Source: Oscillospiraceae bacterium
GTDB taxonomy: Bacteria; Bacillota; Clostridia; Oscillospirales; Oscillospiraceae
DNA: 64,000 bases
NCBI GenBank assembly: GCA_017461445.1
Contig: JAFTXW010000012.1
Location: 59,944 to 123,943, forward strand
Direction: 5' to 3'
This document shows positions 1-64,000 of this stretch, piece by piece. Position 1 is the first letter of the stretch; the number at the start of each line of letters is the position of its first letter. The notes beneath the pieces are model-generated. The model saw only the letters and a program-made list of their open reading frames with translations, did not search any database and was not told where the DNA came from. The position numbers and the translations under genes were made by a program.

Positions 1-56
1 CAACTGTGAAATATGGCATAAAAACACAATCAAAAAGATATGGAGGTTTACATAAT

Positions 57-1781
57 ATGGATAAGAAAACGAAATCAAGACGCAGGCGGGAATTTACCCG
101 GCAGTTTTATCGGGGGAATGTTGCGCCCTTCGTCCTGGGCATTGTACAGGTGTTCGTGATGGCGGCATCCAATCTGTTGCTTTCCTGGCTGCTGCAACAG
201 CTGATCGATGTGGCGACGGGTGCCCCAATGCAGCATAGCTTCGGACAGCTGGCGGGCTTGTCCGTGCTGACGCTGGCGATGCTGGCACTGGGCTTTTTTC
301 TGGCATACCATTCCAAGCCCCGGTTTTATGCCCGGGCCATTGGGCAGTATAAAGAATATGCGTTTCGCCAGATCGCGAGAAAGAGCATTTCGGCCTTTTC
401 CGGGGAAAATACATCCACATACATCTCCGCGCTGAGCAACGATGCCAACAGTATTGAAATGGATTATCTGGTGAACACGTTTCTGATCATCGATAATGTG
501 ACTATGTTCATCGGTGCGCTGGCGATGATGCTTTGGTACAGTGTTCCGCTGACATTGATAAGCCTTGGCTTCTCTCTGCTTCCGGTGCTGGGCTCCGTTT
601 TGGCGGGGAACCGGGTGGCGGAGGCGGAAAAGCAGGTATCGGAGAAAAACGAAACCTATATGTCCGCCCTGAAGGACAGTCTGACAGGCTTCTCGGTTGT
701 CAAGGCATTCCGGGCGGAGGCAGAGCTGTGCCGCCTGCTTGCCCGGAACATTCGGGAGGTATCCGAAGCCAAGGAGCACCGCAGGAAAATGTCTACCCTT
801 GTCAATGCCCTGGGTACGGTGGGCGGCTGTATTGCCCAGATCGGGGTATTTGTAGTTGGCGCATGGCTTGCATTGACAGGCAGGGGAATCTCTCCCGGCG
901 TGGTCATCGCCTTTGTCCAGCTGATGAACTGGGTAGTGAATCCTATCGGCACGGTACCCCAGTATTTGGCGGAGTATAAGGCCGCCAGTGCCCTCATTGA
1001 CAAGCTGGCCCAGGCTCTGGACACCAACCTCCGGGAGGAGGGCGAGCCGATCCCGGCCCGGCTGGAGGAGGGCATTACGGTGGAAAATCTGACCTTCGGC
1101 TACGGCGAGGAGCCTGTTTTGAAGGATGTGAGCTGCCAATTTGAAGCGGGGAAAAGCTATGCCATCGTGGGCGCGTCGGGCAGCGGCAAGTCCACGCTGC
1201 TGAACCTGCTGATGGCAGCCCATGACAGCTATGACGGGGAAATTCTTTACGACGGCGCGGAGCTGCGGAGTGTCAGCTGCGGAAGCCTTTATGAGCTGGT
1301 GTCCATGGTGCAGCAGAACGTATTCGTGTTCAACGCCTCCATTCGGGACAACATTACCATGTTCCGGGAGTTCCCCAAGGAGGAGGTGGACCGGGCGATC
1401 CAATTGTCCGGCCTGACGGAGCTCATTACGGAGCGGGGCGAAGGGTATCTGTGCGGGGAGAACGGCAGCGGCCTGTCCGGCGGCGAGAAGCAGCGGATAT
1501 CTATCGCCCGGAGCCTGTTGAAAAAGTCCGCCGTCCTGCTGGTGGACGAAGCCACCGCCGCTCTGGATGCCCAGACTGCCTGGCAGGTGACAAGCTCTAT
1601 TCTGAATTTGGATGGTCTCACCCGGATCGTGGTCACCCATGCCCTGGACGAGGGCCTGCTGAAGCAATATGATGGTATTCTGGCGTTGAAAGCGGGAAAA
1701 ATCGCGGAAACCGGCACGTTCGGCGAGCTGATGGAGAAGAAGGGGTATTTTTATTCGCTGTATACGGTTTCGCAGGCATAG
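57..1781 (+). CDS. ABC transporter, fused permease/ATP-binding (exporter type)
   Basis: A 574-residue half-transporter. The N-terminal ~300 residues hold hydrophobic segments typical of an exporter transmembrane domain. The C-terminal ATPase domain has Walker A GASGSGKST (about residues 372-380), signature LSGGEKQR (about 472) and Walker B VLLVDEATAALD (about 492). By family it exports a drug, lipid or peptide across the cytoplasmic membrane as a dimer. The ATG at 57 is chosen because GGAGG sits 10 bases upstream; the frame is open further 5' to position 6. A partner half-transporter may lie left of the window. The substrate cannot be predicted. Confidence 0.9.
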   Translation: MDKKTKSRRRREFTRQFYRGNVAPFVLGIVQVFVMAASNLLLSWLLQQLIDVATGAPMQHSFGQLAGLSVLTLAMLALGFFLAYHSKPRFYARAIGQYKEYAFRQIARKSISAFSGENTSTYISALSNDANSIEMDYLVNTFLIIDNVTMFIGALAMMLWYSVPLTLISLGFSLLPVLGSVLAGNRVAEAEKQVSEKNETYMSALKDSLTGFSVVKAFRAEAELCRLLARNIREVSEAKEHRRKMSTLVNALGTVGGCIAQIGVFVVGAWLALTGRGISPGVVIAFVQLMNWVVNPIGTVPQYLAEYKAASALIDKLAQALDTNLREEGEPIPARLEEGITVENLTFGYGEEPVLKDVSCQFEAGKSYAIVGASGSGKSTLLNLLMAAHDSYDGEILYDGAELRSVSCGSLYELVSMVQQNVFVFNASIRDNITMFREFPKEEVDRAIQLSGLTELITERGEGYLCGENGSGLSGGEKQRISIARSLLKKSAVLLVDEATAALDAQTAWQVTSSILNLDGLTRIVVTHALDEGLLKQYDGILALKAGKIAETGTFGELMEKKGYFYSLYTVSQA

Positions 1782-1811
1782 GTTAGGAATTTGTATTTCA
1801 TACAATAAGGA

Positions 1812-1847
1812 AACCAGGACACCTTTTGGGGTGTCCTGGTTGGTTTT
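1812..1847. terminator. Bidirectional intrinsic terminator
   Basis: A perfect stem AACCAGGACACC / GGTGTCCTGGTT with a short loop, followed by a T-rich run on the plus strand. It separates the ABC transporter gene from the convergent ribU gene and can serve both. Confidence 0.8.
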
Positions 1848-2567
1848 TTATTGGTGGATGCCGAACAGGGGTCTTGCTACGCGCTTGTACAGAAGCATGG
1901 TCAGGAAGGAGACGACACCGCCCTTGATCAGATTCAGGGGGGCCACGCAGAAGATCGCGAAGGTACCTACGTCCCGGATGCTGGCGTGGATATTCGCGCC
2001 CAGGCTGATGATGGCATCCATAGGCATCTCAAACAGCTGGGAGAACTTGGGCAGCAGATACACTGCGTTGAAGGCAGTGCCCAGTACGGTCATGGAGAGG
2101 GTGCCGATGATCAGGCCGATGACGGCACTGTGCTTGCTCTTGTGGGCGTGATACCATATGGTGGCGGGCAGAACAAAGCAGCAGCCCACCACGAAATTGG
2201 CGAAGTCACCCACAAAGGCGGTGGAGGTGCCCTTCAAAAGCAGCTTCAGCACGATCTTCACGCCCTCACAGGCCACCGTGGCACCGGGTCCAAGATAGAA
2301 GCCGCACAGCAGAACCGGCAGTTCGGAGAAGTCCAGCTTGTAAAATTCCGGGGCGATGAACAGCAGAGGGAAGTCCAGAATGTGCAGCACCGTGGCGATG
2401 GCGGCGCAGATGCCGATGATGCTGACCCGCCGGGCGGCACTGACCTTCCGCTTTTCCGGAAGAAAACGCTCCACCACCCGCGCGCCAAGGGCCAGGCCCA
2501 CGACGATGAAAACACAGCCGATCACGAAGCTGAGATTGTCCAGCAGCTGAGTTCCTAGATTCTGCAT
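1848..2567 (-). CDS. ribU: ECF transporter S component, riboflavin (RibU)
   Basis: A 239-residue polytopic membrane protein with about six hydrophobic helices. The sequence is of the RibU type (LDFSELPVLLCGF region, then GPxATVACEGVKxxLK), the riboflavin-binding S component of energy-coupling-factor transporters. It would work with a shared EcfA/A'/T module encoded elsewhere. The assignment is strengthened by the FMN riboswitch directly upstream on the same strand. The ATG at 2567 has AGGTGA six bases upstream; the frame reads further 5' into the riboswitch but without a ribosome site. Confidence 0.9.
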   Translation of the reverse strand: MQNLGTQLLDNLSFVIGCVFIVVGLALGARVVERFLPEKRKVSAARRVSIIGICAAIATVLHILDFPLLFIAPEFYKLDFSELPVLLCGFYLGPGATVACEGVKIVLKLLLKGTSTAFVGDFANFVVGCCFVLPATIWYHAHKSKHSAVIGLIIGTLSMTVLGTAFNAVYLLPKFSQLFEMPMDAIISLGANIHASIRDVGTFAIFCVAPLNLIKGGVVSFLTMLLYKRVARPLFGIHQ

Positions 2568-2590
2568 ATAAGTCACCTCAAAGTAAAATA

Positions 2591-2613
2591 TGCCCTGAGT
2601 ATACACCCAGGGC
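2591..2613 (-). terminator. Riboswitch-associated terminator
   Basis: On the minus strand the stem GCCCTGGG / TCAGGGC is followed by a T-rich stretch, between the FMN aptamer and the ribU start. It is placed as the expression platform: FMN binding would favour this hairpin and stop transcription before ribU. Confidence 0.6.
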
Positions 2614-2640
2614 GTGAAAAATAAACGCAATCCATATTGC

Positions 2641-2752
2641 GTACCTTCTCCCATCCAGACTATACTGTCGGTACCGGAATCACACCGGTTCGGCGCAGCG
2701 CGCTCGCGGACTTTACCGCCGGTGGGGAGTTTCACCCCGCCCTGAAGATACT
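2641..2752 (-). promoter_or_regulatory. FMN riboswitch (RFN element)
   Basis: Read on the minus strand this carries the hallmark RFN blocks in order: GTATCTTCAGGGC, GGGGTGAAACTCCCCACCGG, CGGTAAAGTCCGCGAGC, GGTGTGATTCCGGTACCGAC, AGTCTGGATGGGAGAAGG. P1 closes by pairing GTATCTTC with GAGAAGGTAC. It controls ribU in response to FMN. Confidence 0.95.
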
Positions 2753-2829
2753 GTTCAGTTCCCCTACAGCATAACATGTATGCAGAACCTTGTCAAGAAA
2801 AAGGATTTGTGGTATGATGTTTTAAATTC

Positions 2830-2906
2830 GGAATTAGGAATGAGGTGTTAGGAATTCTTGATATGGGCAATTCCTAACGCCTAATTCATTACTTCTAATT
2901 CGTGAC
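2830..2906. repeat. Long imperfect inverted repeat
   Basis: Arms of about 26 bases (GAATTAGGAATGAGGTG... and ...CGCCTAATTC plus a second partial arm) face each other around a ~12-base loop. The right arm runs into the last codons of the DUF4830 gene. It may act as that gene's terminator or be a short palindromic repeat element. A hairpin of similar style but different sequence lies at 11,150-11,250. Confidence 0.6.
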
Positions 2907-3383
2907 TTCGGCCCCCTCACTTTCCTGAGGCATTTTGAAGCTCTGGATCTTGCCGCCTGCGGCGGTATCGGTCACGTCGCCGCCAATAACCTTATTTTTG
3001 TAGACCAGCAGGGTGGCGTAGACCGGCTCGGTGGCACCGGGATAGTTATTGATTTTGTACACGAACCGCATGACGGTTTTTCCGGCGTAGTCCGTCAGGT
3101 CATAGCCCTGGCTTTTCTGCAGGTTGTTGTACCGCTCGAAGACCTCGCTGGTTGCTTCGGGGATCTTCACCTGGCTGGTCTCCGCCGGGGAGGTGGTCAC
3201 ATCCCAGCCGAAGTCCTTCAGAAACTGCACCCGTCCGTCGTTGTTGGACACGGCGGGGGCTGCGGTGGTCTCGGCTTCCTCTCCGCCGCCCATCAGCAGG
3301 ATCATGGCCAGGATCAGCGCGGCTACGGCAATCAGGATCAGCATTATTTTTTTCATATCGACCTTTGCGGTCATTACCATCAT
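2895..3383 (-). CDS. DUF4830-like membrane-anchored protein
   Basis: 162 residues: an N-terminal hydrophobic segment (about residues 10-30, MKKIMLILIAVAAL...), a short T/A-rich linker and an extracellular domain starting FLKDFGWDV, which resembles DUF4830 proteins of clostridia. It is probably tethered to the outer face of the membrane. No function is established. The ATG at 3383 follows GGAGGGAG at good distance; an upstream ATG at 3407 lacks a comparable site. It is divergent from the pseudouridine synthase gene. Confidence 0.65.
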   Translation of the reverse strand: MMVMTAKVDMKKIMLILIAVAALILAMILLMGGGEEAETTAAPAVSNNDGRVQFLKDFGWDVTTSPAETSQVKIPEATSEVFERYNNLQKSQGYDLTDYAGKTVMRFVYKINNYPGATEPVYATLLVYKNKVIGGDVTDTAAGGKIQSFKMPQESEGAEVTN

Positions 3384-3455
3384 AGAAATCTCCCTCCTGT
3401 TTCCCATTGGTGCTAAAGCCTATGCGGGGACAGGCAGGGATAGAACGGAGGAACC

Positions 3456-4154
3456 ATGGAACGTTTGGACAAATTCCTGTGTGACAGCGGCGTCGGTACC
3501 CGCAGCCAGGTGAAGGCCATCTTGAAGTCCGGGCGGGTGACGGTGGACGGAAAGCCGGAGAAGGATAATAGCCGGAAAATCGACCCACAGACCCAGACAA
3601 TTTGCCTGGACGGGGAGCCCATGGGCGGAAGGCGGCGGGTGGTGGTGATGCTGAACAAGCCGTCGGGCTTTGTAACAGCTACGGAAGACCCGGTAGAACG
3701 CACCGTTATGGAGCTGCTGCCCCCGGAAATGAAGCATCTGGATTTAAAGCCCGTGGGGCGGCTGGACAAGGCTACGGAAGGTCTGCTGCTCTTTACCAAC
3801 GACGGCGACCTGCTCCATAGGCTGATCTCCCCGAAAAAGGAGGTTCCCAAGGTCTACTATGCCCGCCATGAGGGCACTGCCGGGGTGGAGGACATACAGG
3901 CCTTTGGGGAGGGACTGACGCTGCGGGACGGAACGGTATGCCTGCCGGCAAAGCTGGAGCCCCTGGGAGAAGGGGAGAGCCTGATCACTGTCTGCGAGGG
4001 AAAATACCATCAGGTGCGGCGGATGATGGCCTCCCGGAATATGACGGTGCTGTACCTGGAGCGGCGCAGGGAAGGAAATCTGGAACTGGGCGGCCTGCCC
4101 CGGGGACAGGTGCGGGAGCTGACGGCAGCGGAGATCGAAGGATTGGAAGCCTGA
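3456..4154 (+). CDS. 16S rRNA pseudouridine synthase, RsuA/RluB family
   Basis: 232 residues. An S4 RNA-binding domain (residues 1-60, MERLDKFLCDSGVGTRSQ) precedes a pseudouridine synthase domain with the catalytic-loop motif GRLDKATEGLLLFTNDG (about 108-124), whose Asp is the nucleophile. KYHQVRRM near residue 186 is the conserved C-terminal motif. It isomerises uridine in rRNA. The length fits RsuA-type enzymes. GGAGG lies just before the ATG. Which uridine is modified cannot be told from sequence alone. Confidence 0.9.
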   Translation: MERLDKFLCDSGVGTRSQVKAILKSGRVTVDGKPEKDNSRKIDPQTQTICLDGEPMGGRRRVVVMLNKPSGFVTATEDPVERTVMELLPPEMKHLDLKPVGRLDKATEGLLLFTNDGDLLHRLISPKKEVPKVYYARHEGTAGVEDIQAFGEGLTLRDGTVCLPAKLEPLGEGESLITVCEGKYHQVRRMMASRNMTVLYLERRREGNLELGGLPRGQVRELTAAEIEGLEA

Positions 4155-4274
4155 CCCAGTGATAACTGGCATTTTGACCTACGGATTTTGGCAGATTCTG
4201 TAAAAATGAGCATCACGCCTTGGAATATTACCTAAAAAATCGCATACTTTTTGCAGTAAAATGTCAAAAGGTAC

Positions 4275-4303
4275 TTGCAAAATGCGCAAAAGCTGTGTAT
4301 AAT
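4275..4303 (+). promoter_or_regulatory. Sigma-70-type promoter of the CdaR-like gene
   Basis: TTGCAA (4275-4280) and TATAAT (4298-4303) are 17 bases apart, 58 bases upstream of the start codon. Confidence 0.7.
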
Positions 4304-4360
4304 AAACATGCAATTTTGTGAAATGCGCATTTATGCAAGATACTAAGGAGGGGCAGTAGA

Positions 4361-5449
4361 ATGTCCAACAGTGTTTTTCAAAGTGTGATCGTTCAGTTAA
4401 AAGATATTTCCGACCGTACCTTTGGCGTTATCGATACCGAAGGCTGCGTGGTTTCCTGCACCGATGTCTCCCTTTTGGGGGAACGCTGGTCTGATGCCGC
4501 GCTGAAGGTGGGCAACGCTTCCGAGAGCGTGGTGACCTTCGGCCAGAAGTGCTTCAAGGCCATTGTGGGTAACTCCAACTTCTTTGAGTATGCCGTATTC
4601 TGCACCGGTGACGACGAGACTGCCCGGAGCTTCTGCACCATGGCTTACATCGCCCTGAACGATGCCAAGACCTTCTACGAGGAGAAGCACGACCGGGGCA
4701 CCTTCGTGAAAAATATCATCATGGATAATATCCTGCCCGGCGATATTTACATCCGTGCCAAGGAGCTGCACTTTGCCACCGACGCGCCCCGTGCCGTGTT
4801 CCTGATCCGGCAGGTGGGTCACAGCGATGTGGCTACCGTGGATGTGCTCAGCGGCATGTTCCCCGACAAGCTGCAGGACTTTGTGCTGTCCATCAATGAA
4901 ATGGACATCGCCGTAGTCAAGCAGATCAGCGGCACCACCACCGGCGAGGAGCTGGAAAAGATGGCCGTCACCATGGAGGAGACCCTGAAGAACGAACTGC
5001 GGATCAAGACCGTCATCGGTATCGGCACCATCGCCGACCATCTGCGGGAGTTGGCCGATTCCTATAAGGAAGCACAGACCGCCATTGATGTGGGCAAGGT
5101 TTTCGACACCGAGAAGAGCGTCATCAACTATGAGAACCTGGGTATCGGCCGCCTGATCTATCAGCTGCCCACCACCCTGTGTGAGATTTTCCTCAGCGAG
5201 GTATTCAAGAAGAACTCCATCGATTCCCTGGATCAGGAGACCCTGTTCACCATCAACAAGTTCTTCGAGAACAACCTGAATGTGTCCGAGACCTCCCGGA
5301 AGCTGTTCGTCCACCGGAACACCTTGGTGTACCGCCTGGAAAAGATCAAGAAGCTCACCGGACTGGATCTGCGGCAGTTCGACCATGCCATCGTCTTCAA
5401 GGTGGCTTTGATGGTCAGAAAGTATCTGTCCTCCCGGGAGACCAGATAA
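4361..5449 (+). CDS. CdaR/PucR-type transcriptional regulator
   Basis: 362 residues. The C-terminal ~60 residues hold the PucR-type helix-turn-helix (NVSETSRKLFVHRNTLVYRL), used by CdaR (sugar-diacid) and PucR regulators. The N-terminal part looks like a ligand-sensing region followed by a GGDEF-like CdaR middle domain. It is preceded by AAGGAGGGG and its own promoter, and followed by a strong terminator, so it is monocistronic. The effector is unknown; no sugar-acid genes are adjacent. Confidence 0.85.
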   Translation: MSNSVFQSVIVQLKDISDRTFGVIDTEGCVVSCTDVSLLGERWSDAALKVGNASESVVTFGQKCFKAIVGNSNFFEYAVFCTGDDETARSFCTMAYIALNDAKTFYEEKHDRGTFVKNIIMDNILPGDIYIRAKELHFATDAPRAVFLIRQVGHSDVATVDVLSGMFPDKLQDFVLSINEMDIAVVKQISGTTTGEELEKMAVTMEETLKNELRIKTVIGIGTIADHLRELADSYKEAQTAIDVGKVFDTEKSVINYENLGIGRLIYQLPTTLCEIFLSEVFKKNSIDSLDQETLFTINKFFENNLNVSETSRKLFVHRNTLVYRLEKIKKLTGLDLRQFDHAIVFKVALMVRKYLSSRETR

Positions 5450-5461
5450 GTGGATATCCAG

Positions 5462-5489
5462 CGGGGCCGCACACGCGGCCCCGTTTTTT
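5462..5489 (+). terminator. Intrinsic terminator
   Basis: The stem CGGGGCCGC / GCGGCCCCG with loop ACAC is followed by TTTTTT. Confidence 0.9.
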
Positions 5490-5640
5490 GCCCCCGTGCG
5501 TAGGTTGGAGAAAATCGGAGTGTTTTTGCTGTTTCTTTCGTATTATGGGCAGGAGAGGCTGAAAGGACGGTGAAAATCCGGCAAAAAATATGGAATATTT
5601 ATTAATTCCTTGAATTTTCCGCATTTTCAGCGGAATTTGA

Positions 5641-5669
5641 TTGACTTTGCGGTCACAATGTGTTACAAT
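5641..5669 (+). promoter_or_regulatory. Promoter of the ftsEX operon
   Basis: TTGACT (5641-5646), a 17-base spacer and TACAAT (5664-5669), 76 bases before the ftsE ATG. The rest of 5490-5640 is AT-rich and holds nothing else recognised. Confidence 0.7.
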
Positions 5670-5745
5670 TTGGTTACACTGCGGGCAGTGGATGGTTTTG
5701 TGCGAACATTTTACGACCGCTGCCCAGATACAGGAGATATTGCAT

Positions 5746-6435
5746 ATGATAGAATTTATCGATGTTGTGAAAACATACGAGCAGGGCAATGTGGCTCTGA
5801 ACGGTGTTACCATGCAGATCGAGGATGGAGAATTCTGCTTCCTGGTTGGCCCCTCCGGCTCCGGCAAGTCCACCATCATCAAGCTGATCACCGGCGAGCT
5901 GCGGCCCACCTCCGGCACGGTACATGTCAACGGCTACTCTCTCGAGCGGATCCGCAAGCGTGAGGTGCCCTACCTGCGCCGTACCGTCGGCGTCGTGTTC
6001 CAGGATTTCCGACTGATCGCCAATATGACCGTCTACGAGAACGTGGCCTTCGCCATGCGTGTGGTCGGCGCGCGGGAGAAGGAGATCCGGGAGCGCGTAC
6101 CCTATGTGCTGGAGCTGGTCGGCTTGGAAAACAAGGCCAACCGCCATCCCGGCGAAATGTCCGGCGGCGAGCAGCAGCGTCTGGCTATTGCCCGGGCACT
6201 GGTGAACAACCCGTCCACCATCATTGCCGACGAGCCCACCGGCAACCTGGACCCCGAGCGGTCCTTTGAAATCATGGCTCTGCTGCAGGAGATCAACAAC
6301 CTGGGCACCACCGTGCTGGTGGTCACCCATGCCCAGAACCTGGTGGAGCTGTTCGGCAAGCGGGTCATCGCCATCAATGATGGCCTGGTAGTAAGCGACG
6401 GAATGGAGGCTGCGAACGACCATGAGAATCAATAA
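5746..6435 (+). CDS. ftsE: Cell division ATP-binding protein FtsE
   Basis: 229 residues, standard FtsE length. Walker A GPSGSGKST, signature MSGGEQQR and Walker B IIADEPTGNLDP are intact. FtsE pairs with FtsX in an ABC-type complex that transmits ATP hydrolysis across the membrane to activate peptidoglycan hydrolases. The ATG at 5746 has AGGAG nine bases upstream; the frame is open further 5' but that part overlaps the promoter. It overlaps ftsX by 14 bases. Confidence 0.95.
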   Translation: MIEFIDVVKTYEQGNVALNGVTMQIEDGEFCFLVGPSGSGKSTIIKLITGELRPTSGTVHVNGYSLERIRKREVPYLRRTVGVVFQDFRLIANMTVYENVAFAMRVVGAREKEIRERVPYVLELVGLENKANRHPGEMSGGEQQRLAIARALVNNPSTIIADEPTGNLDPERSFEIMALLQEINNLGTTVLVVTHAQNLVELFGKRVIAINDGLVVSDGMEAANDHENQ

Positions 6436-7309
6436 TATCGGCTACCTGTTAAAGGAAGGCTTCAAGGGCATTTTCCTCCACGGCTTCATGTCCTTTGCCG
6501 CCGTCTGCGTTACCGTTGCGTGTCTTCTGATCGTGGGCAGCTTTTCGCTGCTTGCCTATAACCTGGATATCATGGTGGAGGATCTGAACAAGACCAGTGA
6601 GATCCTGGCCTATGTGGACAGCGAGCTGTCCGATGCTGAGGCAAGAAGCATCGGCACAAAGATCAATATGCTGGACAATGTGCTTCAGTCCACCTTTATA
6701 TCCCGGGAGCAAGCACTGGAAAACTTTATCGAGGATCATAACGGCGACAGTGCCTTCAGCGGCGTCCAGGCAGAGGACCTGCGCCACCGCTTTGTGGTGG
6801 TTCTGGAAGACAATACCCGCATGGCGGAGACGGATGCCATGCTGCAGGAGATCCCCGGCATCGTCCATACCAGTGCCGCCTATGAGCTGGCGGAGGGCTT
6901 TGCCACCATCCAGAGCGTGCTGCACATGGTTTCCTACGCCATTATCGCCGTGCTGCTGGTGGTTTCTCTGCTGATCATTTCCAACACCGTCAAGCTGGCC
7001 ATGTATGACCGGAAGGACGAGATCGCCATCATGAAGATGGTGGGTGCCACCAACGGCTTCATCCGCCTGCCCTTCGTGGTGGAGGGCTTCACCCTGGGCA
7101 TGATCGGTGCCGTGCTGGCCTTTGGCATGGAGTGGGCCATGTATGACGCGCTGGTGGAGCGGATCACCGAGGTGGACTCCCTGCAGCTGTTCCAGCTGGT
7201 GCCCTTCCAGGAGCTGCTGATCCCCATGGTGGTGGTATTCGGCGGCGCGGGCCTGTTCGTCGGTATCGTGGGCAGCTGGACCTCTATCCGCAAGTTCATG
7301 GATGTGTGA
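6422..7309 (+). CDS. ftsX: Cell division protein FtsX (permease-like)
   Basis: 295 residues. One transmembrane helix near residues 20-45, a ~110-residue extracellular domain, then three helices in the C-terminal FtsX/MacB-type domain (YDRKDEIAIMKMVGATNGFIRLPF motif region). It forms the membrane part of FtsEX; its extracellular loop recruits a coiled-coil hydrolase or activator. The next two genes encode exactly such coiled-coil proteins. Confidence 0.95.
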   Translation: MRINNIGYLLKEGFKGIFLHGFMSFAAVCVTVACLLIVGSFSLLAYNLDIMVEDLNKTSEILAYVDSELSDAEARSIGTKINMLDNVLQSTFISREQALENFIEDHNGDSAFSGVQAEDLRHRFVVVLEDNTRMAETDAMLQEIPGIVHTSAAYELAEGFATIQSVLHMVSYAIIAVLLVVSLLIISNTVKLAMYDRKDEIAIMKMVGATNGFIRLPFVVEGFTLGMIGAVLAFGMEWAMYDALVERITEVDSLQLFQLVPFQELLIPMVVVFGGAGLFVGIVGSWTSIRKFMDV

Positions 7310-7352
7310 GGGAAAACCTGACATCCCCGTTATTTCAAATTGGAGCACCCCT

Positions 7353-8567
7353 ATGAGAAAAAGAAACTGTTTCCGTTCTCTTTTCGCCCTGTTTCTCGGG
7401 GCGGTGATGGTATTCTCTGTAGTACCGGCCCCCGCCGACGCCGCATCCTCCAGCCAGATCCAGGAGGAGCTGGATGCCTTGAAGGACGAAAATTCCGCCA
7501 TCCAGGCGGAGATCGACGCGGTGCGCAGCAAGTATGATGCCAATGCCACGGAGATCGAGGATCTGGTGGCAACCAAGAATGCCATCGATCAGGAGATCGC
7601 CCTGCTGCACACTCAGACTATCAATATCAATGAGCAGATCACGGCCTACGGACAGCTGATCGCCGATACCCAGGAAGAACTGGACATCGCCCAGCTGGTG
7701 CTGAACGGCCTGAACGAAAAGCACAAGCTCCGCATCCGGGCCATGGAGGAGGAGGGGAATATCTCCTACTGGCAGGTGATCTTCCAGGCCAGCAGCTTTA
7801 CCGATATGCTGGACCGGATCAACATGATGGCGGAGATCGCCGCCTCCGACCAGCAGCGTCTGGACGAGATGCGGGCTGTTGCGGAGGAAATCCACGCGGC
7901 CCAGGATGAGCTGGAGATCGACAGAGTGGAGCTGGAGGAATCCAGAGAGGCTCTGGCGGAAAATGAAGCCGCTCTGGAAGAACGCCGCATCGAGTCCGAC
8001 GGCATTCTGCGGCAGCTGCTGGAAAAGCAGGAGGAATTCCAGGCCCTGCTGGACGAATCCGAAGCGGCGCAGGACGCGCTGATGCGGGAGATCGCCCAGA
8101 AGGAAAAGGAGCTGAAGGACGCCAAGTACGAGGAAAAGCTGGCTCAGATGGCTCTGGCGGGAGAAAATCCTCCCTCTGCCGCAGGCTGGATCAAGCCCGT
8201 CAGCGGCTACACCATCACCAGTGCCTTCGGCATGCGGGTCCATCCCGTGCTGGGCTATGAGCGGATGCACAACGGCATCGACATGGCCTGTCCCCAGGGC
8301 ACACCCATCTATGCGGCCCGGTCCGGTGTGGTCACTGCTGCCAGCTACCAGGCAGGCGGCGCGGGCAACTATGTCAGCATCAACCACCTGGATGGCTTCT
8401 CTTCCATCTATATGCACATGACCCACTATGTGGTCTCCGTGGGACAGACCGTTGCCCAGGGTCAGATCATCGGCTATGTGGGCAGCACCGGCATTTCTAC
8501 CGGCCCCCATCTGCACTTCGGCATTTCCTATGCCGGAACCTACGTTAACCCCATGGCATACATCTGA
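7353..8567 (+). CDS. EnvC/PcsB-like coiled-coil M23 peptidase (first copy)
   Basis: 404 residues: a signal peptide (residues 1-31, ending PAPADAAS), about 230 residues of heptad-rich coiled coil, and a C-terminal LytM/M23 domain with HNGIDMACPQGTPIYA and the zinc motif HLHFG. By family it is an exported murein hydrolase or hydrolase activator controlled by FtsEX. The start at 7353 is chosen because it gives a clean signal peptide and follows GGAGC; an earlier in-frame start at 7302 overlaps ftsX. A paralogue follows. Confidence 0.85.
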   Translation: MRKRNCFRSLFALFLGAVMVFSVVPAPADAASSSQIQEELDALKDENSAIQAEIDAVRSKYDANATEIEDLVATKNAIDQEIALLHTQTININEQITAYGQLIADTQEELDIAQLVLNGLNEKHKLRIRAMEEEGNISYWQVIFQASSFTDMLDRINMMAEIAASDQQRLDEMRAVAEEIHAAQDELEIDRVELEESREALAENEAALEERRIESDGILRQLLEKQEEFQALLDESEAAQDALMREIAQKEKELKDAKYEEKLAQMALAGENPPSAAGWIKPVSGYTITSAFGMRVHPVLGYERMHNGIDMACPQGTPIYAARSGVVTAASYQAGGAGNYVSINHLDGFSSIYMHMTHYVVSVGQTVAQGQIIGYVGSTGISTGPHLHFGISYAGTYVNPMAYI

Positions 8568-8597
8568 TGCCGCCGCCCTTTACATAAGGAGTACATT

Positions 8598-9944
8598 ATG
8601 AAAAACCGCAAACGTTTGGCAGCGATCCTGGCTGGGATCATGGCAGCGGTGATGCTGCTGTCGCTGATCCTGGGCCTGCTGCCCACCCCGGCCAACGCCG
8701 CTTCCTCCAGCGAGATCAAGAAGCAGATCAATGCCCTGAAGGAGCAGAAGGAAGAAATTCAGGCTCAGATCGAGGAAGTCAAGGCTCAGTACCAGGCCAA
8801 TGAGGACGAGATCGCCGATATCGTTGCCAGAAAAAATGTCATCGACCAGGAGATTGGCCTGCTCAGTGCCCAGATCGTCAACATCAATGAGCAGATTTCC
8901 TCCTTCAATGTGCTGATCGCCGACAAACAGGACGAGCTGGACAACGCCGAGGACCGGTACGACGAACTGAGCGCAAAGAATAAAGAGCGTGTCCGCGCCA
9001 TGGAGGAGGACGGCAGTGTCTCCTATTGGGAAGTGATCTTCAAGGCCAATAGCTTTTCGGACCTTCTGGACCGGCTGAATATGGTGGCGGAGATCGCAGC
9101 CTCTGACAGACGCCGCCTGAAGGAGCTGGGGGAAGCCGCTGACGCAGTGGAGGAAGCCCAGAGTGCGCTGGAACTGGAAAAGGCAGATCTGGAAGTGACC
9201 AGGACCGAGCTGAACGCTACCCAGGTAGAGCTGGACGCCAAGCGGGAAGAGGTGGATGCACTGATCCAGGAGCTGCTGAGCAAGGGCGAGGATCTGGAAG
9301 AGCTGGAAAAGGAATTCCAGAAGCAGAAGACCGAATTCCTGGATGAGATCGCCAAGAAGGAAAAGGAATACAACGAGGCCAAGCACCAGGAATGGCTGGC
9401 GTACATGGCTACTTATACCACCATTCCCCCTACTACCACTGCGCCTCCCACTACGACCAATAACGGTGGCACCACCAACAGCGGCGGCAGCTCCGGCGGC
9501 AGCACGAACACCGGCGGCAATTCCGGCGGCAGCTCCGGTGTCACATCCAATGCCACCTGGCTGGTCCCCTGCAGCTATCGGATGATGACCAGCCCCTTCG
9601 GCTACCGGAAATCTCCCACCGCAGGTGCTTCTTCTTATCACCAGGGCGTTGACCTGGCAGGCCCCAAGGGCACGCCCATCTACGCCACACGCACCGGTGT
9701 GGTCACCACCGCCCGGTATTCCAATTCTGCAGGCTGGTATGTATCCATCAACCACGGCGACGGCTTCTCTTCCATTTATATGCACATGGAAAGCTATGTG
9801 GTCTCCGCAGGCCAGGCGGTTTCCGCGGGACAGCTGATCGGCTATATGGGCAGCACCGGCATTTCCACCGGCTCCCATCTCCACTTCGGTATCGCTTACA
9901 ACGGTGCCTATGTGAACCCCTGCAACTATGTAAATCTTTCGTAA
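8598..9944 (+). CDS. EnvC/PcsB-like coiled-coil M23 peptidase (second copy)
   Basis: 448 residues with the same plan as the preceding gene: signal peptide (residues 1-34, ending PANAAS), coiled coil to about 270, a low-complexity T/P then G/S/N-rich linker (about 272-318) absent from the first copy, and an M23 domain with HQGVDLAGPKGTPIYA and HLHFG. AAGGAG lies nine bases before the ATG. It arose by tandem duplication; the linker could let the catalytic domain reach further into the wall. Confidence 0.85.
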   Translation: MKNRKRLAAILAGIMAAVMLLSLILGLLPTPANAASSSEIKKQINALKEQKEEIQAQIEEVKAQYQANEDEIADIVARKNVIDQEIGLLSAQIVNINEQISSFNVLIADKQDELDNAEDRYDELSAKNKERVRAMEEDGSVSYWEVIFKANSFSDLLDRLNMVAEIAASDRRRLKELGEAADAVEEAQSALELEKADLEVTRTELNATQVELDAKREEVDALIQELLSKGEDLEELEKEFQKQKTEFLDEIAKKEKEYNEAKHQEWLAYMATYTTIPPTTTAPPTTTNNGGTTNSGGSSGGSTNTGGNSGGSSGVTSNATWLVPCSYRMMTSPFGYRKSPTAGASSYHQGVDLAGPKGTPIYATRTGVVTTARYSNSAGWYVSINHGDGFSSIYMHMESYVVSAGQAVSAGQLIGYMGSTGISTGSHLHFGIAYNGAYVNPCNYVNLS

Positions 9945-9949
9945 AACCA

Positions 9950-9975
9950 TCCCACAGCCCGACCGGGCTGTGGGA
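9950..9975 (+). terminator. Hairpin, weak terminator
   Basis: TCCCACAGCCC / GGGCTGTGGGA is a perfect 11-base stem but lacks a good T-run, so it may only partly terminate or may protect the mRNA end. The S41 gene follows at once. Confidence 0.5.
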
Positions 9976-9999
9976 ACTCTTGCATGGAAGGTGAATATT

Positions 10000-11148
10000 T
10001 TGAAGAAAAAGATCCTGACGATCCTGTCTTATATTCTGGTGGCCGCAGCAGCATCCTTCTGGACGCTGCTGTTGACTGCGCCGGAGGAGCCGGAATATTC
10101 CAAGCTGGCCCAGTTGGAAGAAATTATCCAGGAAAAATACATTGACCCTGTGGACGAGGAAGCCATCGAGGATGCCGCCGCAACAGCCATGGTGGAGGCC
10201 CTGGGGGACCGGTGGAGCTATTATATCCCCGCCAGCGAATATCAGGCCTATCTGGAACAGATGGAGAATGCCTATGTGGGCATCGGAATCACCATCGTGG
10301 TGGCGGAGGACGGCACCGGGGTAGAGGTGATGGTGGTGGATGAAAACGGTCCCGCTGACCAGGCCGGTATGCAGGTCGGCGATGTGATCGTGGCCGTGGA
10401 TGGCACCCGAATCGGGGGGATGGACACTGTGGACATCCGAAACATGGTTCGGGGAACCGAGAACACCCAGGTGGAGATCACCGTCCGCCGGGATGGGGAG
10501 GAGCTTACCATGCCCATCACCCGGGCTTATGTTCAGGTTCCCGTGGCAACCGGCGAAATGCTGGAAAACGGCATTGGCCTGGTGACCATCAATAATTTCG
10601 ACACCCGCTGTACCGACGAGACCCTCGCCGCCATAGAAGCTCTGTTGGATCAGGGGGCGGAGAAGTTGATCTTCGATGTGCGCAACAATCCCGGCGGCTA
10701 TGCCAAGGAACTGGTGCAGGTGCTGGACTACCTGCTGCCTGAGGGAGAGCTGTTCCGAACCGTGAACTACACCGGGGCGGAGGCAGTGGACAAATCCGAC
10801 GCGCGCTGCTTGGAATTGCCTATGGCGGTGCTGGTGAATGCCGATTCCTATTCCGCTGCGGAATTCTTTGCCGCCGCCCTGCAGGAGTATGAGGCGGCTG
10901 TCATCATTGGCGAGCAGACCAGCGGCAAGGGCTATTTCCAGAACACCTATACCCTGGATGACTGGTCCGCAGTGGGCCTGTCCATCGGCAAGTATTTCAC
11001 CCCCAAGGGTGTCAGCCTGGAAGGTGTGGGCATCACTCCCGACATCCCTGTGGAGGTGGACGACGAGACCTATATGGCCATCTACTACGGTACCCTGGAG
11101 CCGGAAAACGATCCCCAGCTTCAGGCTGCCATTGAGGCACTGCAATGA
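10000..11148 (+). CDS. S41 family C-terminal processing peptidase (CtpA/CtpB type)
   Basis: About 382 residues: an N-terminal membrane anchor (LKKKILTILSYILVAAA), a PDZ domain (around GPADQAGMQVGDVIVAVDG) and the S41 catalytic domain with Ser in NADSYSAAEFF and Lys in EQTSGKGYF, the usual Ser-Lys dyad. It cleaves exported proteins outside the membrane. TTG at 10000 is preferred because AAGGTGA ends five bases before it; an in-frame GTG at 9970 would lie inside a hairpin. Its position after the ftsEX-hydrolase genes suggests processing of cell-wall or sporulation factors. Confidence 0.85.
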   Translation: MKKKILTILSYILVAAAASFWTLLLTAPEEPEYSKLAQLEEIIQEKYIDPVDEEAIEDAAATAMVEALGDRWSYYIPASEYQAYLEQMENAYVGIGITIVVAEDGTGVEVMVVDENGPADQAGMQVGDVIVAVDGTRIGGMDTVDIRNMVRGTENTQVEITVRRDGEELTMPITRAYVQVPVATGEMLENGIGLVTINNFDTRCTDETLAAIEALLDQGAEKLIFDVRNNPGGYAKELVQVLDYLLPEGELFRTVNYTGAEAVDKSDARCLELPMAVLVNADSYSAAEFFAAALQEYEAAVIIGEQTSGKGYFQNTYTLDDWSAVGLSIGKYFTPKGVSLEGVGITPDIPVEVDDETYMAIYYGTLEPENDPQLQAAIEALQ

Positions 11149-11149
11149 A

Positions 11150-11250
11150 ATAATGCAGAATGCAGAGTGCTGCGTGCAGAATCAATGATCCATCCGGGAA
11201 CCCGGCTACGGTCAATTCTGCATTTTGCACTCTGCATTCTGCATTCACAG
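11150..11250. repeat. Imperfect inverted repeat between genes
   Basis: Left arm AATGCAGAATGCAGAGTGC and right arm GCACTCTGCATTCTGCATT form a near-perfect hairpin of about 20 pairs, with a further pairing CCGGGAACCCGG in the loop. It is either a terminator for the S41 gene or a mobile palindromic element; no T-run is evident. Confidence 0.6.
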
Positions 11251-11323
11251 GACACCGGTATCCGTCTTTCTGTTGTGTTTTACCGGGAAATGTGGTAGGA
11301 TAGGGAAAAAGCGAGGTGGATGT

Positions 11324-12115
11324 ATGCAGTACGGAAATACAGAGGTTTTTCTTACGCCAGAGCAGCGGGAGGAGCTGATTGGCTCCCTGATGGGGAAAAG
11401 AGTGGAGGTCATGGTTGACCGGCCCATTGGGTTTGTTCATGTGACCAAGGGAGTGACCCTTCACTATACCATCAATTATGGCTATATCCCCGGCGTTTTG
11501 GGCGGAGATGGGGAGGAGCAGGATGTGTACATTCTGGGCGTAGACCGGCCCCTGGAATGCTTTACGGGCCGCATCATCGCCGCAATCCGCCGCCGGGACG
11601 ACAACGAGGACAAGCTGGTGGCAGCCCCGGAGGGGATGCTGCTGCATCAGGCCCAGATCGGGGAAACAGTTCACTTTGTGGAAAAGTATTTTGACAGCAC
11701 TATTGATTCCCTTCTGCGGAAATCCTGCGGCGTGATCCCTTACCGGGACACACCCCGGGGGCTGGAGGTACTTCTTTTGCTTCAGAGCAATGGCTGCTGG
11801 AGCTTCCCCAAGGGCCACATGGACGTGGGGGAAGCGGAGGAAGAGACTGCCCTCCGGGAAACCCGGGAGGAGACGGGGCTGGAAGCGGTGCTGCATCCCG
11901 GCTTCCGGGAAAAGGCCGAATATCCCATGGGCCGGGGGCGGTGCAAGCAGCTGGTGCTGTTCCTGGGACAGGTCAGCGGCGAGCCGGAAATAGAGGAACG
12001 GGAGATCCGAGCATACCGCTGGATGTCCTTCCGGGAGGCCAGGGAGCTTCTTTTGGAGGAACAGCATCCGATCTTAGACCGGGCGGAAGCCTGCCTGCGG
12101 GAGGAAAGAACATGA
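11324..12115 (+). CDS. Nudix hydrolase with N-terminal pyrophosphatase-like domain
   Basis: 263 residues. The C-terminal half has an intact Nudix box (GHMDVGEAEEETALRETREE, then TGL), so it should hydrolyse a nucleoside diphosphate linked to another group. The N-terminal ~115 residues resemble family I inorganic pyrophosphatase: NYGYIPG, then DGEEQDV and RDDNEDKLVAAP align with the family's YGxIP, DGDPLDV and DxxDDKIIAVP blocks. Some acidic metal ligands seem kept and others changed. The ATG at 11324 follows GAGGTGG. It overlaps the next gene by ATGA. Confidence 0.75.
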   Translation: MQYGNTEVFLTPEQREELIGSLMGKRVEVMVDRPIGFVHVTKGVTLHYTINYGYIPGVLGGDGEEQDVYILGVDRPLECFTGRIIAAIRRRDDNEDKLVAAPEGMLLHQAQIGETVHFVEKYFDSTIDSLLRKSCGVIPYRDTPRGLEVLLLLQSNGCWSFPKGHMDVGEAEEETALRETREETGLEAVLHPGFREKAEYPMGRGRCKQLVLFLGQVSGEPEIEEREIRAYRWMSFREARELLLEEQHPILDRAEACLREERT

Positions 12116-12774
12116 CCAGAAAAATCTTTTTGCTGAGCTTCGACGACGGTACCATCTGGGACAGGCCCTTTGTGGAGCTGCTGAACAAATACCATATCCC
12201 CTGCACCTTTAACTTAAATTCCGGGCTGGAGGATTTTGTCTGGGAATTTGAAGGAAAGCCCGTGATCCGCCAGCGTCTTGCGGACACCGTGGAGCAGTAC
12301 CGGGGCCATGAGGTGGCAAGTCACACCCTGACCCACCCCTGGCTCAATTCCCTGACACCCCCGGCCCTCCGGCGAGAGGTAGAGAAGGACTGCGCCGTCA
12401 TAAAGGAAATTTTTGGCCTGAAGGAGATTGGCTTTGGTGTGCCCTTCACCGCCTGCGGGGAGCGGGAGATCCATCTTATCCGCAAATATGTCCGCTATAT
12501 CCGCCTGTCGGAGTACGCGGATTCCTTTGCCCTCCCCGCCGACCCCTACCACATCCCCATTCACGGCCTGTACAACGACCCGGACATCCGGGAGAAAATC
12601 GCCCGGTTCGGGGAGAATGACCTGCCCGCGTCCCTGTTTGTAATGGCGGGACATTCTTATGAGCTGGAAATGCTGAACCATTGGGAGTATATGGAGGAGC
12701 TGCTGGGATATATACAGGGGTTGGGGTTTGAGACCAGGACGACCATGGATTTTGTAAGGGAGTTTTATCCATAA
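12112..12774 (+). CDS. Polysaccharide deacetylase (NodB) family protein
   Basis: 220 residues. SFDDGT near the N terminus matches the NodB DD motif that binds metal, and HTLTHPW matches the HxxxH motif. It lacks a signal peptide, so it may act in the cytoplasm or on a small substrate. It is translationally coupled to the Nudix fusion gene (ATGA overlap), suggesting a joint task. The substrate is not predictable. Confidence 0.8.
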   Translation: MTRKIFLLSFDDGTIWDRPFVELLNKYHIPCTFNLNSGLEDFVWEFEGKPVIRQRLADTVEQYRGHEVASHTLTHPWLNSLTPPALRREVEKDCAVIKEIFGLKEIGFGVPFTACGEREIHLIRKYVRYIRLSEYADSFALPADPYHIPIHGLYNDPDIREKIARFGENDLPASLFVMAGHSYELEMLNHWEYMEELLGYIQGLGFETRTTMDFVREFYP

Positions 12775-12775
12775 A

Positions 12776-12807
12776 AACATCCGGGAGCGGTTTGCTCCCG
12801 GATGTTT
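12776..12807. terminator. Bidirectional intrinsic terminator
   Basis: The perfect 14-base stem AAACATCCGGGAGC / GCTCCCGGATGTTT lies between convergent genes (deacetylase and nhaC-like). Confidence 0.8.
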
Positions 12808-12812
12808 GGTGT

Positions 12813-14117
12813 TTACTTCTTTTCTTTCACCAGGTAGATAGCGGCAAGGCAGCTGAGGAACAGAAGATAGGGATAGAACAGGTACCGCATGATCTCGAAG
12901 GCGGTGACGCTTTGGCCCATTTCGGTGACGGTGGACACGGCGACCAGCAGCTGGGCACCGTAGGGGATGATGCCCTGGAAGATGCAGGAGAAGGTATCCA
13001 GAATGCAGGCAGCACGCTGGGGGCTGATGCCATAGTCCCGGCTCATTTCCTTGGCGATAGGGTTCGCCATGACGATGGCGACGGTGTTGTTGGCGGTGGC
13101 GATGTCCATGGCACCCACCAGCAGGCCCATGCCCAGCTGTCCGCCATTGTATCCCTTGAAGAGACGTTGGATGAAGGCCAGCAGTGCGTCGAAGCCACCG
13201 TAGACCCGGATCAGGGCGCACATGGCGGCAACCAAAATGGCCACCATGCTGGTCTCAAACATGCCCGCGGCACCGCTGCCCATATTTGCCAGAAGCTCCG
13301 TTGCGGCAGTTTCGCCGGTGCCCAGCATGATCACCGCGCCGGACAGGATACCCACCAGCAGCACCACGAATACGTTGACACCAGCGATGCCACCTACCAG
13401 CACCAGCACATAGGGCAGGATCTGCAGCAGGCTGTATTCCGCTTCAATGGGGGCGATGTCCTGATGCATGGTCAGCAGGAGCACCAGCACCAAGGTAGCC
13501 GCCGCGGCAGGCAGGGCGATCCGGAAATTGCCCCGGAATTTGTCCTTCATGGCGCAGCCCTGGCCGTTGCAGGCGGCGATGGTGGTGTCGGAGATGAAGG
13601 AGAGGTTGTCGCCGAACATGGCACCGCCCACTACGGTGCCCACGCACAGTGCCAAGTCGAAGCTGGATGCCTGGGCCACCTCTACGGCAATGGGAACCAG
13701 CAGAGTGATGGTGCCAACGCTGGTGCCCATGGCGGTGGAAACGAAGCAGGCTACCAGGAACAGAACGGCCACCGCAAACCGTGCGGGGATCAGGGTCAGC
13801 ATGAAATAGGCCACGCTCTGGGCAGAGGAACGGCCTACCACACCCACAAATGCGCCTGCGGTCAGGAAAATCAGCAGCATGGTGATGATGTTTTTGTCAC
13901 CTACGCCCCGGCCCATGATCTCCAGCTTTTCGTCAAAGCCCAGAGCTTTGTTTTGCAGACAGGCCACCAGAATGGCCGCCAGGAAAGCGATGACGATGGG
14001 GATGTTGTAGAAGCCCATGTAGACATTCAGGCCGTACTCAAACAGCAGGCCCAGCCCTAAGTAGATCGCCAGAAACACGCCGATGGGCAGCAGTGCGATG
14101 GGGTTGCCCTTTTTCAT
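12813..14117 (-). CDS. Na+/H+ antiporter, NhaC family
   Basis: 434 residues with about 11 hydrophobic helices. The core block (STAMGTSVGTITLLVPIAVE, then VGGAMFGDNLSFISDTT) is characteristic of NhaC antiporters, which exchange Na+ for H+; some homologues exchange malate or tyrosine. The start at 14117 follows CGGAGGAG; earlier in-frame codons lack this. Confidence 0.85.
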   Translation of the reverse strand: MKKGNPIALLPIGVFLAIYLGLGLLFEYGLNVYMGFYNIPIVIAFLAAILVACLQNKALGFDEKLEIMGRGVGDKNIITMLLIFLTAGAFVGVVGRSSAQSVAYFMLTLIPARFAVAVLFLVACFVSTAMGTSVGTITLLVPIAVEVAQASSFDLALCVGTVVGGAMFGDNLSFISDTTIAACNGQGCAMKDKFRGNFRIALPAAAATLVLVLLLTMHQDIAPIEAEYSLLQILPYVLVLVGGIAGVNVFVVLLVGILSGAVIMLGTGETAATELLANMGSGAAGMFETSMVAILVAAMCALIRVYGGFDALLAFIQRLFKGYNGGQLGMGLLVGAMDIATANNTVAIVMANPIAKEMSRDYGISPQRAACILDTFSCIFQGIIPYGAQLLVAVSTVTEMGQSVTAFEIMRYLFYPYLLFLSCLAAIYLVKEKK

Positions 14118-14198
14118 TTTTTCTCCTCCGAAAATTCCGTGTTTTTTACAAATACCCTGTAAATTTAACACAATCTTTTGGGGAAGTCAAGAAAAGAA

Positions 14199-14221
14199 AC
14201 GGACAGCTCACCGCTGTCCGT
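14199..14221 (-). terminator. Intrinsic terminator of the GNAT gene
   Basis: The stem ACGGACAG / CTGTCCGT overlaps the stop codon region and on the minus strand is followed by TTTCTTTTC. Confidence 0.6.
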
Positions 14222-14777
14222 TCTGCCTATGCCATTCCTCCCGGGTGATACGGTATTGGGGTGCGTCATGCTGAACCCCGTTCTTTTCATATGCTCCGGG
14301 AGCAACACCCTGACAGGTCATGCCTGCTTTGCACATCACCGCCCCGGAGGCGGGATTTTCCGCAAAATGGTCGGCTTCCACTGCTTCCAGTTCCATTTCG
14401 GAAAAGGCGAAGGCAAGCACTGCCTTCACCGCTTCGGTGCCGTAGCCCCGGCCCCAGAAGTCCTCCCCCAGCATATAGGCGAAGGAGCAGGTGCCGCGGT
14501 CTTCATCAAAGCGCAGCAGGTCGATGATGCCGATGATGGCGTTCTCCTCCCGCGTTGTGATGGCCCAGCGGTAGAATTTCCCCGTTTCATAGCGGCTCAG
14601 AGCCTTGCGAATGCTCGCTTCCGACTCGGAAATATCTTTGTGGGGTACCCACAGCATGTGCTCCGTCACCCGCTGACTGCTTCCCAGCCGGGCAAAATAC
14701 AGGGGAACGTCCCCGGTTTCCAATTTCCGCAGCCGCAGGCGGGCGGTTTCCAGCGGGCGGAAGGGCGCGTATCTCAT
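14208..14777 (-). CDS. GNAT acetyltransferase, RimJ/RimL type
   Basis: 189 residues. The start TARLRLRKLETGD and the acetyl-CoA-binding stretch GRGYGTEAVKAVLAFAF are typical of RimJ/RimL-like GNAT enzymes, which acetylate protein N termini or small amines. AAAAGGAGG precedes the ATG. It is monocistronic between two terminators. The substrate is unknown. Confidence 0.8.
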   Translation of the reverse strand: MRYAPFRPLETARLRLRKLETGDVPLYFARLGSSQRVTEHMLWVPHKDISESEASIRKALSRYETGKFYRWAITTREENAIIGIIDLLRFDEDRGTCSFAYMLGEDFWGRGYGTEAVKAVLAFAFSEMELEAVEADHFAENPASGAVMCKAGMTCQGVAPGAYEKNGVQHDAPQYRITREEWHRQNGQR

Positions 14778-14795
14778 AGGCTTGCCTCCTTTTTT

Positions 14796-14823
14796 AAAAA
14801 AGGCGGGCCTGCGCGGGCCCGCC
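14796..14823 (-). terminator. Intrinsic terminator of the DUF975 gene
   Basis: The stem AGGCGGGCC(C) / GGCCCGCCT is followed on the minus strand by TTTTTT. Confidence 0.85.
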
Positions 14824-14830
14824 TATTGGG

Positions 14831-15832
14831 TTACATCTGGAAAATATTGCCCAGAACCGCGCCGCCCTCAGGTTCCTCTTTGGGACGGATGGATTCATAG
14901 GCCAGGGCGTAGGAAACCTCCACCCGGTTGCGGAAGAACCAGTAGACCCCCAACTGGGCCGCCAGAGACAAAACATAGAACAGGTAATAGCTGACGGTAG
15001 AGGAGAAGGGCTGGGAAATGTCCAGCAGTGCCAGGATCACGTCGCCGTAGCACAGCACGGCAGTCAGGGCGATCAGACCGTAGTACCACCAGTAGCCCAG
15101 ATCCATTTTGAAAAGAGCCAGCTTGTTGCCCCGCATCATGGCTTTGCTCTCCCGCAGAGCCTTCATGGCACCGTAGGAGGGTTTGTCCATCAGTACATAG
15201 TACACCATCCGGTAGCGGTAGGAGATGGGGATCATCAGGGCGACACAGCAGACCAGGCACAGGACAAACAGGGGAATAGAGGCTTGCAGCAGCTGCAGCT
15301 GCGTGGCTTCATCCATGGCGGCGATCAGAGCTTCCGGGTCAGATGCCTGGGCCAGCAGGGGCGTCAGCAGCTCGGTAGCGGCATTGGACAGGGGAGTGAA
15401 GGAAAAGATCATGGAAGCCAGGTAGAGGCCTGCAAGGCAGGCGCAGCAGTAAATGGCCGACTGGACCAGCATGGTGCGGATCAATACCCAGGCCCGTTCC
15501 AGGCCCATCTTCATGGACATGGGGGAGGCGTACTGGTTCCGGGCGATGCGCAGCATGGCGGCCATGTAGCCGAACTCTACGCACAGCATTACAACGCTTT
15601 GGAGGATGGGCAGGATGGTCTGGAAGGTGGAAAGGATGGAGCGGGTGCCCATGTTGCCAAGACCGCCCGTTTGGGAAATCTGGCTGCTCAGTATCGAATT
15701 GAAGCCGGTGACCAGCAGGGAACTGACGGCCAGAATGCCGCCGTAGATCAGCAGGATCCTCCCTGCGTCCCGGGCGTTTTCCAGCCGATGGGCGGCTACC
15801 TTCTTCAGCCGCTTGGGATTGCGAATGTCCAT
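14831..15832 (-). CDS. DUF975 family integral membrane protein
   Basis: 333 residues with about six hydrophobic segments. The block MPISYRYRMVYYVLMDKPSYGAMK-type (tyrosine-rich, then ALRESKAMMRGNKLALFKMDLG) is the DUF975 signature. Function is unknown in the family. GGAGG precedes the ATG. It is divergent from an XRE-TPR regulator across a 196-base intergenic region that may hold both promoters. Confidence 0.75.
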   Translation of the reverse strand: MDIRNPKRLKKVAAHRLENARDAGRILLIYGGILAVSSLLVTGFNSILSSQISQTGGLGNMGTRSILSTFQTILPILQSVVMLCVEFGYMAAMLRIARNQYASPMSMKMGLERAWVLIRTMLVQSAIYCCACLAGLYLASMIFSFTPLSNAATELLTPLLAQASDPEALIAAMDEATQLQLLQASIPLFVLCLVCCVALMIPISYRYRMVYYVLMDKPSYGAMKALRESKAMMRGNKLALFKMDLGYWWYYGLIALTAVLCYGDVILALLDISQPFSSTVSYYLFYVLSLAAQLGVYWFFRNRVEVSYALAYESIRPKEEPEGGAVLGNIFQM

Positions 15833-16028
15833 AATTTCCTCCAGTCTGAAATGAAATCAGAAATTCTTGATACAGGATGTTTGAAAGGGATACCATTCCT
15901 CATTTATCAATTACTACAGTTATAAACCAAACCGGACAAAATAGCAAATGAATTTTTTGTAACGGTGGAAATATGGGGGAAAATATGCTATACTGTGGGT
16001 AAATTTCAATTACCCGGAGGTGGAAAGG

Positions 16029-16841
16029 ATGGAGCTTGGGGAAAAGCTTCTGTGTGCCCGGCTTGAGGCGGGGCTGAGCCAGCGGCAGTTGTGCGGGGAG
16101 GAGATCACCCGCAATATGCTTTCCCAGATCGAGCACGGTACCGCCCGGCCCTCCATGTCCACCCTACGCTATCTCGCCGGGCGGCTGGGAAAGCCCGTCA
16201 GCTATTTTTTGGAGGAGGACGCGGTGGTGTCCTCCAATCAAAACCGGATGGCTCAGGCCCGCCGGGCTCTGGATGAGGGGAACTACGCCATTGCGGCGGA
16301 GACCCTGAAGCAGTACCGTGGCCCGGATGGGGTCTATGACCGGGAAAAGGCCCTGCTGGATGTTCTGGCCCGGCTGGGTATGGGGGAGACCGCGGCAGCG
16401 GAGGGACGGCAGGCGTATGCCAGGCAGCTGCTGACGGAGCCGGTTCCCGAGGGTGTCTATTGTGCCCCGGAGCTGGAACGCCGCCGGGTTCTGCTTCTTG
16501 AGCAGGTCCAGGAGACGGTATCCCCCCTCTGTGCCCGGCTGCCCAGCCTGGACGGGGAGCTGATACTGCGTGCCCGGGCAGCCCTGGAAAACGGGGAAGG
16601 GGAGCGGGCTGCCGCCCTGCTGGACGCGGCGGAAAATCAGGACACGGCTCAGTGGCAGCTGCTGAAGGGCCGGGCTTGGCTGTTGCGGGAAAACTATGCC
16701 GAAGCTGCCCAATGCTTCCACGCCGCCGAGGAAGCCTGCCCGGAGGAAACGGCTCCCTTGCTGGAACAATGCTACCGGGAAATGCAGGATTTTAAGAGAG
16801 CATATGAGTATGCCTGCAAGCGGCGGGGATCGTCGAAATAA
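16029..16841 (+). CDS. XRE-family regulator with TPR-like domain
   Basis: 270 residues. N-terminal helix-turn-helix (GEKLLCARLEAGLSQRQLCG, residues 3-60) followed by Ala/Glu/Leu-rich helical repeats that look like tetratricopeptide repeats. This layout is shared with Rgg/PlcR-like peptide-responsive regulators and with many clostridial regulators of unknown ligand. The ATG at 16029 is eight bases after CCGGAGG; a GTG at 16020 overlaps that site. TATACT at 15990 may be the -10 box. Confidence 0.8.
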   Translation: MELGEKLLCARLEAGLSQRQLCGEEITRNMLSQIEHGTARPSMSTLRYLAGRLGKPVSYFLEEDAVVSSNQNRMAQARRALDEGNYAIAAETLKQYRGPDGVYDREKALLDVLARLGMGETAAAEGRQAYARQLLTEPVPEGVYCAPELERRRVLLLEQVQETVSPLCARLPSLDGELILRARAALENGEGERAAALLDAAENQDTAQWQLLKGRAWLLRENYAEAAQCFHAAEEACPEETAPLLEQCYREMQDFKRAYEYACKRRGSSK

Positions 16842-16856
16842 AAATGCAGGGAATTT

Positions 16857-16903
16857 CAAAATCCCCCCGTGATATGTGCTGTGCTCGCCATATCACGGGG
16901 GGA
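16857..16903. terminator. Intrinsic terminator
   Basis: AATCCCCCCGTGATATG / CATATCACGGGGGGATT is a perfect 17-base stem with a 12-base loop, followed by TCTTT on the plus strand. Confidence 0.75.
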
Positions 16904-16951
16904 TTCTTTGGAAACCGTGCGGTCTGTTCATTCGGTTGGATTTGACCGGAT

Positions 16952-17308
16952 CTACTGACATCTGTTCAGAATATCTTTCAATTGAGATATCAGAACATCC
17001 TCCTGCCCGGCATATGCACCTTCTTCATAAACCAGGATATTCCATAAATTGCTGAGTTCAGCGGATAGTTCGGGATCGTCGCAAAGCTCGTGGGCCACCC
17101 AGATGTTGCTGGTGATTGCGTCCAATGCCCCCTCCAGAGAAAGCCCCTTGTCTTCAATCGTATCGATCGCAAAGGAAACATATCTGCCGCAACGTTGCAA
17201 TCTATCTTCCATGTGCTGCTTGTCGCTCATGTAGTCTCCAACAAAGAAGGAGAGCGCGGTTGCCGCAAGGAACAACAGGATCACCAATATTGCCCAGATT
17301 CTTTTCAT
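16952..17308 (-). CDS. Small membrane-anchored hypothetical protein
   Basis: 118 residues: one N-terminal transmembrane helix (residues 5-25, WAILVILLFLAATALSFFVG) and a mostly helical acidic domain. No family recognised. The ATG at 17308 follows GGGAGG; the frame extends upstream but without a ribosome site. Confidence 0.6.
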   Translation of the reverse strand: MKRIWAILVILLFLAATALSFFVGDYMSDKQHMEDRLQRCGRYVSFAIDTIEDKGLSLEGALDAITSNIWVAHELCDDPELSAELSNLWNILVYEEGAYAGQEDVLISQLKDILNRCQ

Positions 17309-17426
17309 GAAAATACCTCCCTTGCCCAATTTAGGTCTATAAATCCAATTCCATTATACATCAGCATCGGCTCCATTGCAAGCGGCTTCGAAAATTTTGG
17401 GGAAGCGTATACTTTCACAGCCTATA

Positions 17427-17479
17427 AAACAAAAAGATCCGAACCTGTTCCCGCTTGGAGAAAATCCGGTTCGGATCCT
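17427..17479 (-). terminator. Intrinsic terminator after tRNA-Leu
   Basis: On the minus strand the stem GATCCGAACC / GGTTCGGATC is followed by TTTTTGTTTT, just downstream of the tRNA gene. Confidence 0.8.
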
Positions 17480-17486
17480 GTTTGTT

Positions 17487-17573
17487 TGGTGCCGTTGACG
17501 GGACTCGAACCCGTACAGTGTCGCCACCGGGGGATTTTAAGTCCCCTGTGTCTACCGATTCCACCACAACGGC
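17487..17573 (-). tRNA. tRNA-Leu (UAA)
   Basis: 87 bases including an encoded CCA. Acceptor stem GCCGTTG / CAACGGC, anticodon loop CTTAAAA giving anticodon UAA, a long variable arm (type II) and T-arm GGGTTCGAGTCCC. Confidence 0.95.
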
Positions 17574-17613
17574 GGCTTCGATTATGATAGCATATTTTTC
17601 CCGGGCCGTCAAG

Positions 17614-18189
17614 TCACAGCTGGTCCAAATTCAGGGTAAATGGGGCGAGGCAGTTGTCCAGGAACCAGTCCAGCTCAGGGCGGTTCATGGCACGCATGGC
17701 GTCCCAGGTCTGTCCGGCGGCGGAGTCGAACTCGGTGTTGCCTGCTTTCTGTTCCTCCAGGCACTTGATATGGGCGGAGAGCTTGTCCGCGGCCTTTACC
17801 AGAGGCTCTACCTCAGGGTCATCCTCCAGGACCAGGTGCTCATAGCTGTCCCGCAGCTCCGGGGGGAGCATGTCGAGCAGCCGGTTGCCTGCGATCTTCT
17901 CCACCTGCTTGTAGGCATCCTTGATTTCGGGGTTGTAATACTTGATAGGAGTGGGCAGGTCGCCGGTGAGGATCTCGGAGGCATCGTGGTACAGGGCGGC
18001 CACGGCGCAGCGGTCCGGGTCGGGGGTGGGGAGCTTCAGAATGTCCCGGCGGATCAGGGCCAGAGAATGGGCCAGCACCGCCGTGATGTGGCTGTGCTCG
18101 GCAATGTTTTCGGAAAAGGTATTGCGCATCAGGCCCCAGCGGGTGATGTAGCGCATCCGCCCCATGAGGGCGTAAAATTCATTTGCCAT
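17614..18189 (-). CDS. yfbR: HD-domain 5'-deoxynucleotidase, YfbR type
   Basis: 191 residues. The HD-domain ligands are visible in EHSHITAVLAH and LYHDASEILTGDLPTPIKY, a pattern specific to YfbR-like enzymes that dephosphorylate deoxynucleoside 5'-monophosphates. It starts inside the upstream HAD gene (11-base overlap) and has GGAG upstream, so it is the last gene of the dnaD-dnaC-HAD-yfbR operon. Confidence 0.85.
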   Translation of the reverse strand: MANEFYALMGRMRYITRWGLMRNTFSENIAEHSHITAVLAHSLALIRRDILKLPTPDPDRCAVAALYHDASEILTGDLPTPIKYYNPEIKDAYKQVEKIAGNRLLDMLPPELRDSYEHLVLEDDPEVEPLVKAADKLSAHIKCLEEQKAGNTEFDSAAGQTWDAMRAMNRPELDWFLDNCLAPFTLNLDQL

Positions 18190-18820
18190 GGATGATCTCC
18201 TCGATGGTTTCTGTAAGGGTTTCCGGTGTTTCGCAGAAGCAGTTTCCGCCAACGGCCTCCATATCCGCTTTATCCCGGAAGCCCCAGAGGACGCTGACGC
18301 AGGGAACGCCCGCGTTTTTTGCGGTCAGCACGTCCACCTCGCTGTCGCCTATGTAGATGCATTTTTCCACGCCGATATCCGCCATAGTTCGGTAGACCAT
18401 ATCTGGGGCGGGCTTCCGTGGACAGCCGGGATGCTCACCCCGGGCGTAGATGCCGGGGAAATAGTGGCCGCACAGGGGCTGCACGGCGATGTCCGGCTTG
18501 TTGGACACGATGGCGATGGGGTATTTCGCGCTGATTGCCGCCAAGGCGGGCAGAATGCCATCATAGGGACGGGTCTTGATCTGGCAGTGGGCGGGGTAGT
18601 AGGCCTGGAATTCTGCCAGGGCCCGGGCAGGGTCTTCTCCCGGGGGGACGGCCTGCTCCATCAGCCGCTTTGCGCCGTTGCCAACGAACTGCCGGGCTTC
18701 GGCCAAGGTTCTTTCGGGGTAGCCGCACTGGCGGAGGGAATGGTTGATGGCATCGCGGATATCTTCCAATGTATCCAGCAGGGTGCCGTCCAGGTCGAAT
18801 AAAATGCCGTATTTCTCCAT
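18179..18820 (-). CDS. HAD hydrolase, phosphoglycolate phosphatase-like
   Basis: 213 residues. Motif I FDLDGTLLDT, motif II VSNKPD, the Lys in RKPAPDM and motif IV IGDSEVDV make it an intact HAD phosphatase of the Gph/PgmB group. The substrate is probably a small phosphate ester. The ATG overlaps the stop of the dnaC-like gene (TGATG), showing translational coupling. Confidence 0.85.
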   Translation of the reverse strand: MEKYGILFDLDGTLLDTLEDIRDAINHSLRQCGYPERTLAEARQFVGNGAKRLMEQAVPPGEDPARALAEFQAYYPAHCQIKTRPYDGILPALAAISAKYPIAIVSNKPDIAVQPLCGHYFPGIYARGEHPGCPRKPAPDMVYRTMADIGVEKCIYIGDSEVDVLTAKNAGVPCVSVLWGFRDKADMEAVGGNCFCETPETLTETIEEIIHGK

Positions 18821-19803
18821 CACAGCCCTCGGTTCTTGAGGATGCGGATATCCTCACCCACAAAGGTCAGCCGCTGGAAGCCGCCATGGAGGCGGGAGGC
18901 AATCTGGGGGGAATAGCGGCGGCTCATCTCATCTACATTCAGATTGGTGGAGATGACCATGGGCTTTCCTGCCAGAATGCGGTCGTTTAAGAGACTATAG
19001 AGGGCCGCTGTCACGAACTGGCCGGGCATTTCGGTACCCAGGTCGTCGATGATCAGCAGGTCGCAGGTGTTGAACTTCTCCGCTTCCCGGCGGGTCTCCT
19101 CGGTGGAATTGAATTTTGCCTGTTCCAGCTTGCCGAACAGGTGGTTGGCAGTTTCGTAGACCACGCTGTAGCCCCGGTCTGCCACGGCTCTTGCGATGCA
19201 GGCGGAAAGGTAGGTTTTGCCCAGACCCGTGCCGCCCACGAACAGGAGATTCCCGGAGTTGGGGGTGAAGGTCAGGGCGTAGCGGCGGCAATTCTGAAAA
19301 TTCCGCTCCATAATGACCCGGGGGCTCGCGCCGATCTGGGGGTCGATCCGGTCGGGGTAGTAGTCCAGACGGAACTGGCTGAAGCTGTCCTTGCTGCCGG
19401 AGAGAATGGAAATTTCCTTCTTCTGCTCCTGGCGGCACAGCTCCCGCAGACATTCGCACATGTTGGAGCCCACATAGCCGCTGCCGCCGCAGTTATCGCA
19501 GATGGGACTTTCGTCCAGAAAGCCCTCCTCAAAGTTTTCCCGGGCCAGGATGGCCCGCTCTTGCTGCAATTCCAGATTCTGGATGCGCACCTGTTCCAGC
19601 AGCTCCCGGCCGTCGCTTCCCTGGAGGAAAGCTGCCTGGGCCGCCGTTGCCATGGTGCGCCGCAGCTCCATGTCGATCTCCCGGATCCGGGGCACCCGGG
19701 CATAGGCCTCCGTCAGGTGCTGCCGGTTTTCGGATTCCCGGTCCTCCTTCGCCTGGGCCAGCCGGGCCCGTGCCCGCTTGACCACTTCCAAGCTATATGC
19801 CAT
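18820..19803 (-). CDS. DnaC/DnaI-like helicase-loader ATPase
   Basis: 327 residues. N-terminal coiled region, then a zinc-ribbon-like cluster CDNCGGSGYVGSNMCEC (about residues 110-130), then an AAA+ domain with Walker A GGTGLGKT and Walker B LLIIDDLGTE. It resembles DnaI/DnaC loaders that place the DnaB helicase on DNA with DnaD. It is adjacent to a DnaD-domain gene, as expected for Firmicutes primosome genes. Confidence 0.85.
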   Translation of the reverse strand: MAYSLEVVKRARARLAQAKEDRESENRQHLTEAYARVPRIREIDMELRRTMATAAQAAFLQGSDGRELLEQVRIQNLELQQERAILARENFEEGFLDESPICDNCGGSGYVGSNMCECLRELCRQEQKKEISILSGSKDSFSQFRLDYYPDRIDPQIGASPRVIMERNFQNCRRYALTFTPNSGNLLFVGGTGLGKTYLSACIARAVADRGYSVVYETANHLFGKLEQAKFNSTEETRREAEKFNTCDLLIIDDLGTEMPGQFVTAALYSLLNDRILAGKPMVISTNLNVDEMSRRYSPQIASRLHGGFQRLTFVGEDIRILKNRGL

Positions 19804-19806
19804 AGG

Positions 19807-20685
19807 TTAACCCTCCCGCAAAACTCTCTGAATGGCTTCCAGCTCTGCCGCGCCCAGCTGGCCGGACGCGCCCTTGGGCACCGGCTTCTGGTCGCCGGAG
19901 CGTACTTCCTCGGCGGTGTGGAAGCCCTGCTCATGCCACCGCTGTAAGATCTTGTTCATGTAGGCCCAGTTGAGGCCGCCGGTGTTCAGGCAGGTTCGCT
20001 CATAGGCCATGGAGATCAGCTCATCGTCAAAGCCGAGATCCAGCCAGCTCTGGGCGTATTTTTCCTCCGCCGCCGTCAGGCTGCGGCCACGGATCTGCAG
20101 CAGCTTCATCAGGCGGCTGAGCCGGGAATTGCGGACGTTCTGGGCCAGAATAAAGGCTGCCGCCTCTTCCAGACTGTCGATGCCCTGCTCCGCCCAGGCG
20201 TAGGCCTCTTTTTCGATGGTCCGCAGGCTGGGGTTGCGGCTGCTGCCCCGCTGGCGGGCACGGTCCCGGCAATAGCTGACCAGCACGGAGATCACCTCGG
20301 CGGGGAGCCCCAGATACCGGGTAAAGCCCAGCAGAATTTTCAGTTCTTCCGTGTTCAGGGTGCGTCCCAGCAGCCGCTGGACTTCGCCGTACAGGCTCCG
20401 GAAGGAGGCATCGCCGTCCATGGCTTCCAGCACATCCTTTTCGGAGTAGCTGGGCCGCTCGCCGGGGGCGATGTGACTGATCCGCTCCTCGGGCCAGAGC
20501 CCCAACTGCCGCAGGGTGGCAGCGGCACAGGACAGGCGGGATTCATTTAGGTTCAGATCCTTCCCCGCGTCCTGGGGACGGTTGCCGCTGTGGATGAATA
20601 TGTAAAGCAGAGCCGCGTCGGGGCTGGCCGCGCTTAAAAGCCTTCGGACATCACTCTGGGGAATGGATACGGATTCGGTCATCAT
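19807..20685 (-). CDS. DnaD-domain replication protein
   Basis: 292 residues. An N-terminal winged-helix-like region and a C-terminal DnaD/DnaB2 domain with the motif LGFDDELISMAYERT...NWAYMNKILQRWHEQG, the YxxxIxxxW-like DNA-binding signature. It acts in primosome assembly with the downstream loader. The start at 20685 is chosen for GCGAGGAAAA nine bases upstream; longer readings lack this. Confidence 0.8.
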   Translation of the reverse strand: MMTESVSIPQSDVRRLLSAASPDAALLYIFIHSGNRPQDAGKDLNLNESRLSCAAATLRQLGLWPEERISHIAPGERPSYSEKDVLEAMDGDASFRSLYGEVQRLLGRTLNTEELKILLGFTRYLGLPAEVISVLVSYCRDRARQRGSSRNPSLRTIEKEAYAWAEQGIDSLEEAAAFILAQNVRNSRLSRLMKLLQIRGRSLTAAEEKYAQSWLDLGFDDELISMAYERTCLNTGGLNWAYMNKILQRWHEQGFHTAEEVRSGDQKPVPKGASGQLGAAELEAIQRVLREG

Positions 20686-20872
20686 GCTGTTTTCCTCGCA
20701 AAATTCGTCAATTATAAACATTATAGCACAGCTTCCCCGCTGAAACAACGGCGAAGGACAAAAGAATTTGAGAGAAAAAATGGGAGTTTTTTTGACACAC
20801 CACAGGATGTTGTGGATGTTTCCGGCCAAGCTACCTATTTCTGTTTTTTATTCCCCCTACCATGGTATACTA

Positions 20873-21030
20873 TGTATGGGGTGAGCCGCGTCCGTCTCTC
20901 CCCGTGTTCGCGCCAGTCCGCTGCGCCTGCGGTGACACACTTGACAACTTTGGGAAACAGGAGTTCACATCCGTCGTCACGTTTGTTTTCTGTTTCCTTG
21001 ACTGTCCGAGGGTAGTATGTGCTCTGGGCC
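20873..21030 (+). ncRNA. Candidate structured RNA, possibly 6S-like
   Basis: No coding frame is convincing in 20,686-21,051, but the stretch is rich in pairings: GGGGTGAG / CTCTCCCC (20,878-20,903), GTGTTCGC / GCGGTGACAC (20,903-20,940) and GGAAACAG / CTGTTTCC (20,960-21,000). A -10-like TATACT sits at 20,866. The segment TGTTCGCGCCAGTCC resembles part of 6S RNA (TGTTCGC...GCCAGTCC), but the full 6S architecture was not confirmed. It could instead be an unassigned leader of bofA. Confidence 0.4.
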
Positions 21031-21051
21031 TGATTTTATTCGGAGGTACCT

Positions 21052-21303
21052 ATGGAAAATTTTGCTGCGCTGCTGATCCCTGCTCTGCTGGGGGTGATGC
21101 TGCTCCGCCTTTTGCTGCTGCCCATGAAATGGGGCATTCGGGTGGCCCTCCATGCCGGGTGCGGTTTCTTCTGCCTGTGGCTGCTGAATACCGTCGCCTT
21201 TGCCACGGGGGTGTATCTGCCTATCAACGCCGTTACCGTTCTGATATCCGGTACTCTGGGCCTGCCGGGGGTTGCATTGCTGACGTTGCTGGAAATACTC
21301 TAG
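21052..21303 (+). CDS. bofA: Pro-sigma-K processing regulator BofA
   Basis: 83 residues, small and hydrophobic with two to three helices, ending in the conserved BofA tail (YLPINAVTVLISGTLGLPG). In sporulation BofA holds the SpoIVFB protease in check in the mother-cell membrane until a forespore signal arrives. CGGAGG lies seven bases before the ATG. It marks the organism as a (potential) spore former. Confidence 0.85.
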   Translation: MENFAALLIPALLGVMLLRLLLLPMKWGIRVALHAGCGFFCLWLLNTVAFATGVYLPINAVTVLISGTLGLPGVALLTLLEIL

Positions 21304-21330
21304 GTTCAGGTAATAACGCCCAACAGAAAG

Positions 21331-21357
21331 GGAAGGCACGCGGATGCGTGCCTTCCT
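21331..21357. terminator. Hairpin between convergent genes
   Basis: GGAAGGCACGC / GCGTGCCTTCC with loop GGAT lies between bofA and mscS. T-runs are weak on both sides. Confidence 0.55.
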
Positions 21358-21363
21358 TATGTA

Positions 21364-22158
21364 TCACTTGTCCAGGTGGACATTCAGGTGGGGGTAGGTC
21401 ATGGCGATACCCTGTTCGTCAAAGATCTGCTTGACCCGCTGGTTGACGGCGAAATATACATCCCAGTAGTCCTCGGTCTTTGTCCAGATGCGCAGGCTGT
21501 ACTGGATGGCACTTTCGCCATAGCTGAGGATCACGGCCTGGGGAGCGGGATCCAGCAATACGTTGTCCATGGTTCCGGCCAGAGCCAGGGCATCGATGAC
21601 CTTCTGGGTAGGAACGGTATAGGAGGCGGACACCAGAATCTCAGCCCGGCGGGTGCTTTCCGCAGAGTAGTTGACAATCTGGGCAGCCACCACCACGCTG
21701 TTGGGGATGGAGATCACCTTATTGTCGGGGGTGGCCAGCTTGGTGTAGGTCATGTTGATCTCCTGGACGGTGCCACCCTGGCCTGCGATCTCCACATAGT
21801 CGCCGGAGTGGAAGGGCTGGGTGTAGAGAATGGTGAAGCCGCCGATGATGTTGGAGACCATGTTCTGCAGTGCCAGGGAAAGTGCCAGGGTCAGGACACT
21901 GGCCAGAGCCACAATACCGGTCACGTCGATACCCAGGGCGGAGGCCACCATCAGGCCCAGCAGTACATACAGCACCGCGCTGGACAGGGAGGTGACGAGG
22001 CTGTGAGCGGCCTTCTCCAGCCGGGACTTTTCCAGCATCTGCTTCAGCAGCTTCAGAACGATGCGAATGGCCAGAATGCCTATTACCAGCAGGATGACGG
22101 CAAAGAGCACTTTGTCCACGATTGCCTTGTCGATGAATTGATAGACGATATCAAGCAT
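21364..22158 (-). CDS. Small-conductance mechanosensitive channel, MscS family
   Basis: 264 residues. Three N-terminal helices, the third a glycine/alanine-rich pore helix (SLALQNMVSNIIGGFTIL), then the beta domain (FHSGDYVEIAGQGGTVQEINMTYT) and C-terminal domain. Length equals canonical MscS. It opens on membrane tension to release solutes. AAGGAG precedes the ATG. Confidence 0.9.
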   Translation of the reverse strand: MLDIVYQFIDKAIVDKVLFAVILLVIGILAIRIVLKLLKQMLEKSRLEKAAHSLVTSLSSAVLYVLLGLMVASALGIDVTGIVALASVLTLALSLALQNMVSNIIGGFTILYTQPFHSGDYVEIAGQGGTVQEINMTYTKLATPDNKVISIPNSVVVAAQIVNYSAESTRRAEILVSASYTVPTQKVIDALALAGTMDNVLLDPAPQAVILSYGESAIQYSLRIWTKTEDYWDVYFAVNQRVKQIFDEQGIAMTYPHLNVHLDK

Positions 22159-22237
22159 TGGGGTAACAACTCCTTATGAATCATTTCGCTCCTCATTATA
22201 CGCTCTTCGGTGGGAAATATCAAGCCCTCTGTTTTGC

Positions 22238-22265
22238 TTGACAAAGCCGCCGGGCGTAGTATAAT
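22238..22265 (+). promoter_or_regulatory. Promoter of the phosphoribosyltransferase gene
   Basis: Consensus TTGACA (22,238-22,243) and TATAAT (22,260-22,265) with a 16-base spacer, 36 bases from the start codon. Confidence 0.75.
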
Positions 22266-22300
22266 TACTGTAGAATAAAATGGAAAAGGAGCGATTTCCC

Positions 22301-22855
22301 ATGTTCTACCGTATGACCGTGGCGGGTCTGGAGCGTGACCTGCCCATCTGCCCTGTGAATGAAAGCCTGTACATTGCCGGATTCGTCATTTTCGGCGACC
22401 AGGAGCTGACTGTGGCCTGCGCCCGGGAGCTGCTGAAGCGTGCCCCGGAGTACGACTACATCATCACCGCCGAGGCCAAGGGCATTCCTCTGGCCCACGA
22501 AATGGCCCGCCAGGCAGGGGACCCCAAGTACATCCTGGCCCGGAAAGCCCCCAAGCTGTATATGCGGGACATTTTCAGCGTCACCGTCCATTCCATCACC
22601 ACCGCCAAGGAGCAGAAGCTGTACCTGGACGGCGCGGATGCTGCCCTGATGAAGGGCAAGAAAATCCTGATCGTGGATGACGTGATCTCCACCGGCGAGA
22701 GCCTGAAGGCCCTGGAAGCCCTGGTGGAAAAGGCCGGCGGCGAGATCTGCGGCCGCATGGCCATCCTGGCAGAAGGCGAAGCCCAGGAGCGTCCTGACCT
22801 GATCTACCTGGAGAAACTCCCCCTGTTCAATCCTGACGGAACTGTCATGGCTTGA
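22301..22855 (+). CDS. Adenine phosphoribosyltransferase-like protein
   Basis: 184 residues with the type I PRTase signature KKILIVDDVISTGESL (PRPP-binding loop) and an N-terminal substrate part unlike classic Apt (ITAEAKGIPLAHEMAR). Clostridial proteins of this type are annotated as Apt-like; xanthine PRTase is an alternative. It would convert a purine base plus PRPP to the nucleotide. AAAGGAG precedes the ATG at 22,301. Confidence 0.75.
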   Translation: MFYRMTVAGLERDLPICPVNESLYIAGFVIFGDQELTVACARELLKRAPEYDYIITAEAKGIPLAHEMARQAGDPKYILARKAPKLYMRDIFSVTVHSITTAKEQKLYLDGADAALMKGKKILIVDDVISTGESLKALEALVEKAGGEICGRMAILAEGEAQERPDLIYLEKLPLFNPDGTVMA

Positions 22856-22884
22856 TTATATACCCCAAAAAGGAGAGAAATACT

Positions 22885-23307
22885 ATGTATTGCAAGAAAT
22901 GCGGAAATGTATCCCCCGACAGCGCAGCCTTCTGCGCTACCTGTGGCGCGGCCATGGCAGAGCCCAAGCCCAGCGTCAGCTTCCTGGACGCGATCAAGCT
23001 GTTCTTCACCCGCTATACCGATTTTAATGGACGCTCCAGAAGAAGCGAATACTGGTTTGCCAGCCTGTTCAATTTCCTGGTCAGTGCCGTGATCTCCACT
23101 GCGCTGCCTGACTTCGCCTGGATCTGGTCCCTGGCTGTTCTGATCCCCGGCATTGCCATCGGTGTCCGCCGTCTCCATGATATCGGCAAGGCCGGTACAT
23201 GGTATCTCATCAATCTGATCCCTCTGGTGGGTCAGATCATCTTCCTGGTCTGGGCCTGCCAGGACAGCACTGCCGATAACCAGTGGGGCCCCAATCCCAA
23301 ATATTGA
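22885..23307 (+). CDS. DUF805 membrane protein with zinc ribbon
   Basis: 140 residues. N-terminal zinc ribbon YCKKCGNVSPDSAAFCATCG, then a DUF805 domain (RRSEYWFASLFNFLV and the final GVRRLHDIGKAGTWYLIN signature) with about four hydrophobic helices. AGGAGAG precedes the ATG. Function of DUF805 is unknown. It follows the phosphoribosyltransferase by 29 bases and is probably co-transcribed. Confidence 0.8.
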   Translation: MYCKKCGNVSPDSAAFCATCGAAMAEPKPSVSFLDAIKLFFTRYTDFNGRSRRSEYWFASLFNFLVSAVISTALPDFAWIWSLAVLIPGIAIGVRRLHDIGKAGTWYLINLIPLVGQIIFLVWACQDSTADNQWGPNPKY

Positions 23308-23312
23308 CCAAT

Positions 23313-23345
23313 AAAAAAGCACTGCCCGCGCGGCAGTGCTTTTTT
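23313..23345. terminator. Bidirectional intrinsic terminator
   Basis: AAAAAAGCACTGCC / GGCAGTGCTTTTTT is a perfect stem flanked by A and T runs, between convergent genes. Confidence 0.9.
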
Positions 23346-23396
23346 GGACAGGAAAACCGGGCAGACGTTGGTCTGCCCGGTGGTTTTTGGTTGGGA

Positions 23397-25079
23397 TTAT
23401 GCCAGGATGGGCTTCAAAGCCGCGGCAAGGGTATCCTTCTGTGCCTGTGCTTCGGCCAGGTCCTTGCCCAGGGTGGTGAAGTAGGTCTTGATCTTAGGCT
23501 CGGTGCCGGAGGGACGGACGATGACAGTCGCGCCGCCTTCCAGACCGTAGACCAGGACGTTTGCGCTGGGCAGGCCGGTCTCCTCGGTCTTGGTGTAGTC
23601 GGTGACCTTCACGACCTTGTAGCCGCCGATCTCAGCGGGAGCGTTGGCACGGAGGTCAGCCATGATGCCGGCCATCTTGTCCATGCCGGAGAGGCCGGGG
23701 AACTCGTAGGAGTCCACCTTGTTCAGGTAGCGGCCGTACTTGGCGTAGATGGCTTCCAGACGCTCCTTGACGGAGGAGCCGATGGAGCGGTAGTAGGCGG
23801 CCATTTCGCAGATCAGCATGGAGCCGATGATGGCATCCTTGTCCCGGACATAGGGACCGGCCAGGTAGCCATAGGACTCCTCAAAGCCCAGGATAAAACG
23901 CTCCACCTCGCCCGCAGCTTCCAGACGGGCAATCTGATCGCCGATCCACTTGAAGCCGGTGAGGACGTTGCGCATCTCGACACCATAGTTGGCGGCGACA
24001 GCGTCAGCCAGAGGAGTGGAGACCAGGGACTTGACAGCCACGGGGTTCTTGGGCATGGTGCCCTTTTCAATGCGGCCCTCGCAGATGTAGTCCAGCAGCA
24101 GGACACCCACTTCGTTGCCGGAAACCAGCTCGTAGGAGCCGTCGGGACACTTCATGGCGATGCCCACGCGGTCAGCGTCAGGGTCGGTAGCCAGCATCAG
24201 GTCAGCACCGGTCTTGGTAGCAAGCTCCAGACCCAGCCGCAGAGCCTCGAAGATCTCAGGGTTGGGGTAGGGGCAGGTGGGGAAGTTGCCGTCGGGGTAC
24301 TTCTGCTCGGGAACGATGGTGATATCGTCGATGCCGATGTCAGACAGGATACGGGTGACGGGCACCAGGCCGGAGCCGTTCAGGGGGGAGTAGACCAGCT
24401 TCAGACCGGCGGTCTTGCACAGGCCGGGACGAACCTGGCAGGCCTTGATGGCATCGTACAGGCCTTCCTTGCAGTCGTCACCCACATACTCGATGAGGCC
24501 CTGAGCCAGGCCTTCCTCGAAGGAGATCAGCTTTGCGCCGGTCAGGATGTCGGTGTTCTGAATTTCCGCGTAGACAACAGCGGCGGCATCGTCGGTCATC
24601 TGGCAGCCGTCGGGGCCGTAGGCCTTGTAGCCGTTGTACTTGGCGGGGTTGTGGGAAGCGGTGACCATGACACCGGCGTTGGCCTTGTAGTACCGGGTGG
24701 CGAAGGACAGCGCGGGAACGGGCATCAGTGCATCGTAGATACGAACCTTAATGCCGTTGGCAGCCAGAACACGGGCGGTCTCCTTGGCGAAGACATCAGA
24801 GTTGATACGGCTGTCATAGGAAACGGCGACCAGCTGGCTGCCGCCCTGGGTCTTGACCCAGTTTGCCAGACCCTGGGTGGCCTGACGGACGACGTAAATG
24901 TTCATCCGGTTGGAGCCTGCGCCCAGAACACCGCGAAGACCGGCGGTGCCGAACTTCAGAGCGACGGCGAACCGTTCCTTGATCTCGTTGTCCTGGCCCT
25001 CGATCGCGCGCAGCTCTTCGGTCAGAGCGGGATCCTCCAGATCCGCGGCCAGCCAACGCTTGTAATCATCCATGTACAT
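23397..25079 (-). CDS. Phospho-sugar mutase (phosphoglucomutase/phosphomannomutase)
   Basis: About 560 residues, the length of PgcA-like alpha-phosphoglucomutases. The phosphoserine loop VTASHNPAKYNGYK, metal loop ATDPDADRVGIA, sugar loop FGFEESYGYLAG-type (LGFEESYGY) and phosphate loop VRPSGTEPKIK are all intact. It interconverts hexose 1- and 6-phosphates. AAGGTGA lies before two possible ATGs (25,079 and 25,073). Confidence 0.9.
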   Translation of the reverse strand: MYMDDYKRWLAADLEDPALTEELRAIEGQDNEIKERFAVALKFGTAGLRGVLGAGSNRMNIYVVRQATQGLANWVKTQGGSQLVAVSYDSRINSDVFAKETARVLAANGIKVRIYDALMPVPALSFATRYYKANAGVMVTASHNPAKYNGYKAYGPDGCQMTDDAAAVVYAEIQNTDILTGAKLISFEEGLAQGLIEYVGDDCKEGLYDAIKACQVRPGLCKTAGLKLVYSPLNGSGLVPVTRILSDIGIDDITIVPEQKYPDGNFPTCPYPNPEIFEALRLGLELATKTGADLMLATDPDADRVGIAMKCPDGSYELVSGNEVGVLLLDYICEGRIEKGTMPKNPVAVKSLVSTPLADAVAANYGVEMRNVLTGFKWIGDQIARLEAAGEVERFILGFEESYGYLAGPYVRDKDAIIGSMLICEMAAYYRSIGSSVKERLEAIYAKYGRYLNKVDSYEFPGLSGMDKMAGIMADLRANAPAEIGGYKVVKVTDYTKTEETGLPSANVLVYGLEGGATVIVRPSGTEPKIKTYFTTLGKDLAEAQAQKDTLAAALKPILA

Positions 25080-25217
25080 GTGAATCACCTTATCCTTTAT
25101 TAAATTTAGTAAGTTTTACGCATTTCAACCAAATATAATATAATCGATTTGCTTTCAATTGTCAATGTTGTATTATAAATAAGTTCCTCCGGGAGGGGGG
25201 TTCCGCAATAATATTGG

Positions 25218-25246
25218 TTGCAATCGGAACCGTTTTGCTGTAAAAT
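25218..25246 (+). promoter_or_regulatory. Promoter of the first MATE gene
   Basis: TTGCAA (25,218-25,223), 17-base spacer, TAAAAT (25,241-25,246). The segment 25,080-25,217 shows nothing else recognisable. Confidence 0.6.
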
Positions 25247-25277
25247 AAAAAAGAGAAAGAAAAAGGAGTGGACATAA

Positions 25278-26678
25278 GTGAGTTTAAAAAGTATGTTTTC
25301 CGCCAAGGACATGACCCAGGGCGCGCCTTGGAAGCGGATCATGGAGTTTTCCGTTCCCATGCTCCTCGGCAATATTGCCCAGCAGCTGTATAACACTGCC
25401 GACTCGGTGATCGTGGGCATGTATGTGGGCGATAACGCCCTGGCCGCCGTGGGCAGCGCAAGCCCCATTTTGAATCTGCTGCTGGCACTGTTCGTGGGTA
25501 TCTCTACCGGCGCGGGCATTGTGGTGTCCCAGAGCTTCGGCGCAAGGGATCGGGAGGGCCTCAGCAAGGGCATCGGCAACTGTATTTCCCTGACCTTTGT
25601 GGCCACCGTCTTCATTATGATCGTGGGCCCTATGATCACCATGCCGCTGCTGGAACTGCTGGATACTCCCGCCTCCATCATTGACTGGTGCGCCGATTAC
25701 CTGAATATCTATTTCTTCGGCATCATTGGTTTCTTCTTCTATAACATGCTTTCCGGCATCCTCCGGGGCCTGGGCGACAGTGTTTCTGCCCTGGGCTTCC
25801 TGCTGCTGGCGGCGGCACTGAATGTGGTGCTGGATATCTATTTTGTAGCGTCTCTGGGTATGGGTGTGGCAGGTGTATCTCTGGCTACCGTCATTTCCCA
25901 GGCTATTTCCGCCGTGTTCTGCTTCCTGAAGCTGATGCGGATGGGCGAGCATTTTGACCTGAATAAATCCACCATCAGGCTGGAGAAGGCCGTTGCCATG
26001 CGGATCATCAGTATTGGCATCCCCTCCGGCATCACCCAGGCCATTATGTCCATGTCCATGATGGTGGTCCAGTCCCTGACCAATTCCATGGGCGAGATGG
26101 TTATCGCCGCCAATGTCATCATCATGCGTGTGGACGGCTTTGCCATGATGCCCAACTTCTCCTTCGGCCAGGCTATGTCCGTTTACACCGGCCAGAACGT
26201 TGGCGCGGGGAAATTTGACCGGGTCCAGAAGGGTGTCATTCAGGGCAGCCTCATTGCCCAGACCTTTGCGGCGGTGATCGTGGTGGTGCTGCTGTTCCTG
26301 AATAAGTACCTGTTCGCCATCTTTACGACGACGGAAGCCCTCATTGATCTGGCGGGACGGATGATGCAGATCATGGCGGCGGGGTACATCGGCGTGTCCA
26401 TTACCCAGGTGCTGGGCGGCGTCATGCGTGGCTGCGGCAATACCGTTACCCCCATGTGGATCTCCATTCTGACCACCGTTGCTCTGCGGGTGCCCATTGC
26501 CTATATCCTGGCGTTCTTTACCAGGAGTGCGGAGTACCCCAACGGTCATCCCTTCTCTCTGTCCGTCTCCCTGCTGACCTCTTGGGTGCTGGGTATGGTC
26601 TTCTCCGTGGTGGCATTCCGCTTCGGTAAGACCCACAAGCAAATCCGGGAAGAAATGGAAAGACAGGGACAGCTGTAA
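25278..26678 (+). CDS. MATE family efflux transporter (first)
   Basis: 466 residues with 12 predicted helices in two MatE halves (PMLLGNIAQQLYNTADSVIVG opens the first). Such proteins export cationic drugs or metabolites using Na+ or H+ gradients. It starts with GTG at 25,278, eight bases after AAAAGGAG. A second MATE gene follows in the same orientation, separated by a terminator and its own promoter. Confidence 0.9.
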   Translation: MSLKSMFSAKDMTQGAPWKRIMEFSVPMLLGNIAQQLYNTADSVIVGMYVGDNALAAVGSASPILNLLLALFVGISTGAGIVVSQSFGARDREGLSKGIGNCISLTFVATVFIMIVGPMITMPLLELLDTPASIIDWCADYLNIYFFGIIGFFFYNMLSGILRGLGDSVSALGFLLLAAALNVVLDIYFVASLGMGVAGVSLATVISQAISAVFCFLKLMRMGEHFDLNKSTIRLEKAVAMRIISIGIPSGITQAIMSMSMMVVQSLTNSMGEMVIAANVIIMRVDGFAMMPNFSFGQAMSVYTGQNVGAGKFDRVQKGVIQGSLIAQTFAAVIVVVLLFLNKYLFAIFTTTEALIDLAGRMMQIMAAGYIGVSITQVLGGVMRGCGNTVTPMWISILTTVALRVPIAYILAFFTRSAEYPNGHPFSLSVSLLTSWVLGMVFSVVAFRFGKTHKQIREEMERQGQL

Positions 26679-26689
26679 CCGAATTACCA

Positions 26690-26724
26690 AAACAGGGCGG
26701 GGAAAACCCGCCCTGTAGTTTTTG
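26690..26724 (+). terminator. Intrinsic terminator
   Basis: ACAGGGCGGG / CCCGCCCTGT followed by AGTTTTTG. Confidence 0.85.
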
Positions 26725-26734
26725 TAAAAAATGG

Positions 26735-26763
26735 TTGCGAACGCATCCATATGATGCTATACT
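26735..26763 (+). promoter_or_regulatory. Promoter of the second MATE gene
   Basis: TTGCGA (26,735-26,740), 17-base spacer, TATACT (26,758-26,763), 31 bases before the ATG. Confidence 0.65.
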
Positions 26764-26794
26764 ATACAGAGATTATAAAAAGAAGGAATGCACA

Positions 26795-28186
26795 ATGTCC
26801 GGTAAATCCCATTCTGTCCACCTGCCTGTGCCCAAGCGGGGCAAGGATGTGGACATGACGGAAGGAAACATCATCCGTCACATTATTCTGTTTGCGCTGC
26901 CGCTGCTGGTGGGCAATATCTTCCAGCAGCTGTACAACACCGTGGATACCTGGGTGGTGGGTAAGTTTGTCAGCAACGAGGCTTACGCCGCCGTGGGCAC
27001 CGTGGGCCCCATTATCAATATGCTCATCGGTTTCTTTATGGGCCTTTCTTCCGGTGCGGGCGTGGTCATCAGCCAGTATTACGGTGCGAAACGGTACGAC
27101 CAGGTGGAAAAAACCGTCCATACCGCCATCACCATGACCCTGATTTTGGGCGTGATCTTCACTGGCGTGGGCCTCGGCATGACACCCTTTATGCTGCGGC
27201 TGATGAAGACCCCGGAGAATGTGCTGCCAGAATCCACCGCCTATCTCACCATCTATTTCAGCGGCATTCTGGGTCTGATGCTCTATAACATCGGCGCGGG
27301 TATCCTCCGGGCGGTGGGCGATTCCCAGCGGCCCTTCTATTTCCTGGTGGTCTGTGCCATTATGAATACGGTGCTGGATCTGGTGTTCGTCCTGGCCTTT
27401 GATATGGGCGTTGAGGGTGTGGCGTTGGCTACGATCCTGTCCCAGGCAACCTCTGCAGTATTGGTGATGGCGACACTGCTGCGGACAGACGAGTGTATCA
27501 AGCTGCGCCTGCGCTCTCTGCGGCTCCATTGGGATATGCTGAAGAAGATCATCCGGGTGGGTATCCCCGCCGCCATCCAGATGGCGATCACCTCCTTCTC
27601 CAATATTTTTGTCCAGTCCTATATCAATTACTTCGGTGACAACTGTATGTCCGGCTGGACGACGTATGCCAAGGTTGACCAGCTGCTGTTCCTGCCCATG
27701 CAGTCCATTGCTCTGGCGTCCACCACCTTCGTGGGCCAGAACCTGGGCTGCAACCAGGTGGAGCGGGCCAGAAAGGGCGTCAGCCGCGCACTGTTCCTTG
27801 CCATTTGCAGCACCCTGATCCTGATGGTGCCGGTGCTGATTTTTGCCCCCAATATCGTGGCCTTCTTCAACGATAAGCCCGAGGTGGTGGAGTATGGCTC
27901 CCTGCTGCTGCGGTGGATGACCCCCTTCTATGTGCTGTGTTGCTTCAACCAGGTCTATTCCGGTGCCCTCCGGGGCGCGGGCAACAGCAAGGCCCCCATG
28001 GTCATTATGCTGACCTCCTTCGTGGTGTTCCGGCAGATCTACCTGTTCGCTATGTCCCAAATCTGCAACGAGATCATCCCCATCGCCATGAGCTACCCCG
28101 CAGGCTGGCTGCTGTGCAGTACGCTTACTGCCATCTATTACCATAAGGCCCAGCTGGGAAAGACCCGGTTGGTGGAGGACAGGTAA
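26795..28186 (+). CDS. MATE family efflux transporter (second)
   Basis: 463 residues, 12 helices, paralogous to the preceding MATE gene (shared LLVGNIFQQLYNTVDTWVVG opening and GAGVVISQYYGAK motif). The ATG at 26,795 has AGAAGGA seven bases upstream. The stop codon lies at the edge of a palindrome (TAATGTGTC / GACACATTA), directly followed by a repeat cluster. Confidence 0.9.
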   Translation: MSGKSHSVHLPVPKRGKDVDMTEGNIIRHIILFALPLLVGNIFQQLYNTVDTWVVGKFVSNEAYAAVGTVGPIINMLIGFFMGLSSGAGVVISQYYGAKRYDQVEKTVHTAITMTLILGVIFTGVGLGMTPFMLRLMKTPENVLPESTAYLTIYFSGILGLMLYNIGAGILRAVGDSQRPFYFLVVCAIMNTVLDLVFVLAFDMGVEGVALATILSQATSAVLVMATLLRTDECIKLRLRSLRLHWDMLKKIIRVGIPAAIQMAITSFSNIFVQSYINYFGDNCMSGWTTYAKVDQLLFLPMQSIALASTTFVGQNLGCNQVERARKGVSRALFLAICSTLILMVPVLIFAPNIVAFFNDKPEVVEYGSLLLRWMTPFYVLCCFNQVYSGALRGAGNSKAPMVIMLTSFVVFRQIYLFAMSQICNEIIPIAMSYPAGWLLCSTLTAIYYHKAQLGKTRLVEDR

Positions 28187-28209
28187 TGTGTCATCTGGAC
28201 ACATTACCT

Positions 28210-28400
28210 CGATATAAATCCCTTGCGGGATTTCCGATATACGCCTGCGGCGTTCGATATGTGCAAGCACTTGATATGCACTGCGGTGCGAGAGGGATTT
28301 ATAGCATATCGAATCCGCGAAGCGGATATATTTTCGCCCGGCGAAAATATCGGAAAATCCACCCGAAGAACCTCTATGGTTCATTTCGGGTGGATTTTCT
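28210..28400 (+). repeat. Palindrome-cluster repeat, copy 1 (with terminal hairpin)
   Basis: A chain of small hairpins separated by GATAT-type spacers: AAATCCC/GGGATTT, ACGCC/GGCGT, GTGC/GCAC, GCAC/GGTGC, ATCCGC/GCGGAT, TTTTCGCC/GGCGAAAA. It ends in a large hairpin, AAAATCCACCCGAA / TTCGGGTGGATTTT (28,353-28,400), which also serves as a terminator. The reverse complement is repeated at 30,403-30,630. Confidence 0.8.
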
Positions 28401-28411
28401 GATGTTTATAA

Positions 28412-28463
28412 TTAGATGAATATCTAAATAAATATTGACAAAATAAAAAGACTGATATATAAT
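28412..28463 (+). promoter_or_regulatory. Promoter and palindromic operator of the M29-ArsR cassette
   Basis: The perfect dyad TTAGAT-GAAT-ATCTAA (28,412-28,427) sits just upstream of a consensus promoter: TTGACA (28,435-28,440), 17 bases, TATAAT (28,458-28,463). ArsR-type regulators bind such short dyads, and the third gene of the cassette encodes one. Confidence 0.65.
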
Positions 28464-28485
28464 CAAAACATCGGAGGTGATACCC

Positions 28486-29517
28486 ATGGAAATGGAATAT
28501 GTGAAGAAAATTGTAAAGGCCAGCGGGATTCGACCTGGAGAGCGAGTGCTGGTGCATTTTTGGGGAGAGGACGGCCAGAAAGGGCTGGCAAACGCTTTTA
28601 TGTCTGCGGTGGCAGCACGGGGGGCAACGCCTATCTTTTTACAGCAGGCCCGGTCTGTAAACCGGGAAATTTTTGCAAACGCAGGGGAAGGATGCTTCCC
28701 GGAGAGTTACTTTGAGAGCCTTTCGGGATTTGATACGGTTCTGGATTTGTTTGCTTATCAGCCGATCATTCTGGGATATCCGCTGGAAGAGAAGCAGATG
28801 GCGTTGTACCGCCGCTATATTTCCAAACTGTTTGGGGCGTTGATGACAGCTAGGCGGTTCCTGCAGATTCGCCTGCCCATTGCAGAAAATGCGGAGGAAT
28901 CCGGGCTGGCACCGGAGGATTATATTGCCCGGATGGAGGCGGCTTATGGCATTGACTATGATGCGCTGCAAAGTGTCGGAGGAACCAGGATACGGGAACT
29001 GAACCGATACAACCATTATGTCCTGCACACCGGGGAGGGGAGCAGTCTTTGGTTTGACCTGACGGGCAGGCAGTGGCATCTGGATGCGGGTGATGGAGAC
29101 TGGCCCTGCGGAGAAGTCTACATTGCACCCCGGGAGGAAAAGACCGTCGGAAGTGTGTTCTTCCCGAAGCTGTTTATCGAGGATGTGGGCGTATTTGAAA
29201 ATGTGGTGCTTTACATCCGGGAGGGCAGGCTGGCGGATAGCAGCCATCCACAGGTCAGGGAGTTTATCGAAGGCTTGGCCCCGGAGGGCCGAGTGGTATG
29301 TGAGCTGGGACTGGGGCTGAATCCTGGTGTGAAAGACCTGTGCGGCTATACGGTGCTGGACGAAAAGATGGCGGGTACTTTCCATATTGCTATCGGTGCC
29401 AATAACATATTTGGTGGTGAAAACAAGGCGAACATGCACATAGATTTTGTGAATTCTGGCGCGTTTGTTCTTGCGCCGGAGAAGGAGACAGAAAATGAGA
29501 GTGAAGAAAATGAATGA
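28486..29517 (+). CDS. M29-type aminopeptidase
   Basis: 343 residues. The C-terminal half has the M29 (AmpS/AmpII) signature with its metal-binding Glu, His and Asp: CELGLGLNPGV, VLDEKMAGTFHIAIGAN, FGGENKANMHIDFV. It should release N-terminal amino acids in the cytoplasm. The start at 28,486 follows GGAGGTGAT. The N-terminal domain is divergent. It is the first gene of a three-gene cassette enclosed by inverted repeat copies. Confidence 0.75.
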   Translation: MEMEYVKKIVKASGIRPGERVLVHFWGEDGQKGLANAFMSAVAARGATPIFLQQARSVNREIFANAGEGCFPESYFESLSGFDTVLDLFAYQPIILGYPLEEKQMALYRRYISKLFGALMTARRFLQIRLPIAENAEESGLAPEDYIARMEAAYGIDYDALQSVGGTRIRELNRYNHYVLHTGEGSSLWFDLTGRQWHLDAGDGDWPCGEVYIAPREEKTVGSVFFPKLFIEDVGVFENVVLYIREGRLADSSHPQVREFIEGLAPEGRVVCELGLGLNPGVKDLCGYTVLDEKMAGTFHIAIGANNIFGGENKANMHIDFVNSGAFVLAPEKETENESEENE

Positions 29518-29851
29518 CTATTTTACATCCCAGATCGCGGCCTGCGCTGTGGAGGAGAAGCGTTTGGTGGGGCAGGAGCGAAAGGATGAGGCGGTGTTTG
29601 CCAAGATTCGTGGAAATGTGTTTGATATTTTTCGCACCGTACTTGCCGCAGGCGTGAAGGCAGTGGGGGAGGAGAAGGCGGTGGACTTCCTCCGGGAAAA
29701 GCTGGACGCCATTCCCCAAAGCTGGCAGACCGCCAAGGCTCAGGCGGAGACCCACGGACAGGTGGAAAAGGCCCACATAGAGGGCGTGAAGCTGGATGCC
29801 GTCCGGGAAATCCGGGAGACCCTTAGGGAGATTTGGAGGGAGGAAGCATGA
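29495..29851 (+). CDS. Hypothetical helical protein in the ArsR cassette
   Basis: 118 residues, charged and mostly helical, no recognised domain. It overlaps the peptidase gene by 23 bases and the ArsR gene by four (ATGA), with GAAGGAG before its ATG, so it is a real coupled gene. The partnership with the ArsR regulator suggests a regulatory accessory, but this is inference. Confidence 0.65.
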   Translation: MRVKKMNDYFTSQIAACAVEEKRLVGQERKDEAVFAKIRGNVFDIFRTVLAAGVKAVGEEKAVDFLREKLDAIPQSWQTAKAQAETHGQVEKAHIEGVKLDAVREIRETLREIWREEA

Positions 29852-30405
29852 GCGAGACCGAAGCCATCAAGCTGTTCAAATGCCTGGCCGACCGCTCCCG
29901 GCTTCAGATTTTAAAGTCTCTTGTGAAAGAGGATATGTATGTGGAGCGGCTGGCGGGGCGGCTGGATCTGACCCCGGCAACCATTTCCTTCCACCTGAAA
30001 AAGCTGGCGGACGCGGGGGCGGTGACCTCTTACCGCAGCCAGTATTACACCATGTATTCCCTGAAACGGGATGTGTTCCTGTCTCGGATCCTGGATATTA
30101 TCTGTGAGGAGTCCGACGAGGCGGCCCTCCAGGCCCGGCGGGAGGCAGAGTACCGCCAGCGGGTCATTGATTCCTTCTTTGAGTACGGCAGGCTGAAGTC
30201 CATCCCGGCCCAGCGGAAGAAGGAACGGATCATTCTGGAGGAGATCGCAAAGTCCTTCCAGCCTGGAATGGTCTACACCGAGCGGGAGGTCAACATCATC
30301 ATTGCCGATTTCCACGACGATTTCTGCACCATCCGCCGGGACATGATTGGCGAGGGCATCATGCAGCGGGAGAATGGGAAGTATTGGCTGGCGAAGGAGA
30401 AATAA
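29848..30405 (+). CDS. ArsR-family regulator with DUF2087 domain
   Basis: 185 residues. ArsR winged helix in residues 1-90 (LFKCLADRSRLQILKSLV, then LTPATISFHLKKL), without an obvious metal-binding Cys pair. The C-terminal segment (KKERIILEEIAKSFQPGMVY...) fits DUF2087, commonly fused to such regulators. It probably autoregulates through the dyad at 28,412. GGAGGGAGG precedes the ATG. Confidence 0.8.
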   Translation: MSETEAIKLFKCLADRSRLQILKSLVKEDMYVERLAGRLDLTPATISFHLKKLADAGAVTSYRSQYYTMYSLKRDVFLSRILDIICEESDEAALQARREAEYRQRVIDSFFEYGRLKSIPAQRKKERIILEEIAKSFQPGMVYTEREVNIIIADFHDDFCTIRRDMIGEGIMQRENGKYWLAKEK

Positions 30406-30630
30406 AAAATCCACCCTGGGAGACTGCGGAAGGTCTTCCCAGGGTGGAAATTTTTTTCGATATTTTTGCTTCGCAAAATCGATATATTTCCCTTGCGGGA
30501 AATTCGATATATCCGCGATCCGGATTCGATATGTTATAAATCCCTCTCGCACCGCAGTGCATATCGGGTGCGTATGCACATATCGAACGCCGCAGGCGTA
30601 TATCGAAAATCCTGCAAGGGATTTATATCG
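30403..30630 (-). repeat. Palindrome-cluster repeat, copy 2 (inverted)
   Basis: The reverse complement of copy 1 at 28,210. It has the same order of hairpins (AAATCCC.., ACGCC/GGCGT, GTGC/GCAC, GCAC/GGTGC, ATCCG/CGGAT), two extra ones (AATTTCCC/GGGAAAT, ATTTTGC/GCAAAAAT) and the same closing TCCACCC hairpin (30,406-30,452). The closing hairpin terminates the arsR cassette on the plus strand with a long T-run. The other end abuts the nifX-like stop codon. Confidence 0.8.
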
Positions 30631-30633
30631 ATG

Positions 30634-31017
30634 TTAATGGCAGCCGTGATTGCCACAGGTGTGGCCCTCACCGTGGTGGGAATCGTGATGGCTGCACCGG
30701 GCGCAGGGGTCGTAGTCCAGGGCGTTGGCAAGGAACAGCTCCACGGCTTCGTCCGCATCGCCGGAGCAGCCGCCGTAGATGGCGATCCCGGCCTCCGCCA
30801 GAGCGAACCGGGCACCGCTGCCAATGCCGCCGCAGATCAGGGCGTTGACACCCTCCCGGGCCAGCAGGCCTGCAAGTGCGCCATGACCGCTGCCGTTGGT
30901 GTAAAGCACCTGAGAGGACAGCAGTCTCCCGTTTTCCGCTTCGTAGATTTTGAAGGCGGCGGTATGGCCGAAGTGCTGGAAGATGTTCCCGTTTTCGTAG
31001 GTCACTGCGATCTTCAT
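30634..31017 (-). CDS. NifX/NifB-type dinitrogenase cofactor domain protein
   Basis: 127 residues. The domain (MKIAVTYENGNIFQHFGHTAAFKIYE, LICGGIGSGARFALAEAGI) is the small iron-molybdenum-cofactor-binding fold. The C terminus is rich in His and Cys (CARCSHHDSHHGEGHTCG), suggesting metal binding. No nif genes are nearby, so a general role in metal or Fe-S handling is more likely than nitrogen fixation. AAGGAGAG lies in the preceding gene's end, indicating coupling. Confidence 0.8.
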   Translation of the reverse strand: MKIAVTYENGNIFQHFGHTAAFKIYEAENGRLLSSQVLYTNGSGHGALAGLLAREGVNALICGGIGSGARFALAEAGIAIYGGCSGDADEAVELFLANALDYDPCARCSHHDSHHGEGHTCGNHGCH

Positions 31018-31018
31018 G

Positions 31019-31465
31019 TCAGCTCTCCTTACGCATATCCGCAGGAAGAGTACCCTCGCCGCCCATCAGGGCGGTCATTTCCTCAATGCGCTCCAGGGGG
31101 AAGGGGGGATTTGCCAGGGGCTTCATGGCGATGGACATGAGCTTCATGGGGTTGTCGTCTGCCAGCACCCGGTTGGAGCTGAGTTCACCGCAGCGGCGGC
31201 AGCGGTGGATGATGGCCCACTCACCCTTGTTGCGGACCCAGACGGCCACAGGCTCCATAACGCCGCCGCAGTCGGATTCCCGGTCACCGGGCTCAATATC
31301 CACATGGAGGCTGTGAAGGCAGTTAGGGCAGTGGTTCCGGTGGTCGGAGCCGGCTCCCGCAGGCACTACGGTACGGCCACAATTCTTGCAGGTAAAGGTC
31401 TCGTCGCAGGCATGGGTCTTGTAGTAGCCCTTTTCATACTGCTTGCGCTTATTTTCACGGTTCAT
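31019..31465 (-). CDS. RNHCP-domain zinc-ribbon protein
   Basis: 148 residues. A zinc ribbon FTCKNCGRTV...HCPNCLHSLH includes the namesake RNHCP motif; a second Cys pair is in HRCRRCGELSSNR. The family's function is unknown. GGAGG precedes the ATG. It forms an operon with the NifX-like gene. It is the last clear chromosomal gene before the integrative element. Confidence 0.8.
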   Translation of the reverse strand: MNRENKRKQYEKGYYKTHACDETFTCKNCGRTVVPAGAGSDHRNHCPNCLHSLHVDIEPGDRESDCGGVMEPVAVWVRNKGEWAIIHRCRRCGELSSNRVLADDNPMKLMSIAMKPLANPPFPLERIEEMTALMGGEGTLPADMRKES

Positions 31466-31498
31466 AGAAAGTCCTCCAGAATGTCAGATTCGGAAAGT

Positions 31499-31525
31499 CC
31501 CCGGTTCTTTGGAACCGGGGACAAT
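31499..31525 (-). terminator. Intrinsic terminator near the element boundary
   Basis: GTCCCCGGTTC / GAACCGGGGAC, followed on the minus strand by TTTCC. It directly follows the short open frame at 31,534-31,596 and would terminate transcription arriving from the right. Confidence 0.65.
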
Positions 31526-31533
31526 GTATTCGA

Positions 31534-31596
31534 TTAGTCCATGGGCTTCATGGTGGGGAAATGTTTCTCCCCAACATCGCACCTCTTCAGGTTCAT
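31534..31596 (-). pseudogene. Possible 3' remnant of a chromosomal gene at the insertion site
   Basis: A 20-codon open tail (MNLKRCDVGEKHFPTMKPMD) ends in TAA and is followed at once by a strong terminator, as at the end of a real gene. Upstream the frame is closed within two codons. This fits an element that entered the 3' end of a minus-strand gene, leaving the tail here. The gene was not identified, and it may be chance. Confidence 0.3.
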
Positions 31597-31666
31597 TCAT
31601 ATCCCTTCATTCGCTTTATTTTCCCCTATTCATACCCGGTCGTATTGATTCAGGAAAAATGCGAAG

Positions 31667-31706
31667 TTGTTGTCAAATTGTTGTCACAGCAGGATATTTG
31701 TTGTCA
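31667..31706. repeat. Three TTGTTGTCA direct repeats (possible integrase arm sites)
   Basis: TTGTTGTCA occurs at 31,667-31,675, 31,678-31,686 and 31,698-31,706, all in one orientation, 24 to 63 bases beyond the integrase stop codon. Tyrosine integrases of this group bind arm-type direct repeats near the element ends. Confidence 0.55.
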
Positions 31707-31729
31707 GACTCTCCGCGCGAGAACCCTTC

Positions 31730-32962
31730 TTAGAAGATATCCAGTTTTGACAGGTTTTCAAATGTTTGTTGCTTTTTGCGATCCGTAGCTTCGGCGTATA
31801 TGTCCATCGTGGTTTCAATGTTACGGTGGCCCATAATTGCCTGGATCACTTTCAAATTGGTTTCGTGTTCACAAAGCCTGGTGCAAAATGTGTGCCGGAG
31901 ATGGTGACAAGAAAAATCAGGAAGGATAATCGGATCTCGTCGCTCTCGTTTTGCTTTAACAACCTCTTCGGAATTGTAGCTATGAGAGATGCGCTTGATC
32001 GTTCGGTTAATGGTCTGAGGATTAGGAACTCCGCCATTTCGGTTAACAAACACAAATCCGGTCATTCCATCAATGACGGTCTGATTGAAGCCATTTTCTT
32101 CCTGCTCTTCTCGTTCCAGCATAAAGGCATCGTATACCGTATCAAGCATCGGAACGGTTCGAATACCAGCTTCGGTCTTTGGTTTTGAGATCTTTTGCAC
32201 TGATGTGCGGGAATCTCCCACAGGATAATAAACCATGCTGTGGTTAACACTGATGACCCTATTCTCAAAGTCAAGATCTTCCCAGCGCAGGCCCAGAGCT
32301 TCGCCGATGCGGCATCCAGTACCAAGCAGAACGGTAAACATGGGCCACCAGTGGTAATAAACCGGATGGTTGGCAATATACCCCATAAATGCCCGTTGCT
32401 GTTCAACGGTTAATGCTCTGCGGATACCTCTGGTTTTGTCTGTTTCTTTAGCGATCTCCTTCATGACACCATCGGAGGGATTCTTGCGAATGATTTCATC
32501 CCGAACCGCAAGCTGAAATGTCGGATGCAGCAGTGTATTGATATTATCCAGTGTGCTGAGTGCGAGCCCATCGTCGTTCAACAGGTAAAGATAGAACTGG
32601 AGGACATCGGAAAACTTTATCTCTGCAATCTTTTTCTTACCAAATGTTTCTCTGACATACCTGTCATACATGTATGTATAGTTACTGCGAGTGGTTTCTC
32701 TCAGTTTAAATTTGGTAGAAAGATAACGGTCAAATGTATCATTGACTGTGGCCTTACCGGCTACATACAGATCCAGACCATCCAGCTGATCCTTTACCAG
32801 CTGTTTTTCCTTTTCTCGAAGCTCAACCAAATCATTTGCGTATATGAATTTGCGCCGACCCAAAGGATCGGTGTACGTATACATATAACGCTTATCCGAA
32901 GCTCTTTGAACCTCACCCTTTCTAAGTGCTCTGCCCCGGTCATCTTTGCGTGCTTTTGCCAT
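31730..32962 (-). CDS. int: Tyrosine integrase, Tn916/Tn1549 type
   Basis: 410 residues. N-terminal arm-binding region with YTYTDPLGRRKFIYANDL, SAM-like core-binding domain (about 65-165), then catalytic domain with Arg in GTGCRIGEALGLRW, HLRHTFCTRL (H-x-x-R), GHRNIETTMDIYAEAT (His and nucleophile Tyr). All catalytic residues are present, so it should be active. AAGGAGG precedes the ATG. It lies at the element edge, transcribed outward, behind a ribbon-helix-helix gene and a strong promoter at 33,202-33,230. Confidence 0.95.
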   Translation of the reverse strand: MAKARKDDRGRALRKGEVQRASDKRYMYTYTDPLGRRKFIYANDLVELREKEKQLVKDQLDGLDLYVAGKATVNDTFDRYLSTKFKLRETTRSNYTYMYDRYVRETFGKKKIAEIKFSDVLQFYLYLLNDDGLALSTLDNINTLLHPTFQLAVRDEIIRKNPSDGVMKEIAKETDKTRGIRRALTVEQQRAFMGYIANHPVYYHWWPMFTVLLGTGCRIGEALGLRWEDLDFENRVISVNHSMVYYPVGDSRTSVQKISKPKTEAGIRTVPMLDTVYDAFMLEREEQEENGFNQTVIDGMTGFVFVNRNGGVPNPQTINRTIKRISHSYNSEEVVKAKRERRDPIILPDFSCHHLRHTFCTRLCEHETNLKVIQAIMGHRNIETTMDIYAEATDRKKQQTFENLSKLDIF

Positions 32963-33007
32963 GTAATTTCCTCCTTCATATGTTGATAAAGAAGGATTTC
33001 ATAGCAC

Positions 33008-33175
33008 TCATTCTTTTTTTGATAAGAACTTTTCCAAGCTTTGCAAGGCAACATCTGTCTTTGACAGGTTATGCTCGGCAGCATATTCAACGATTTTCTT
33101 GTACAGTTCCTCTGTCAGGCGAATTGTAATGGTCTTACGCTTTGCGCCTTCTTCCTTCGGTCGTCCAGTTCTCAT
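33008..33175 (-). CDS. Small ribbon-helix-helix DNA-binding protein
   Basis: 55 residues beginning MRTGRPKEEGAKRKTITIRL, the usual opening of RHH/CopG-like repressors (basic tail, then the DNA-contacting strand TITIRL, then two helices). GGAGGTAGCTG precedes the ATG. It lies 46 bases before int and shares its promoter, so it may repress int or aid excision. It is too short for common ORF cut-offs. Confidence 0.75.
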   Translation of the reverse strand: MRTGRPKEEGAKRKTITIRLTEELYKKIVEYAAEHNLSKTDVALQSLEKFLSKKE

Positions 33176-33201
33176 TGTACAGCTACCTCCGCATTACTTA
33201 G

Positions 33202-33230
33202 ATTATACTTATTGTAAGACAAAAAGTCAA
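33202..33230 (-). promoter_or_regulatory. Promoter of the RHH-int operon
   Basis: On the minus strand TTGACT (33,225-33,230) and TATAAT (33,202-33,207) with a 17-base spacer; the RHH start follows 27 bases later. Confidence 0.75.
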
Positions 33231-33276
33231 GTCCTTGTGCCAGAAATCCTGATAGTATGTTCGTGATTATATCCAT

Positions 33277-33486
33277 TCAGAACTCCCTGAAAGTTTCCAG
33301 ATATCGTTCGAAGAGTTCGCAATTAACTAATGCAACACCGTCTACCTTGTAAACGGCTTTTGCCTCTTTTGCAAGTGCTTGAAATTTGGTAAGCCCCAGG
33401 CTATATCTTTCTGCGCCTTCTTTATAACGTACAAATTTCTTTATGAATTGCTTTGTAGCAGCGACATCTTGACGTCCATAACCCAT
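33277..33486 (-). CDS. DUF6462-like small protein, putative excisionase
   Basis: 69 residues: GYGRQDVAATKQFIKKF..., then YSLGLTKFQALAKEAKAVYKVDGVALVN, a MerR/Xis-like winged-helix pattern in which a helix is followed by the 'VDGVALVN' wing seen in excisionase-like proteins next to integrases. TAGGAGGTGG precedes the ATG. Placement just upstream of int supports a role in excision. Confidence 0.65.
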   Translation of the reverse strand: MGYGRQDVAATKQFIKKFVRYKEGAERYSLGLTKFQALAKEAKAVYKVDGVALVNCELFERYLETFREF

Positions 33487-33548
33487 TTGGCCACCTCCTA
33501 TCAATGGGTATTATTTAAGAATAAAGAAATAATGATATATCCAGTTGA

Positions 33549-33804
33549 TGCCTGTGGCGAACAGGTCCATAGAAATTTCATCTCCCCGCCTTCACTATGG
33601 CCGGGCCGCGTTTTACGGAAGTACCATTGTACCTTTGCGGATCCTCGCGTTATATGGGTGCTACCCATATATAAGTGCTCATGGTTCTGATAGGCTGTCA
33701 GAAGGATAGCCGCTCCTCAACAAAGGGATGTATCAACTGGAAGGTATGAACTTTTCAAGGTGCAACGGGTGGGGGTAAGTCCCTCACTACTAAAGAGCCA
33801 TGAG
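33549..33804. ncRNA. Candidate structured RNA between xis-like gene and terminator
   Basis: In a 395-base coding gap the plus strand can form CCTGT/ACAGG (33,551-33,565), TATATGGGT/ACCCATATA (33,651-33,671), GGCT/AGCC (33,693-33,711) and GTGGGGG/CCCTCAC (33,769-33,787). The last two are enclosed by an 11-pair stem CTCATGGTTCT/AGAGCCATGAG (33,678-33,688 with 33,794-33,804). No good frame or known RNA family was recognised. The strand is uncertain. The style recalls the ends of IS605/TnpB-like elements, but no transposase remains. Confidence 0.45.
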
Positions 33805-33842
33805 TAAACTGCGTTTCTTATAAGTTTGGAAAAATTTAGCGT

Positions 33843-33878
33843 AAAAAATGCCCCCTGAGAAATTCCCAGGGGGCAGAG
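33843..33878 (-). terminator. Intrinsic terminator of the Orf7/Orf8-like operon
   Basis: TGCCCCCTGGGAA / TTCTCAGGGGGCA read on the minus strand, followed by TTTTTTA. Confidence 0.85.
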
Positions 33879-33881
33879 GAA

Positions 33882-34079
33882 TCAGAATGTGAACTTGTTG
33901 ATGTTAAGCGCAATATGTATCAGCAGATACTGATGAAGATCCTCATCGAAAGTATCCTTGATAAAAGAGTATTTACGGATCAACGGTGCATACAGTTGTA
34001 ATATCTGCTCCAGATCTTCATGCCTACCGGCAACAGCACCTTGCAGGACTGTTTCAAATTCTGCTTTATCCATTCTCAT
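33882..34079 (-). CDS. Orf8-like helix-turn-helix protein of conjugative elements
   Basis: 65 residues. FETVLQGAVAGRHEDLEQILQLYAPLIRKYS is the HTH_16-like pattern of Tn916 Orf8-type proteins. Its ATG overlaps the end of the sigma-like gene (TGATGAG...), so the two are coupled. The family accompanies Orf7 in regulating conjugative transposons. A second protein of this type is at 61,075. Confidence 0.7.
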   Translation of the reverse strand: MRMDKAEFETVLQGAVAGRHEDLEQILQLYAPLIRKYSFIKDTFDEDLHQYLLIHIALNINKFTF

Positions 34080-34491
34080 CAGCTCCTTCTGTTAATAAGT
34101 TTCGCAGCTTATCCAATGCCTGATGCTTAAACTGATATACGGAATTTGGGGAAATACACAGCAGTTTAGCAATTTCTTCTGAAGTCTTCTCTTCAACAAA
34201 AAGTAACCGTAAAACTTCACGGCGCATCAGAGTGAGTTCAGAAAAGGCTTTGGCGAGCCGCTCCTCTGCAAAGTCAAAATCATTTTTACTACGTTCGGTA
34301 TCAACGAAATAGTCGACTGGATCAGGAATGCTTTCTGATAGTCCTGCATCCAGCGGAATTACTTCAAGCTTTTGTGTATGTGTTTCCAGATACCGTGTTC
34401 TTGCGCGAATCAAGGTTGTGTTTAACCACATAGTAAACCGGGCTCGTAAATGATCGTTCCCGGAATATTGGCTCTCATCTTCATGGGCCAT
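34066..34491 (-). CDS. Sigma-70-like regulator (Tn916 Orf7-like)
   Basis: 141 residues. The C-terminal region 4 (FSELTLMRREVLRLLFVEEKTSEEIAKLLCISPNSVYQFKHQALDKL) is a sigma factor type helix-turn-helix; the N terminus has a short region-2-like segment (FTMWLNTTLIRARTRYLE). In Tn916-family elements such proteins switch on transfer genes. GGAGG precedes the ATG. A dyad lies 12-40 bases upstream. Confidence 0.75.
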   Translation of the reverse strand: MAHEDESQYSGNDHLRARFTMWLNTTLIRARTRYLETHTQKLEVIPLDAGLSESIPDPVDYFVDTERSKNDFDFAEERLAKAFSELTLMRREVLRLLFVEEKTSEEIAKLLCISPNSVYQFKHQALDKLRNLLTEGADENG

Positions 34492-34502
34492 ATTATTACC
34501 TC

Positions 34503-34531
34503 CAGTTCAATTTGATGTTCAAATCGAACTG
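34503..34531. promoter_or_regulatory. Dyad upstream of the sigma-like gene
   Basis: CAGTTC-A-ATTTGA / TCAAAT-C-GAACTG form a near-perfect inverted repeat around a two- to three-base centre, in the leader of the sigma-like gene. It may be an operator or an mRNA hairpin. Confidence 0.5.
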
Positions 34532-34569
34532 AGGCAGGTGGCCCACGACAGCAATAAGTAGATGAAAAT

Positions 34570-34609
34570 GGGGCACACGGTATTACACTAATGCAACACT
34601 GTGTGCCCC
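34570..34609. terminator. Hairpin in the 34.5-35.0 kb gap
   Basis: GGGGCACAC / GTGTGCCCC with a further AC/GT pairing in the loop. On the minus strand it is followed by ATTTTCAT, so it could terminate or attenuate transcription ahead of the sigma-like gene. Confidence 0.5.
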
Positions 34610-34676
34610 AAATGCATGCAAAGTCCCTATGCTTTCTTGTTCCGCATTTTGAATACTTTGGATAGTGCTTAGAAAT

Positions 34677-34731
34677 ATGTTGAGCAAGCACATGGATTGG
34701 GAGATTAGTAGGAAACCTCACTGCTCAACAT
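34677..34731. other. Stem-loop of unknown role
   Basis: ATGTTGAGCA and TGCTCAACAT are perfectly complementary (10 pairs) around a 35-base loop. It lies in the 575-base stretch without a confident gene (34,492-35,066); the rest of that stretch holds no other feature I could support. Confidence 0.4.
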
Positions 34732-35066
34732 AGCTCTGTTGAGAATACTGGTCTTCATAGCATCACCTGTAGCAAGTTTCTATAAATACGTTGCGAGAAT
34801 GCCATGGGAGTACCCATATGTGTCGTATTTACACTTTATTTATAGAAAAACTGCGGTAAAAAATCCCACGAATGCCGTCGACTCCGTAGGAAGAATGTGT
34901 AATGCAAGTTAATCCAGCAATGCGATAGGAAAAAGAATATCTATATTCGTCGAATAAAGAAGATATTTTACAACTTTAAACTATAAGTTGAATGACAAAT
35001 CGAAATGTTTGTGCTATACTGATGCCAGAAACCAAGAACAACTACTTTATAGAAAGGAACTGCATC

Positions 35067-35186
35067 ATGAAGGTCACTGCTTTTGCTTATGCTTATAGAG
35101 AATGCCAGGCTATCTTCCAGAGTGAGGAACGTAGCTTTGCGAAGCATGCTCATTTTAAGATAAGCAGAAGTAATAGGTCGACATGA
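35067..35186 (+). CDS. Possible 39-residue peptide gene
   Basis: MKVTAFAYAYRECQAIFQSEERSFAKHAHF..., 39 residues, basic at the C terminus, preceded by GAAAGGAAC and by a -10-like TATACT at 35,017, and followed by a terminator at 35,230. No homology recognised. It is in the same orientation as the HTH gene that follows, but separated from it by the terminator. Confidence 0.4.
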   Translation: MKVTAFAYAYRECQAIFQSEERSFAKHAHFKISRSNRST

Positions 35187-35229
35187 TCTCCTGATGGTCT
35201 ATTCAGGCATCATCCTCTGAATTATTTGA

Positions 35230-35264
35230 AGCCGCTTGTCTTGGAGTGAGACAAGCGGCTTTTT
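35230..35264 (+). terminator. Intrinsic terminator
   Basis: AGCCGCTTGTCT / AGACAAGCGGCT with loop TGGAGTG, followed by TTTTTC. Confidence 0.9.
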
Positions 35265-35310
35265 CATAACCAAACGGCAAATAATTCATAATGAGGAGGT
35301 GTTTGAGACG

Positions 35311-35541
35311 ATGAACATTCCTACGATTGATCTGGCTCAGACCGGAGCTAACATCGTGACCCTGCGGAAGGCTGCAGGCCTGTCTGTCCATGACTTGCAA
35401 ATGGTCTTTGGATTCAATTCTCCGCAGGCCATTTACAAATGGCAGAATGGGACTGCGCTCCCTACTGTTGATAATCTGATTGTTCTTGCGGCACTGCTTC
35501 ATGTCCGCATTGATGATATTCTGGTAACCACGGTTGCCTGA
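35311..35541 (+). CDS. Small helix-turn-helix (XRE-like) protein
   Basis: 76 residues. GANIVTLRKAAGLSVHDLQMVFGFNSPQAIYKWQNGTALPTVDNLIVLAALL is a Cro/CI-type helix-turn-helix nearly spanning the protein; such minimal XRE proteins regulate mobile elements. GAGGAGGTG precedes the ATG. It lies just before the tRNA cluster in the same direction. Confidence 0.75.
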   Translation: MNIPTIDLAQTGANIVTLRKAAGLSVHDLQMVFGFNSPQAIYKWQNGTALPTVDNLIVLAALLHVRIDDILVTTVA

Positions 35542-35564
35542 TCCGGGGAGAGAACTCCCCACAT

Positions 35565-35641
35565 GGTCCGCTCGTCTAAATGGTAAGGACACAGCCCTTT
35601 CAAGGCTGTAATGCTCGGTTCAAGTCCGGCGCGGATCACCA
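35565..35641 (+). tRNA. tRNA-Glu (UUC)
   Basis: 77 bases with encoded CCA. Acceptor GGTCCGC / GCGGATC, anticodon stem CAGCC/GGCTG with loop CTTTCAA, T-arm with GGTTCAAGTCC. It would read GAA/GAG. Copies on mobile elements are often divergent from host tRNAs. Confidence 0.85.
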
Positions 35642-35644
35642 CAT

Positions 35645-35720
35645 GGTGCCTTCGTCTAATTGGTTAGGACACCAGCCTCTCAAGCTGGAAACACGGGTTC
35701 GAGTCCCGAAGGCATCACCA
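35645..35720 (+). tRNA. tRNA-Glu (CUC)
   Basis: 76 bases with CCA, three bases after the previous tRNA. Acceptor GGTGCCT / AGGCATC, anticodon stem CCAGC/GCTGG with loop CTCTCAA, T-arm GGGTTCGAGTCCC. Reads GAG. Confidence 0.85.
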
Positions 35721-35725
35721 GATAT

Positions 35726-35815
35726 GGAGCGTGAATCCGAAAGGTTCGGGGACCGCCTGCTAAGCGGATCGTACTGAGAAATCGGTATCAGATTCGAATT
35801 CTGCGCGCTCCGCCA
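35726..35815 (+). tRNA. tRNA-Ser (GCU)
   Basis: 90 bases with CCA and a long variable arm. Acceptor GGAGCGT / GCGCTCC, anticodon stem CCGC/GCGG with loop CTGCTAA. Reads AGC/AGU. Confidence 0.85.
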
Positions 35816-35818
35816 TAT

Positions 35819-35895
35819 GTGAACATAGCTCAGCAGGATAGAGCAGCTTCCTTCTAAGCAGCGGGGCGGGGGTTCGAGTCCCTCTGTTCACACCA
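35819..35895 (+). tRNA. tRNA-Arg (UCU)
   Basis: 77 bases with CCA. Acceptor GTGAACA / TGTTCAC, D-arm GCTC/GAGC, anticodon loop CTTCTAA giving UCU, T-arm GGGGGTTCGAGTCCCTC. The anticodon stem GCTTC/GCAGC has one mismatch. Reads AGA/AGG. A weak hairpin GGGCG/CGCCC follows at 35,905-35,930. Confidence 0.8.
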
Positions 35896-36018
35896 ACAGA
35901 AAATGGGCGACTTCCACGCAGAAGCCGCCCAACATAAATATCATAACATATTGGGCCCCAGCTTGTCCATACTCAGTTTCTCCAACTTTGTGCGTTGATT
36001 CTTATATAACATCCCATC

Positions 36019-36047
36019 TTGATAAATGCTGCCTCTGGGTGTATTAT
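36019..36047 (+). promoter_or_regulatory. Promoter of the small-RNA locus
   Basis: TTGATA (36,019-36,024), 17-base spacer, TATTAT (36,042-36,047). Confidence 0.55.
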
Positions 36048-36053
36048 AAAACT

Positions 36054-36200
36054 ACAGAAAAGGAGTGAGTCCAATGTACTAAGTAAGCTCCCATACTAAA
36101 GAAAGTAGAGGTTATGCAAATGATGGAACCCAACAACTGCATGAAATAACCCTCGATCTATCAGAGTGATTAGCTGATATATCGAGGGTTATTTCTTTTA
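36054..36200 (+). ncRNA. Candidate small RNA or leader with strong terminator
   Basis: About 145 bases from the predicted start to the terminator, with no real gene. It contains two ribosome-site-like spots with tiny frames: GGAG before ATG-TAC-TAA (36,074) and GAGG before an 11-codon frame (about 36,115-36,147). No gene follows in this direction for 1.7 kb, so it is more likely a regulatory RNA than a leader. Confidence 0.45.
36144..36199 (+). terminator. Intrinsic terminator
   Basis: AAATAACCCTCGAT-TATCAG / CTGAT-TATCGAGGGTTATTT is a very stable stem of about 20 pairs followed by CTTTTAT. Confidence 0.9.
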
Positions 36201-36203
36201 TGT

Positions 36204-36227
36204 GCGCTCTATGTGGAGCGCTTTTTT
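36204..36227 (+). terminator. Second intrinsic terminator
   Basis: GCGCTC / GAGCGC followed by TTTTTT, five bases after the first terminator. Confidence 0.85.
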
Positions 36228-36302
36228 GTTGCCTGTTGATAGGTGCATAATTAATCTGGTCGAATTTTATCGTTTTATGGAACTATACCGAAGTTTTTAA
36301 CA

Positions 36303-36323
36303 TTTTCCACAGCTATTTCCACA
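36303..36323. other. Two DnaA-box-like motifs
   Basis: TTTTCCACA (36,303-36,311) and ATTTCCACA (36,315-36,323) are in the same orientation and close to TTATCCACA, next to the segregation genes. This may be part of a replication origin or a partition site. The surrounding ~170 bases (36,228-36,414) are AT-rich and otherwise featureless. Confidence 0.35.
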
Positions 36324-36414
36324 AGATACACAAGTTGAAGTGATCAATTGTTTGTCATCTTCTTATGGAATATGTAGCCACAAAACAGTTGGCAAACCAG
36401 TTCCGGGATGAGTC

Positions 36415-36774
36415 TTATTCAAAACAGTCCAAGTCATTAAGCATATCCAGAATGTCGTTACTGACCTGCTGTGCGGCATCTGGGGGTTCAGAGCCCACCA
36501 TGGAGGGCGTTGTAATTCCTGAACCCAAGTGTTCTGCAACAATCTGACGGATCTTTGCTTCAAGCATCCTCGGGTCAATGCCAGGAATGGTAAATTGTAC
36601 CTTGGAGTTATTCTTACATAGTTCCGGATGGTTCTGTAGAAATTCATTGAGTGCAGCTACAACGACCGAACTCTTTCGGTTTCCTAGACGTTCCAGAAAG
36701 TTGCCTGCACGTTGCTCTTCGTCTGTGTCCATACCAAACTGGAGGGTGTAACGGTATTTTCCATCTTTTATCAA
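36415..36774 (-). CDS. ParR/StbB-like partner of the ParM protein
   Basis: 119 residues. The N-terminal half (YRYTLQFGMDTDEEQRAGNFLERLG...VVAALNEFLQN) has the ribbon-helix-helix look of ParR-type DNA-binding adaptors; the tail is acidic (SNDILDMLNDLDCF), as in ParR tails that cap ParM filaments. The start is a TTG at 36,774, six bases after GGGGGTGA. It follows the ParM-like gene by 22 bases. Confidence 0.65.
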   Translation of the reverse strand: MIKDGKYRYTLQFGMDTDEEQRAGNFLERLGNRKSSVVVAALNEFLQNHPELCKNNSKVQFTIPGIDPRMLEAKIRQIVAEHLGSGITTPSMVGSEPPDAAQQVSNDILDMLNDLDCFE

Positions 36775-36796
36775 TGCAGCTCACCCCCGTTTATGG

Positions 36797-37714
36797 TTAC
36801 GCTCTCAGCAGGGAAAGCTGACCTTCAGCCATAGCTTGGTAGCCAATGGCATTGGCGTTGATTTCTTCTACGAAGCTGGCAGATGCTACCAGTGGAGAAC
36901 GCTCCAGATAATCCCGGAAGAGTTTGCTGCCACCACCAATGAACACAGCAGGATTGGATCGAAGGTCCACTTTCAACTCACGGAGCTGATCCAGAATATC
37001 CTTGGCGTGCTGTTCCGCTGACCTGCGAATGGTCTCTTTTACCTCCGCAGGCAGGATGGTTTCCTTGCCACACAGGACCGCACTGATGTGCTCGTCTTCA
37101 ATCTGCATATCGTGCAGGGCACCGACCCGGCGGATAATGTCGTTGTTCATGGTGATCACACCGCTCTCCAGACTGCGACAGAACTGCATATCCGGTTTGC
37201 CCTGGCGCAGGAGCAGTACATCGGTGGTGTAACCGCCAATATCAACCAGGAACAACCGCAGGTGATGCTTCAACTGTCCTTTCTGAGGTGCGATGGCAGC
37301 AAAGGCCTGAGGATATACAAACACATCCCGGATTAAGATCGTAATCGGTTTTTCGTTGAAGCAGAACTGGATGGACTCGTTTCGCTTGAAGTAATTCCGG
37401 AATTTATCTTTCAGGATACCATAGTGTTCCGGGGGCAGTCCCACGGCTAGATCGATTTTCTCTGTAGTGGGCAACGGACCTGCATATGCGAGTTCTTTGA
37501 CAATGGCGAACAAGCTTAGAATGAAGAAGCTTTCATCCCGGGTCTTATCCCGGCGGTAAGGAAGTCGATGACCGGAGAGCGTCCAGTATTCGCCCTTGTA
37601 TTCCAGCACCTCATCCGCCATGGGAGGCCGGACAGAGTGCCGTGCCAGACCGGATACAAAATTGTGGTGGACGGTTTTGATCCCGTGATTTCCGTGGTCA
37701 ATTGCAATTAACAT
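36797..37714 (-). CDS. ParM/StbA-like actin-family plasmid segregation ATPase
   Basis: 305 residues. Actin-fold motifs are present: phosphate 1 IAIDHGNHGIKT, phosphate 2 LFLVDIGGYTTDVLLL and adenosine GGGSKLFRDYL. It forms filaments that push DNA copies apart together with the ParR-like protein and a centromere site. CAGGAGG precedes the ATG. Presence on an integrated element implies an extrachromosomal stage. Confidence 0.85.
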   Translation of the reverse strand: MLIAIDHGNHGIKTVHHNFVSGLARHSVRPPMADEVLEYKGEYWTLSGHRLPYRRDKTRDESFFILSLFAIVKELAYAGPLPTTEKIDLAVGLPPEHYGILKDKFRNYFKRNESIQFCFNEKPITILIRDVFVYPQAFAAIAPQKGQLKHHLRLFLVDIGGYTTDVLLLRQGKPDMQFCRSLESGVITMNNDIIRRVGALHDMQIEDEHISAVLCGKETILPAEVKETIRRSAEQHAKDILDQLRELKVDLRSNPAVFIGGGSKLFRDYLERSPLVASASFVEEINANAIGYQAMAEGQLSLLRA

Positions 37715-37749
37715 GATAATTTCCTCCTGAAGTTTATTTTATATATTTG

Positions 37750-37778
37750 ATTACACCGCTGAAAATGCGTATTTGCAA
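37750..37778 (-). promoter_or_regulatory. Promoter of the parMR operon
   Basis: On the minus strand AAGTG-TTGCAA (hexamer 37,773-37,778), 17 bases, TGTAAT (37,750-37,755). An almost identical arrangement (AAGTGTTGCAA-N17-TGTAAT) occurs at 57,526-57,554. Confidence 0.65.
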
Positions 37779-37911
37779 CACTTATACTTATTATTTTTGA
37801 GAATGCGTACAGCATATGTCAGTGCGGAACAACATTTCCAGAAAAGTCAAGCCTTTTCATTATTTATTTTCATGCTATAATTCAGTCTAGTGCGTCGAGA
37901 GGAGAGATAGT

Positions 37912-38235
37912 ATGAACACCGCAACCAGCAATGCTGTTAAAATGGATAACAGAGAATTCTTCCGTCAGAGAGAAGCTGCAGTTCTGTACAAGATTCCCGG
38001 TGTACGGGAACTGATTACTGCAAAGGGCAGCCAGCGCTCTGCTCTTCAGAAGAAGTATCCGGATGCGGACTTCGCCCTGAAAATCATCTCCAATCCTTTC
38101 ATCCCGGATCGGGAGTTGGGAGCAATCCAGATGGATGCGTACGCCGCCATTCTGAACGGTGAGCCGATTTCCAGTGTGCATTATAAATACGACCGTCAGA
38201 TGGATGCTTATGTATCCAGACACAATTGGGATTAA
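37912..38235 (+). CDS. Hypothetical protein
   Basis: 107 residues, soluble, no recognised domain; mixed helix/strand with basic central part (GSQRSALQKKYPDADFALKII). GAGAGGAG precedes the ATG and TATAAT lies at 37,875. It is single, divergent from parMR and closed by a terminator. Similar small genes sit near ParM in other elements, but no function can be given. Confidence 0.6.
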   Translation: MNTATSNAVKMDNREFFRQREAAVLYKIPGVRELITAKGSQRSALQKKYPDADFALKIISNPFIPDRELGAIQMDAYAAILNGEPISSVHYKYDRQMDAYVSRHNWD

Positions 38236-38250
38236 CAACATATACTTATT

Positions 38251-38282
38251 GGCTCGTTTCTTATGGGGAACGAGCCTTTTTT
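38251..38282 (+). terminator. Intrinsic terminator
   Basis: GGCTCGTT / AACGAGCC followed by TTTTTT. Confidence 0.85.
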
Positions 38283-38298
38283 CGAACTAAAACATGAA

Positions 38299-38335
38299 AA
38301 AAGGACGGAAACCCGACTGGGTTCCGCCCTTTTGA
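38299..38335 (-). terminator. Intrinsic terminator of the SEC-C gene
   Basis: Minus strand GGCGGAACCC-AGTC-GGGTTTCCGTCC followed by TTTTTTC. A nearly identical hairpin is at 40,233-40,272. Confidence 0.8.
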
Positions 38336-38355
38336 AAAGAATATGCTATTCTTTG

Positions 38356-39093
38356 TTAATCGTATATGCCTTTTCCCCGGCAGCATTTTTTGAATTTCTT
38401 GTTGCTTCCACAGGGACATTTTTCGTTTGGCTCTATCTTTCTGCCACGCTGAACCGTATTGTTGGGGGTGGGCATAGCTGGTAGAAACAATTGCTGATGT
38501 TTTAGAGCCTCCCGTATGTTGTATGCATTAATATAGTCTTTGAATTTGGGATTATTATCGTAATACAACTCACTTCTCGGTTCGGCCAATCTTGCAGCCT
38601 CTTCAGGGAGGGATAATGATAAGTCTTCGCTGTCTTCAAGATGCAAGAGATTTACCAGACATAACCCAAAGGCATTGGCATCAATTTCAACCTCTTGGCT
38701 AACATTGAGATTTTGAGAGGAACCGCCTGTGTTTTTCACATATCTTTCAAACCCTTGCTTCCATGTTACAATTGTTTCGGGTTTATCTTTGCATTGGCAT
38801 CCGTTCAAAAATAAATCGATTGAATGGAGCTGATGGACATGTCTTAGTTCATGGAAGATAAAAAATTCCAAATCAGCTTTGTGTTCGGTGGTTCGCTTGA
38901 GAAACCATGGTTTATTAAAGATCAGTTCCTTTGAATTACTTTCGCAAGCATTATCCATGGTGGGGAATCGAGCAGATGGGCAATCTTCGAAATAATAATT
39001 GAGTGAATCAGGCAATAACAAAAAATCATTTGCCCGTACAAAATTGATGCAGTTTTTGATGATCTGGAGATTACTTCCGGTAATAGGCTCCAT
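38356..39093 (-). CDS. Putative zinc metalloprotease with SEC-C tail
   Basis: 245 residues. FFIFHELRHVHQ (about residues 78-89) is an HExxH zinc-binding motif, with a downstream EVEIDANAFG (about 132-141) that could supply the third ligand. The C terminus carries a SEC-C zinc motif (NEKCPCGSNKKFKKCCRG), as in SecA and many accessory proteins. It lies 34 bases after the Fic gene and probably shares its transcript. It could be an effector or an anti-host function; not characterised. Confidence 0.7.
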   Translation of the reverse strand: MEPITGSNLQIIKNCINFVRANDFLLLPDSLNYYFEDCPSARFPTMDNACESNSKELIFNKPWFLKRTTEHKADLEFFIFHELRHVHQLHSIDLFLNGCQCKDKPETIVTWKQGFERYVKNTGGSSQNLNVSQEVEIDANAFGLCLVNLLHLEDSEDLSLSLPEEAARLAEPRSELYYDNNPKFKDYINAYNIREALKHQQLFLPAMPTPNNTVQRGRKIEPNEKCPCGSNKKFKKCCRGKGIYD

Positions 39094-39127
39094 TCCAATA
39101 AGACTCCTTCCGTTGCTAATGTGTTTA

Positions 39128-40120
39128 TTAAAGTTTTATATACCTCTGATTTCTGCTGTTTGGCTTATCTGGAATCGTCATCCGAATCAGATTCATTTCC
39201 AGCGCCGGATGCAGATAATTTCTGCGGAAGCCTTCTCTGGATTTAAGTCCAAGCTTCTCCATTAAGGATGCACTGGTATAAGGAATATCATATTCCATAA
39301 TTTCGAGTAGTTTCTTAACATACTCCGAAAGCTGATCGCTGTCCTCACTGATCTGAATGGAAATGTCATCCAGGATTTTATCGATCTGTGAAAGCATAAA
39401 TGCAATAAATGCAGTAGACTCACCATCTACATGGCACTGTGCAATTGCTTTATAATATTCCTCCTGGAACTTCTCAATCTGACTTTCAATGGGAATGTAT
39501 TCAAAAATGGATTTCCATTTGGAAAGAATAGCAGTGTGCCAAAGCCGCGCCATTCTGCCATTGCCGTCAGAAAACGGATGGATAAAAACAAACTCATAAT
39601 GGAATACACTGCTGAGAATCAACGGATGCACTGTTGATTTCGCGTTTTGCATCCATGTGAAGAGATCATTCATCAATTGATGAACAAACTGGGCAGGCGG
39701 TGCCATGAAAATGCACTGATCGCCATTGAAGACGCCCTCTTCACCTCGCCGGAAATCTCCGGACTCCTCCACGATATACTTTGTCATGATACCGTGGAAC
39801 TTCTTCAAATCCGGAATACTATAGGGATCGATTTCTGCCAGCTTTTCATAAGCAGCATAAGCATTCTTTACTTCTTGAATTTCTTTTTGTTCTCCCAGTA
39901 CTGTTTTGCCGTTAATAACATCCCGAACCTGACCGAGTGAAAGAGAATTGGCTTCGATTCTAAGAGAAGAATGAATGGATTTGATTCGGTTATTCTTCCG
40001 AAGATGTGGTTTCGCTTCGAGGTTACTGGTAGCGGTTATGCGCCCTACTTTTTCGGATATGGACGAAACATAAGATAATATTTCGTTTGTAATCGTAAAG
40101 GGTGGCTTGTAGTCCTTCAC
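39128..40120 (-). CDS. Fic family protein (AMP transferase-like)
   Basis: 330 residues. The catalytic motif HPFSDGNGRMAR (about residues 194-205) is intact, matching HPFx(D/E)GNGRxxR. An N-terminal inhibitory motif SSLRIEANSLS (about 50-60) resembles the (S/T)xxxE(G/N) helix of class II Fic proteins, so it is self-restrained. A C-terminal winged helix follows. Fic enzymes AMPylate target proteins. GTG start at 40,120 with GGAGGTG upstream. It is followed by the HExxH/SEC-C gene. Confidence 0.85.
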   Translation of the reverse strand: MKDYKPPFTITNEILSYVSSISEKVGRITATSNLEAKPHLRKNNRIKSIHSSLRIEANSLSLGQVRDVINGKTVLGEQKEIQEVKNAYAAYEKLAEIDPYSIPDLKKFHGIMTKYIVEESGDFRRGEEGVFNGDQCIFMAPPAQFVHQLMNDLFTWMQNAKSTVHPLILSSVFHYEFVFIHPFSDGNGRMARLWHTAILSKWKSIFEYIPIESQIEKFQEEYYKAIAQCHVDGESTAFIAFMLSQIDKILDDISIQISEDSDQLSEYVKKLLEIMEYDIPYTSASLMEKLGLKSREGFRRNYLHPALEMNLIRMTIPDKPNSRNQRYIKL

Positions 40121-40232
40121 TGTAGCACCTCCATAACTTGCGTATTATCTTGCGTATTATCTGCCACTATTATACTATGCCCGGAATAAAAATCAAGTAC
40201 CTGCACAAAAGCATATATCATGAATCTACGGC

Positions 40233-40272
40233 AAAAAAGGACGGAGACCCAAACTGGGTTTCCGTCCTTTTC
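40233..40272 (-). terminator. Intrinsic terminator of the primase operon
   Basis: Minus strand AAAAGGACGGAAACCC-AGTTT-GGGTCTCCGTCCTTTTTT. Near-copy of the hairpin at 38,299. It separates the primase gene from fic. Confidence 0.85.
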
Positions 40273-40279
40273 GTAGATG

Positions 40280-41368
40280 TCAGAGTGTTCCTTCCTGCCG
40301 ACAATGCCAGACATAATCATCCAGTCCTTTGTATTGAGGATCCCAAATGTAGGTCCCATACGCAAACTCTGATTTTGCCAGCATAGCCGCAAGATTATGA
40401 TAACCGTCTTTCACATGGGGATTCTTCAGGTAGTCCATATCAAAGCAGGTCATGATTTTTGTGGTTCCATGCGCTCGGACATGGTTCAGTATATCCTGCA
40501 AATGGTTCAAGGAGTTGACACCGGGGACTGCGATTACAGTCTGGCCAGTAATGTAGTGAATGATATCCGCCTTCATAGGTCCTTCTGTCAGGAGGACTGT
40601 GGGGGTTGGATTACCTACAATATGGGTCCATGTCTCAGCCTTGCATCCGTCTGGCTTTCCAACACTGGAAAGCCATCGGAATTTGCCTTTCTTTACATTG
40701 TCACGTCGAACCTGAATGCCTTGGATCTTTCCATCCGGTGTTCTGGCAGGGACCAGAATACCGCGTTTCTCCTGTGTCAAAGTCCAACTGCCATCTGCTG
40801 TATGGTAAAACCCCGGAACGCCTCCGAGATAAAATCCTTCAGATTGAAGCTGTTTTGCAATGGCAGAGAATCCTGCAACAGGCATGGTCTTATACCCTTT
40901 TATCTGAATTTCTTCTTCCGAAAAACCTCTGGAGAGAAGATTCTGCCTGTGGTCAGATGCAAGAGACAATTTTGAAAGAAAGGCTGAGTAGGTTTCATGA
41001 CGGGTATCAATATCCGTCAGTGGCAACTCAATGTCTTGAAGAATGGGTCTGGTAATTGTTCGTTTTTCCCGCTTCTTTTTGCTGCCTTCATACTGTGGGC
41101 CGCTATCCTTCAGACCGAGCCGTTCCATCAAAACTTCCCGCACACCGACCCGGTCAGTTCCGGTATAGAATGCGTAAAGATCAAAGACACCGCCGGAAAA
41201 ATGGCACCGGGGACAGCAGAATACGTCTTTGCTAAGGTTGATATTCAGATGCTTCTCCCGTGGACCATTGTCGCAGCAAGGGCAGGGAATGTTATAGTTG
41301 CGCCTGCCGTTAGGTGGGTCAGGAATGCCGATCAAAGGGATAATATCAGTTATATGGATTTCGACCAT
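40280..41368 (-). CDS. Primase-like protein (CHC2 zinc finger plus Toprim-like domain)
   Basis: 362 residues. N-terminal zinc finger CPCC...CPRCHFSGGVFDLYAFY (about residues 29-68) is the DnaG CHC2 type. A central part with FYLGGVPGFYH and a C-terminal Toprim-like block (VLLTEGPMKADII, then MTCFDMDY) follow. It may prime replication of the element or read DNA entry points. GGAGG precedes the ATG. It is the last gene of the operon that starts at 48,232. Confidence 0.8.
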   Translation of the reverse strand: MVEIHITDIIPLIGIPDPPNGRRNYNIPCPCCDNGPREKHLNINLSKDVFCCPRCHFSGGVFDLYAFYTGTDRVGVREVLMERLGLKDSGPQYEGSKKKREKRTITRPILQDIELPLTDIDTRHETYSAFLSKLSLASDHRQNLLSRGFSEEEIQIKGYKTMPVAGFSAIAKQLQSEGFYLGGVPGFYHTADGSWTLTQEKRGILVPARTPDGKIQGIQVRRDNVKKGKFRWLSSVGKPDGCKAETWTHIVGNPTPTVLLTEGPMKADIIHYITGQTVIAVPGVNSLNHLQDILNHVRAHGTTKIMTCFDMDYLKNPHVKDGYHNLAAMLAKSEFAYGTYIWDPQYKGLDDYVWHCRQEGTL

Positions 41369-41418
41369 GCAGCCTCCTTTCCGGGGGATGGATCACCATC
41401 CCCCCAATGATAAGCAGC

Positions 41419-42180
41419 TTATGCGGTAGCTTGTGCCATAGAGTAGGAGCAGATGAATTCCGCCGCAGCCTTCACAGTTTCATCGCGGCTGAACTTATTG
41501 GCCAACCAGCTGATGGCACCGGGGTCAAGCTGAAGAACTTCACCCAAAGTCTTTCCTCCATGCTTCTTGATAGGGCTTCTGACGGCGCAGGCCTGTTCAA
41601 ATTTTTGCTCTGGAGTCAGCTCCACAATGGGAGGATTCTCAGGAACGGGAGGCGCAGCAGGCTCTGCGAAATCAGTCTTTGGCGGGATTTCTGCGCCAAC
41701 AGGTGCGACAAAAGCAGACGGAGGCATGATACCTGCGCCAACTCCTAACTCATCCGGGACTTGATTCTCGAAGTCGTCACCGGCGGCGCCAAATTGCAGA
41801 CCAAAACCGGCATTACGCAGAGCGATGCCAATGGCAGCGGTCTGTGCCCATTCTCTGGGTGAGACAGTCGGTTTTGTCGGGTCGTACTTTCGGGAGGCTG
41901 TTGCTTCGGACAGGTAACATTCCACGGGATCCTTGTAACTGACATAGATTCTGGCAGTGGCAACGAAATAGTCTTTCACTGCCTCCACATTGAGGGCAAT
42001 CTTACCCTCGGGATGCTTCAGCCGGAACCATGCAAGCTGTGCCATGACAGGCAGCCGCTTCCGCTTCTCCTGTGTGGTGAGGTCCGTATACTCCACCGCC
42101 ATGGGAGCAGGATCGAATCCTTCTACCTTATTGATGGTGTTTAGGATGGCATTCTGAGATGCATTATTGGTCTGGTTCAT
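41419..42180 (-). CDS. Putative single-strand annealing-type protein
   Basis: 253 residues. The N-terminal domain (LPVMAQLAWFRLKHPEGKI..., YLSEATASRKYDPTKPT..., then EWAQTAAIGIALRNAGFG) resembles the Rad52/ERF-like annealing proteins of phages, in which an 'A(V/I)GRALxxAGFG' helix is typical. A Pro/Ala-rich linker leads to a C-terminal block GKTLGEVLQLDPGAISWLANKF, a small domain often attached to nucleases. A YqaJ exonuclease in the same operon supports a recombination pair. Uncertain. Confidence 0.5.
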   Translation of the reverse strand: MNQTNNASQNAILNTINKVEGFDPAPMAVEYTDLTTQEKRKRLPVMAQLAWFRLKHPEGKIALNVEAVKDYFVATARIYVSYKDPVECYLSEATASRKYDPTKPTVSPREWAQTAAIGIALRNAGFGLQFGAAGDDFENQVPDELGVGAGIMPPSAFVAPVGAEIPPKTDFAEPAAPPVPENPPIVELTPEQKFEQACAVRSPIKKHGGKTLGEVLQLDPGAISWLANKFSRDETVKAAAEFICSYSMAQATA

Positions 42181-42195
42181 ACTGTCACCTCCATA

Positions 42196-42639
42196 TCAAA
42201 ATGGAATGTAGGTGTAACGGTACTGAAGCCAGACAGGAAGAACCGTGGTAATCATCTTGCTGATCGTCTCCCGATATACTTCAGGCGTATTGGGAGCAAA
42301 ACTCTGGAAGGGTCTGCGGAAGCTGTTGATGACCAACTGCAGGTTTTCCAGTGCAGTAGCACGCTGTTTCTTGACCTTTTCATCAGCAGGCAGTCCGAAC
42401 TGACGCTCCTGCAGCATGCAGGTAAAGAGCGCATCAACGACCTTGTAGTGGAATCCCAGGACACCGGTGTCAGTAGAAACCGGTGCAGTTTTGAGGAACA
42501 TCATGCAGCTTTCCAGAACAGAAATGCGGTACATCAGCTCCTGATAGCCCAGAAGCTGATCATTGGTGAACTTACCTTCAGCCATTTTTGCATTGAGCTG
42601 CTGCTTGGTTTGGTAGTACTGTTCCAATGTAGTTGCCAT
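42196..42639 (-). CDS. Hypothetical protein
   Basis: 147 residues, helical, no known domain. GAAAGGAAA precedes the ATG at 42,639. It lies between recD2 and the annealing-like gene, so it may be a recombination or replication accessory. Confidence 0.6.
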   Translation of the reverse strand: MATTLEQYYQTKQQLNAKMAEGKFTNDQLLGYQELMYRISVLESCMMFLKTAPVSTDTGVLGFHYKVVDALFTCMLQERQFGLPADEKVKKQRATALENLQLVINSFRRPFQSFAPNTPEVYRETISKMITTVLPVWLQYRYTYIPF

Positions 42640-42655
42640 AGTTGTAATTTCCTTT

Positions 42656-44824
42656 CTACTCAATGAAGTCTTGAATTCTTTGCGCCAGTCGGGTACCCCG
42701 CTGGTCTGCTTTGGTATTGCGAATCGCACGGCACAGAGCTTTACGTTCACCAACGATAGTGAGCCGAAGTCTTGCACGGGTGATCGCAGTGTAGACGATG
42801 GCACGGATCAGCATGATCGCGTGCGCACATTGTAGGTTCATAATTACGGACTTATACTGGGCACCCTGAGACTTATGCACTGTGGAGGCATAACCGAGAT
42901 CCAGCATTTTCAGCTGTTCATTCTCATACTCCATGATTCGTCCATCGCCAAAATCGATCTGCACACTGGCCTCGTTCTCCGGACCTGTGATGCTGATGAT
43001 ATAGCCTACATCGCCGTTGTTGACCTGCTCGTAGTTTTTGATCTGCATGACCTTATCGCCGAGCCGGAACCGGAGTTGTCCATATACCGCCTCCGGCTTA
43101 CCGGGGGCAGGCGGATTTACCAGTGCCTGGAGCCGTGCATTCATCGCATCCACGGAAGTTTCGGTCTTATGACGGAAGGGTGTCAGAAATGCCACCCCGT
43201 CCACGCCGAACTTCCGAACCTCCTGCATGTACAGGTTTTCAATGATGTCGGCAGATACCGCAAGGTCTTTGGAGTCAAAGAACATAAAGTCAGGGCCGTA
43301 TTCCATACTCAGATTACCATGTTTAATGAGTCGGGCATTGGTAGCAATGCGGCTGCCGGCACTTTGGCGGAACACATGATCCAACCGGACAACAGGGACA
43401 ACACCGCTATTGATGATATCCTTCAGCACAGCTCCGGGTCCAACAGAAGGGAGCTGATCTGCATCTCCAACCAGAACCAGTCTGGCATTGGGGGGTACTG
43501 CAGCAAACAGCCGCTCTGCCAGGAAGGCATCCATCATAGATACTTCATCAACGAGAATCAGATCAGCATTCAGCATGATGCCTTCTGTTAGACTGCCATC
43601 AGGGTTGGCCTTGATGCACAGGGCCTTATGGATGGTGGATGCCGGTAATCCGGAGGATTCCTTCATCCGTTGCGCTGCTTGACCAGTAGGTGCACAGCAT
43701 ACAATTTGGGCATTTGGGTATTTTTCCTGGTACAGGTCCAGAATTGCCTTTTGTACAGCGGTTTTTCCGGTGCCGGGACCGCCCGTAATGACGCAGAATT
43801 TATGGGAGAGGGCCATTTTGACTGCATCACGCTGCTCCGGTGCAAGTCTGATCTTCAGCTTCCGTTCCTCACATATAATGGCTAGATCCAGATTTTCGTA
43901 GGGTTCAACCTCCATCTTCATTTGCTTGGAGATATGGAACGCAATGTTGTTCTCCACGGTTGCGGTAGAACAGCGGTAAACATAGCCGTCATAGCACACC
44001 AGTCGGTTCTCTTGAACCAAATGATAAGCACGGCCTGCCGCCATATCTTCGGTGATTTCCGGAGTCTCCAGAAGTTTAAGGGTTCTGTGAAGAAAATCAT
44101 GTTTCTCCAGACACAGGTGGCCTTCCACTTCAGCTTCGGCGATGGCATACATCAAAGCCTCATCTACCCGCTCCGGGGATACTGCAGGAAGTCCCATGCT
44201 TATTGCCAGCTTATCGGCAGTCTTGAATGCGATGCCTGCCATCTCCACCAATCGGTATGGGTGATTTCGGATGATATCCATAGTATCCTTCCCGTACTCT
44301 CGGTAGATCTTGATGGCCCGGTTTGCGGTTACTCCGTGGGGTGACAGAAAAGCAATCACATCACGGGCACCTCGGGTGGCAAGGTAGGAATCGCAGATCT
44401 TCTGAAGCCGCTTTTTACTGATGCCTCGAACGGACATGAGTTTTTCCGGCTCCCGGTCGAGGATCTCCAGTGTATCCTGCCCGAAGGTATCGTAGATCAG
44501 TTCTGCGATCTTCCGGCCTACACCCTTGATCTGTCCGGAAGCCAGATACCCGATGATTCCCTCTTTGGTGTGGGAAATCACTTCCTCATAGCCTTCGACT
44601 TCAAACTGAAGACCATGCCGGGGGTGCTTTGTCCAGTGTCCATTCAGACGGTAGCGGATCTTTTCTGCAATGGGAAGACAGTATCCAACTGCCTTTACTT
44701 GACTGAGCATGTCTCCATTCGAATCACGGATGATTTCCAACGGACGGTAGACAGCAATCATATAGTCAATGGTTGCAGCATCGGCAATACGGGGATAGAG
44801 TAGTTTTTCAAATTGACATAGCAC
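42656..44824 (-). CDS. recD2: RecD2-type DNA helicase
   Basis: 722 residues. An N-terminal region with helix-hairpin-helix motifs (SGQIKGVGRKIAELI, LMSVRGISKKRLQKI) precedes an SF1B helicase core: Walker A GGPGTGKT, motif II LILVDEVSMMD, motif III LVLVGDADQLPSVGPG, motif VI YTAITRARLRL. It unwinds DNA 5' to 3'. GTG start at 44,824, with AAGGAG eight bases upstream. Length fits chromosomal RecD2. Confidence 0.9.
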   Translation of the reverse strand: MLCQFEKLLYPRIADAATIDYMIAVYRPLEIIRDSNGDMLSQVKAVGYCLPIAEKIRYRLNGHWTKHPRHGLQFEVEGYEEVISHTKEGIIGYLASGQIKGVGRKIAELIYDTFGQDTLEILDREPEKLMSVRGISKKRLQKICDSYLATRGARDVIAFLSPHGVTANRAIKIYREYGKDTMDIIRNHPYRLVEMAGIAFKTADKLAISMGLPAVSPERVDEALMYAIAEAEVEGHLCLEKHDFLHRTLKLLETPEITEDMAAGRAYHLVQENRLVCYDGYVYRCSTATVENNIAFHISKQMKMEVEPYENLDLAIICEERKLKIRLAPEQRDAVKMALSHKFCVITGGPGTGKTAVQKAILDLYQEKYPNAQIVCCAPTGQAAQRMKESSGLPASTIHKALCIKANPDGSLTEGIMLNADLILVDEVSMMDAFLAERLFAAVPPNARLVLVGDADQLPSVGPGAVLKDIINSGVVPVVRLDHVFRQSAGSRIATNARLIKHGNLSMEYGPDFMFFDSKDLAVSADIIENLYMQEVRKFGVDGVAFLTPFRHKTETSVDAMNARLQALVNPPAPGKPEAVYGQLRFRLGDKVMQIKNYEQVNNGDVGYIISITGPENEASVQIDFGDGRIMEYENEQLKMLDLGYASTVHKSQGAQYKSVIMNLQCAHAIMLIRAIVYTAITRARLRLTIVGERKALCRAIRNTKADQRGTRLAQRIQDFIE

Positions 44825-44847
44825 TTGTTTTCTCCTTCCTCTGAGAG

Positions 44848-45510
44848 TCAGGTTTCTTTGGCAACAAGTACATGGCGAGTCTGTGGAACAAAATATTCCT
44901 CCTCCACCACGTCATACTCGTTTGCCATTCGGATGGCCTGACTGACAAGGTCATCAGCCAGGCTATCCAGCTCTTGCACAAGCTTTACCCGTTCCCGGAG
45001 TTCGGATAGTGACCATTCTTCATAGTCTTCATCCATATCCGTTCCGCGACCGGGGAAAGTAATGGGTTGCTTTGGAGGGACTTTGAAATCCACTCTGGCA
45101 GGTTTTCTGCAGACTCCGCATACATTACCGGTTTCAGTGATGCTTCGGAAGTTCCGCTGCCCACAGCAGGTGCAATAGGACAAATGGCCGGTGGGTCTTA
45201 GTTCCCCTTGATAGAGAACCAGGTATCCACCACTTCTGCCATTGAACGCTGCCTGCCATCGGTAGTCGTGCATCTCGTTGAAGAGATCCAGTGCATCCTG
45301 CCGCAAACAATAAAACTCCTGGGTACCGAGCATGTCGTAGAGCTTGGCTTCAATCTCAGATTCCAGACCAAGTCTGTGGATCTTGAGATTGCAGGCATAC
45401 GAGGTTGCACGGTTCCAGGAGTTCATTGTGGGATATCGAAAGTGATCCTGCAGGAAGTTAGTCATCTCTTTCCGGGAACGAAGATCCACCGGCTCTGAGA
45501 ATATCCGCAA
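44848..45510 (-). CDS. Hypothetical protein with zinc ribbon
   Basis: 220 residues. A four-Cys zinc ribbon (YCTCCGQRNF ... NVCGVCRKPA, about residues 112-140) sits between helical parts, the second rich in Glu. No family recognised. Start TTG at 45,510 follows AAGGCGGTGG, three bases past the preceding stop; an ATG 15 codons downstream is an alternative. Confidence 0.6.
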   Translation of the reverse strand: MRIFSEPVDLRSRKEMTNFLQDHFRYPTMNSWNRATSYACNLKIHRLGLESEIEAKLYDMLGTQEFYCLRQDALDLFNEMHDYRWQAAFNGRSGGYLVLYQGELRPTGHLSYCTCCGQRNFRSITETGNVCGVCRKPARVDFKVPPKQPITFPGRGTDMDEDYEEWSLSELRERVKLVQELDSLADDLVSQAIRMANEYDVVEEEYFVPQTRHVLVAKET

Positions 45511-45512
45511 AA

Positions 45513-46040
45513 TTAGCCACCGCCTTCCTGTGGCACGATCAGCTCTGTTCCCAGACCGAGAACGCTATGCTCCCGGTTCAGCTCCACCAGTTTCTTCGAC
45601 GCACCGGTCTGGGTGACCAGCTTACGAACCTGTACATACAGGTCATCATCAAAGACCTGTATGGGGATGCCCAGCTTTGCCGCATGGGTGATCTCACCCT
45701 TCATACCTTTGCTCAGGACAGTTCCACAGACCAGAAGCAGCTCAGACTGTACCAGCAGTTCCAGACCGAAACGCAGCGCCATGGCACGCTCGGCAGGGAG
45801 CTTATCACAGACCAACATCGGCAAGTAGGCATGAGGTGCCCGGGCTAAGTACCCCATATGCTCATTAGCATAGAGCATATAAAGACGTGCCCTGCGCATG
45901 TTGTCCAGCTGCACATTAGGGTCGGAATCACTGTAGGGCGAGCAGATATACACATTCTTGCGGTGACGGTTGGGCTTCAGGAACTGCTGCTCCAGCTTCT
46001 GCTCGAAACCTTCACAGCACAGTTGTAAAATGTTGTACAT
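45513..46040 (-). CDS. DUF7768/DUF4406-like nucleotide-binding-fold protein
   Basis: 175 residues. NVYICSPYSDSDPNVQLDNMRRARLY at residues 29-54 and LLVCGTVLSKGMKGEI match the DUF4406/DUF7768 pattern, which is related to nucleoside 2-deoxyribosyltransferases. It may act on nucleotides or bind a nucleotide-like ligand. Encoded between the YqaJ exonuclease and a zinc-ribbon gene. Confidence 0.65.
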   Translation of the reverse strand: MYNILQLCCEGFEQKLEQQFLKPNRHRKNVYICSPYSDSDPNVQLDNMRRARLYMLYANEHMGYLARAPHAYLPMLVCDKLPAERAMALRFGLELLVQSELLLVCGTVLSKGMKGEITHAAKLGIPIQVFDDDLYVQVRKLVTQTGASKKLVELNREHSVLGLGTELIVPQEGGG

Positions 46041-46055
46041 AGAGCGACTCCTTGA

Positions 46056-47093
46056 TTAAATCGGTTGTACCGAGACTTTCACCTTGCGGCTTGTAGATAC
46101 ATTCAGGACATCCGCGTAGATGCTGGGATATTTCTTCTTCAGAGCATCGCTGCTGGGCCGCTTGGTGGTTCTTGTCACGAAGTCGATGAGGAGCTTATCT
46201 TTGGTAGTGGTCAGAATACCGTGCTCGTGTTCCTTCATCACTTCGGCAATTCGCACGGAGTGTGCTTCAATCTCCTTTTCATAAAGTTTCTTTTCAGCTT
46301 CGCAATCCTTGATTTTTCCCTGCAGCAGAGCAATCTGCCGAAGCGGATGCTCAAACTTAGATGAAAACTCAATGGTTGGAAGGCCTGGTTGACTGTTGCC
46401 ATAGATTCTTGCGAGGGATTCCATGGCCAATGTGGGTTTGACACCACTCATTGTGGGCGGGGCATCGTGCTCAAGGCTCCAGATCCACTCATCTAACCGT
46501 TCAAAGATCATGTCTTCTTTGACACGGTCGCGCTCAATCTCCGGCATGGCCAAATCGTTCGCAGGATTATTTCCCCAGATACAGGAGAAAGCACCGTGCT
46601 GAACATCTGCAACTGCCAGATAGAAACGAAGCTGGAATTCGTAATAAAGTGGAATCGCCTCATCGCTCCAACCGTCTGCCTTGTGGTAGGTGCAGCTCTT
46701 ACACTCTAAAATCCCAGACTCGCCATCGCTGGCCCGCTCATAGCGCCGATCAAAATTTGCCAGTGCATAAGGGTGGTCTGCATGCTGATAGAGGCCCTTG
46801 TCTTCATAGACATAATTGCCGCTTTTCTTCGCGTACCAGTGTGCCGCAATGGGCTCCAGAAGATGACCCATTTCAAGCTGGTCTGCATTGTCCTTCGGCT
46901 TGGGCTTCATGCGTCCCTTTTTGATCATCCACAGTTCCAACGGAGTTGTCCACGGTGACACGCCGAATATGGCTGCCACATCGCTGCCTCCGATGGTGAA
47001 GGGAATGTCACCTTTGGGACCATGCATTCTGCATTCCAGCCAGCGCTCATTGCTCATGCCTGTGGTGTCGCAAAGCAGGATCGGAGCTGCCAT
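46056..47093 (-). CDS. YqaJ-family viral recombinase/exonuclease
   Basis: 345 residues. YqaJ domain in residues 10-190: RWLECRMHGPKGDIPFTIGGSDVAAIFGVSPWTTPLELW, acid residues in GHLLEPIAAHWY, and ECKSCTYHKAD with the Glu-x-Lys nuclease motif. Such nucleases (lambda Exo-like) resect DNA ends for annealing proteins. ATG at 47,093 overlaps the stop of the gene before it (TAATG), so translation is coupled. Confidence 0.85.
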   Translation of the reverse strand: MAAPILLCDTTGMSNERWLECRMHGPKGDIPFTIGGSDVAAIFGVSPWTTPLELWMIKKGRMKPKPKDNADQLEMGHLLEPIAAHWYAKKSGNYVYEDKGLYQHADHPYALANFDRRYERASDGESGILECKSCTYHKADGWSDEAIPLYYEFQLRFYLAVADVQHGAFSCIWGNNPANDLAMPEIERDRVKEDMIFERLDEWIWSLEHDAPPTMSGVKPTLAMESLARIYGNSQPGLPTIEFSSKFEHPLRQIALLQGKIKDCEAEKKLYEKEIEAHSVRIAEVMKEHEHGILTTTKDKLLIDFVTRTTKRPSSDALKKKYPSIYADVLNVSTSRKVKVSVQPI

Positions 47094-48232
47094 TACCAAC
47101 TCACCGCCTTCGCAAGATCATAGTCACTCCACCGGATAGACAGGGCACGGGCCATGTTCTCCTCAACGGTGAGCATTTTTGCTTCCGGTGCGTGATGGGT
47201 CTTCAGCAGATACGGAATCTCCTGCATAGCCATGAATACATCATGAGCAGAGGCAGGTCCACCGCCATAAGCCATCTCATACATGGCGATTGCCTCCAAA
47301 GACTCTTTCTTGGGAAGAGAGAGCTTCTTACAGACCCGGGTCATGGCGTTGGCCGGATATTCTAACTGAATTTCCAGAAGGCTCTGCAACTTTGCAACAG
47401 AATCACAGAATTGAGCGAACAGCTGATCCAGTTCAGATTCAAAATCTGTGACCTTTTTCTTGTGCCGATGATCTACCGCAATACAGCCGCCGAGGTGGAT
47501 CGGATGCTGGGTTCCCATCAGCATGGCGGATACCTTTGCAGAGGACAGACCCGTATCAGAGGTCATGAAGCGAATGCCAGGAACCAGGCGGGATGCGATG
47601 GAGATTTTGCCGTAGAATGCCAGTGCCTTTGCATAAGCACCAAGCAGATCTTCTTTCTGGCTGGGGAAAGTCCAACTACCGCAGGTATAGGAATGATCAC
47701 TGTACCCGCCTTCAAATTGAAAACCGGGGAAGCGTTCACCCATCTTCTTTTCCAGAGTGACCAGAAGCTCATCCATGGGAAGCACGGAATAATCCTTCTC
47801 ATCACCGGAGTGGGCTGCAGATACCTTCTCCTCGCGAATCAGGAGAAGCGCATCGGAGTTATGGACTGCCAGACAGGCATTGAGGACATTGGCCAGCTCC
47901 TTGCGGCTGAGCTTAGGGAGTGCGCTGCCGTTGATCTTCGCACGATCCAGCAGGGTCTTGTAGGCTGTAGAACGGACAGGATAGATATTTCCGTCTACAT
48001 TCAATGCGAGGCCGAGGTTTGCGACAGTATCCGAGACAGCTTCCTCGCTGGTTCCTGCGGCGAATGCCGAGGTGTGACCATACAGAGGAGAGGTGCCGTC
48101 CAGAGGTTCCACATGCAGGTCTTTGACCTTGCAGGTTTTCCAACTGGAGCCTACGCTCAGTGCCTTATGGTAGCTGAGCATGGATGGATAGTTGTCAAAG
48201 GTGGTTGTGTAGTTGTCGTGACAGGGTAACAT
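47093..48232 (-). CDS. Conserved mobile-element protein of unknown function
   Basis: 379 residues, soluble, first gene of a recombination/replication operon. The stretch YPVRSTAYKTLLDRAKINGSALPKLS... is reminiscent of phage/plasmid DUF932-like proteins, but this is not certain. AAAGGAGC is eight bases upstream of the ATG. Transcribed from the promoter-leader at 48,283-48,470. Confidence 0.6.
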   Translation of the reverse strand: MLPCHDNYTTTFDNYPSMLSYHKALSVGSSWKTCKVKDLHVEPLDGTSPLYGHTSAFAAGTSEEAVSDTVANLGLALNVDGNIYPVRSTAYKTLLDRAKINGSALPKLSRKELANVLNACLAVHNSDALLLIREEKVSAAHSGDEKDYSVLPMDELLVTLEKKMGERFPGFQFEGGYSDHSYTCGSWTFPSQKEDLLGAYAKALAFYGKISIASRLVPGIRFMTSDTGLSSAKVSAMLMGTQHPIHLGGCIAVDHRHKKKVTDFESELDQLFAQFCDSVAKLQSLLEIQLEYPANAMTRVCKKLSLPKKESLEAIAMYEMAYGGGPASAHDVFMAMQEIPYLLKTHHAPEAKMLTVEENMARALSIRWSDYDLAKAVSW

Positions 48233-48282
48233 ATTGCTTGCTCCTTTCGGTTTTGTGACGGGGACCGCCGGATATAACAAAA

Positions 48283-48470
48283 GCCAGCAGCCCCCTCAGA
48301 AAGGAGACTACTGGCCTGTGTTCACGATTAGATTGTCAGAAAACAAAAAAATGCCATTCACGCGAATGCGCAAATGACACTTGTGAGAACTTGGAAACTA
48401 TGATTGCTTTTGCAAAACTCTGATACTGTAACAACAGCATTATATCATAGCTATAAGCGTTAGTCAATTG
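48283..48470 (-). promoter_or_regulatory. Promoter and tandem-terminator leader A
   Basis: Minus strand: TTGACT (48,462-48,467), 17 bases, TATAAT (48,439-48,444). A ~150-base leader follows with two terminator-like hairpins. The first is AAGTGTCATTTGCG / CGTGAATGGCATT followed by seven T (about 48,345-48,382). The second is GCCAGTAGTCTCC / GGGGGCTGCTGGC followed by TTTTG (48,283-48,315). The same arrangement recurs at 56,305-56,470. It governs the 48,232-to-40,280 operon. Confidence 0.8.
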
Positions 48471-48529
48471 GTTGGGATAAATTCCATCACAACACTTTTC
48501 GCACACGAACAAGGAGCAATCGTGTGTTT

Positions 48530-48994
48530 TTATGTCTTCATGCTTCTTCGCTTGTTGTTTCTTTGCTTGCCAACAGTCATTTGGAATGACCCAGATCGCT
48601 GCTTATTTTGCCTTAGCTTTTCCGCGAATCCACCCACTGCGTCAAATAAGAGCATCCATCTGTTTGCATGCTCCAGTATCTTCATTTGGATTCCTTCAGT
48701 CTCGACAGGGCATTGAATAAAATCTGAGTACTGATATTCGCGTACCAAATCGGTATCATCAGTTAACCATACATCGTAAACAGTCCACCCCGGGTTTTCT
48801 AAGTCAACTGCATACTCAATAATCAGGCGGATTCCATAATAATTCGCCATTTCCATTGGAACAAGGATTTCAAACGAAAATACCGGATTTATGAGAGACC
48901 AGTTCAGATTTAATCCACCTTTAACAGCTCGAACATTACCAAATTTTGTATCACCATCGCGCATTCTTATGTATACTTTATTTTGCTTAACCAT
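48530..48994 (-). CDS. Hypothetical protein
   Basis: 154 residues: mostly beta-strand-like sequence (NKVYIRMRDGDTKFGNVRAVK..., WTVYDVWLTDDTDLVREYQY) with a basic tail. No family recognised. The start at 48,994 follows AAAGGAGAAAATCTC. It is the last gene of the operon that begins at SSB. Confidence 0.55.
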   Translation of the reverse strand: MVKQNKVYIRMRDGDTKFGNVRAVKGGLNLNWSLINPVFSFEILVPMEMANYYGIRLIIEYAVDLENPGWTVYDVWLTDDTDLVREYQYSDFIQCPVETEGIQMKILEHANRWMLLFDAVGGFAEKLRQNKQRSGSFQMTVGKQRNNKRRSMKT

Positions 48995-49074
48995 GAGATT
49001 TTCTCCTTTGCCGTACATAGTATTAATGAAGGATGCCTCCATTGTGGGCGGCATCCTAATTCTTACGTCAGCAG

Positions 49075-49482
49075 CTATCTCCAACTTAGCGTCAAGCCAT
49101 TGAGATCTTTAATACGTTGTAAAATGCGGGTAAAGAGTTCGAACTTGGGTGGCCATTCATCAACAGCCCATTCAATTACCATTGCTTCTAACTGCGCATC
49201 CTGCTGAGCTATTACAAAGTTACAGTCGTATGGCAAAATCGGCTGCCCGATATATTCCGTGTAGATACCAATTTCACTGCGTTCCAGCCTTTTTTGATCT
49301 TCCCAAGAGAAAACCAACTTGCCAAGATAGGTAGTTCTGTGACATGTCTTATAGGCAGCGATGATATCTCTGCTCAGATCATTGAAGGTGTCATCTCCGA
49401 CAGGAACATTTTCAAGATGCCCCCAAAAGAACAGATATTCATCCTGCTTTTGCAGAGCTTCTTTCAGTTTGGCATCATTCAT
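49075..49482 (-). CDS. Hypothetical protein
   Basis: 135 residues, acidic, no known domain. Its ATG lies inside the previous gene's stop region (GATAATGAATGA), so it is coupled. GGAGGGG precedes it. Confidence 0.6.
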   Translation of the reverse strand: MNDAKLKEALQKQDEYLFFWGHLENVPVGDDTFNDLSRDIIAAYKTCHRTTYLGKLVFSWEDQKRLERSEIGIYTEYIGQPILPYDCNFVIAQQDAQLEAMVIEWAVDEWPPKFELFTRILQRIKDLNGLTLSWR

Positions 49483-50341
49483 TATCCAGCCCCTCCTTAA
49501 AAGTTTTCACCAAGGCAAACGATGCTTCTGAGACAGATTCCCAGTAAGCATCTCTCAAATATGCATTTTCTGCCAAGTGTTTGCGGATGCGCTGAGGAAC
49601 AATAGGCAAGGCAATCATTTTGTTAATCTGATCATCAGTCATGTTCTCCAACTCATCCCAGCATTCAATTTGTTCTGCAAAATGCTTGCGAAGTTGCATG
49701 TCTATATAGGTTTTCCCAATTGCCTCAAACAGGTCGTAACCCATACACATTTCGTGGCGGTATACAGCGGCTCTATAATGATTGGAAGAATATTCTCCAT
49801 CTAGCCAAGACTCAAAGAACAAAGGCGTAGTCCCTGTTTTAAACCGAGGATCACTGCACCATTCAGATGTGACTCCGTTTTGCTTCTCATCGTTGACCAT
49901 TTGCGTGAGAATGCGCTTGGCTTGAGCTTCGTCGAAGGCAAACTCAATGGTTATTCCGGCATCGTCCTCGCTGATCCATTCTTCACGTACTTCGTATACA
50001 CCAAATCGCTTAATTTCCGGTACTGAATTCAAAATGGTGATCATCTCTGGAGCCATTATGACAATATCTAGAGTGATGTCTTTCAGCTTCTTTTTCTGTC
50101 CGTACAGGTAGGAAAACCTGCTCTCCAGTGTTTTGATTTCCTCCGGATCAAAGGGGGGGATAAATGTACAGTAAATATCAGGCGTGTCGTTATCGGTTTC
50201 CTGATCGTTGCCATCACGGATTTCTGCAATAGTGCCAAAGAGACCTTCATATTCGCTTTCTGCGTTGGCAATTACGGTATCACCAATCGTGTAGGTGATA
50301 CCCGCATAGTGGAATTTAGTGCCAATACGATTGATAGTCAT
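49475..50341 (-). CDS. Hypothetical protein
   Basis: 288 residues. The N-terminal part (GTKFHYAGITYTIGDTVIANAESEYEGLFGTI) looks like a small beta-barrel (SH3/KOW-like) fold, followed by helical and mixed segments. No domain assigned. GAAAGGAAACAGGA precedes the ATG. A terminator hairpin separates it from the 59-residue gene upstream. Confidence 0.6.
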   Translation of the reverse strand: MTINRIGTKFHYAGITYTIGDTVIANAESEYEGLFGTIAEIRDGNDQETDNDTPDIYCTFIPPFDPEEIKTLESRFSYLYGQKKKLKDITLDIVIMAPEMITILNSVPEIKRFGVYEVREEWISEDDAGITIEFAFDEAQAKRILTQMVNDEKQNGVTSEWCSDPRFKTGTTPLFFESWLDGEYSSNHYRAAVYRHEMCMGYDLFEAIGKTYIDMQLRKHFAEQIECWDELENMTDDQINKMIALPIVPQRIRKHLAENAYLRDAYWESVSEASFALVKTFKEGLDNE

Positions 50342-50365
50342 ATTCCTGTTTCCTTTCAAAAAATA

Positions 50366-50399
50366 GGAGGACAACCCGACTGGGCTGTCCTCCCGCCTT
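50366..50399 (-). terminator. Intrinsic terminator
   Basis: Minus strand GGAGGACAGCCC-AGTC-GGGTTGTCCTCC followed by TATTTTTTG. It lies inside the operon and may lower expression of the last three genes. Confidence 0.8.
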
Positions 50400-50407
50400 A
50401 GGAGATG

Positions 50408-50587
50408 TTAGTGTGGTTTTCTCTTTAGAGGTTCAAGTAGACCAATAAAATGTTCTACAGGTGGAGTGCCTGGCTTGACCATAGCAAAGAATTTTGGTGC
50501 AACAGAAACAGCGGTGTCTTCGTCGTACCCCTTCTCCATGATCAGCTTTGCGGCTTTCTTAAGGTTTCTTGGTGTCTTATATCGCAT
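50408..50587 (-). CDS. Small hypothetical protein
   Basis: 59 residues, basic (MRYKTPRNLKKAAKLIMEKG...), with GAGGTGATGGT before the ATG, four bases after the VWA gene's stop. Probably a real small partner of the VWA protein. Not recognised. Confidence 0.6.
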   Translation of the reverse strand: MRYKTPRNLKKAAKLIMEKGYDEDTAVSVAPKFFAMVKPGTPPVEHFIGLLEPLKRKPH

Positions 50588-50591
50588 ACCA

Positions 50592-52913
50592 TCACCTCAG
50601 AAACCGCTTGATGACTGCGGTCAGCTTTGCCGGGAGCTGATTGAGATCAGTAATATCAAGGTAGGAATCACCATAGATACGCTCGATGTTTTGCTTGTCC
50701 TCGCCAATTGCGGCAGCGACGAACAAAATGCCTTTACGCTTGTATTCCTGTTTGATACCACGCAAATCCTCTTCTGCAGCGGTTCCGCTGTATCCGCTGG
50801 CTGCCGGCTGTCCATCCGAGACCAGCATGAGAAGACGAACTTCCTCTGGTCGTTTGGAAAGCTGCTCTGCCACAAAGCGGAGAGCTGCACCATCACGATT
50901 ACTGGCCCGGGCCGAGATGTCCATCAGCCGGAACTTATCATCCCGGTCAATACTATCGAACTCGGCATAGGAGTATAGTGATACGCCTCGTCCACTGGTG
51001 GAATGGCCATAAACCATAATGGGGATGTTCAGCGACTGGCAGAAATCATAGAGGATGATGGCTGCAGCACGGGCATAGGTGCTGCGGTCGCTGCAGCTCA
51101 TGGAGCCGGACTCGTCCAGTAGCAGACCGACAGAAATCTTTGGGATCTCGTTGGGCAGGTTGTTCTTGTAGAACACCTTGCCATCGTTGCGGCACAGTGC
51201 GTGCGCATCCAGACGGCGGCCCATGACTAGACCCGTTTGCTTTCCGCCGCGCTGCTGGTCTTTTAATTTTTGCACCAGACTGCGTTGAAGCTGTCTGGAG
51301 ATGTCCAGAAGAGGGCCTGCAATCATGTGATACTGATCTTCCAACTGGTCATCTACTTGAGAAATCCGATGGACCTTGATGTCGACACCACTGTGGATGT
51401 CACCGTAGGAGATGCTTTGGGCAGCTTCGTTTAATTCCTTGAGACGCTCAGACTCAAGCTGCTTACACGCTGCCTTTTCTGCCATCTGTTCCAGCATCCG
51501 CTCAATATCGGAAGCGGCATGCTCGTTCAGTTCTCGTTTGTAGGCGTCATCGTATGAGATCTCTCCGCCTGTAGGAGCTGAGACAGAATCGGTCTGGTGG
51601 AATGGGATGCGTCCACCTTCTTTGTCCGTTGTTTCCTGCTTTCCGGATGTCCCGTTGGGGCCGTCCAGAGGAGCGCCGACGGAGTCAGAACTATCAGAGC
51701 CACCTTCAGAATCAGTCTGGTCAGAATTGGGTATTTCTTCGGACGGTTTCCCGGCTGTCTCATCTTTTCCAGACTCATTCGATTCTGTACCAGATGCCCC
51801 AGACTCATCTGATTTATTCTCTTTATCCTCAGACCCATTTTGACGGGCCAACGCCTGCGTGCGCGCACGGGCTGCAGCGTGTGCTGCAATGCCCTTCATA
51901 GCATCCGAGCCTGCAACAGGCTTTCCGGAGCCAGTACCCTCAGCAGATGCACCGGCAATGATCTGGAGTAGACCGGACAGGACTTCACCTGCAGAGCTTC
52001 CAGATCCGGAAGCAGTGGCATCTTCCTGGTGTTTCTTGCACATTTCAATGTAGTCCTCAATGTAGTGCCAACACCTTACCATGATGAGGCTTACGACTTT
52101 CCAACGCTGCTTTGCGGAGGTGGTAGCCAGAGATTCATCGATCTGAGGAATCAGCTGGAACACGGTCTGGATGCGCTCATCGGAGAGCGGTGTGTCATCA
52201 TACTTGATTTCACCATATAAGGCATAGGAGAGCATGATCTGCAGGATCGAGTGGAAGATGTGGCTGCTGCCATCAGCCTCACGCTCGATGAGCTGCGTGA
52301 CCGTACTCATATCCTCATACTGGTGGTCACGCATGACAGAAAGATTATAGCCCAGCACACCGGGAAACTCAGAGAGGATTCGATTTTCGATGTATCCATC
52401 CTCTAGCAAATTGGCGATGAAGGATGCGATGAGCATAGCGAATTCCATATTCCGCTTATCCAGCTTCACATACTCCCAGAAATCCCGTTCATTGGTCACA
52501 TCCCGGGTCGTCTTCAGCTCCGGAGGTGCCGGGTACCATTTGTATTTCTCCAGGTAATTAAGGTAGGTCTGTTTTGCCAGAAAGTCTGTATACAGCACAT
52601 GGCCCAACTCGTGGGAAAATAAGCCGGATACCATTTCATAGCGGTTCATGCGGCCCCGGATCTTTGTGACACAGGGATGACCAGCATTGATCACAATGCT
52701 GGTATTGTTGGTACTGGCACCGTTGGGGTCATCGGGATTCCAGTAGATGTTGACATGGACACGGCGGTCGTAGCGGTAACGCTTGGACTGGGCCGCTGCC
52801 ACATCTTCATAGTGACCTGCCAGAATCCGGGAAGTAAAGAACTGCTTATCGGTGATCTTGCTCCGGTGCTCGTTCAGAAGCTGTTTGACACGCTTATGAC
52901 TTACTCTTGCCAT
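50592..52913 (-). CDS. VWA-domain protein with N-terminal HExxH (metallopeptidase-like)
   Basis: 773 residues. N-terminal region with FSHELGHVLYTDF, an HExxH zinc motif (about residues 88-100); a long low-complexity linker rich in Ser, Gly, Glu and Asp (about 315-460); and a C-terminal von Willebrand A domain with the MIDAS motif LLLDESGSMS (DxSxS) near residue 605. The layout recalls CobT-like and DUF2201-type proteins that work with MoxR AAA ATPases. It follows such an ATPase by 16 bases. The substrate is unknown. Confidence 0.75.
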   Translation of the reverse strand: MARVSHKRVKQLLNEHRSKITDKQFFTSRILAGHYEDVAAAQSKRYRYDRRVHVNIYWNPDDPNGASTNNTSIVINAGHPCVTKIRGRMNRYEMVSGLFSHELGHVLYTDFLAKQTYLNYLEKYKWYPAPPELKTTRDVTNERDFWEYVKLDKRNMEFAMLIASFIANLLEDGYIENRILSEFPGVLGYNLSVMRDHQYEDMSTVTQLIEREADGSSHIFHSILQIMLSYALYGEIKYDDTPLSDERIQTVFQLIPQIDESLATTSAKQRWKVVSLIMVRCWHYIEDYIEMCKKHQEDATASGSGSSAGEVLSGLLQIIAGASAEGTGSGKPVAGSDAMKGIAAHAAARARTQALARQNGSEDKENKSDESGASGTESNESGKDETAGKPSEEIPNSDQTDSEGGSDSSDSVGAPLDGPNGTSGKQETTDKEGGRIPFHQTDSVSAPTGGEISYDDAYKRELNEHAASDIERMLEQMAEKAACKQLESERLKELNEAAQSISYGDIHSGVDIKVHRISQVDDQLEDQYHMIAGPLLDISRQLQRSLVQKLKDQQRGGKQTGLVMGRRLDAHALCRNDGKVFYKNNLPNEIPKISVGLLLDESGSMSCSDRSTYARAAAIILYDFCQSLNIPIMVYGHSTSGRGVSLYSYAEFDSIDRDDKFRLMDISARASNRDGAALRFVAEQLSKRPEEVRLLMLVSDGQPAASGYSGTAAEEDLRGIKQEYKRKGILFVAAAIGEDKQNIERIYGDSYLDITDLNQLPAKLTAVIKRFLR

Positions 52914-52929
52914 ACAGAGACCTTCTTTC

Positions 52930-54804
52930 TCAGGAGGCCCTGCGGCGCTTGGGAGCAAAGATGGGTTCCAGAATTGCCGTTTTCAGTGTTTCACGGTCTT
53001 CCTCGTCGGAGGTTGCCTTACTGATGATGGTGCAAAGGGCACTGCGGTAAGGATCGCCGGTGATCTCTGTGCTGGTGACCCAGTCGATGAGGCTTCTCAT
53101 ACCACAGGAACCATCCGTGATACCGTTCTTGCGCATATACTCGGCCATATCATTGACCACCTGAACCATCTGCGTTACCTGGTACTCATCGGTGGCACCG
53201 GTAACAGCCATAGCACGCTGGGCCATGATCTCCGGTGCGGGCAGTTCGATATCCTCCACCAGACTCATTCTGTCAACGACGGATTGATTGAGGCCCCGGC
53301 AACCTTCGTAGGTGATATTGGTCGTAACCACGACCACCGTGTCGGGATGCCGCTGAATGACCTCGCCGGTAGGGAGTGTGATAGAACCGGTCTGCTCCAA
53401 AAGAGAGTTCAGACCCACCAGAACACCGGGCTGGGTTATTACTGTGGGTTCCTGTATCTCCACAACATAGCCGTACTTCAGAGCCTTGATAAAATCAGTC
53501 TCCACATAGGTGTAGGTCTGGCCAGAACTGGATGCTTGCTCTGCAGGTTTGGTCAATGCCTTGATCTTCTCTGTGACCATATCCATGACAACAGCCATGC
53601 AATCACGGGAAGTGGCATCCTCATTTTCTATGCCTGTCAGACACTGAAATGTGCCTGCGGGGTCATAGTCCATGTCATCAAGGTCAGGAAGATTCATGAT
53701 CTTTGCCACATTGGCATAGTTGATACCACCCATAGACTGCAGCATTTCCCGCTGCTTATCCAGTTCTGCATCGCCTGTAGTCATGGAATCCGTCTTGGGG
53801 AATACCATACCGACAAAATCGAATACTTCGGTGGATGCTGAGCAGGTGTACTTCATATAGGGCAGATGCAGACCTGCTGCAATTGCTCTGGCACCTTGGG
53901 TCTTACCGGTTCCGGCAGGACCACGGAGCAAAAAGTTTCGCATCTGCATGGGTTTTCCCGTTGTGTTCAGGGCGTGCTTACAGATGTCGACTACTTCATC
54001 CGGGATGATGTACCAGTCTTCCAGTTTTGGGACCATGCTTTCTTCCAAGAGGGACAGCTTTCTGGTACCAGTCAGCTGGTACTTTCCCACGAAATCTCTG
54101 TGGTCAATGGAAGCTCTGGAAGCGGATACCGTTACCTTGCCAGTCTTGGCGAAAATGGTAAACTCACCTGCCAGAACAGAATTGGGGGTATAGACACCAG
54201 CCAGCAGATGACTCTGGGAGACCCGCATGGTATTACCAGACTTGTCCAGTGTGATATTGATATGCGCCGGGCAGGTATCGTCCTTGATCCGGCGGTAAGC
54301 ATTGTCACAGAGGATTGCCATGGCATCTGTGGCTTTCTTCAGATCCGGATAGCCTGCATTGCGCTGATCAAAATAAGTCTGGAAGTTCTCGTCAAACTCA
54401 TCATCTTTCAGGAGTAGCGGCATTAGTGCCATCATCACTGCGGCACCATCTTTGTCGCTCTGGTGGAGCTTGTAGCTCTCAATGACTTCCGTATTCTTAT
54501 CATAGACACTGGCCATGATGTTACCGCTGCCACTGTCGAACACCACAAGGTGGAACAGATCAGGGCCGGCAGAGGATTTGTACTCCGCAACAGTGCGGTG
54601 ATCAATGGAGCCAACTGCACCTTCGCCTGTGCCGGTCATGCAGTTACAGACCGCATGGACGGCCTTGATCATGGTACAGCACAGCGTTGCCTCGGTGCCA
54701 CTGCCATACTTAGAGGAGATTTTCAACTTTTTGTTCGCCAGTTTATCGAAGGGTTCCGGTAAGGATCTGGCGAAGTTAAAGAGGTTACCCATAGAAACAC
54801 TCAT
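52930..54804 (-). CDS. MoxR-like AAA ATPase
   Basis: 624 residues. The N-terminal ~270 residues are not assigned. The C-terminal AAA domain has Walker A RGPAGTGKTQGARA (about 295-308), a large insertion (about 340-430, with DDMDYDPAGTFQCL) and a sensor region VVVVTTNITYEGCRGLNQSV (sensor 1 NI). It matches AAA_5/MoxR ATPases that remodel proteins together with VWA partners. ATG with AAAGGAAA upstream. Confidence 0.75.
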   Translation of the reverse strand: MSVSMGNLFNFARSLPEPFDKLANKKLKISSKYGSGTEATLCCTMIKAVHAVCNCMTGTGEGAVGSIDHRTVAEYKSSAGPDLFHLVVFDSGSGNIMASVYDKNTEVIESYKLHQSDKDGAAVMMALMPLLLKDDEFDENFQTYFDQRNAGYPDLKKATDAMAILCDNAYRRIKDDTCPAHINITLDKSGNTMRVSQSHLLAGVYTPNSVLAGEFTIFAKTGKVTVSASRASIDHRDFVGKYQLTGTRKLSLLEESMVPKLEDWYIIPDEVVDICKHALNTTGKPMQMRNFLLRGPAGTGKTQGARAIAAGLHLPYMKYTCSASTEVFDFVGMVFPKTDSMTTGDAELDKQREMLQSMGGINYANVAKIMNLPDLDDMDYDPAGTFQCLTGIENEDATSRDCMAVVMDMVTEKIKALTKPAEQASSSGQTYTYVETDFIKALKYGYVVEIQEPTVITQPGVLVGLNSLLEQTGSITLPTGEVIQRHPDTVVVVTTNITYEGCRGLNQSVVDRMSLVEDIELPAPEIMAQRAMAVTGATDEYQVTQMVQVVNDMAEYMRKNGITDGSCGMRSLIDWVTSTEITGDPYRSALCTIISKATSDEEDRETLKTAILEPIFAPKRRRAS

Positions 54805-54827
54805 AGGATGATTTCCTTTCTGCAGTA

Positions 54828-55598
54828 TTACTGCTCAAATTCAATGATGATGCCTTCGTCACAGCACTGAGCACTGTGAAAATCGTTGCGGATCAGTACC
54901 TTGCATACTTCCTCCCAGCTTTCTGAAACAGGAAGTTCATCCGCAGGAATGAGATATTCGCTGAGTCCTTCTGCAATAGCTTCATTACAGAGGTCATTCA
55001 ACTCCATCACATGAGCTTCGACCCAACTGAAGGCAATGAGGCCGAAGTTTTCAGGCATAGGCTCGTCTTCCTCTTCAGCCGGTGGTGTGGGAGGCATGGA
55101 ATCTGGATTGTTGGCAGGATCCCTCACAGGTTGATCGGTCTTGGTTTTTTCTTCCTCAAAGACAACATCAATCACCTGAAGCTGCCGGATTATGACCTGC
55201 CCGCGGCGATAGCCGCCAGCTTTGTTCAAAAGCACATAGACAGGATTACCAGCCAGAATGTCTTCCTGCGCTCTGGGATTTTCCCAGATCCATCTGGCAT
55301 CCGGGAATCTGCTTAAAAGGATTTGAGAAATCCTTTGCTGGATAATCATGTAAGCCATGGTTTGTACGTCCGCTGCGTTGGGTGGCTTGCTTGGTGGCGG
55401 CAGCAGTACAGGCATGGGCTTAATTGGTTCTACCTTCTTCGAGGCAAGAAACAACAGGCGCAAGGCTGCAATAAAAATTCCTAGAATAATCAGAAGGAGG
55501 ATCGGCCACAGGCGGGTAATATAGGTCAGCAACGCAAGCTGCCCCAGAATTACCAAAGCCTCGTAAGCCCAATGCCGTTGGTTGTTTTTTTCGTTCAT
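54828..55598 (-). CDS. Membrane-anchored hypothetical protein
   Basis: 256 residues: two N-terminal transmembrane segments (about residues 12-50), then a cytoplasmic domain with a Pro/Glu-rich linker (about 160-185). No family recognised. AAAAGGAG precedes the ATG. It is encoded between SSB and the MoxR ATPase and could anchor that complex to the membrane. Confidence 0.6.
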   Translation of the reverse strand: MNEKNNQRHWAYEALVILGQLALLTYITRLWPILLLIILGIFIAALRLLFLASKKVEPIKPMPVLLPPPSKPPNAADVQTMAYMIIQQRISQILLSRFPDARWIWENPRAQEDILAGNPVYVLLNKAGGYRRGQVIIRQLQVIDVVFEEEKTKTDQPVRDPANNPDSMPPTPPAEEEDEPMPENFGLIAFSWVEAHVMELNDLCNEAIAEGLSEYLIPADELPVSESWEEVCKVLIRNDFHSAQCCDEGIIIEFEQ

Positions 55599-55624
55599 GC
55601 TGAATCTCCTTTTCTGGGCAACAA

Positions 55625-55672
55625 AAAACGCACATGGGCATTCTTTGGAAAATACTCATGTGCGTTTTATAT
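55625..55672 (-). terminator. Intrinsic terminator after ssb
   Basis: Minus strand AAAACGCACATGAG / CCCATGTGCGTTTT followed by TTGTTG; stem of about 12 pairs. It lies between ssb and the membrane protein gene and may partly separate them. Confidence 0.65.
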
Positions 55673-55706
55673 GCCTGATTCAATTATGGTGCTACTTCTG
55701 CAACCA

Positions 55707-56216
55707 TCACAGATTGAAGAAGTTGTTGCCACCGCCGAAGCTCTCATAGCCGGTGAAATTGCCGGGCATCTGGAAGCTTTCCTGAGGCGCAGCTGCAGGT
55801 GCTGCTGCAGGTGATGCGGGTGTAGGGGCGTTGTTGGATTGATTGTTGCTTGCTTTCTGACCATCGCCGGAACGTTTACCGCTGCCTCCGCTGTATTCCA
55901 GGTCATCCAGAATCACGCAAGGCATGCTGCGCTTCTCTTTGGTTTCATCATCTTCCCAGACATCCTCATCATAGCGACCAGTCAGATTGATAAAGGAACC
56001 TTCCTTCAGACCCATTTTGCGGATACGGTCGATGAGACCAGCATCAAAGCACTTGACAGTGATGTTGACCCAGCGATGGTTGTCTGCTGCGCGGGGGTCG
56101 TAGACCTTCTGGCCTACACGGAACCGCACAAAATCGCCTTTGTCCGAAAACTTGACGGCGGGTGTATTCTGGTAGCCTTTGGAGACCACCACATCGGATG
56201 CGAAGAGCTTTAACAT
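55707..56216 (-). CDS. ssb: Single-stranded DNA-binding protein
   Basis: 169 residues. OB-fold domain (residues 1-110; NITVKCFDAGLIDRI, GSFINLTGRYDEDVW) followed by an Asn/Ala/Pro-rich tail that ends ...GGNNFFNL instead of the classical acidic tip DDDIPF. It protects single strands during replication or recombination of the element. First gene of the operon behind leader B (56,305-56,470). Confidence 0.85.
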   Translation of the reverse strand: MLKLFASDVVVSKGYQNTPAVKFSDKGDFVRFRVGQKVYDPRAADNHRWVNITVKCFDAGLIDRIRKMGLKEGSFINLTGRYDEDVWEDDETKEKRSMPCVILDDLEYSGGSGKRSGDGQKASNNQSNNAPTPASPAAAPAAAPQESFQMPGNFTGYESFGGGNNFFNL

Positions 56217-56304
56217 TGTTGACTCCTTTCTGCAGGTTTTGCCTGCAACGAAAAATATATATTTCTACCTGCTGTTTTCAGGTGGAAACCGGGGGAATAA
56301 AAAA

Positions 56305-56470
56305 AGAGCCCCCTTTTCTGAAAGGAGACTACTGTGTCAGAAATTAAAAAAGTGCCATTTACGCCAAGACGCAAATGACACTTGTGAGAACACGGATACT
56401 ATGATTGCTTTTGCAAAACACTGATACTGTAACAATGGCATTATAACATAGCTATAAGCATTAGTCAATC
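56305..56470 (-). promoter_or_regulatory. Promoter and tandem-terminator leader B
   Basis: Minus strand: TTGACT (56,463-56,468), 17 bases, TATAAT (56,440-56,445). Leader with hairpin AAGTGTCATTTGCGT / ACGTAAATGGCACTT-like stem followed by six T, then AGTCTCCTTT / AAAGGGGGCT followed by CTTTTTTT. Highly similar to leader A at 48,283-48,470. The -35 box overlaps the stop codon of the gene at 56,465. Confidence 0.8.
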
Positions 56471-56920
56471 GTTTCTCTTCGGCAAGGCTTTTTCTATCGC
56501 CAGGCAATTACAGACAACTTGACATCCATCTACTTCATAGACCGACGTGTTGTCTGTAATGTATACGGTGAGGAGATCTCCAACAACCAAATTCCTGATC
56601 GGACGTGATCCCACCAATTTGATGCTATGTTTATCGGTTCGCAGATAGAGTGTTTTTATTCTTCTACGCCAGACAGTTCGCTCGATTTCCACGCAGCTGC
56701 CTGTTACTGCTACATATCGGTTTTGGACACATCGGTTATAAAGGATGGCTGCGGAAATGGCACAAAATACGATCAGCGCAAAACACGGCAACAGCAAGCG
56801 CCAGTCGCTTTGAGAAGACAGTACCAGCAAGAGTGTTACGAAGCCAATGCCGGATCCGGCAAGACGCATCAGGATCTGCTTTTGCAATGATGCAGGAATG
56901 CTTAAAAACTTTTCTTTCAA
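56465..56920 (-). CDS. Membrane protein of unknown function
   Basis: 151 residues. Two N-terminal helices (about 20-60), followed by a small beta-rich domain (RYVAVTGSCVEIERTVWRRRIKTLYL...). No family. It lies 13 bases after the gene at 56,934 and shares its promoter. Confidence 0.6.
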   Translation of the reverse strand: MKEKFLSIPASLQKQILMRLAGSGIGFVTLLLVLSSQSDWRLLLPCFALIVFCAISAAILYNRCVQNRYVAVTGSCVEIERTVWRRRIKTLYLRTDKHSIKLVGSRPIRNLVVGDLLTVYITDNTSVYEVDGCQVVCNCLAIEKALPKRND

Positions 56921-56933
56921 ACGAGGAACCTCC

Positions 56934-57494
56934 TTATAGCAGAACGATTCGTTTCTTCCGGAGAAGATTCAATATGGCCTTGACCGTCTGATCTCTTGCT
57001 TTCGAACGTTCCATCTGGTTTTCCAGAATATTATCGAAGATGGTGTCTTTTGTATAGATTCGTTCCACTAGCCTCTGCGCGTTATGACTGCCCAAAAACT
57101 CAGGCTGGAGTGGTACCTTTCGGTCGATGAGATAAATCACCTCTGCCATACTCAAAACAAGCCCTGCTTCCCGGAGCCACTGCAAAACAGTTCGCTCTAA
57201 ACCAGAAATGCCCCAATAGGGATATTTTCGGTCTGCGGGGACAATCGTACATTGCGTCAGAGTCCGATACTCTGCAATGGAAAAGTCATCGGATTTCAAT
57301 GCCAACCCCATGCGCATCAGCTGCTCCAGAATCTTCTGCTCAGAAGGTTTTTCTGCATTGGCAAATCCTTTCCGGCCGTTGAGCCATACGGCTGCCTGCT
57401 CACCTGCCAGGGTAAACTTGTTATTCCCACGGCAGACGGTTACACGATATTCCGTTCCTTCGGTTACAACAGCACCAATAGAGATATATTTCAT
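56934..57494 (-). CDS. Hypothetical protein
   Basis: 186 residues, mixed fold with a C-terminal basic helix (DQTVKAILNLLRKKRIVLL). No domain recognised. GAGGTG precedes the ATG at 57,494. Confidence 0.55.
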   Translation of the reverse strand: MKYISIGAVVTEGTEYRVTVCRGNNKFTLAGEQAAVWLNGRKGFANAEKPSEQKILEQLMRMGLALKSDDFSIAEYRTLTQCTIVPADRKYPYWGISGLERTVLQWLREAGLVLSMAEVIYLIDRKVPLQPEFLGSHNAQRLVERIYTKDTIFDNILENQMERSKARDQTVKAILNLLRKKRIVLL

Positions 57495-57525
57495 GATCAA
57501 CACCTCGATTTTATGTATTTACTAA

Positions 57526-57554
57526 ATTACACGGTGCGGCTTCCCAAATTGCAA
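57526..57554 (-). promoter_or_regulatory. Promoter of the 57.5-kb operon
   Basis: AAGTG-TTGCAA (57,549-57,554), 17 bases, TGTAAT (57,526-57,531) on the minus strand. Same layout and flanking AAGTG as the parMR promoter at 37,750. Confidence 0.65.
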
Positions 57555-57557
57555 CAC

Positions 57558-57935
57558 TTAGAGAATATAAAGCAAAGCAACACACAGACCAATCACAAAA
57601 ATGACGACAGAAATGAGCGCGGCGATCTTCTTCATCAGTTCTTTATCAAGGCCGTCCTTCATTCGGTCCATGTCGGGAGGGAGAACATCATTATAATAAC
57701 CGTCATACCCGTCATCAACAGGCTCACCCATGATTTCGGGTAACGGCTCTGTTGGCCTTTTCTCATATTTCCCGACTTTTTTCTTTGTGCGTTTGGCTTT
57801 CTTTTTCTCAGGCTTACCTTTGCCATTTTTCTTTGAGGCGTTCTTTTTCTTAGCTAAAAGCTGCTTGCCGCATTTCGGACAGAGCGTGGAAACATCTTCA
57901 GAAAGTGTGTTTCCACAATGAGGACAAGATTTCAT
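57558..57935 (-). CDS. Zinc-ribbon protein with C-terminal membrane anchor
   Basis: 125 residues. N-terminal double CxxC ribbon (SCPHCGNTLSEDVSTLCPKCGKQ), a Lys-rich stretch (about 26-58), an acidic linker and one transmembrane helix at the C terminus (AALISVVIFVIGLCVALLYIL). Possibly a tail-anchored protein that binds nucleic acid. AAGGAG precedes the ATG. Confidence 0.65.
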   Translation of the reverse strand: MKSCPHCGNTLSEDVSTLCPKCGKQLLAKKKNASKKNGKGKPEKKKAKRTKKKVGKYEKRPTEPLPEIMGEPVDDGYDGYYNDVLPPDMDRMKDGLDKELMKKIAALISVVIFVIGLCVALLYIL

Positions 57936-57966
57936 AGTGTGATTCTCCTTTGAATTGTCATAAAAA

Positions 57967-57991
57967 ATGGGCCTTCTTACGAAGACCCACT
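57967..57991 (-). terminator. Intrinsic terminator or attenuator
   Basis: Minus strand TGGGTCTTC-GTAA-GAAGGCCCA followed by TTTTTTAT, directly before the zinc-ribbon gene. Confidence 0.65.
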
Positions 57992-58112
57992 ATTTCATGC
58001 TGATAGTATATCATGACCATTTTTGCGGGTCATTGGCGCACGTCTGCCAAATTGCTGCCAGCATAGTGCCATATAGGCTAAGTCATCAAAGGCGGAAATA
58101 TTATTGTTCCCC

Positions 58113-58141
58113 TTGACGAAGATATGGATATCGGTGATAAT
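58113..58141 (+). promoter_or_regulatory. Promoter of the Y-family polymerase operon
   Basis: TTGACG (58,113-58,118), 17 bases, GATAAT (58,136-58,141). Confidence 0.55.
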
Positions 58142-58167
58142 AATAAAAACGGTTCAGGAGGTTCCCA

Positions 58168-58524
58168 ATGGCACTTAAATTGCAGCTTAGCTCCGCACAG
58201 GGCAGCAGTGTCATGTATCATCACTGTCATCATACTGCGGAACCGATCCAGCTATACAATGGCGACAAGCAAGTACTCGTTGTTATGGATAGCCGTGTGT
58301 TTGCAAAAGCATACGGAAATGAAACGAATCATTACGATATGCAGAATATCTTCCATGAGGAGGGTATGGACGCATACATATCCGCAGCACAGATCAGGAA
58401 AACAGTGGATTTGATTCCAATCTGCAATCAGGCAGAGATGCCGGTTATTGTAAAGAAATATGGCTGGGATATTGTTGTTGCTATGAGTCCGGCTGAATAT
58501 GAGAAAAGACAGCATCGTTTTTGA
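58168..58524 (+). CDS. Hypothetical protein upstream of the Y-family polymerase
   Basis: 118 residues, no known domain; His-rich early segment (MYHHCHHT). AGGAGGTTCCC precedes the ATG. It ends 16 bases before the polymerase gene and is probably co-transcribed with it, in the position where umuD-like or YolD-like partners are often found, but it resembles neither. Confidence 0.65.
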   Translation: MALKLQLSSAQGSSVMYHHCHHTAEPIQLYNGDKQVLVVMDSRVFAKAYGNETNHYDMQNIFHEEGMDAYISAAQIRKTVDLIPICNQAEMPVIVKKYGWDIVVAMSPAEYEKRQHRF

Positions 58525-58540
58525 AATGGGGTGAAATTCC

Positions 58541-59791
58541 ATGGCAAGACTGATATTTCATGTAGATGTGAATAGTGCATTCTTGTCTTGGGAAGCTGCC
58601 CGGAGAGTATCCAACGGTGAGCCTGACATTCGGTTGATCCCTTCTGTCATTGGTGGAGACCGTGAGAAGCGTACCGGTGTTGTTCTGGCTAAGTCCATTC
58701 CTGCAAAAAAGCTTGGAATCAGAACGGGTGAGCCAATCGGCATGGCTCTGCGCAAATGTCCCGACCTGTTCATGGCAAAGCCGGACTTCCGCCTTTACGA
58801 GGAAAACTCCCAAAAATTCATGGATGTCTGCCGTGAGTATGCACCTATTGTGGAGAAGGCCAGTATCGATGAATGCTATTTGGACCTCAGCGGTACCCAT
58901 AGAATCTATCCGGATCCAATTGCACTGGCCCATAAAATTAAGGATAGGATCCGCGATGAGTTCAAATTTACTGTGAATATCGGAATCGGTGAAAATAAGC
59001 TCCTTGCTAAGATGGCCAGCGATTTTGAGAAGCCGGATAAAGTACATACCTTGTTCCTGCATGAGGTTCCGCAGAAAATGTGGCCGCTGCCTGTAGGAGA
59101 ATTGTTCACGGTGGGAAGTTCTACTGCGGATAAGCTGCGCCGGGCCAAAATCATGACTATTGGCGACTTGGCACATACCGACCTCGAAAAGATCCAGAAA
59201 ATCGTAGGCATGAAGATGGGAAAGCATATCCATGACTATGCAAATGGTATTGATCCGGCTCCAGTTCTGGCAGAACCGGAGGAGGCCAAAGGATATAGCA
59301 TCTCTACCACCTTGGAGGAGGATGTAAAAAAAGCGTCTCAGGCTTATCCTGTGCTGCTGGCACTGTCGGATAGCGTAACTTCCCGGATACGCAGTGATGG
59401 TGCAAAAGCGTACTGTGTGGCGGTCACTATCCGAAGCAATGATTTCAAAACGAAGTCCCATCAACGGAGCTTGATGAACCCTACGGATATTTCTGACGAG
59501 GTGTATGAGCTAAGTAAAGAACTGTTCGATGAATTGTGGGATGGCAGGACACCGCTTCGGTTGCTTGGTGTTGCCCTGACCAATATAACCCGAGAGGACA
59601 CGATGCAGTTTTCTCTTTTTCAGGATGAGAAGAAGGAAAAAGCCCGAAGACTGGACAAAGCAAAGGATGCATTGAATGCAAAATTTGGATCCGCAACAAT
59701 TGTCCGAGGATCCAGTATGCAATCAAAAATCGATGTAGGAAAGAAATATCAGGCTCAGATTGAGCAGAAAAAGAAGGAGCATAAAATATGA
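58541..59791 (+). CDS. Y-family DNA polymerase (DinB/UmuC-like)
   Basis: 416 residues. Catalytic motifs: IFHVDVNSAFLSWE (Asp of motif I), ASIDECYLDLSG (Asp-Glu of motif III), HhH (IMTIGDLAH) and a little-finger domain to about 360. It copies past DNA damage. GGGGTGAAATT precedes the ATG. The C terminus is charged (KKYQAQIEQKKKEHKI) without a clear beta-clamp peptide. Confidence 0.85.
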   Translation: MARLIFHVDVNSAFLSWEAARRVSNGEPDIRLIPSVIGGDREKRTGVVLAKSIPAKKLGIRTGEPIGMALRKCPDLFMAKPDFRLYEENSQKFMDVCREYAPIVEKASIDECYLDLSGTHRIYPDPIALAHKIKDRIRDEFKFTVNIGIGENKLLAKMASDFEKPDKVHTLFLHEVPQKMWPLPVGELFTVGSSTADKLRRAKIMTIGDLAHTDLEKIQKIVGMKMGKHIHDYANGIDPAPVLAEPEEAKGYSISTTLEEDVKKASQAYPVLLALSDSVTSRIRSDGAKAYCVAVTIRSNDFKTKSHQRSLMNPTDISDEVYELSKELFDELWDGRTPLRLLGVALTNITREDTMQFSLFQDEKKEKARRLDKAKDALNAKFGSATIVRGSSMQSKIDVGKKYQAQIEQKKKEHKI

Positions 59792-60264
59792 ATAGGAAGC
59801 TTGTCGCTTATTTCTCTGCCAGCGGTGTGACTGCAAAAGTTGCTGAGATGCTGGCTGATGCTGTTGGTGCCGACATTTATGAGATTCGTCCTGCGGTACC
59901 ATATACCAAAGCTGATTTGAACTGGATGGATAAGAAGTCCCGCAGCACCATCGAGATGAATGATAAATCCATCCGTCCTGCCATTGCGGATACGAATGCA
60001 CAGATCGATCAGTATGAGACCATTTTCCTGGGTTTCCCGATTTGGTGGTATGTGGCACCAACGATTATCAACACCTTCCTGGAGAGCTATGATTTCTCTG
60101 GTAAGAAGATCATTCTTTTTGCTACCTCCGGCGGCAGTAAGTTTGGAAAGACCGTTGAGGAGTTGAAGGTAAGTGTCCCTGCTTCCTGCGAGATCATTGA
60201 GGGCAAGCTGCTCAATGGCAAACAGACGATTCCTACGATTCGTTCTTGGACGGATACGTTATGA
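59788..60264 (+). CDS. Flavodoxin
   Basis: 158 residues. FMN-binding phosphate loop AYFSASGVTAKVAEMLADA (residues 6-24) and LGFPIWWYVAP typical of flavodoxin-like NAD(P)H quinone-reductase-type proteins. An electron carrier. ATG overlaps the polymerase stop (ATGA). Its link to a translesion polymerase is unexplained. Confidence 0.8.
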   Translation: MNRKLVAYFSASGVTAKVAEMLADAVGADIYEIRPAVPYTKADLNWMDKKSRSTIEMNDKSIRPAIADTNAQIDQYETIFLGFPIWWYVAPTIINTFLESYDFSGKKIILFATSGGSKFGKTVEELKVSVPASCEIIEGKLLNGKQTIPTIRSWTDTL

Positions 60265-60295
60265 TATAGACAGAGAAAGAATTCCTATCTCAATA

Positions 60296-60335
60296 AAAAG
60301 CTGGTCAATCTTGCGTGAAGATTGACCAGCTTTTG
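60296..60335. terminator. Bidirectional intrinsic terminator
   Basis: AAAAGCTGGTCAATCTT / AAGATTGACCAGCTTTT perfect stem between convergent genes (flavodoxin and HPr). Confidence 0.9.
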
Positions 60336-60337
60336 AA

Positions 60338-60598
60338 TTAGTACATATCAGTAATGAAAAATGATTCCAACGCAGAGGCTGCAGATTGTGCATCGGATCC
60401 ATCAGCTGTAATTGTGACTGATTCGCCAGGTTGCACGCAAAGACACATTACTCCCAGTAAGCTTTTTGCATTGATCCGCTGCGTACCTCGTTCAAGATAA
60501 ATAAGCCTTTCAAATTCGTTGGCCTTCTGGACAAATAATGTTGCCTGTCGGTTATGCAGTCCAGCTTGGTTCCGAACAACTATATTTTTAGAATACAC
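60338..60598 (-). CDS. HPr-family phosphocarrier protein
   Basis: 86 residues, HPr length. Contains NQAGLHNRQATLFVQ with the active-site His at position 15 and Arg17, and NAKSLLGVMCL with the regulatory Ser region near 46. Likely able to take part in PTS phosphotransfer or carbon-catabolite signalling. GTG start at 60,598 behind CGGAGG. Unusual on a mobile element; encoded next to hfq. Confidence 0.85.
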   Translation of the reverse strand: MYSKNIVVRNQAGLHNRQATLFVQKANEFERLIYLERGTQRINAKSLLGVMCLCVQPGESVTITADGSDAQSAASALESFFITDMY

Positions 60599-60625
60599 AA
60601 GATTGCCTCCGAAACTAAAATGCGC

Positions 60626-60850
60626 TTATTTGTTAATGGATTTCAGAGTGCGCACTGGAATGATGGTAGAAATTGCATGCTTATATATGATCTGTTGCCT
60701 GCCTTCCACATCAAGAACTACGATGGCATCATCGTGATCGAGAATCAAGCCTTTAATTTGATATCCGTTCATCAAAAAGACTGTAACCGGAATTTTTCCG
60801 GATGATATTTCGTCTAGCAGATCATCCTGCAACGCTGTACTCATATGCAT
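60626..60850 (-). CDS. hfq: RNA chaperone Hfq
   Basis: 74 residues. Sm1 (GKIPVTVFLMNGYQIKGLI) and Sm2 (IIYKHAISTIIP) motifs are intact, including the YKHAIST ring-binding signature. Forms a hexamer that binds small RNAs and mRNAs. AAGGAAAA precedes the ATG. Precedes HPr by 27 bases in the same direction. Confidence 0.9.
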   Translation of the reverse strand: MHMSTALQDDLLDEISSGKIPVTVFLMNGYQIKGLILDHDDAIVVLDVEGRQQIIYKHAISTIIPVRTLKSINK

Positions 60851-60999
60851 ACTGTTTTCCTTCTTTCTGTCGGTTTGTGCGGGTTGAAAGTGTAACCGTG
60901 CTTATATTTCTTGTATACACTTTATCACACTATATCAAAAAGGGTGCAACTTGGCAAGGATGGAATTATAAGACTAAGAAATGCCTCCATGAAAATGAG

Positions 61000-61030
61000 A
61001 AGTGGCCCCAACTTTACATAGGAGCCACTT
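61000..61030. terminator. Hairpin, possible terminator
   Basis: AAGTGGC / GCCACTT with a 17-base loop downstream of the HTH gene at 61,075. T-run weak. Confidence 0.4.
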
Positions 61031-61074
61031 CAATATGTACGGTTGCTTTCCGCAGAATTTGCCATGATAGAGCA

Positions 61075-61305
61075 TCAATCATGTGACGGATATGTTGCCT
61101 GCAAATATGCATCGTTTGCGTCTGGGTTCTCCAAATCATAGTGCATGATTGCTTCGCGCAGACCATCAGCAATCTGCTTGTAGATGATGGGATTTCCTCC
61201 ACTTGCTTTTTCTATCTCATAATGATAATGCATCATGATTAATTCCAGTGCTGCCTTATCTCCGTTTACAGCGGCAACGATTAAGTCATAGCTAGGTCTT
61301 TTCAT
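61075..61305 (-). CDS. Orf8-like helix-turn-helix protein (second copy)
   Basis: 76 residues. YDLIVAAVNGDKAALELIMMHYHYEIEKAS is the same HTH_16-like pattern as the gene at 33,882. Such proteins regulate conjugative elements. CAGGGGGCC precedes the ATG. The second copy is remote from the Orf7-like sigma gene. Confidence 0.65.
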   Translation of the reverse strand: MKRPSYDLIVAAVNGDKAALELIMMHYHYEIEKASGGNPIIYKQIADGLREAIMHYDLENPDANDAYLQATYPSHD

Positions 61306-61392
61306 TGGTGCGGCCCCCTGATTGTGTTTTTTTTCATCATAACACAAACGCATAGAAAAGGAAAGCTGAAGACAGTGCAAATAGGTGTGTTT

Positions 61393-61830
61393 TTATTCCT
61401 TTGTGGGGCATATCAATGCTACTAATTCCTTTAGTGTATTCTTGCTAGGTAACTGAGGATCTCCAACAAACAGCAGCATTATTTCAGTTTGCAGGTTGAC
61501 ACTACCGGATAAAGCACACCGTATCTCGTAATATTGCCTCCTGCCTGAATCATAGACAGCTTCATATCCCATGAGACCATTCAAGAACACTGCCTGAGGG
61601 CCTTCCAAAACAAAGCAATCCTCTAAATCCCGAATGATGGAATTCAGTTCTGCCAAAGGACCCTTTGTTTCATGCTCAATGGCAATGCGAATTCGGAGTG
61701 CTTTATCTTTTGTCCAGAAATCCAGTGCGTCGGAAGCACCATCACCATAGTTTGTATCAAGATAATATCCGTCCGGAATTGCAAAGGATACTCCCTCATA
61801 GTGAAAACGGTGATTTTTATATAATAGCAT
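61393..61830 (-). CDS. Hypothetical protein
   Basis: 145 residues, beta-rich (FHYEGVSFAIPDGYYLDTNYGD ...). No family recognised. Its ATG overlaps the end of the upstream gene, so both are coupled. Confidence 0.6.
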   Translation of the reverse strand: MLLYKNHRFHYEGVSFAIPDGYYLDTNYGDGASDALDFWTKDKALRIRIAIEHETKGPLAELNSIIRDLEDCFVLEGPQAVFLNGLMGYEAVYDSGRRQYYEIRCALSGSVNLQTEIMLLFVGDPQLPSKNTLKELVALICPTKE

Positions 61831-62533
61831 CTTTCATTATCTCCTCTCGAAGAGAAAAAGTATCCTGGGGATCCTCTACAGGAATGTGGGCGATTTTCCA
61901 TTCTTTCACATTAATGCAGCCCTCCCACTGATCCATATTCAGCCTACGACCAAAATAAGCTTCCAGCATTCGTGTGTATTTGATATCCAGGACCGTGTCT
62001 CTATGATAACCGGGAATGCAATGCCGGAGCAACTCATTTCCCATCAGATAGCCATAATAATGTGCCAGCTTCATGCCGCTGCATTCCATGGCACATTCAA
62101 ATCCGATAACAGCATCAACGACATCATCCAGTTCATCCGGCAGTTCCTTCTGGAACTTTTCTTTATACTGGTAGGCGGACTTGTAAAGAGGAAGGCGATC
62201 CGCAACATGAGGCCGGAGGTAATTATCATAGTCGACGTGGGGAGAGGTACAGTTGGGCATCATAGGATTTACAAAATGGTCGTAATTCATTTTCAGCCCC
62301 TGAACACCGGCATGGTACAGATTGGATGCACACATCTGCTCGATGGCAACTGTGTATTTTCGAATGTTGTGTTTTGCTTCAGAACCCAGAACGGTATGCA
62401 GACGCTCAATGGCATCCAGATAGGCCTGATAAATGGCCGGAAAATCTTCGTTCTGATTGTAGAGGGTTTCTACCATTGCATCCACTACAGGTTTACCGAT
62501 AAGAGATTCCATTACTTGCGTTTTCGTGATCAT
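61817..62533 (-). CDS. Hypothetical protein
   Basis: 238 residues, helical, no known domain. GAAAGGAAG precedes the ATG. Its promoter region (62,560-62,620) contains a copy of the motif AGCTATAAGCATTAGT that also lies in both operon promoters A and B. Confidence 0.6.
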   Translation of the reverse strand: MITKTQVMESLIGKPVVDAMVETLYNQNEDFPAIYQAYLDAIERLHTVLGSEAKHNIRKYTVAIEQMCASNLYHAGVQGLKMNYDHFVNPMMPNCTSPHVDYDNYLRPHVADRLPLYKSAYQYKEKFQKELPDELDDVVDAVIGFECAMECSGMKLAHYYGYLMGNELLRHCIPGYHRDTVLDIKYTRMLEAYFGRRLNMDQWEGCINVKEWKIAHIPVEDPQDTFSLREEIMKDAII

Positions 62534-62571
62534 AATTGTCTTCCTTTCATGATTCGTCAGATTGATGGATA

Positions 62572-62587
62572 AGCTATAAGCATTAGT
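62572..62587. promoter_or_regulatory. Shared 16-base motif, third copy
   Basis: AGCTATAAGCATTAGT at 62,572-62,587; the same motif (one difference at most) at 48,449-48,464 and 56,450-56,465 lies between the -35 and -10 boxes. A repressor site is plausible. Confidence 0.55.
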
Positions 62588-62692
62588 ATAATGCTATATG
62601 ACTTAATAATAAAGGAAGTACAAAGTCGAAATCACAGGAAATCCGTCGAGAAAGAAAAAATAGGAGGCAACAGCGTGCCTCCTAAAGGGGTG

Positions 62693-63013
62693 TCATAAGT
62701 TTCGAATATAAGCATCCAGAATATCTGCAGCAGTCTTTCTCTGTTGAGGAGTCAAACCGTCTAACTTCTGTGTGAGTTCATCGTACACGAATTCCTTGCC
62801 AGACGGCGTCACATCACGAAGAACATAATCTGCAGAGATATCCAACGCTACGATCAGTTTGGTAAAGACATTCATGCTGGGCATTTTAACACCGCGCTCG
62901 ATCTCACTCAAGTACATTTCGTTGATATCAGCAGCGCGTGATAGCTCCTGCTGTGTGACTCCCTTTTTCAGGCGAGCTTCTTTGATTTTATTGCCCAGAG
63001 AAACCTTATCCAT
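62693..63013 (-). CDS. XRE-family transcriptional regulator
   Basis: 106 residues. Cro/CI helix-turn-helix (LGNKIKEARLKKGVTQQELSRAADINEMYLSEIERG, residues 6-41), then a helical tail. A likely master repressor of the element. GGGAGGTGATTCT precedes the ATG at 63,013. It is the nearest regulator to the shared 16-base motif. Confidence 0.8.
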   Translation of the reverse strand: MDKVSLGNKIKEARLKKGVTQQELSRAADINEMYLSEIERGVKMPSMNVFTKLIVALDISADYVLRDVTPSGKEFVYDELTQKLDGLTPQQRKTAADILDAYIRNL

Positions 63014-63148
63014 AGAATCACCTCCCGTGCTCATAGCATTAAATCCATGTTATTAGTATAAAAGATTCCAAACTTTTGCGGAACACGCACAGAGCATGGA
63101 GATAATGCTGTAAGCACGATAGAGAAGGAGATATTTTTTTCGTTCCAT

Positions 63149-63181
63149 AGTGTAGTGACCGGCTGGACGCTACACTTTTTG
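63149..63181 (+). terminator. Intrinsic terminator
   Basis: AGTGTAG / CTACACT followed by TTTTT, plus strand. It ends an unrecognised transcript from about 63,040 (gap 63,014-63,346; nothing else supported in it). Confidence 0.65.
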
Positions 63182-63346
63182 CTGCTTTGCAATCAATGGA
63201 CGGTTATCCATGTCTTTGCAGTAGTTCTATAAAGGTATATCCTCGCAACTTTTTTTCCGTGAACTATTTGTTTTGTCATGTTATTATATGGCCACAACCG
63301 AAACACAAAGACACCACACCTCCCCCGAAGAAAGGAGGCGTGGCCC

Positions 63347-63724
63347 ATGAAGACAAAGCGATGCACCAATTCTTCCTGCCGCCGGGAGTTCAAACTGGAA
63401 ACTCTGGTTTGCCCCCACTGTGGGAAACAATATCCCAGAGCCAATGCTGGCCTTGATAAAAATAAACACTATGCTGAGATTCTTACTTATTGCGGTCCCA
63501 GCAAGCTGTCGACGATCAAGGTGATCCGAAAGCATACAGGCCTGGGCCTGAAGGATGCCAAAACACTTGTCGATTATACTCCCAGTTTGATCGGCAAAAG
63601 ATTCCGGGCATCTCAGGCTGAGGCGCTGAAGGCTGAGATCCGTGCCGCAGGCGGTGACGCAATGATCGTTCCTGCCAGCCGCGGTACGAAGGGTGTCTTT
63701 GTGTTGCCGAAGAAAGCGGGTTAA
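63347..63724 (+). CDS. Zinc-ribbon protein with ribosomal L7/L12 C-terminal-like domain
   Basis: 125 residues. N-terminal zinc ribbon (RCTNSSCRREF...LVCPHCGKQY, residues 4-31), then a stretch STIKVIRKHTGLGLKDAKTLVD and AEALKAEIRAAGGDAMIV that matches the L7/L12 C-terminal domain, used on ribosomes to recruit GTPases. It may interact with translation factors. AAAGGAGGCG precedes the ATG. Confidence 0.75.
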   Translation: MKTKRCTNSSCRREFKLETLVCPHCGKQYPRANAGLDKNKHYAEILTYCGPSKLSTIKVIRKHTGLGLKDAKTLVDYTPSLIGKRFRASQAEALKAEIRAAGGDAMIVPASRGTKGVFVLPKKAG

Positions 63725-63772
63725 TTCGGGGGAACGCCCGCTTCCCTCCGGCAAAATGAACCTTGAAAATTC

Positions 63773-64000
63773 CATATCTGAACCATGCATATGACCAACT
63801 CGATGCTATAAAGCGTGCCAGCGCTTCGAGGCGTGGGGAAATGCTCAGCTTGAACCGGTGGGGATACCCGCTGGGAAGATCTGCCTGCGTACAGTGATGT
63901 CCGCGGGGGAGGCGGAAACCGCCAACAGTAAACTCATGTCGCAAGACTGCATGCATCAAAAGGTACAACCCTTCCGGTTGCAACAATAGACGGCCGCACA
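63773..64000 (+). ncRNA. Candidate structured RNA at the right edge (partial)
   Basis: No coding frame is convincing in 63,725-64,000. Stable hairpins: CCGGTGGG-GATA-CCCGCTGG (63,855-63,874), GGCGG-AAA-CCGCC (63,911-63,923), CAACC-CTTCC-GGTTG (63,966-63,980). A large ordered RNA such as those found on phages and ICEs is possible; no class was recognised and it runs off the window. Confidence 0.45.

Follow-up and report, generated by a model that had tools for sequence, protein, structure and literature searches.

Why would two operons of a bacterial mobile element each begin with a near-consensus promoter and then carry likely terminators between that promoter and the first gene? The question is raised by a stretch of 64,000 nt (the window, to which all coordinates refer) from Oscillospiraceae bacterium GCA_017461445.1, contig JAFTXW010000012.1, positions 59,944 to 123,943 of the forward strand. 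The two leaders, A and B, and the first genes behind them are as follows.

48439..48467, minus strand, leader A promoter, TTGACT, 17 nt, TATAAT (promoter scan)
48420..48427, minus strand, leader A box1, AGTATCAG (sequence and comparison of boxes in the family)
48404..48415, minus strand, leader A hairpin P0, TTGC-AAAA-GCAA, 4 bp (stem script and family)
48388..48399, minus strand, leader A box2, AGTTTCCAAGTT (sequence and family)
48343..48382, minus strand, leader A terminator T1 with T-run (terminator scan and covariance alignment)
48274..48317, minus strand, leader A terminator T2 with T-rich tail (terminator scan and family)
47093..48232, minus strand, first gene of operon A, a 379-aa protein (no Pfam, PHROGs or NCBIfam match)
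56440..56468, minus strand, leader B promoter, TTGACT, 17 nt, TATAAT (promoter scan)
56421..56428, minus strand, leader B box1, AGTATCAG (sequence)
56405..56416, minus strand, leader B hairpin P0, TTGC-AAAA-GCAA (located through identity with leader A)
56389..56400, minus strand, leader B box2, AGTATCCGTGTT (sequence and family)
56345..56383, minus strand, leader B terminator T1 with T-run (terminator scan)
56298..56330, minus strand, leader B terminator T2 with T-run (terminator scan)
55707..56216, minus strand, first gene of operon B, an SSB-like protein (weak profile matches: PHROGs E 0.00075; NCBIfam E 4.5e-7, under its cut-off)

An earlier note on this DNA had described two leaders at these places, each with a TTGACT-N17-TATAAT promoter and two successive terminator hairpins. 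The scans bear this out: A and B are both encoded on the minus strand, and T1 and T2 are terminator-like hairpins in each. The two promoters are the two top promoter-like sites of the 44-62 kb scan (11/12 matches, a 17-nt spacer and TG before the -10), a region in which neither promoter-like sites (26 vs 23.3 in shuffles) nor terminator-like sites (19 vs 16.9) are commoner overall. The roughly 150 very similar bases of the note hold from the promoter through T1, at 89% identity; T2 diverges far more than T1 between A and B, and the stretches from T2 to the gene are unlike. T1 has 15 pairs in either leader, and its top varies (GCGCATTCGCG in A, GCGTCTTGGCG in B) with the pairing preserved, as had been observed; the T2 stem counts 17 pairs in A against 10 in B. 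The operon starts, 56216 for B and 48232 for A, were also right, the latter being the start that follows a ribosome site in an ORF listed from 48280. A search of the same genome with the 191 nt of leader A returns leader B at E 2.6e-45 (89% identity), with nothing further at E <= 0.1. The covariance model likewise picks out these two and, besides them, one weak hit (E 0.64) antisense to leader B.

Homologues of the 379-aa protein were the entry point for collecting the leader family, and 112 distinct leaders of this element family were parsed. Their common order is a strong promoter, box1, P0, box2, one or two likely terminators and the gene, in an almost invariant geometry. The boxes are direct repeats (AGTWTC...) that flank P0, with a spacing of 27-29 nt in 83/111. 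Nine of the 112 leaders have no box2 at 24-32 nt and were left out of the counts, and L088, a weak match to the covariance model for which the script chose the wrong promoter, was dropped. T1 is present in 101 of 103 leaders tested by script, and both script-negative leaders, L064 and L099, show a hairpin and T-run by eye. T2 is present in 73 of the 103 and was undetected in 30, including, by eye, the SSB leaders of relatives. In three elements the leader occurs 3, 5 and 11 times, which points to a regulon. Blautia parvula NBRC 113351 and Schaedlerella arabinosiphila DSM 106076 are examples of cultured carriers. As read from these sequences, the leader is a near-consensus promoter, a small, conserved structured RNA (box1-P0-box2), the T1 hairpin about 16 nt later, often T2, and then the gene.

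Is this RNA under selection as a structure? The earlier note had drawn that conclusion from the pairing kept in T1, and the covariation it looked for in homologous leaders is found. In the alignment of P0 and T1 (A4, without L099, which has an insert in T1, and L114, which has another T1), 11/16 model pairs carry double changes; 0/500 shuffles, which ignore the kinship of the sequences, reach any of five measures, and slid controls all fall below the real alignment. Selection on structure is, on this comparative evidence, best shown by P0; the box1-P0-box2 part was absent from that note. The sequence of P0 is nearly free to vary in relatives while its pairing is maintained: a stem of at least 5 bp lies between the boxes in 79 of 92 distinct sequences, vs 20.8 expected from shuffles and 44% with swapped halves. 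There are 76 distinct loops among these 92, the twelve commonest including TTCG (three times) and TACG (twice). The P0 of leader A is among the 13/92 weak stems, and in leader B the script scored an overlapping 6-pair stem instead.

The boxes could be explained at the level of DNA, as operators near the presumed start site and ~28 bp beyond it, recognised by a repressor or by a factor that binds DNA as Q does, with T1 and T2 doing no more than blocking stray transcription. The boxes and their spacing have indeed changed less than the sequence of the hairpin, a direct-repeat arrangement would fit protomers bound to DNA, and Q and AlpA load from promoter DNA sites. Because the box spacing is so constant, a DNA-bound factor keeps some weight, but P0 pairs despite unrelated sequences, which operators would not need to do. 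T1 and T2 would moreover stop the operon's own transcript, and no promoter was found beyond them: across 52 leaders of the 379-aa gene with a locatable T1 and start codon, the mean score between the two is 7.46 vs 7.95 in shuffles, with three reaching 9/12 and none 10/12. We consider such control unlikely.

Terminator hairpins ahead of genes would also suit an attenuator that senses a ribosome or a ligand, by a leader peptide or a riboswitch. No helix competing with T1 was found in 101 leaders, where the T1 5' arm pairs with its own 3' arm at a mean probability of 0.89 and with upstream sequence at 0.022; a ligand-sensing attenuator is therefore unsupported. In just 3/103 leaders does a start codon preceded by a ribosome site lie upstream of the end of T1. 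Rfam gives six matches in the window at gathering thresholds, none within the leaders, and nothing in 11 loci even with the limit relaxed to E 1, in agreement with the earlier note, which had recognised no known leader class. On the missing helix and the scarcity of ORFs, riboswitch and leader-peptide attenuation were rejected, and we give this explanation hardly any credence.

Three further terminators lie behind the first genes.

55622..55667, minus strand, terminator T3 in the gap between SSB and the next gene (terminator scan)
50358..50394, minus strand, operon B internal terminator directly 5' of the 299-aa gene (terminator scan)
40232..40268, minus strand, terminator 3' of DUF3854, the last gene of operon A (terminator scan)

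The two sense terminators within operon B (55667-55622 and 50394-50358) do not appear in the earlier note. The T-run of T3 begins 27 nt 5' of the start codon of the next gene, and a terminator directly 3' of SSB is conserved in 11/11 distinct loci. Across the operons of the 379-aa gene (433 kb, 56 loci) there is no enrichment of sense terminators (131 sense vs 162 antisense). Terminators shortly before the next gene occur there in 9/293 gene pairs (3.1%), in the upstream SSB/VWA region in 32/330 (9.7%), and in host stretches in 4/62 (6.5%), 4/54 (7.4%) and 3/31 (9.7%); a looser count likewise gives no clear excess over the host. Internal terminators beyond those of ordinary operons, one mark of processive antitermination, were thus not seen in these counts. 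A second mark, a cis site by the promoter that is separable from the terminators, is found. The boxes and P0 are retained beside a different T1 hairpin in several leaders (4/101 unrelated by the script rule, and by eye L114 too; exchanged hairpins occur in L013, L114 and several leaders of CCNA10), and since T1 is replaceable while the boxes stay, the cis site is separable from the terminator.

The similar frequency of terminators before genes in host stretches agrees with a simpler possibility, in which T1 and T2 are partial and give constant low expression, box1-P0-box2 has a role in RNA stability or pausing, and there is no switch; so does the lack of a factor gene among the candidates examined. 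Against it, the hairpins are strong (in the parsed leaders T1 averages a dG of -20.1 kcal/mol and T2 one of -18.5 kcal/mol) and stand behind near-consensus promoters, and the boxes are kept across families and at several operons. Leaky attenuation is in our judgement quite unlikely. A promoter, a structured RNA and a terminator also make up a complete small RNA gene, and the ~90-nt transcript ending at T1 might act in trans, with readthrough serving the gene. That is improbable given CCNA10, an element in which P0 arms, loops and T1 vary between copies, and given that leader copies recur ahead of different operons.

We infer both active termination in the leaders and some means by which polymerase gets past it. 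The earlier note had proposed a joint switch by antitermination or attenuation; its ligand-sensing variant finds no competing helix, and a joint switch with an antitermination logic would fit the comparative data, given a conserved structured RNA, several operons per element, terminators before the genes and no later promoter in 52 leaders. Both leaders probably serve a mobile element as antitermination sites near the promoter, with box1-P0-box2 as the part at which polymerase is rendered resistant to terminators. By default, polymerase would make an RNA of ~90 nt ending at T1. Once modified at box1-P0-box2, it would pass T1, T2 and the later terminators of the operon, and several operons would switch on jointly. 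Less certainly, the modifier may be an element-encoded protein, with two protomers on both direct-repeat boxes and P0 keeping them at a fixed distance. The main alternative within this model is a put-like RNA that would act on polymerase without an element protein.

Several known systems resemble this arrangement. In the lambda N/nut system, a box and a hairpin follow the promoter and terminators lie downstream, as here; the leaders differ in that they lack a conserved loop of the boxB kind and their boxes, by eye, contain no clear boxA. HK022 putL and putR are cis RNAs after the early promoters, in two copies with terminators before the genes, and put is ~70 nt long, has two stem-loops and binds the beta' zinc-binding domain (PMC9378689). 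The likeness is a cis RNA behind mobile-element promoters with terminators ahead of genes, but the leaders have one small hairpin in the consensus before T1 rather than two stem-loops, its arms and loop unconserved, between two boxes; they occur in Clostridia and in up to 11 copies per element. Q and AlpA combine a promoter carrying a factor site with an intrinsic terminator that is bypassed with the factor; their sites are DNA, whereas here an RNA hairpin covaries. The conAn system of pLS20, protein ConAn1 plus RNA conAn2, is loaded at the main conjugation promoter and acts at the start of long Gram-positive conjugative-plasmid operons (PMC8955417), a description that sets it apart from small sites at several operons. 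Tn916 canT, tested mainly as a 452-nt RNA, is an antitermination system of an element that acts from one place (PMC11658703); the element here shares with Tn916 the integrase type and a sigma-r4/HTH_16 gene pair, but its site is ~45 nt and repeated ahead of several operons. In LoaP/dfn, a small leader hairpin likewise precedes a terminator, and it is a UNCG hairpin used with a NusG paralogue (PMC12691694). No such loop rule holds among the 92 inter-box sequences. Of 17 genomes, 14 have exactly one NusG match, two have more and one has zero, none of them on an element; with the sole NusG off the element, LoaP is unlikely and was rejected for those 14.

Among the element's own proteins, none is favoured as the antitermination factor from the sigma-r4/HTH_16 pair and the zinc-ribbon, 189-aa and 151-aa proteins ahead of SSB. 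The pair is Tn916-like and weakly seen in CCNA10 (E 0.011). The other three are kept in four compared elements, and by eye two resemble membrane proteins.

It is possible, at somewhat less than even odds, that these leaders form a new class of antitermination site, a free-sequence hairpin between two direct-repeat boxes, which with a putative element-encoded factor would be the master switch of widespread clostridial integrative elements, one copy for each of several operons. If so, an element family of many gut clostridia leaves its promoters on and regulates after initiation through one short RNA site, a Gram-positive counterpart to the put, nut and Q sites. There would then be a sequence handle for tracing the factor, and the switch between silent and active states would become directly testable. 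The open-access literature, as searched in titles and the starts of abstracts, describes neither leader nor element family. Leader A has no match in the plasmid collection. In phage and plasmid collections, the 379-aa protein matches four unannotated faecal 'Bacteriophage sp.' records, SSB has one match, and the AAA protein has one, in an Enterococcus plasmid. Viral contigs give 0 matches with a single protein, 1 with the T1 pattern and 5 loci with the alignment. The boxes and the covariance model are also usable for marking operon starts in these elements.

Two operons of the mobile element in the window each begin with a leader on the minus strand. The element is organized as follows:

Operon A, minus strand: leader A, 379-aa protein, YqaJ exonuclease, DUF7768 protein, RecD2 helicase, DUF3854 protein
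Operon B, minus strand: leader B, SSB-like protein, 256-aa protein, AAA ATPase, CobT/VWA protein
31730-32962: integrase with a Tn916-type DNA-binding domain

Genes encoding a sigma-region-4 protein and an HTH_16 protein lie near the integrase. The 379-aa protein has no match in Pfam, PHROGs or NCBIfam. Leaders A and B share the promoter TTGACT-N17-TATAAT, a conserved 5' sequence, a terminator-like hairpin (T1) and a second such hairpin (T2), with 89% identity over the promoter-to-T1 stretch. Neither a DNA search nor a covariance model found a third copy in the genome that carries them; the contig ends where the window ends, so the element is truncated at that point.

The leader A DNA search matched 4 of 149 related genomes, including its own. 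Homologues of the 379-aa protein were gathered independently of leader presence, and 80 loci retained of 98 from GTDB contigs were combined with 5 from viral contigs, some of these 85 loci being copies of each other or of genomes found earlier. By script, a leader precedes the gene in 79 of the 85 (62 distinct sequences). The six loci without one include L078, L113 and L115, which are cut by a contig end. L088, also negative by script, gives a weak covariance-model match (33.6 bits), L108 gives none, and the distant relative L118 (33%) has a different kind of leader. Gene order is largely alike across the loci. The records name Blautia, Schaedlerella, Flintibacter, Pseudoflavonifractor, Acutalibacter and Anaerofilum among the carriers; the non-Bacillota names on three metagenome-assembled records (two Bacteroidales, one Phoenicibacter) may be binning errors.

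The conserved 5' part consists of a first direct-repeat box (box1, AGTWTC), a small hairpin (P0) and a second box (box2, AGT..., commonly ACAGTTTAACAGAGTT). Removal of repeats reduced 131 hits to 112 distinct leaders, whose geometry is tightly kept. A 17-nt promoter spacer is present in 110/112, box1 starts 8-11 nt past the -10 in 108/112, and the box1-to-box2 distance is 27-29 nt in 83 of the 111 leaders that have box1. The commonest start of P0 is 8 nt past the first base of box1, and its commonest end 2 nt upstream of box2; T1 starts 13-19 nt past box2 in 98/101. Promoters are near consensus, with at least 10 of 12 matches in 93/103 leaders. The sequence of P0 is highly variable: the 92 distinct inter-box sequences contain 70 different 5' arms and 76 different loops. 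Even so, 79 of the 92 form a stem of 5 bp or longer, against 20.8 expected by shuffling and 44% with swapped halves. The other 13, including leader A (4 bp), have weaker stems. In an alignment of 62 family leaders, 95.0% of the P0 and T1 cells are paired (85.3% shuffled) and 96 are double-changed (33.7 shuffled); none of 500 shuffles, which ignore the relatedness of the sequences, reaches any measure. Sliding the structure by 1-3 columns gives far lower scores in every version. Double changes are also found in T2, among 54 distinct stretches downstream of T1.

Judged from sequence, the leader copies of the element family form a putative regulon. In 16 named records, picked for carrying the 379-aa gene, the covariance model gives between 1 and 8 matches per record at E <=0.05, and a few weak matches fall outside the elements. 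Three fetched elements contain 3 (B. parvula), 5 (Acutalibacter sp. 1XD8-36) and 11 leaders (CCNA10); the last count includes three divergent pairs and omits one partial antisense match. The operons behind extra copies encode PcfK-like and PcfJ proteins, an LPD11 protein, a DNA methylase and an NAD-dependent DNA ligase. The leader is rare in samples of the family (4/300 genomes) and the class (6/391), each including its own genome and each filtered in a way that loses weak matches.

In 52 leaders of the 379-aa gene, the stretch from T1 to the gene scores no higher than shuffles as a promoter, so the operon transcript must pass T1, and T2 where present. No alternative helix competing with T1 was found, and a start codon with a ribosome site precedes the end of T1 in only 3/103 leaders. 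The boxes are kept in some leaders (L013, L114, CCNA10) where T1 is another hairpin. Operon B has an additional terminator after SSB in 11/11 distinct loci. Its T-run starts 26-31 nt ahead of the next start codon in six loci, including the window; the hairpin lies 29, 28, 23 and 25 nt from the next called gene in L117, L101, L097 and L049, and in L108 the terminator is 131 nt away. A further terminator precedes RecD2 in 9/12 loci, a set selected partly for that terminator. Counting against an antitermination reading, the operons overall are no richer in internal terminators than the opposite strand or host stretches are. With moderate confidence we interpret the leaders as antitermination sites; that transcripts end there, that polymerase reads through and that a protein is required are all inferred.

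In layout and presumed function the leaders resemble put RNA, nut sites and Q/AlpA promoters. Membership tests go against put, which has two hairpins where these leaders have one, and against LoaP, given a single NusG in 14/17 genomes and the lack of a loop rule in the leader hairpin. The leaders gave no Rfam match, with the window scanned at gathering thresholds and 11 loci at E up to 1. Gram-positive elements do rely on antitermination, as canT of Tn916 (PMC11658703) and conAn of pLS20 (PMC8955417) show, but of different kinds. This leader is not described in the open-access literature searched, mostly titles and abstract openings.

Several further features were observed. At L013 2800-3223 (same genus), the same promoter, boxes and P0 are followed by other terminators and, by eye, a different small gene. 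Another leader type occurs at L020, L021, L022 and L118, whose homologues of the 379-aa gene are distant (33-35%); by eye it consists of a variable hairpin with preserved pairing, then a strong terminator and T run ahead of the gene, and it may be a second system with the same logic. SSB leaders (L153, L027, L138 and others) show by eye a common segment like GGTTTCTACC..GGTTGAAATAAAT and a GCAGG..CCTGC hairpin upstream of the ribosome site, perhaps for translational control of SSB. In the window, a promoter-like site immediately followed by a terminator-like hairpin (58033-57966, without boxes) lies directly upstream of a zinc-ribbon gene, and DNA polymerase IV-like and flavodoxin genes (58541-60264, plus strand) adjoin the element operons. 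The tRNA genes Glu-TTC, Glu-CTC and Arg-TCT (35565-35895) lie within the element, in the stretch from its actin-like segregation gene to the integrase end, and an Rfam pemK leader RNA (33567-33630, minus strand) lies close to that end.
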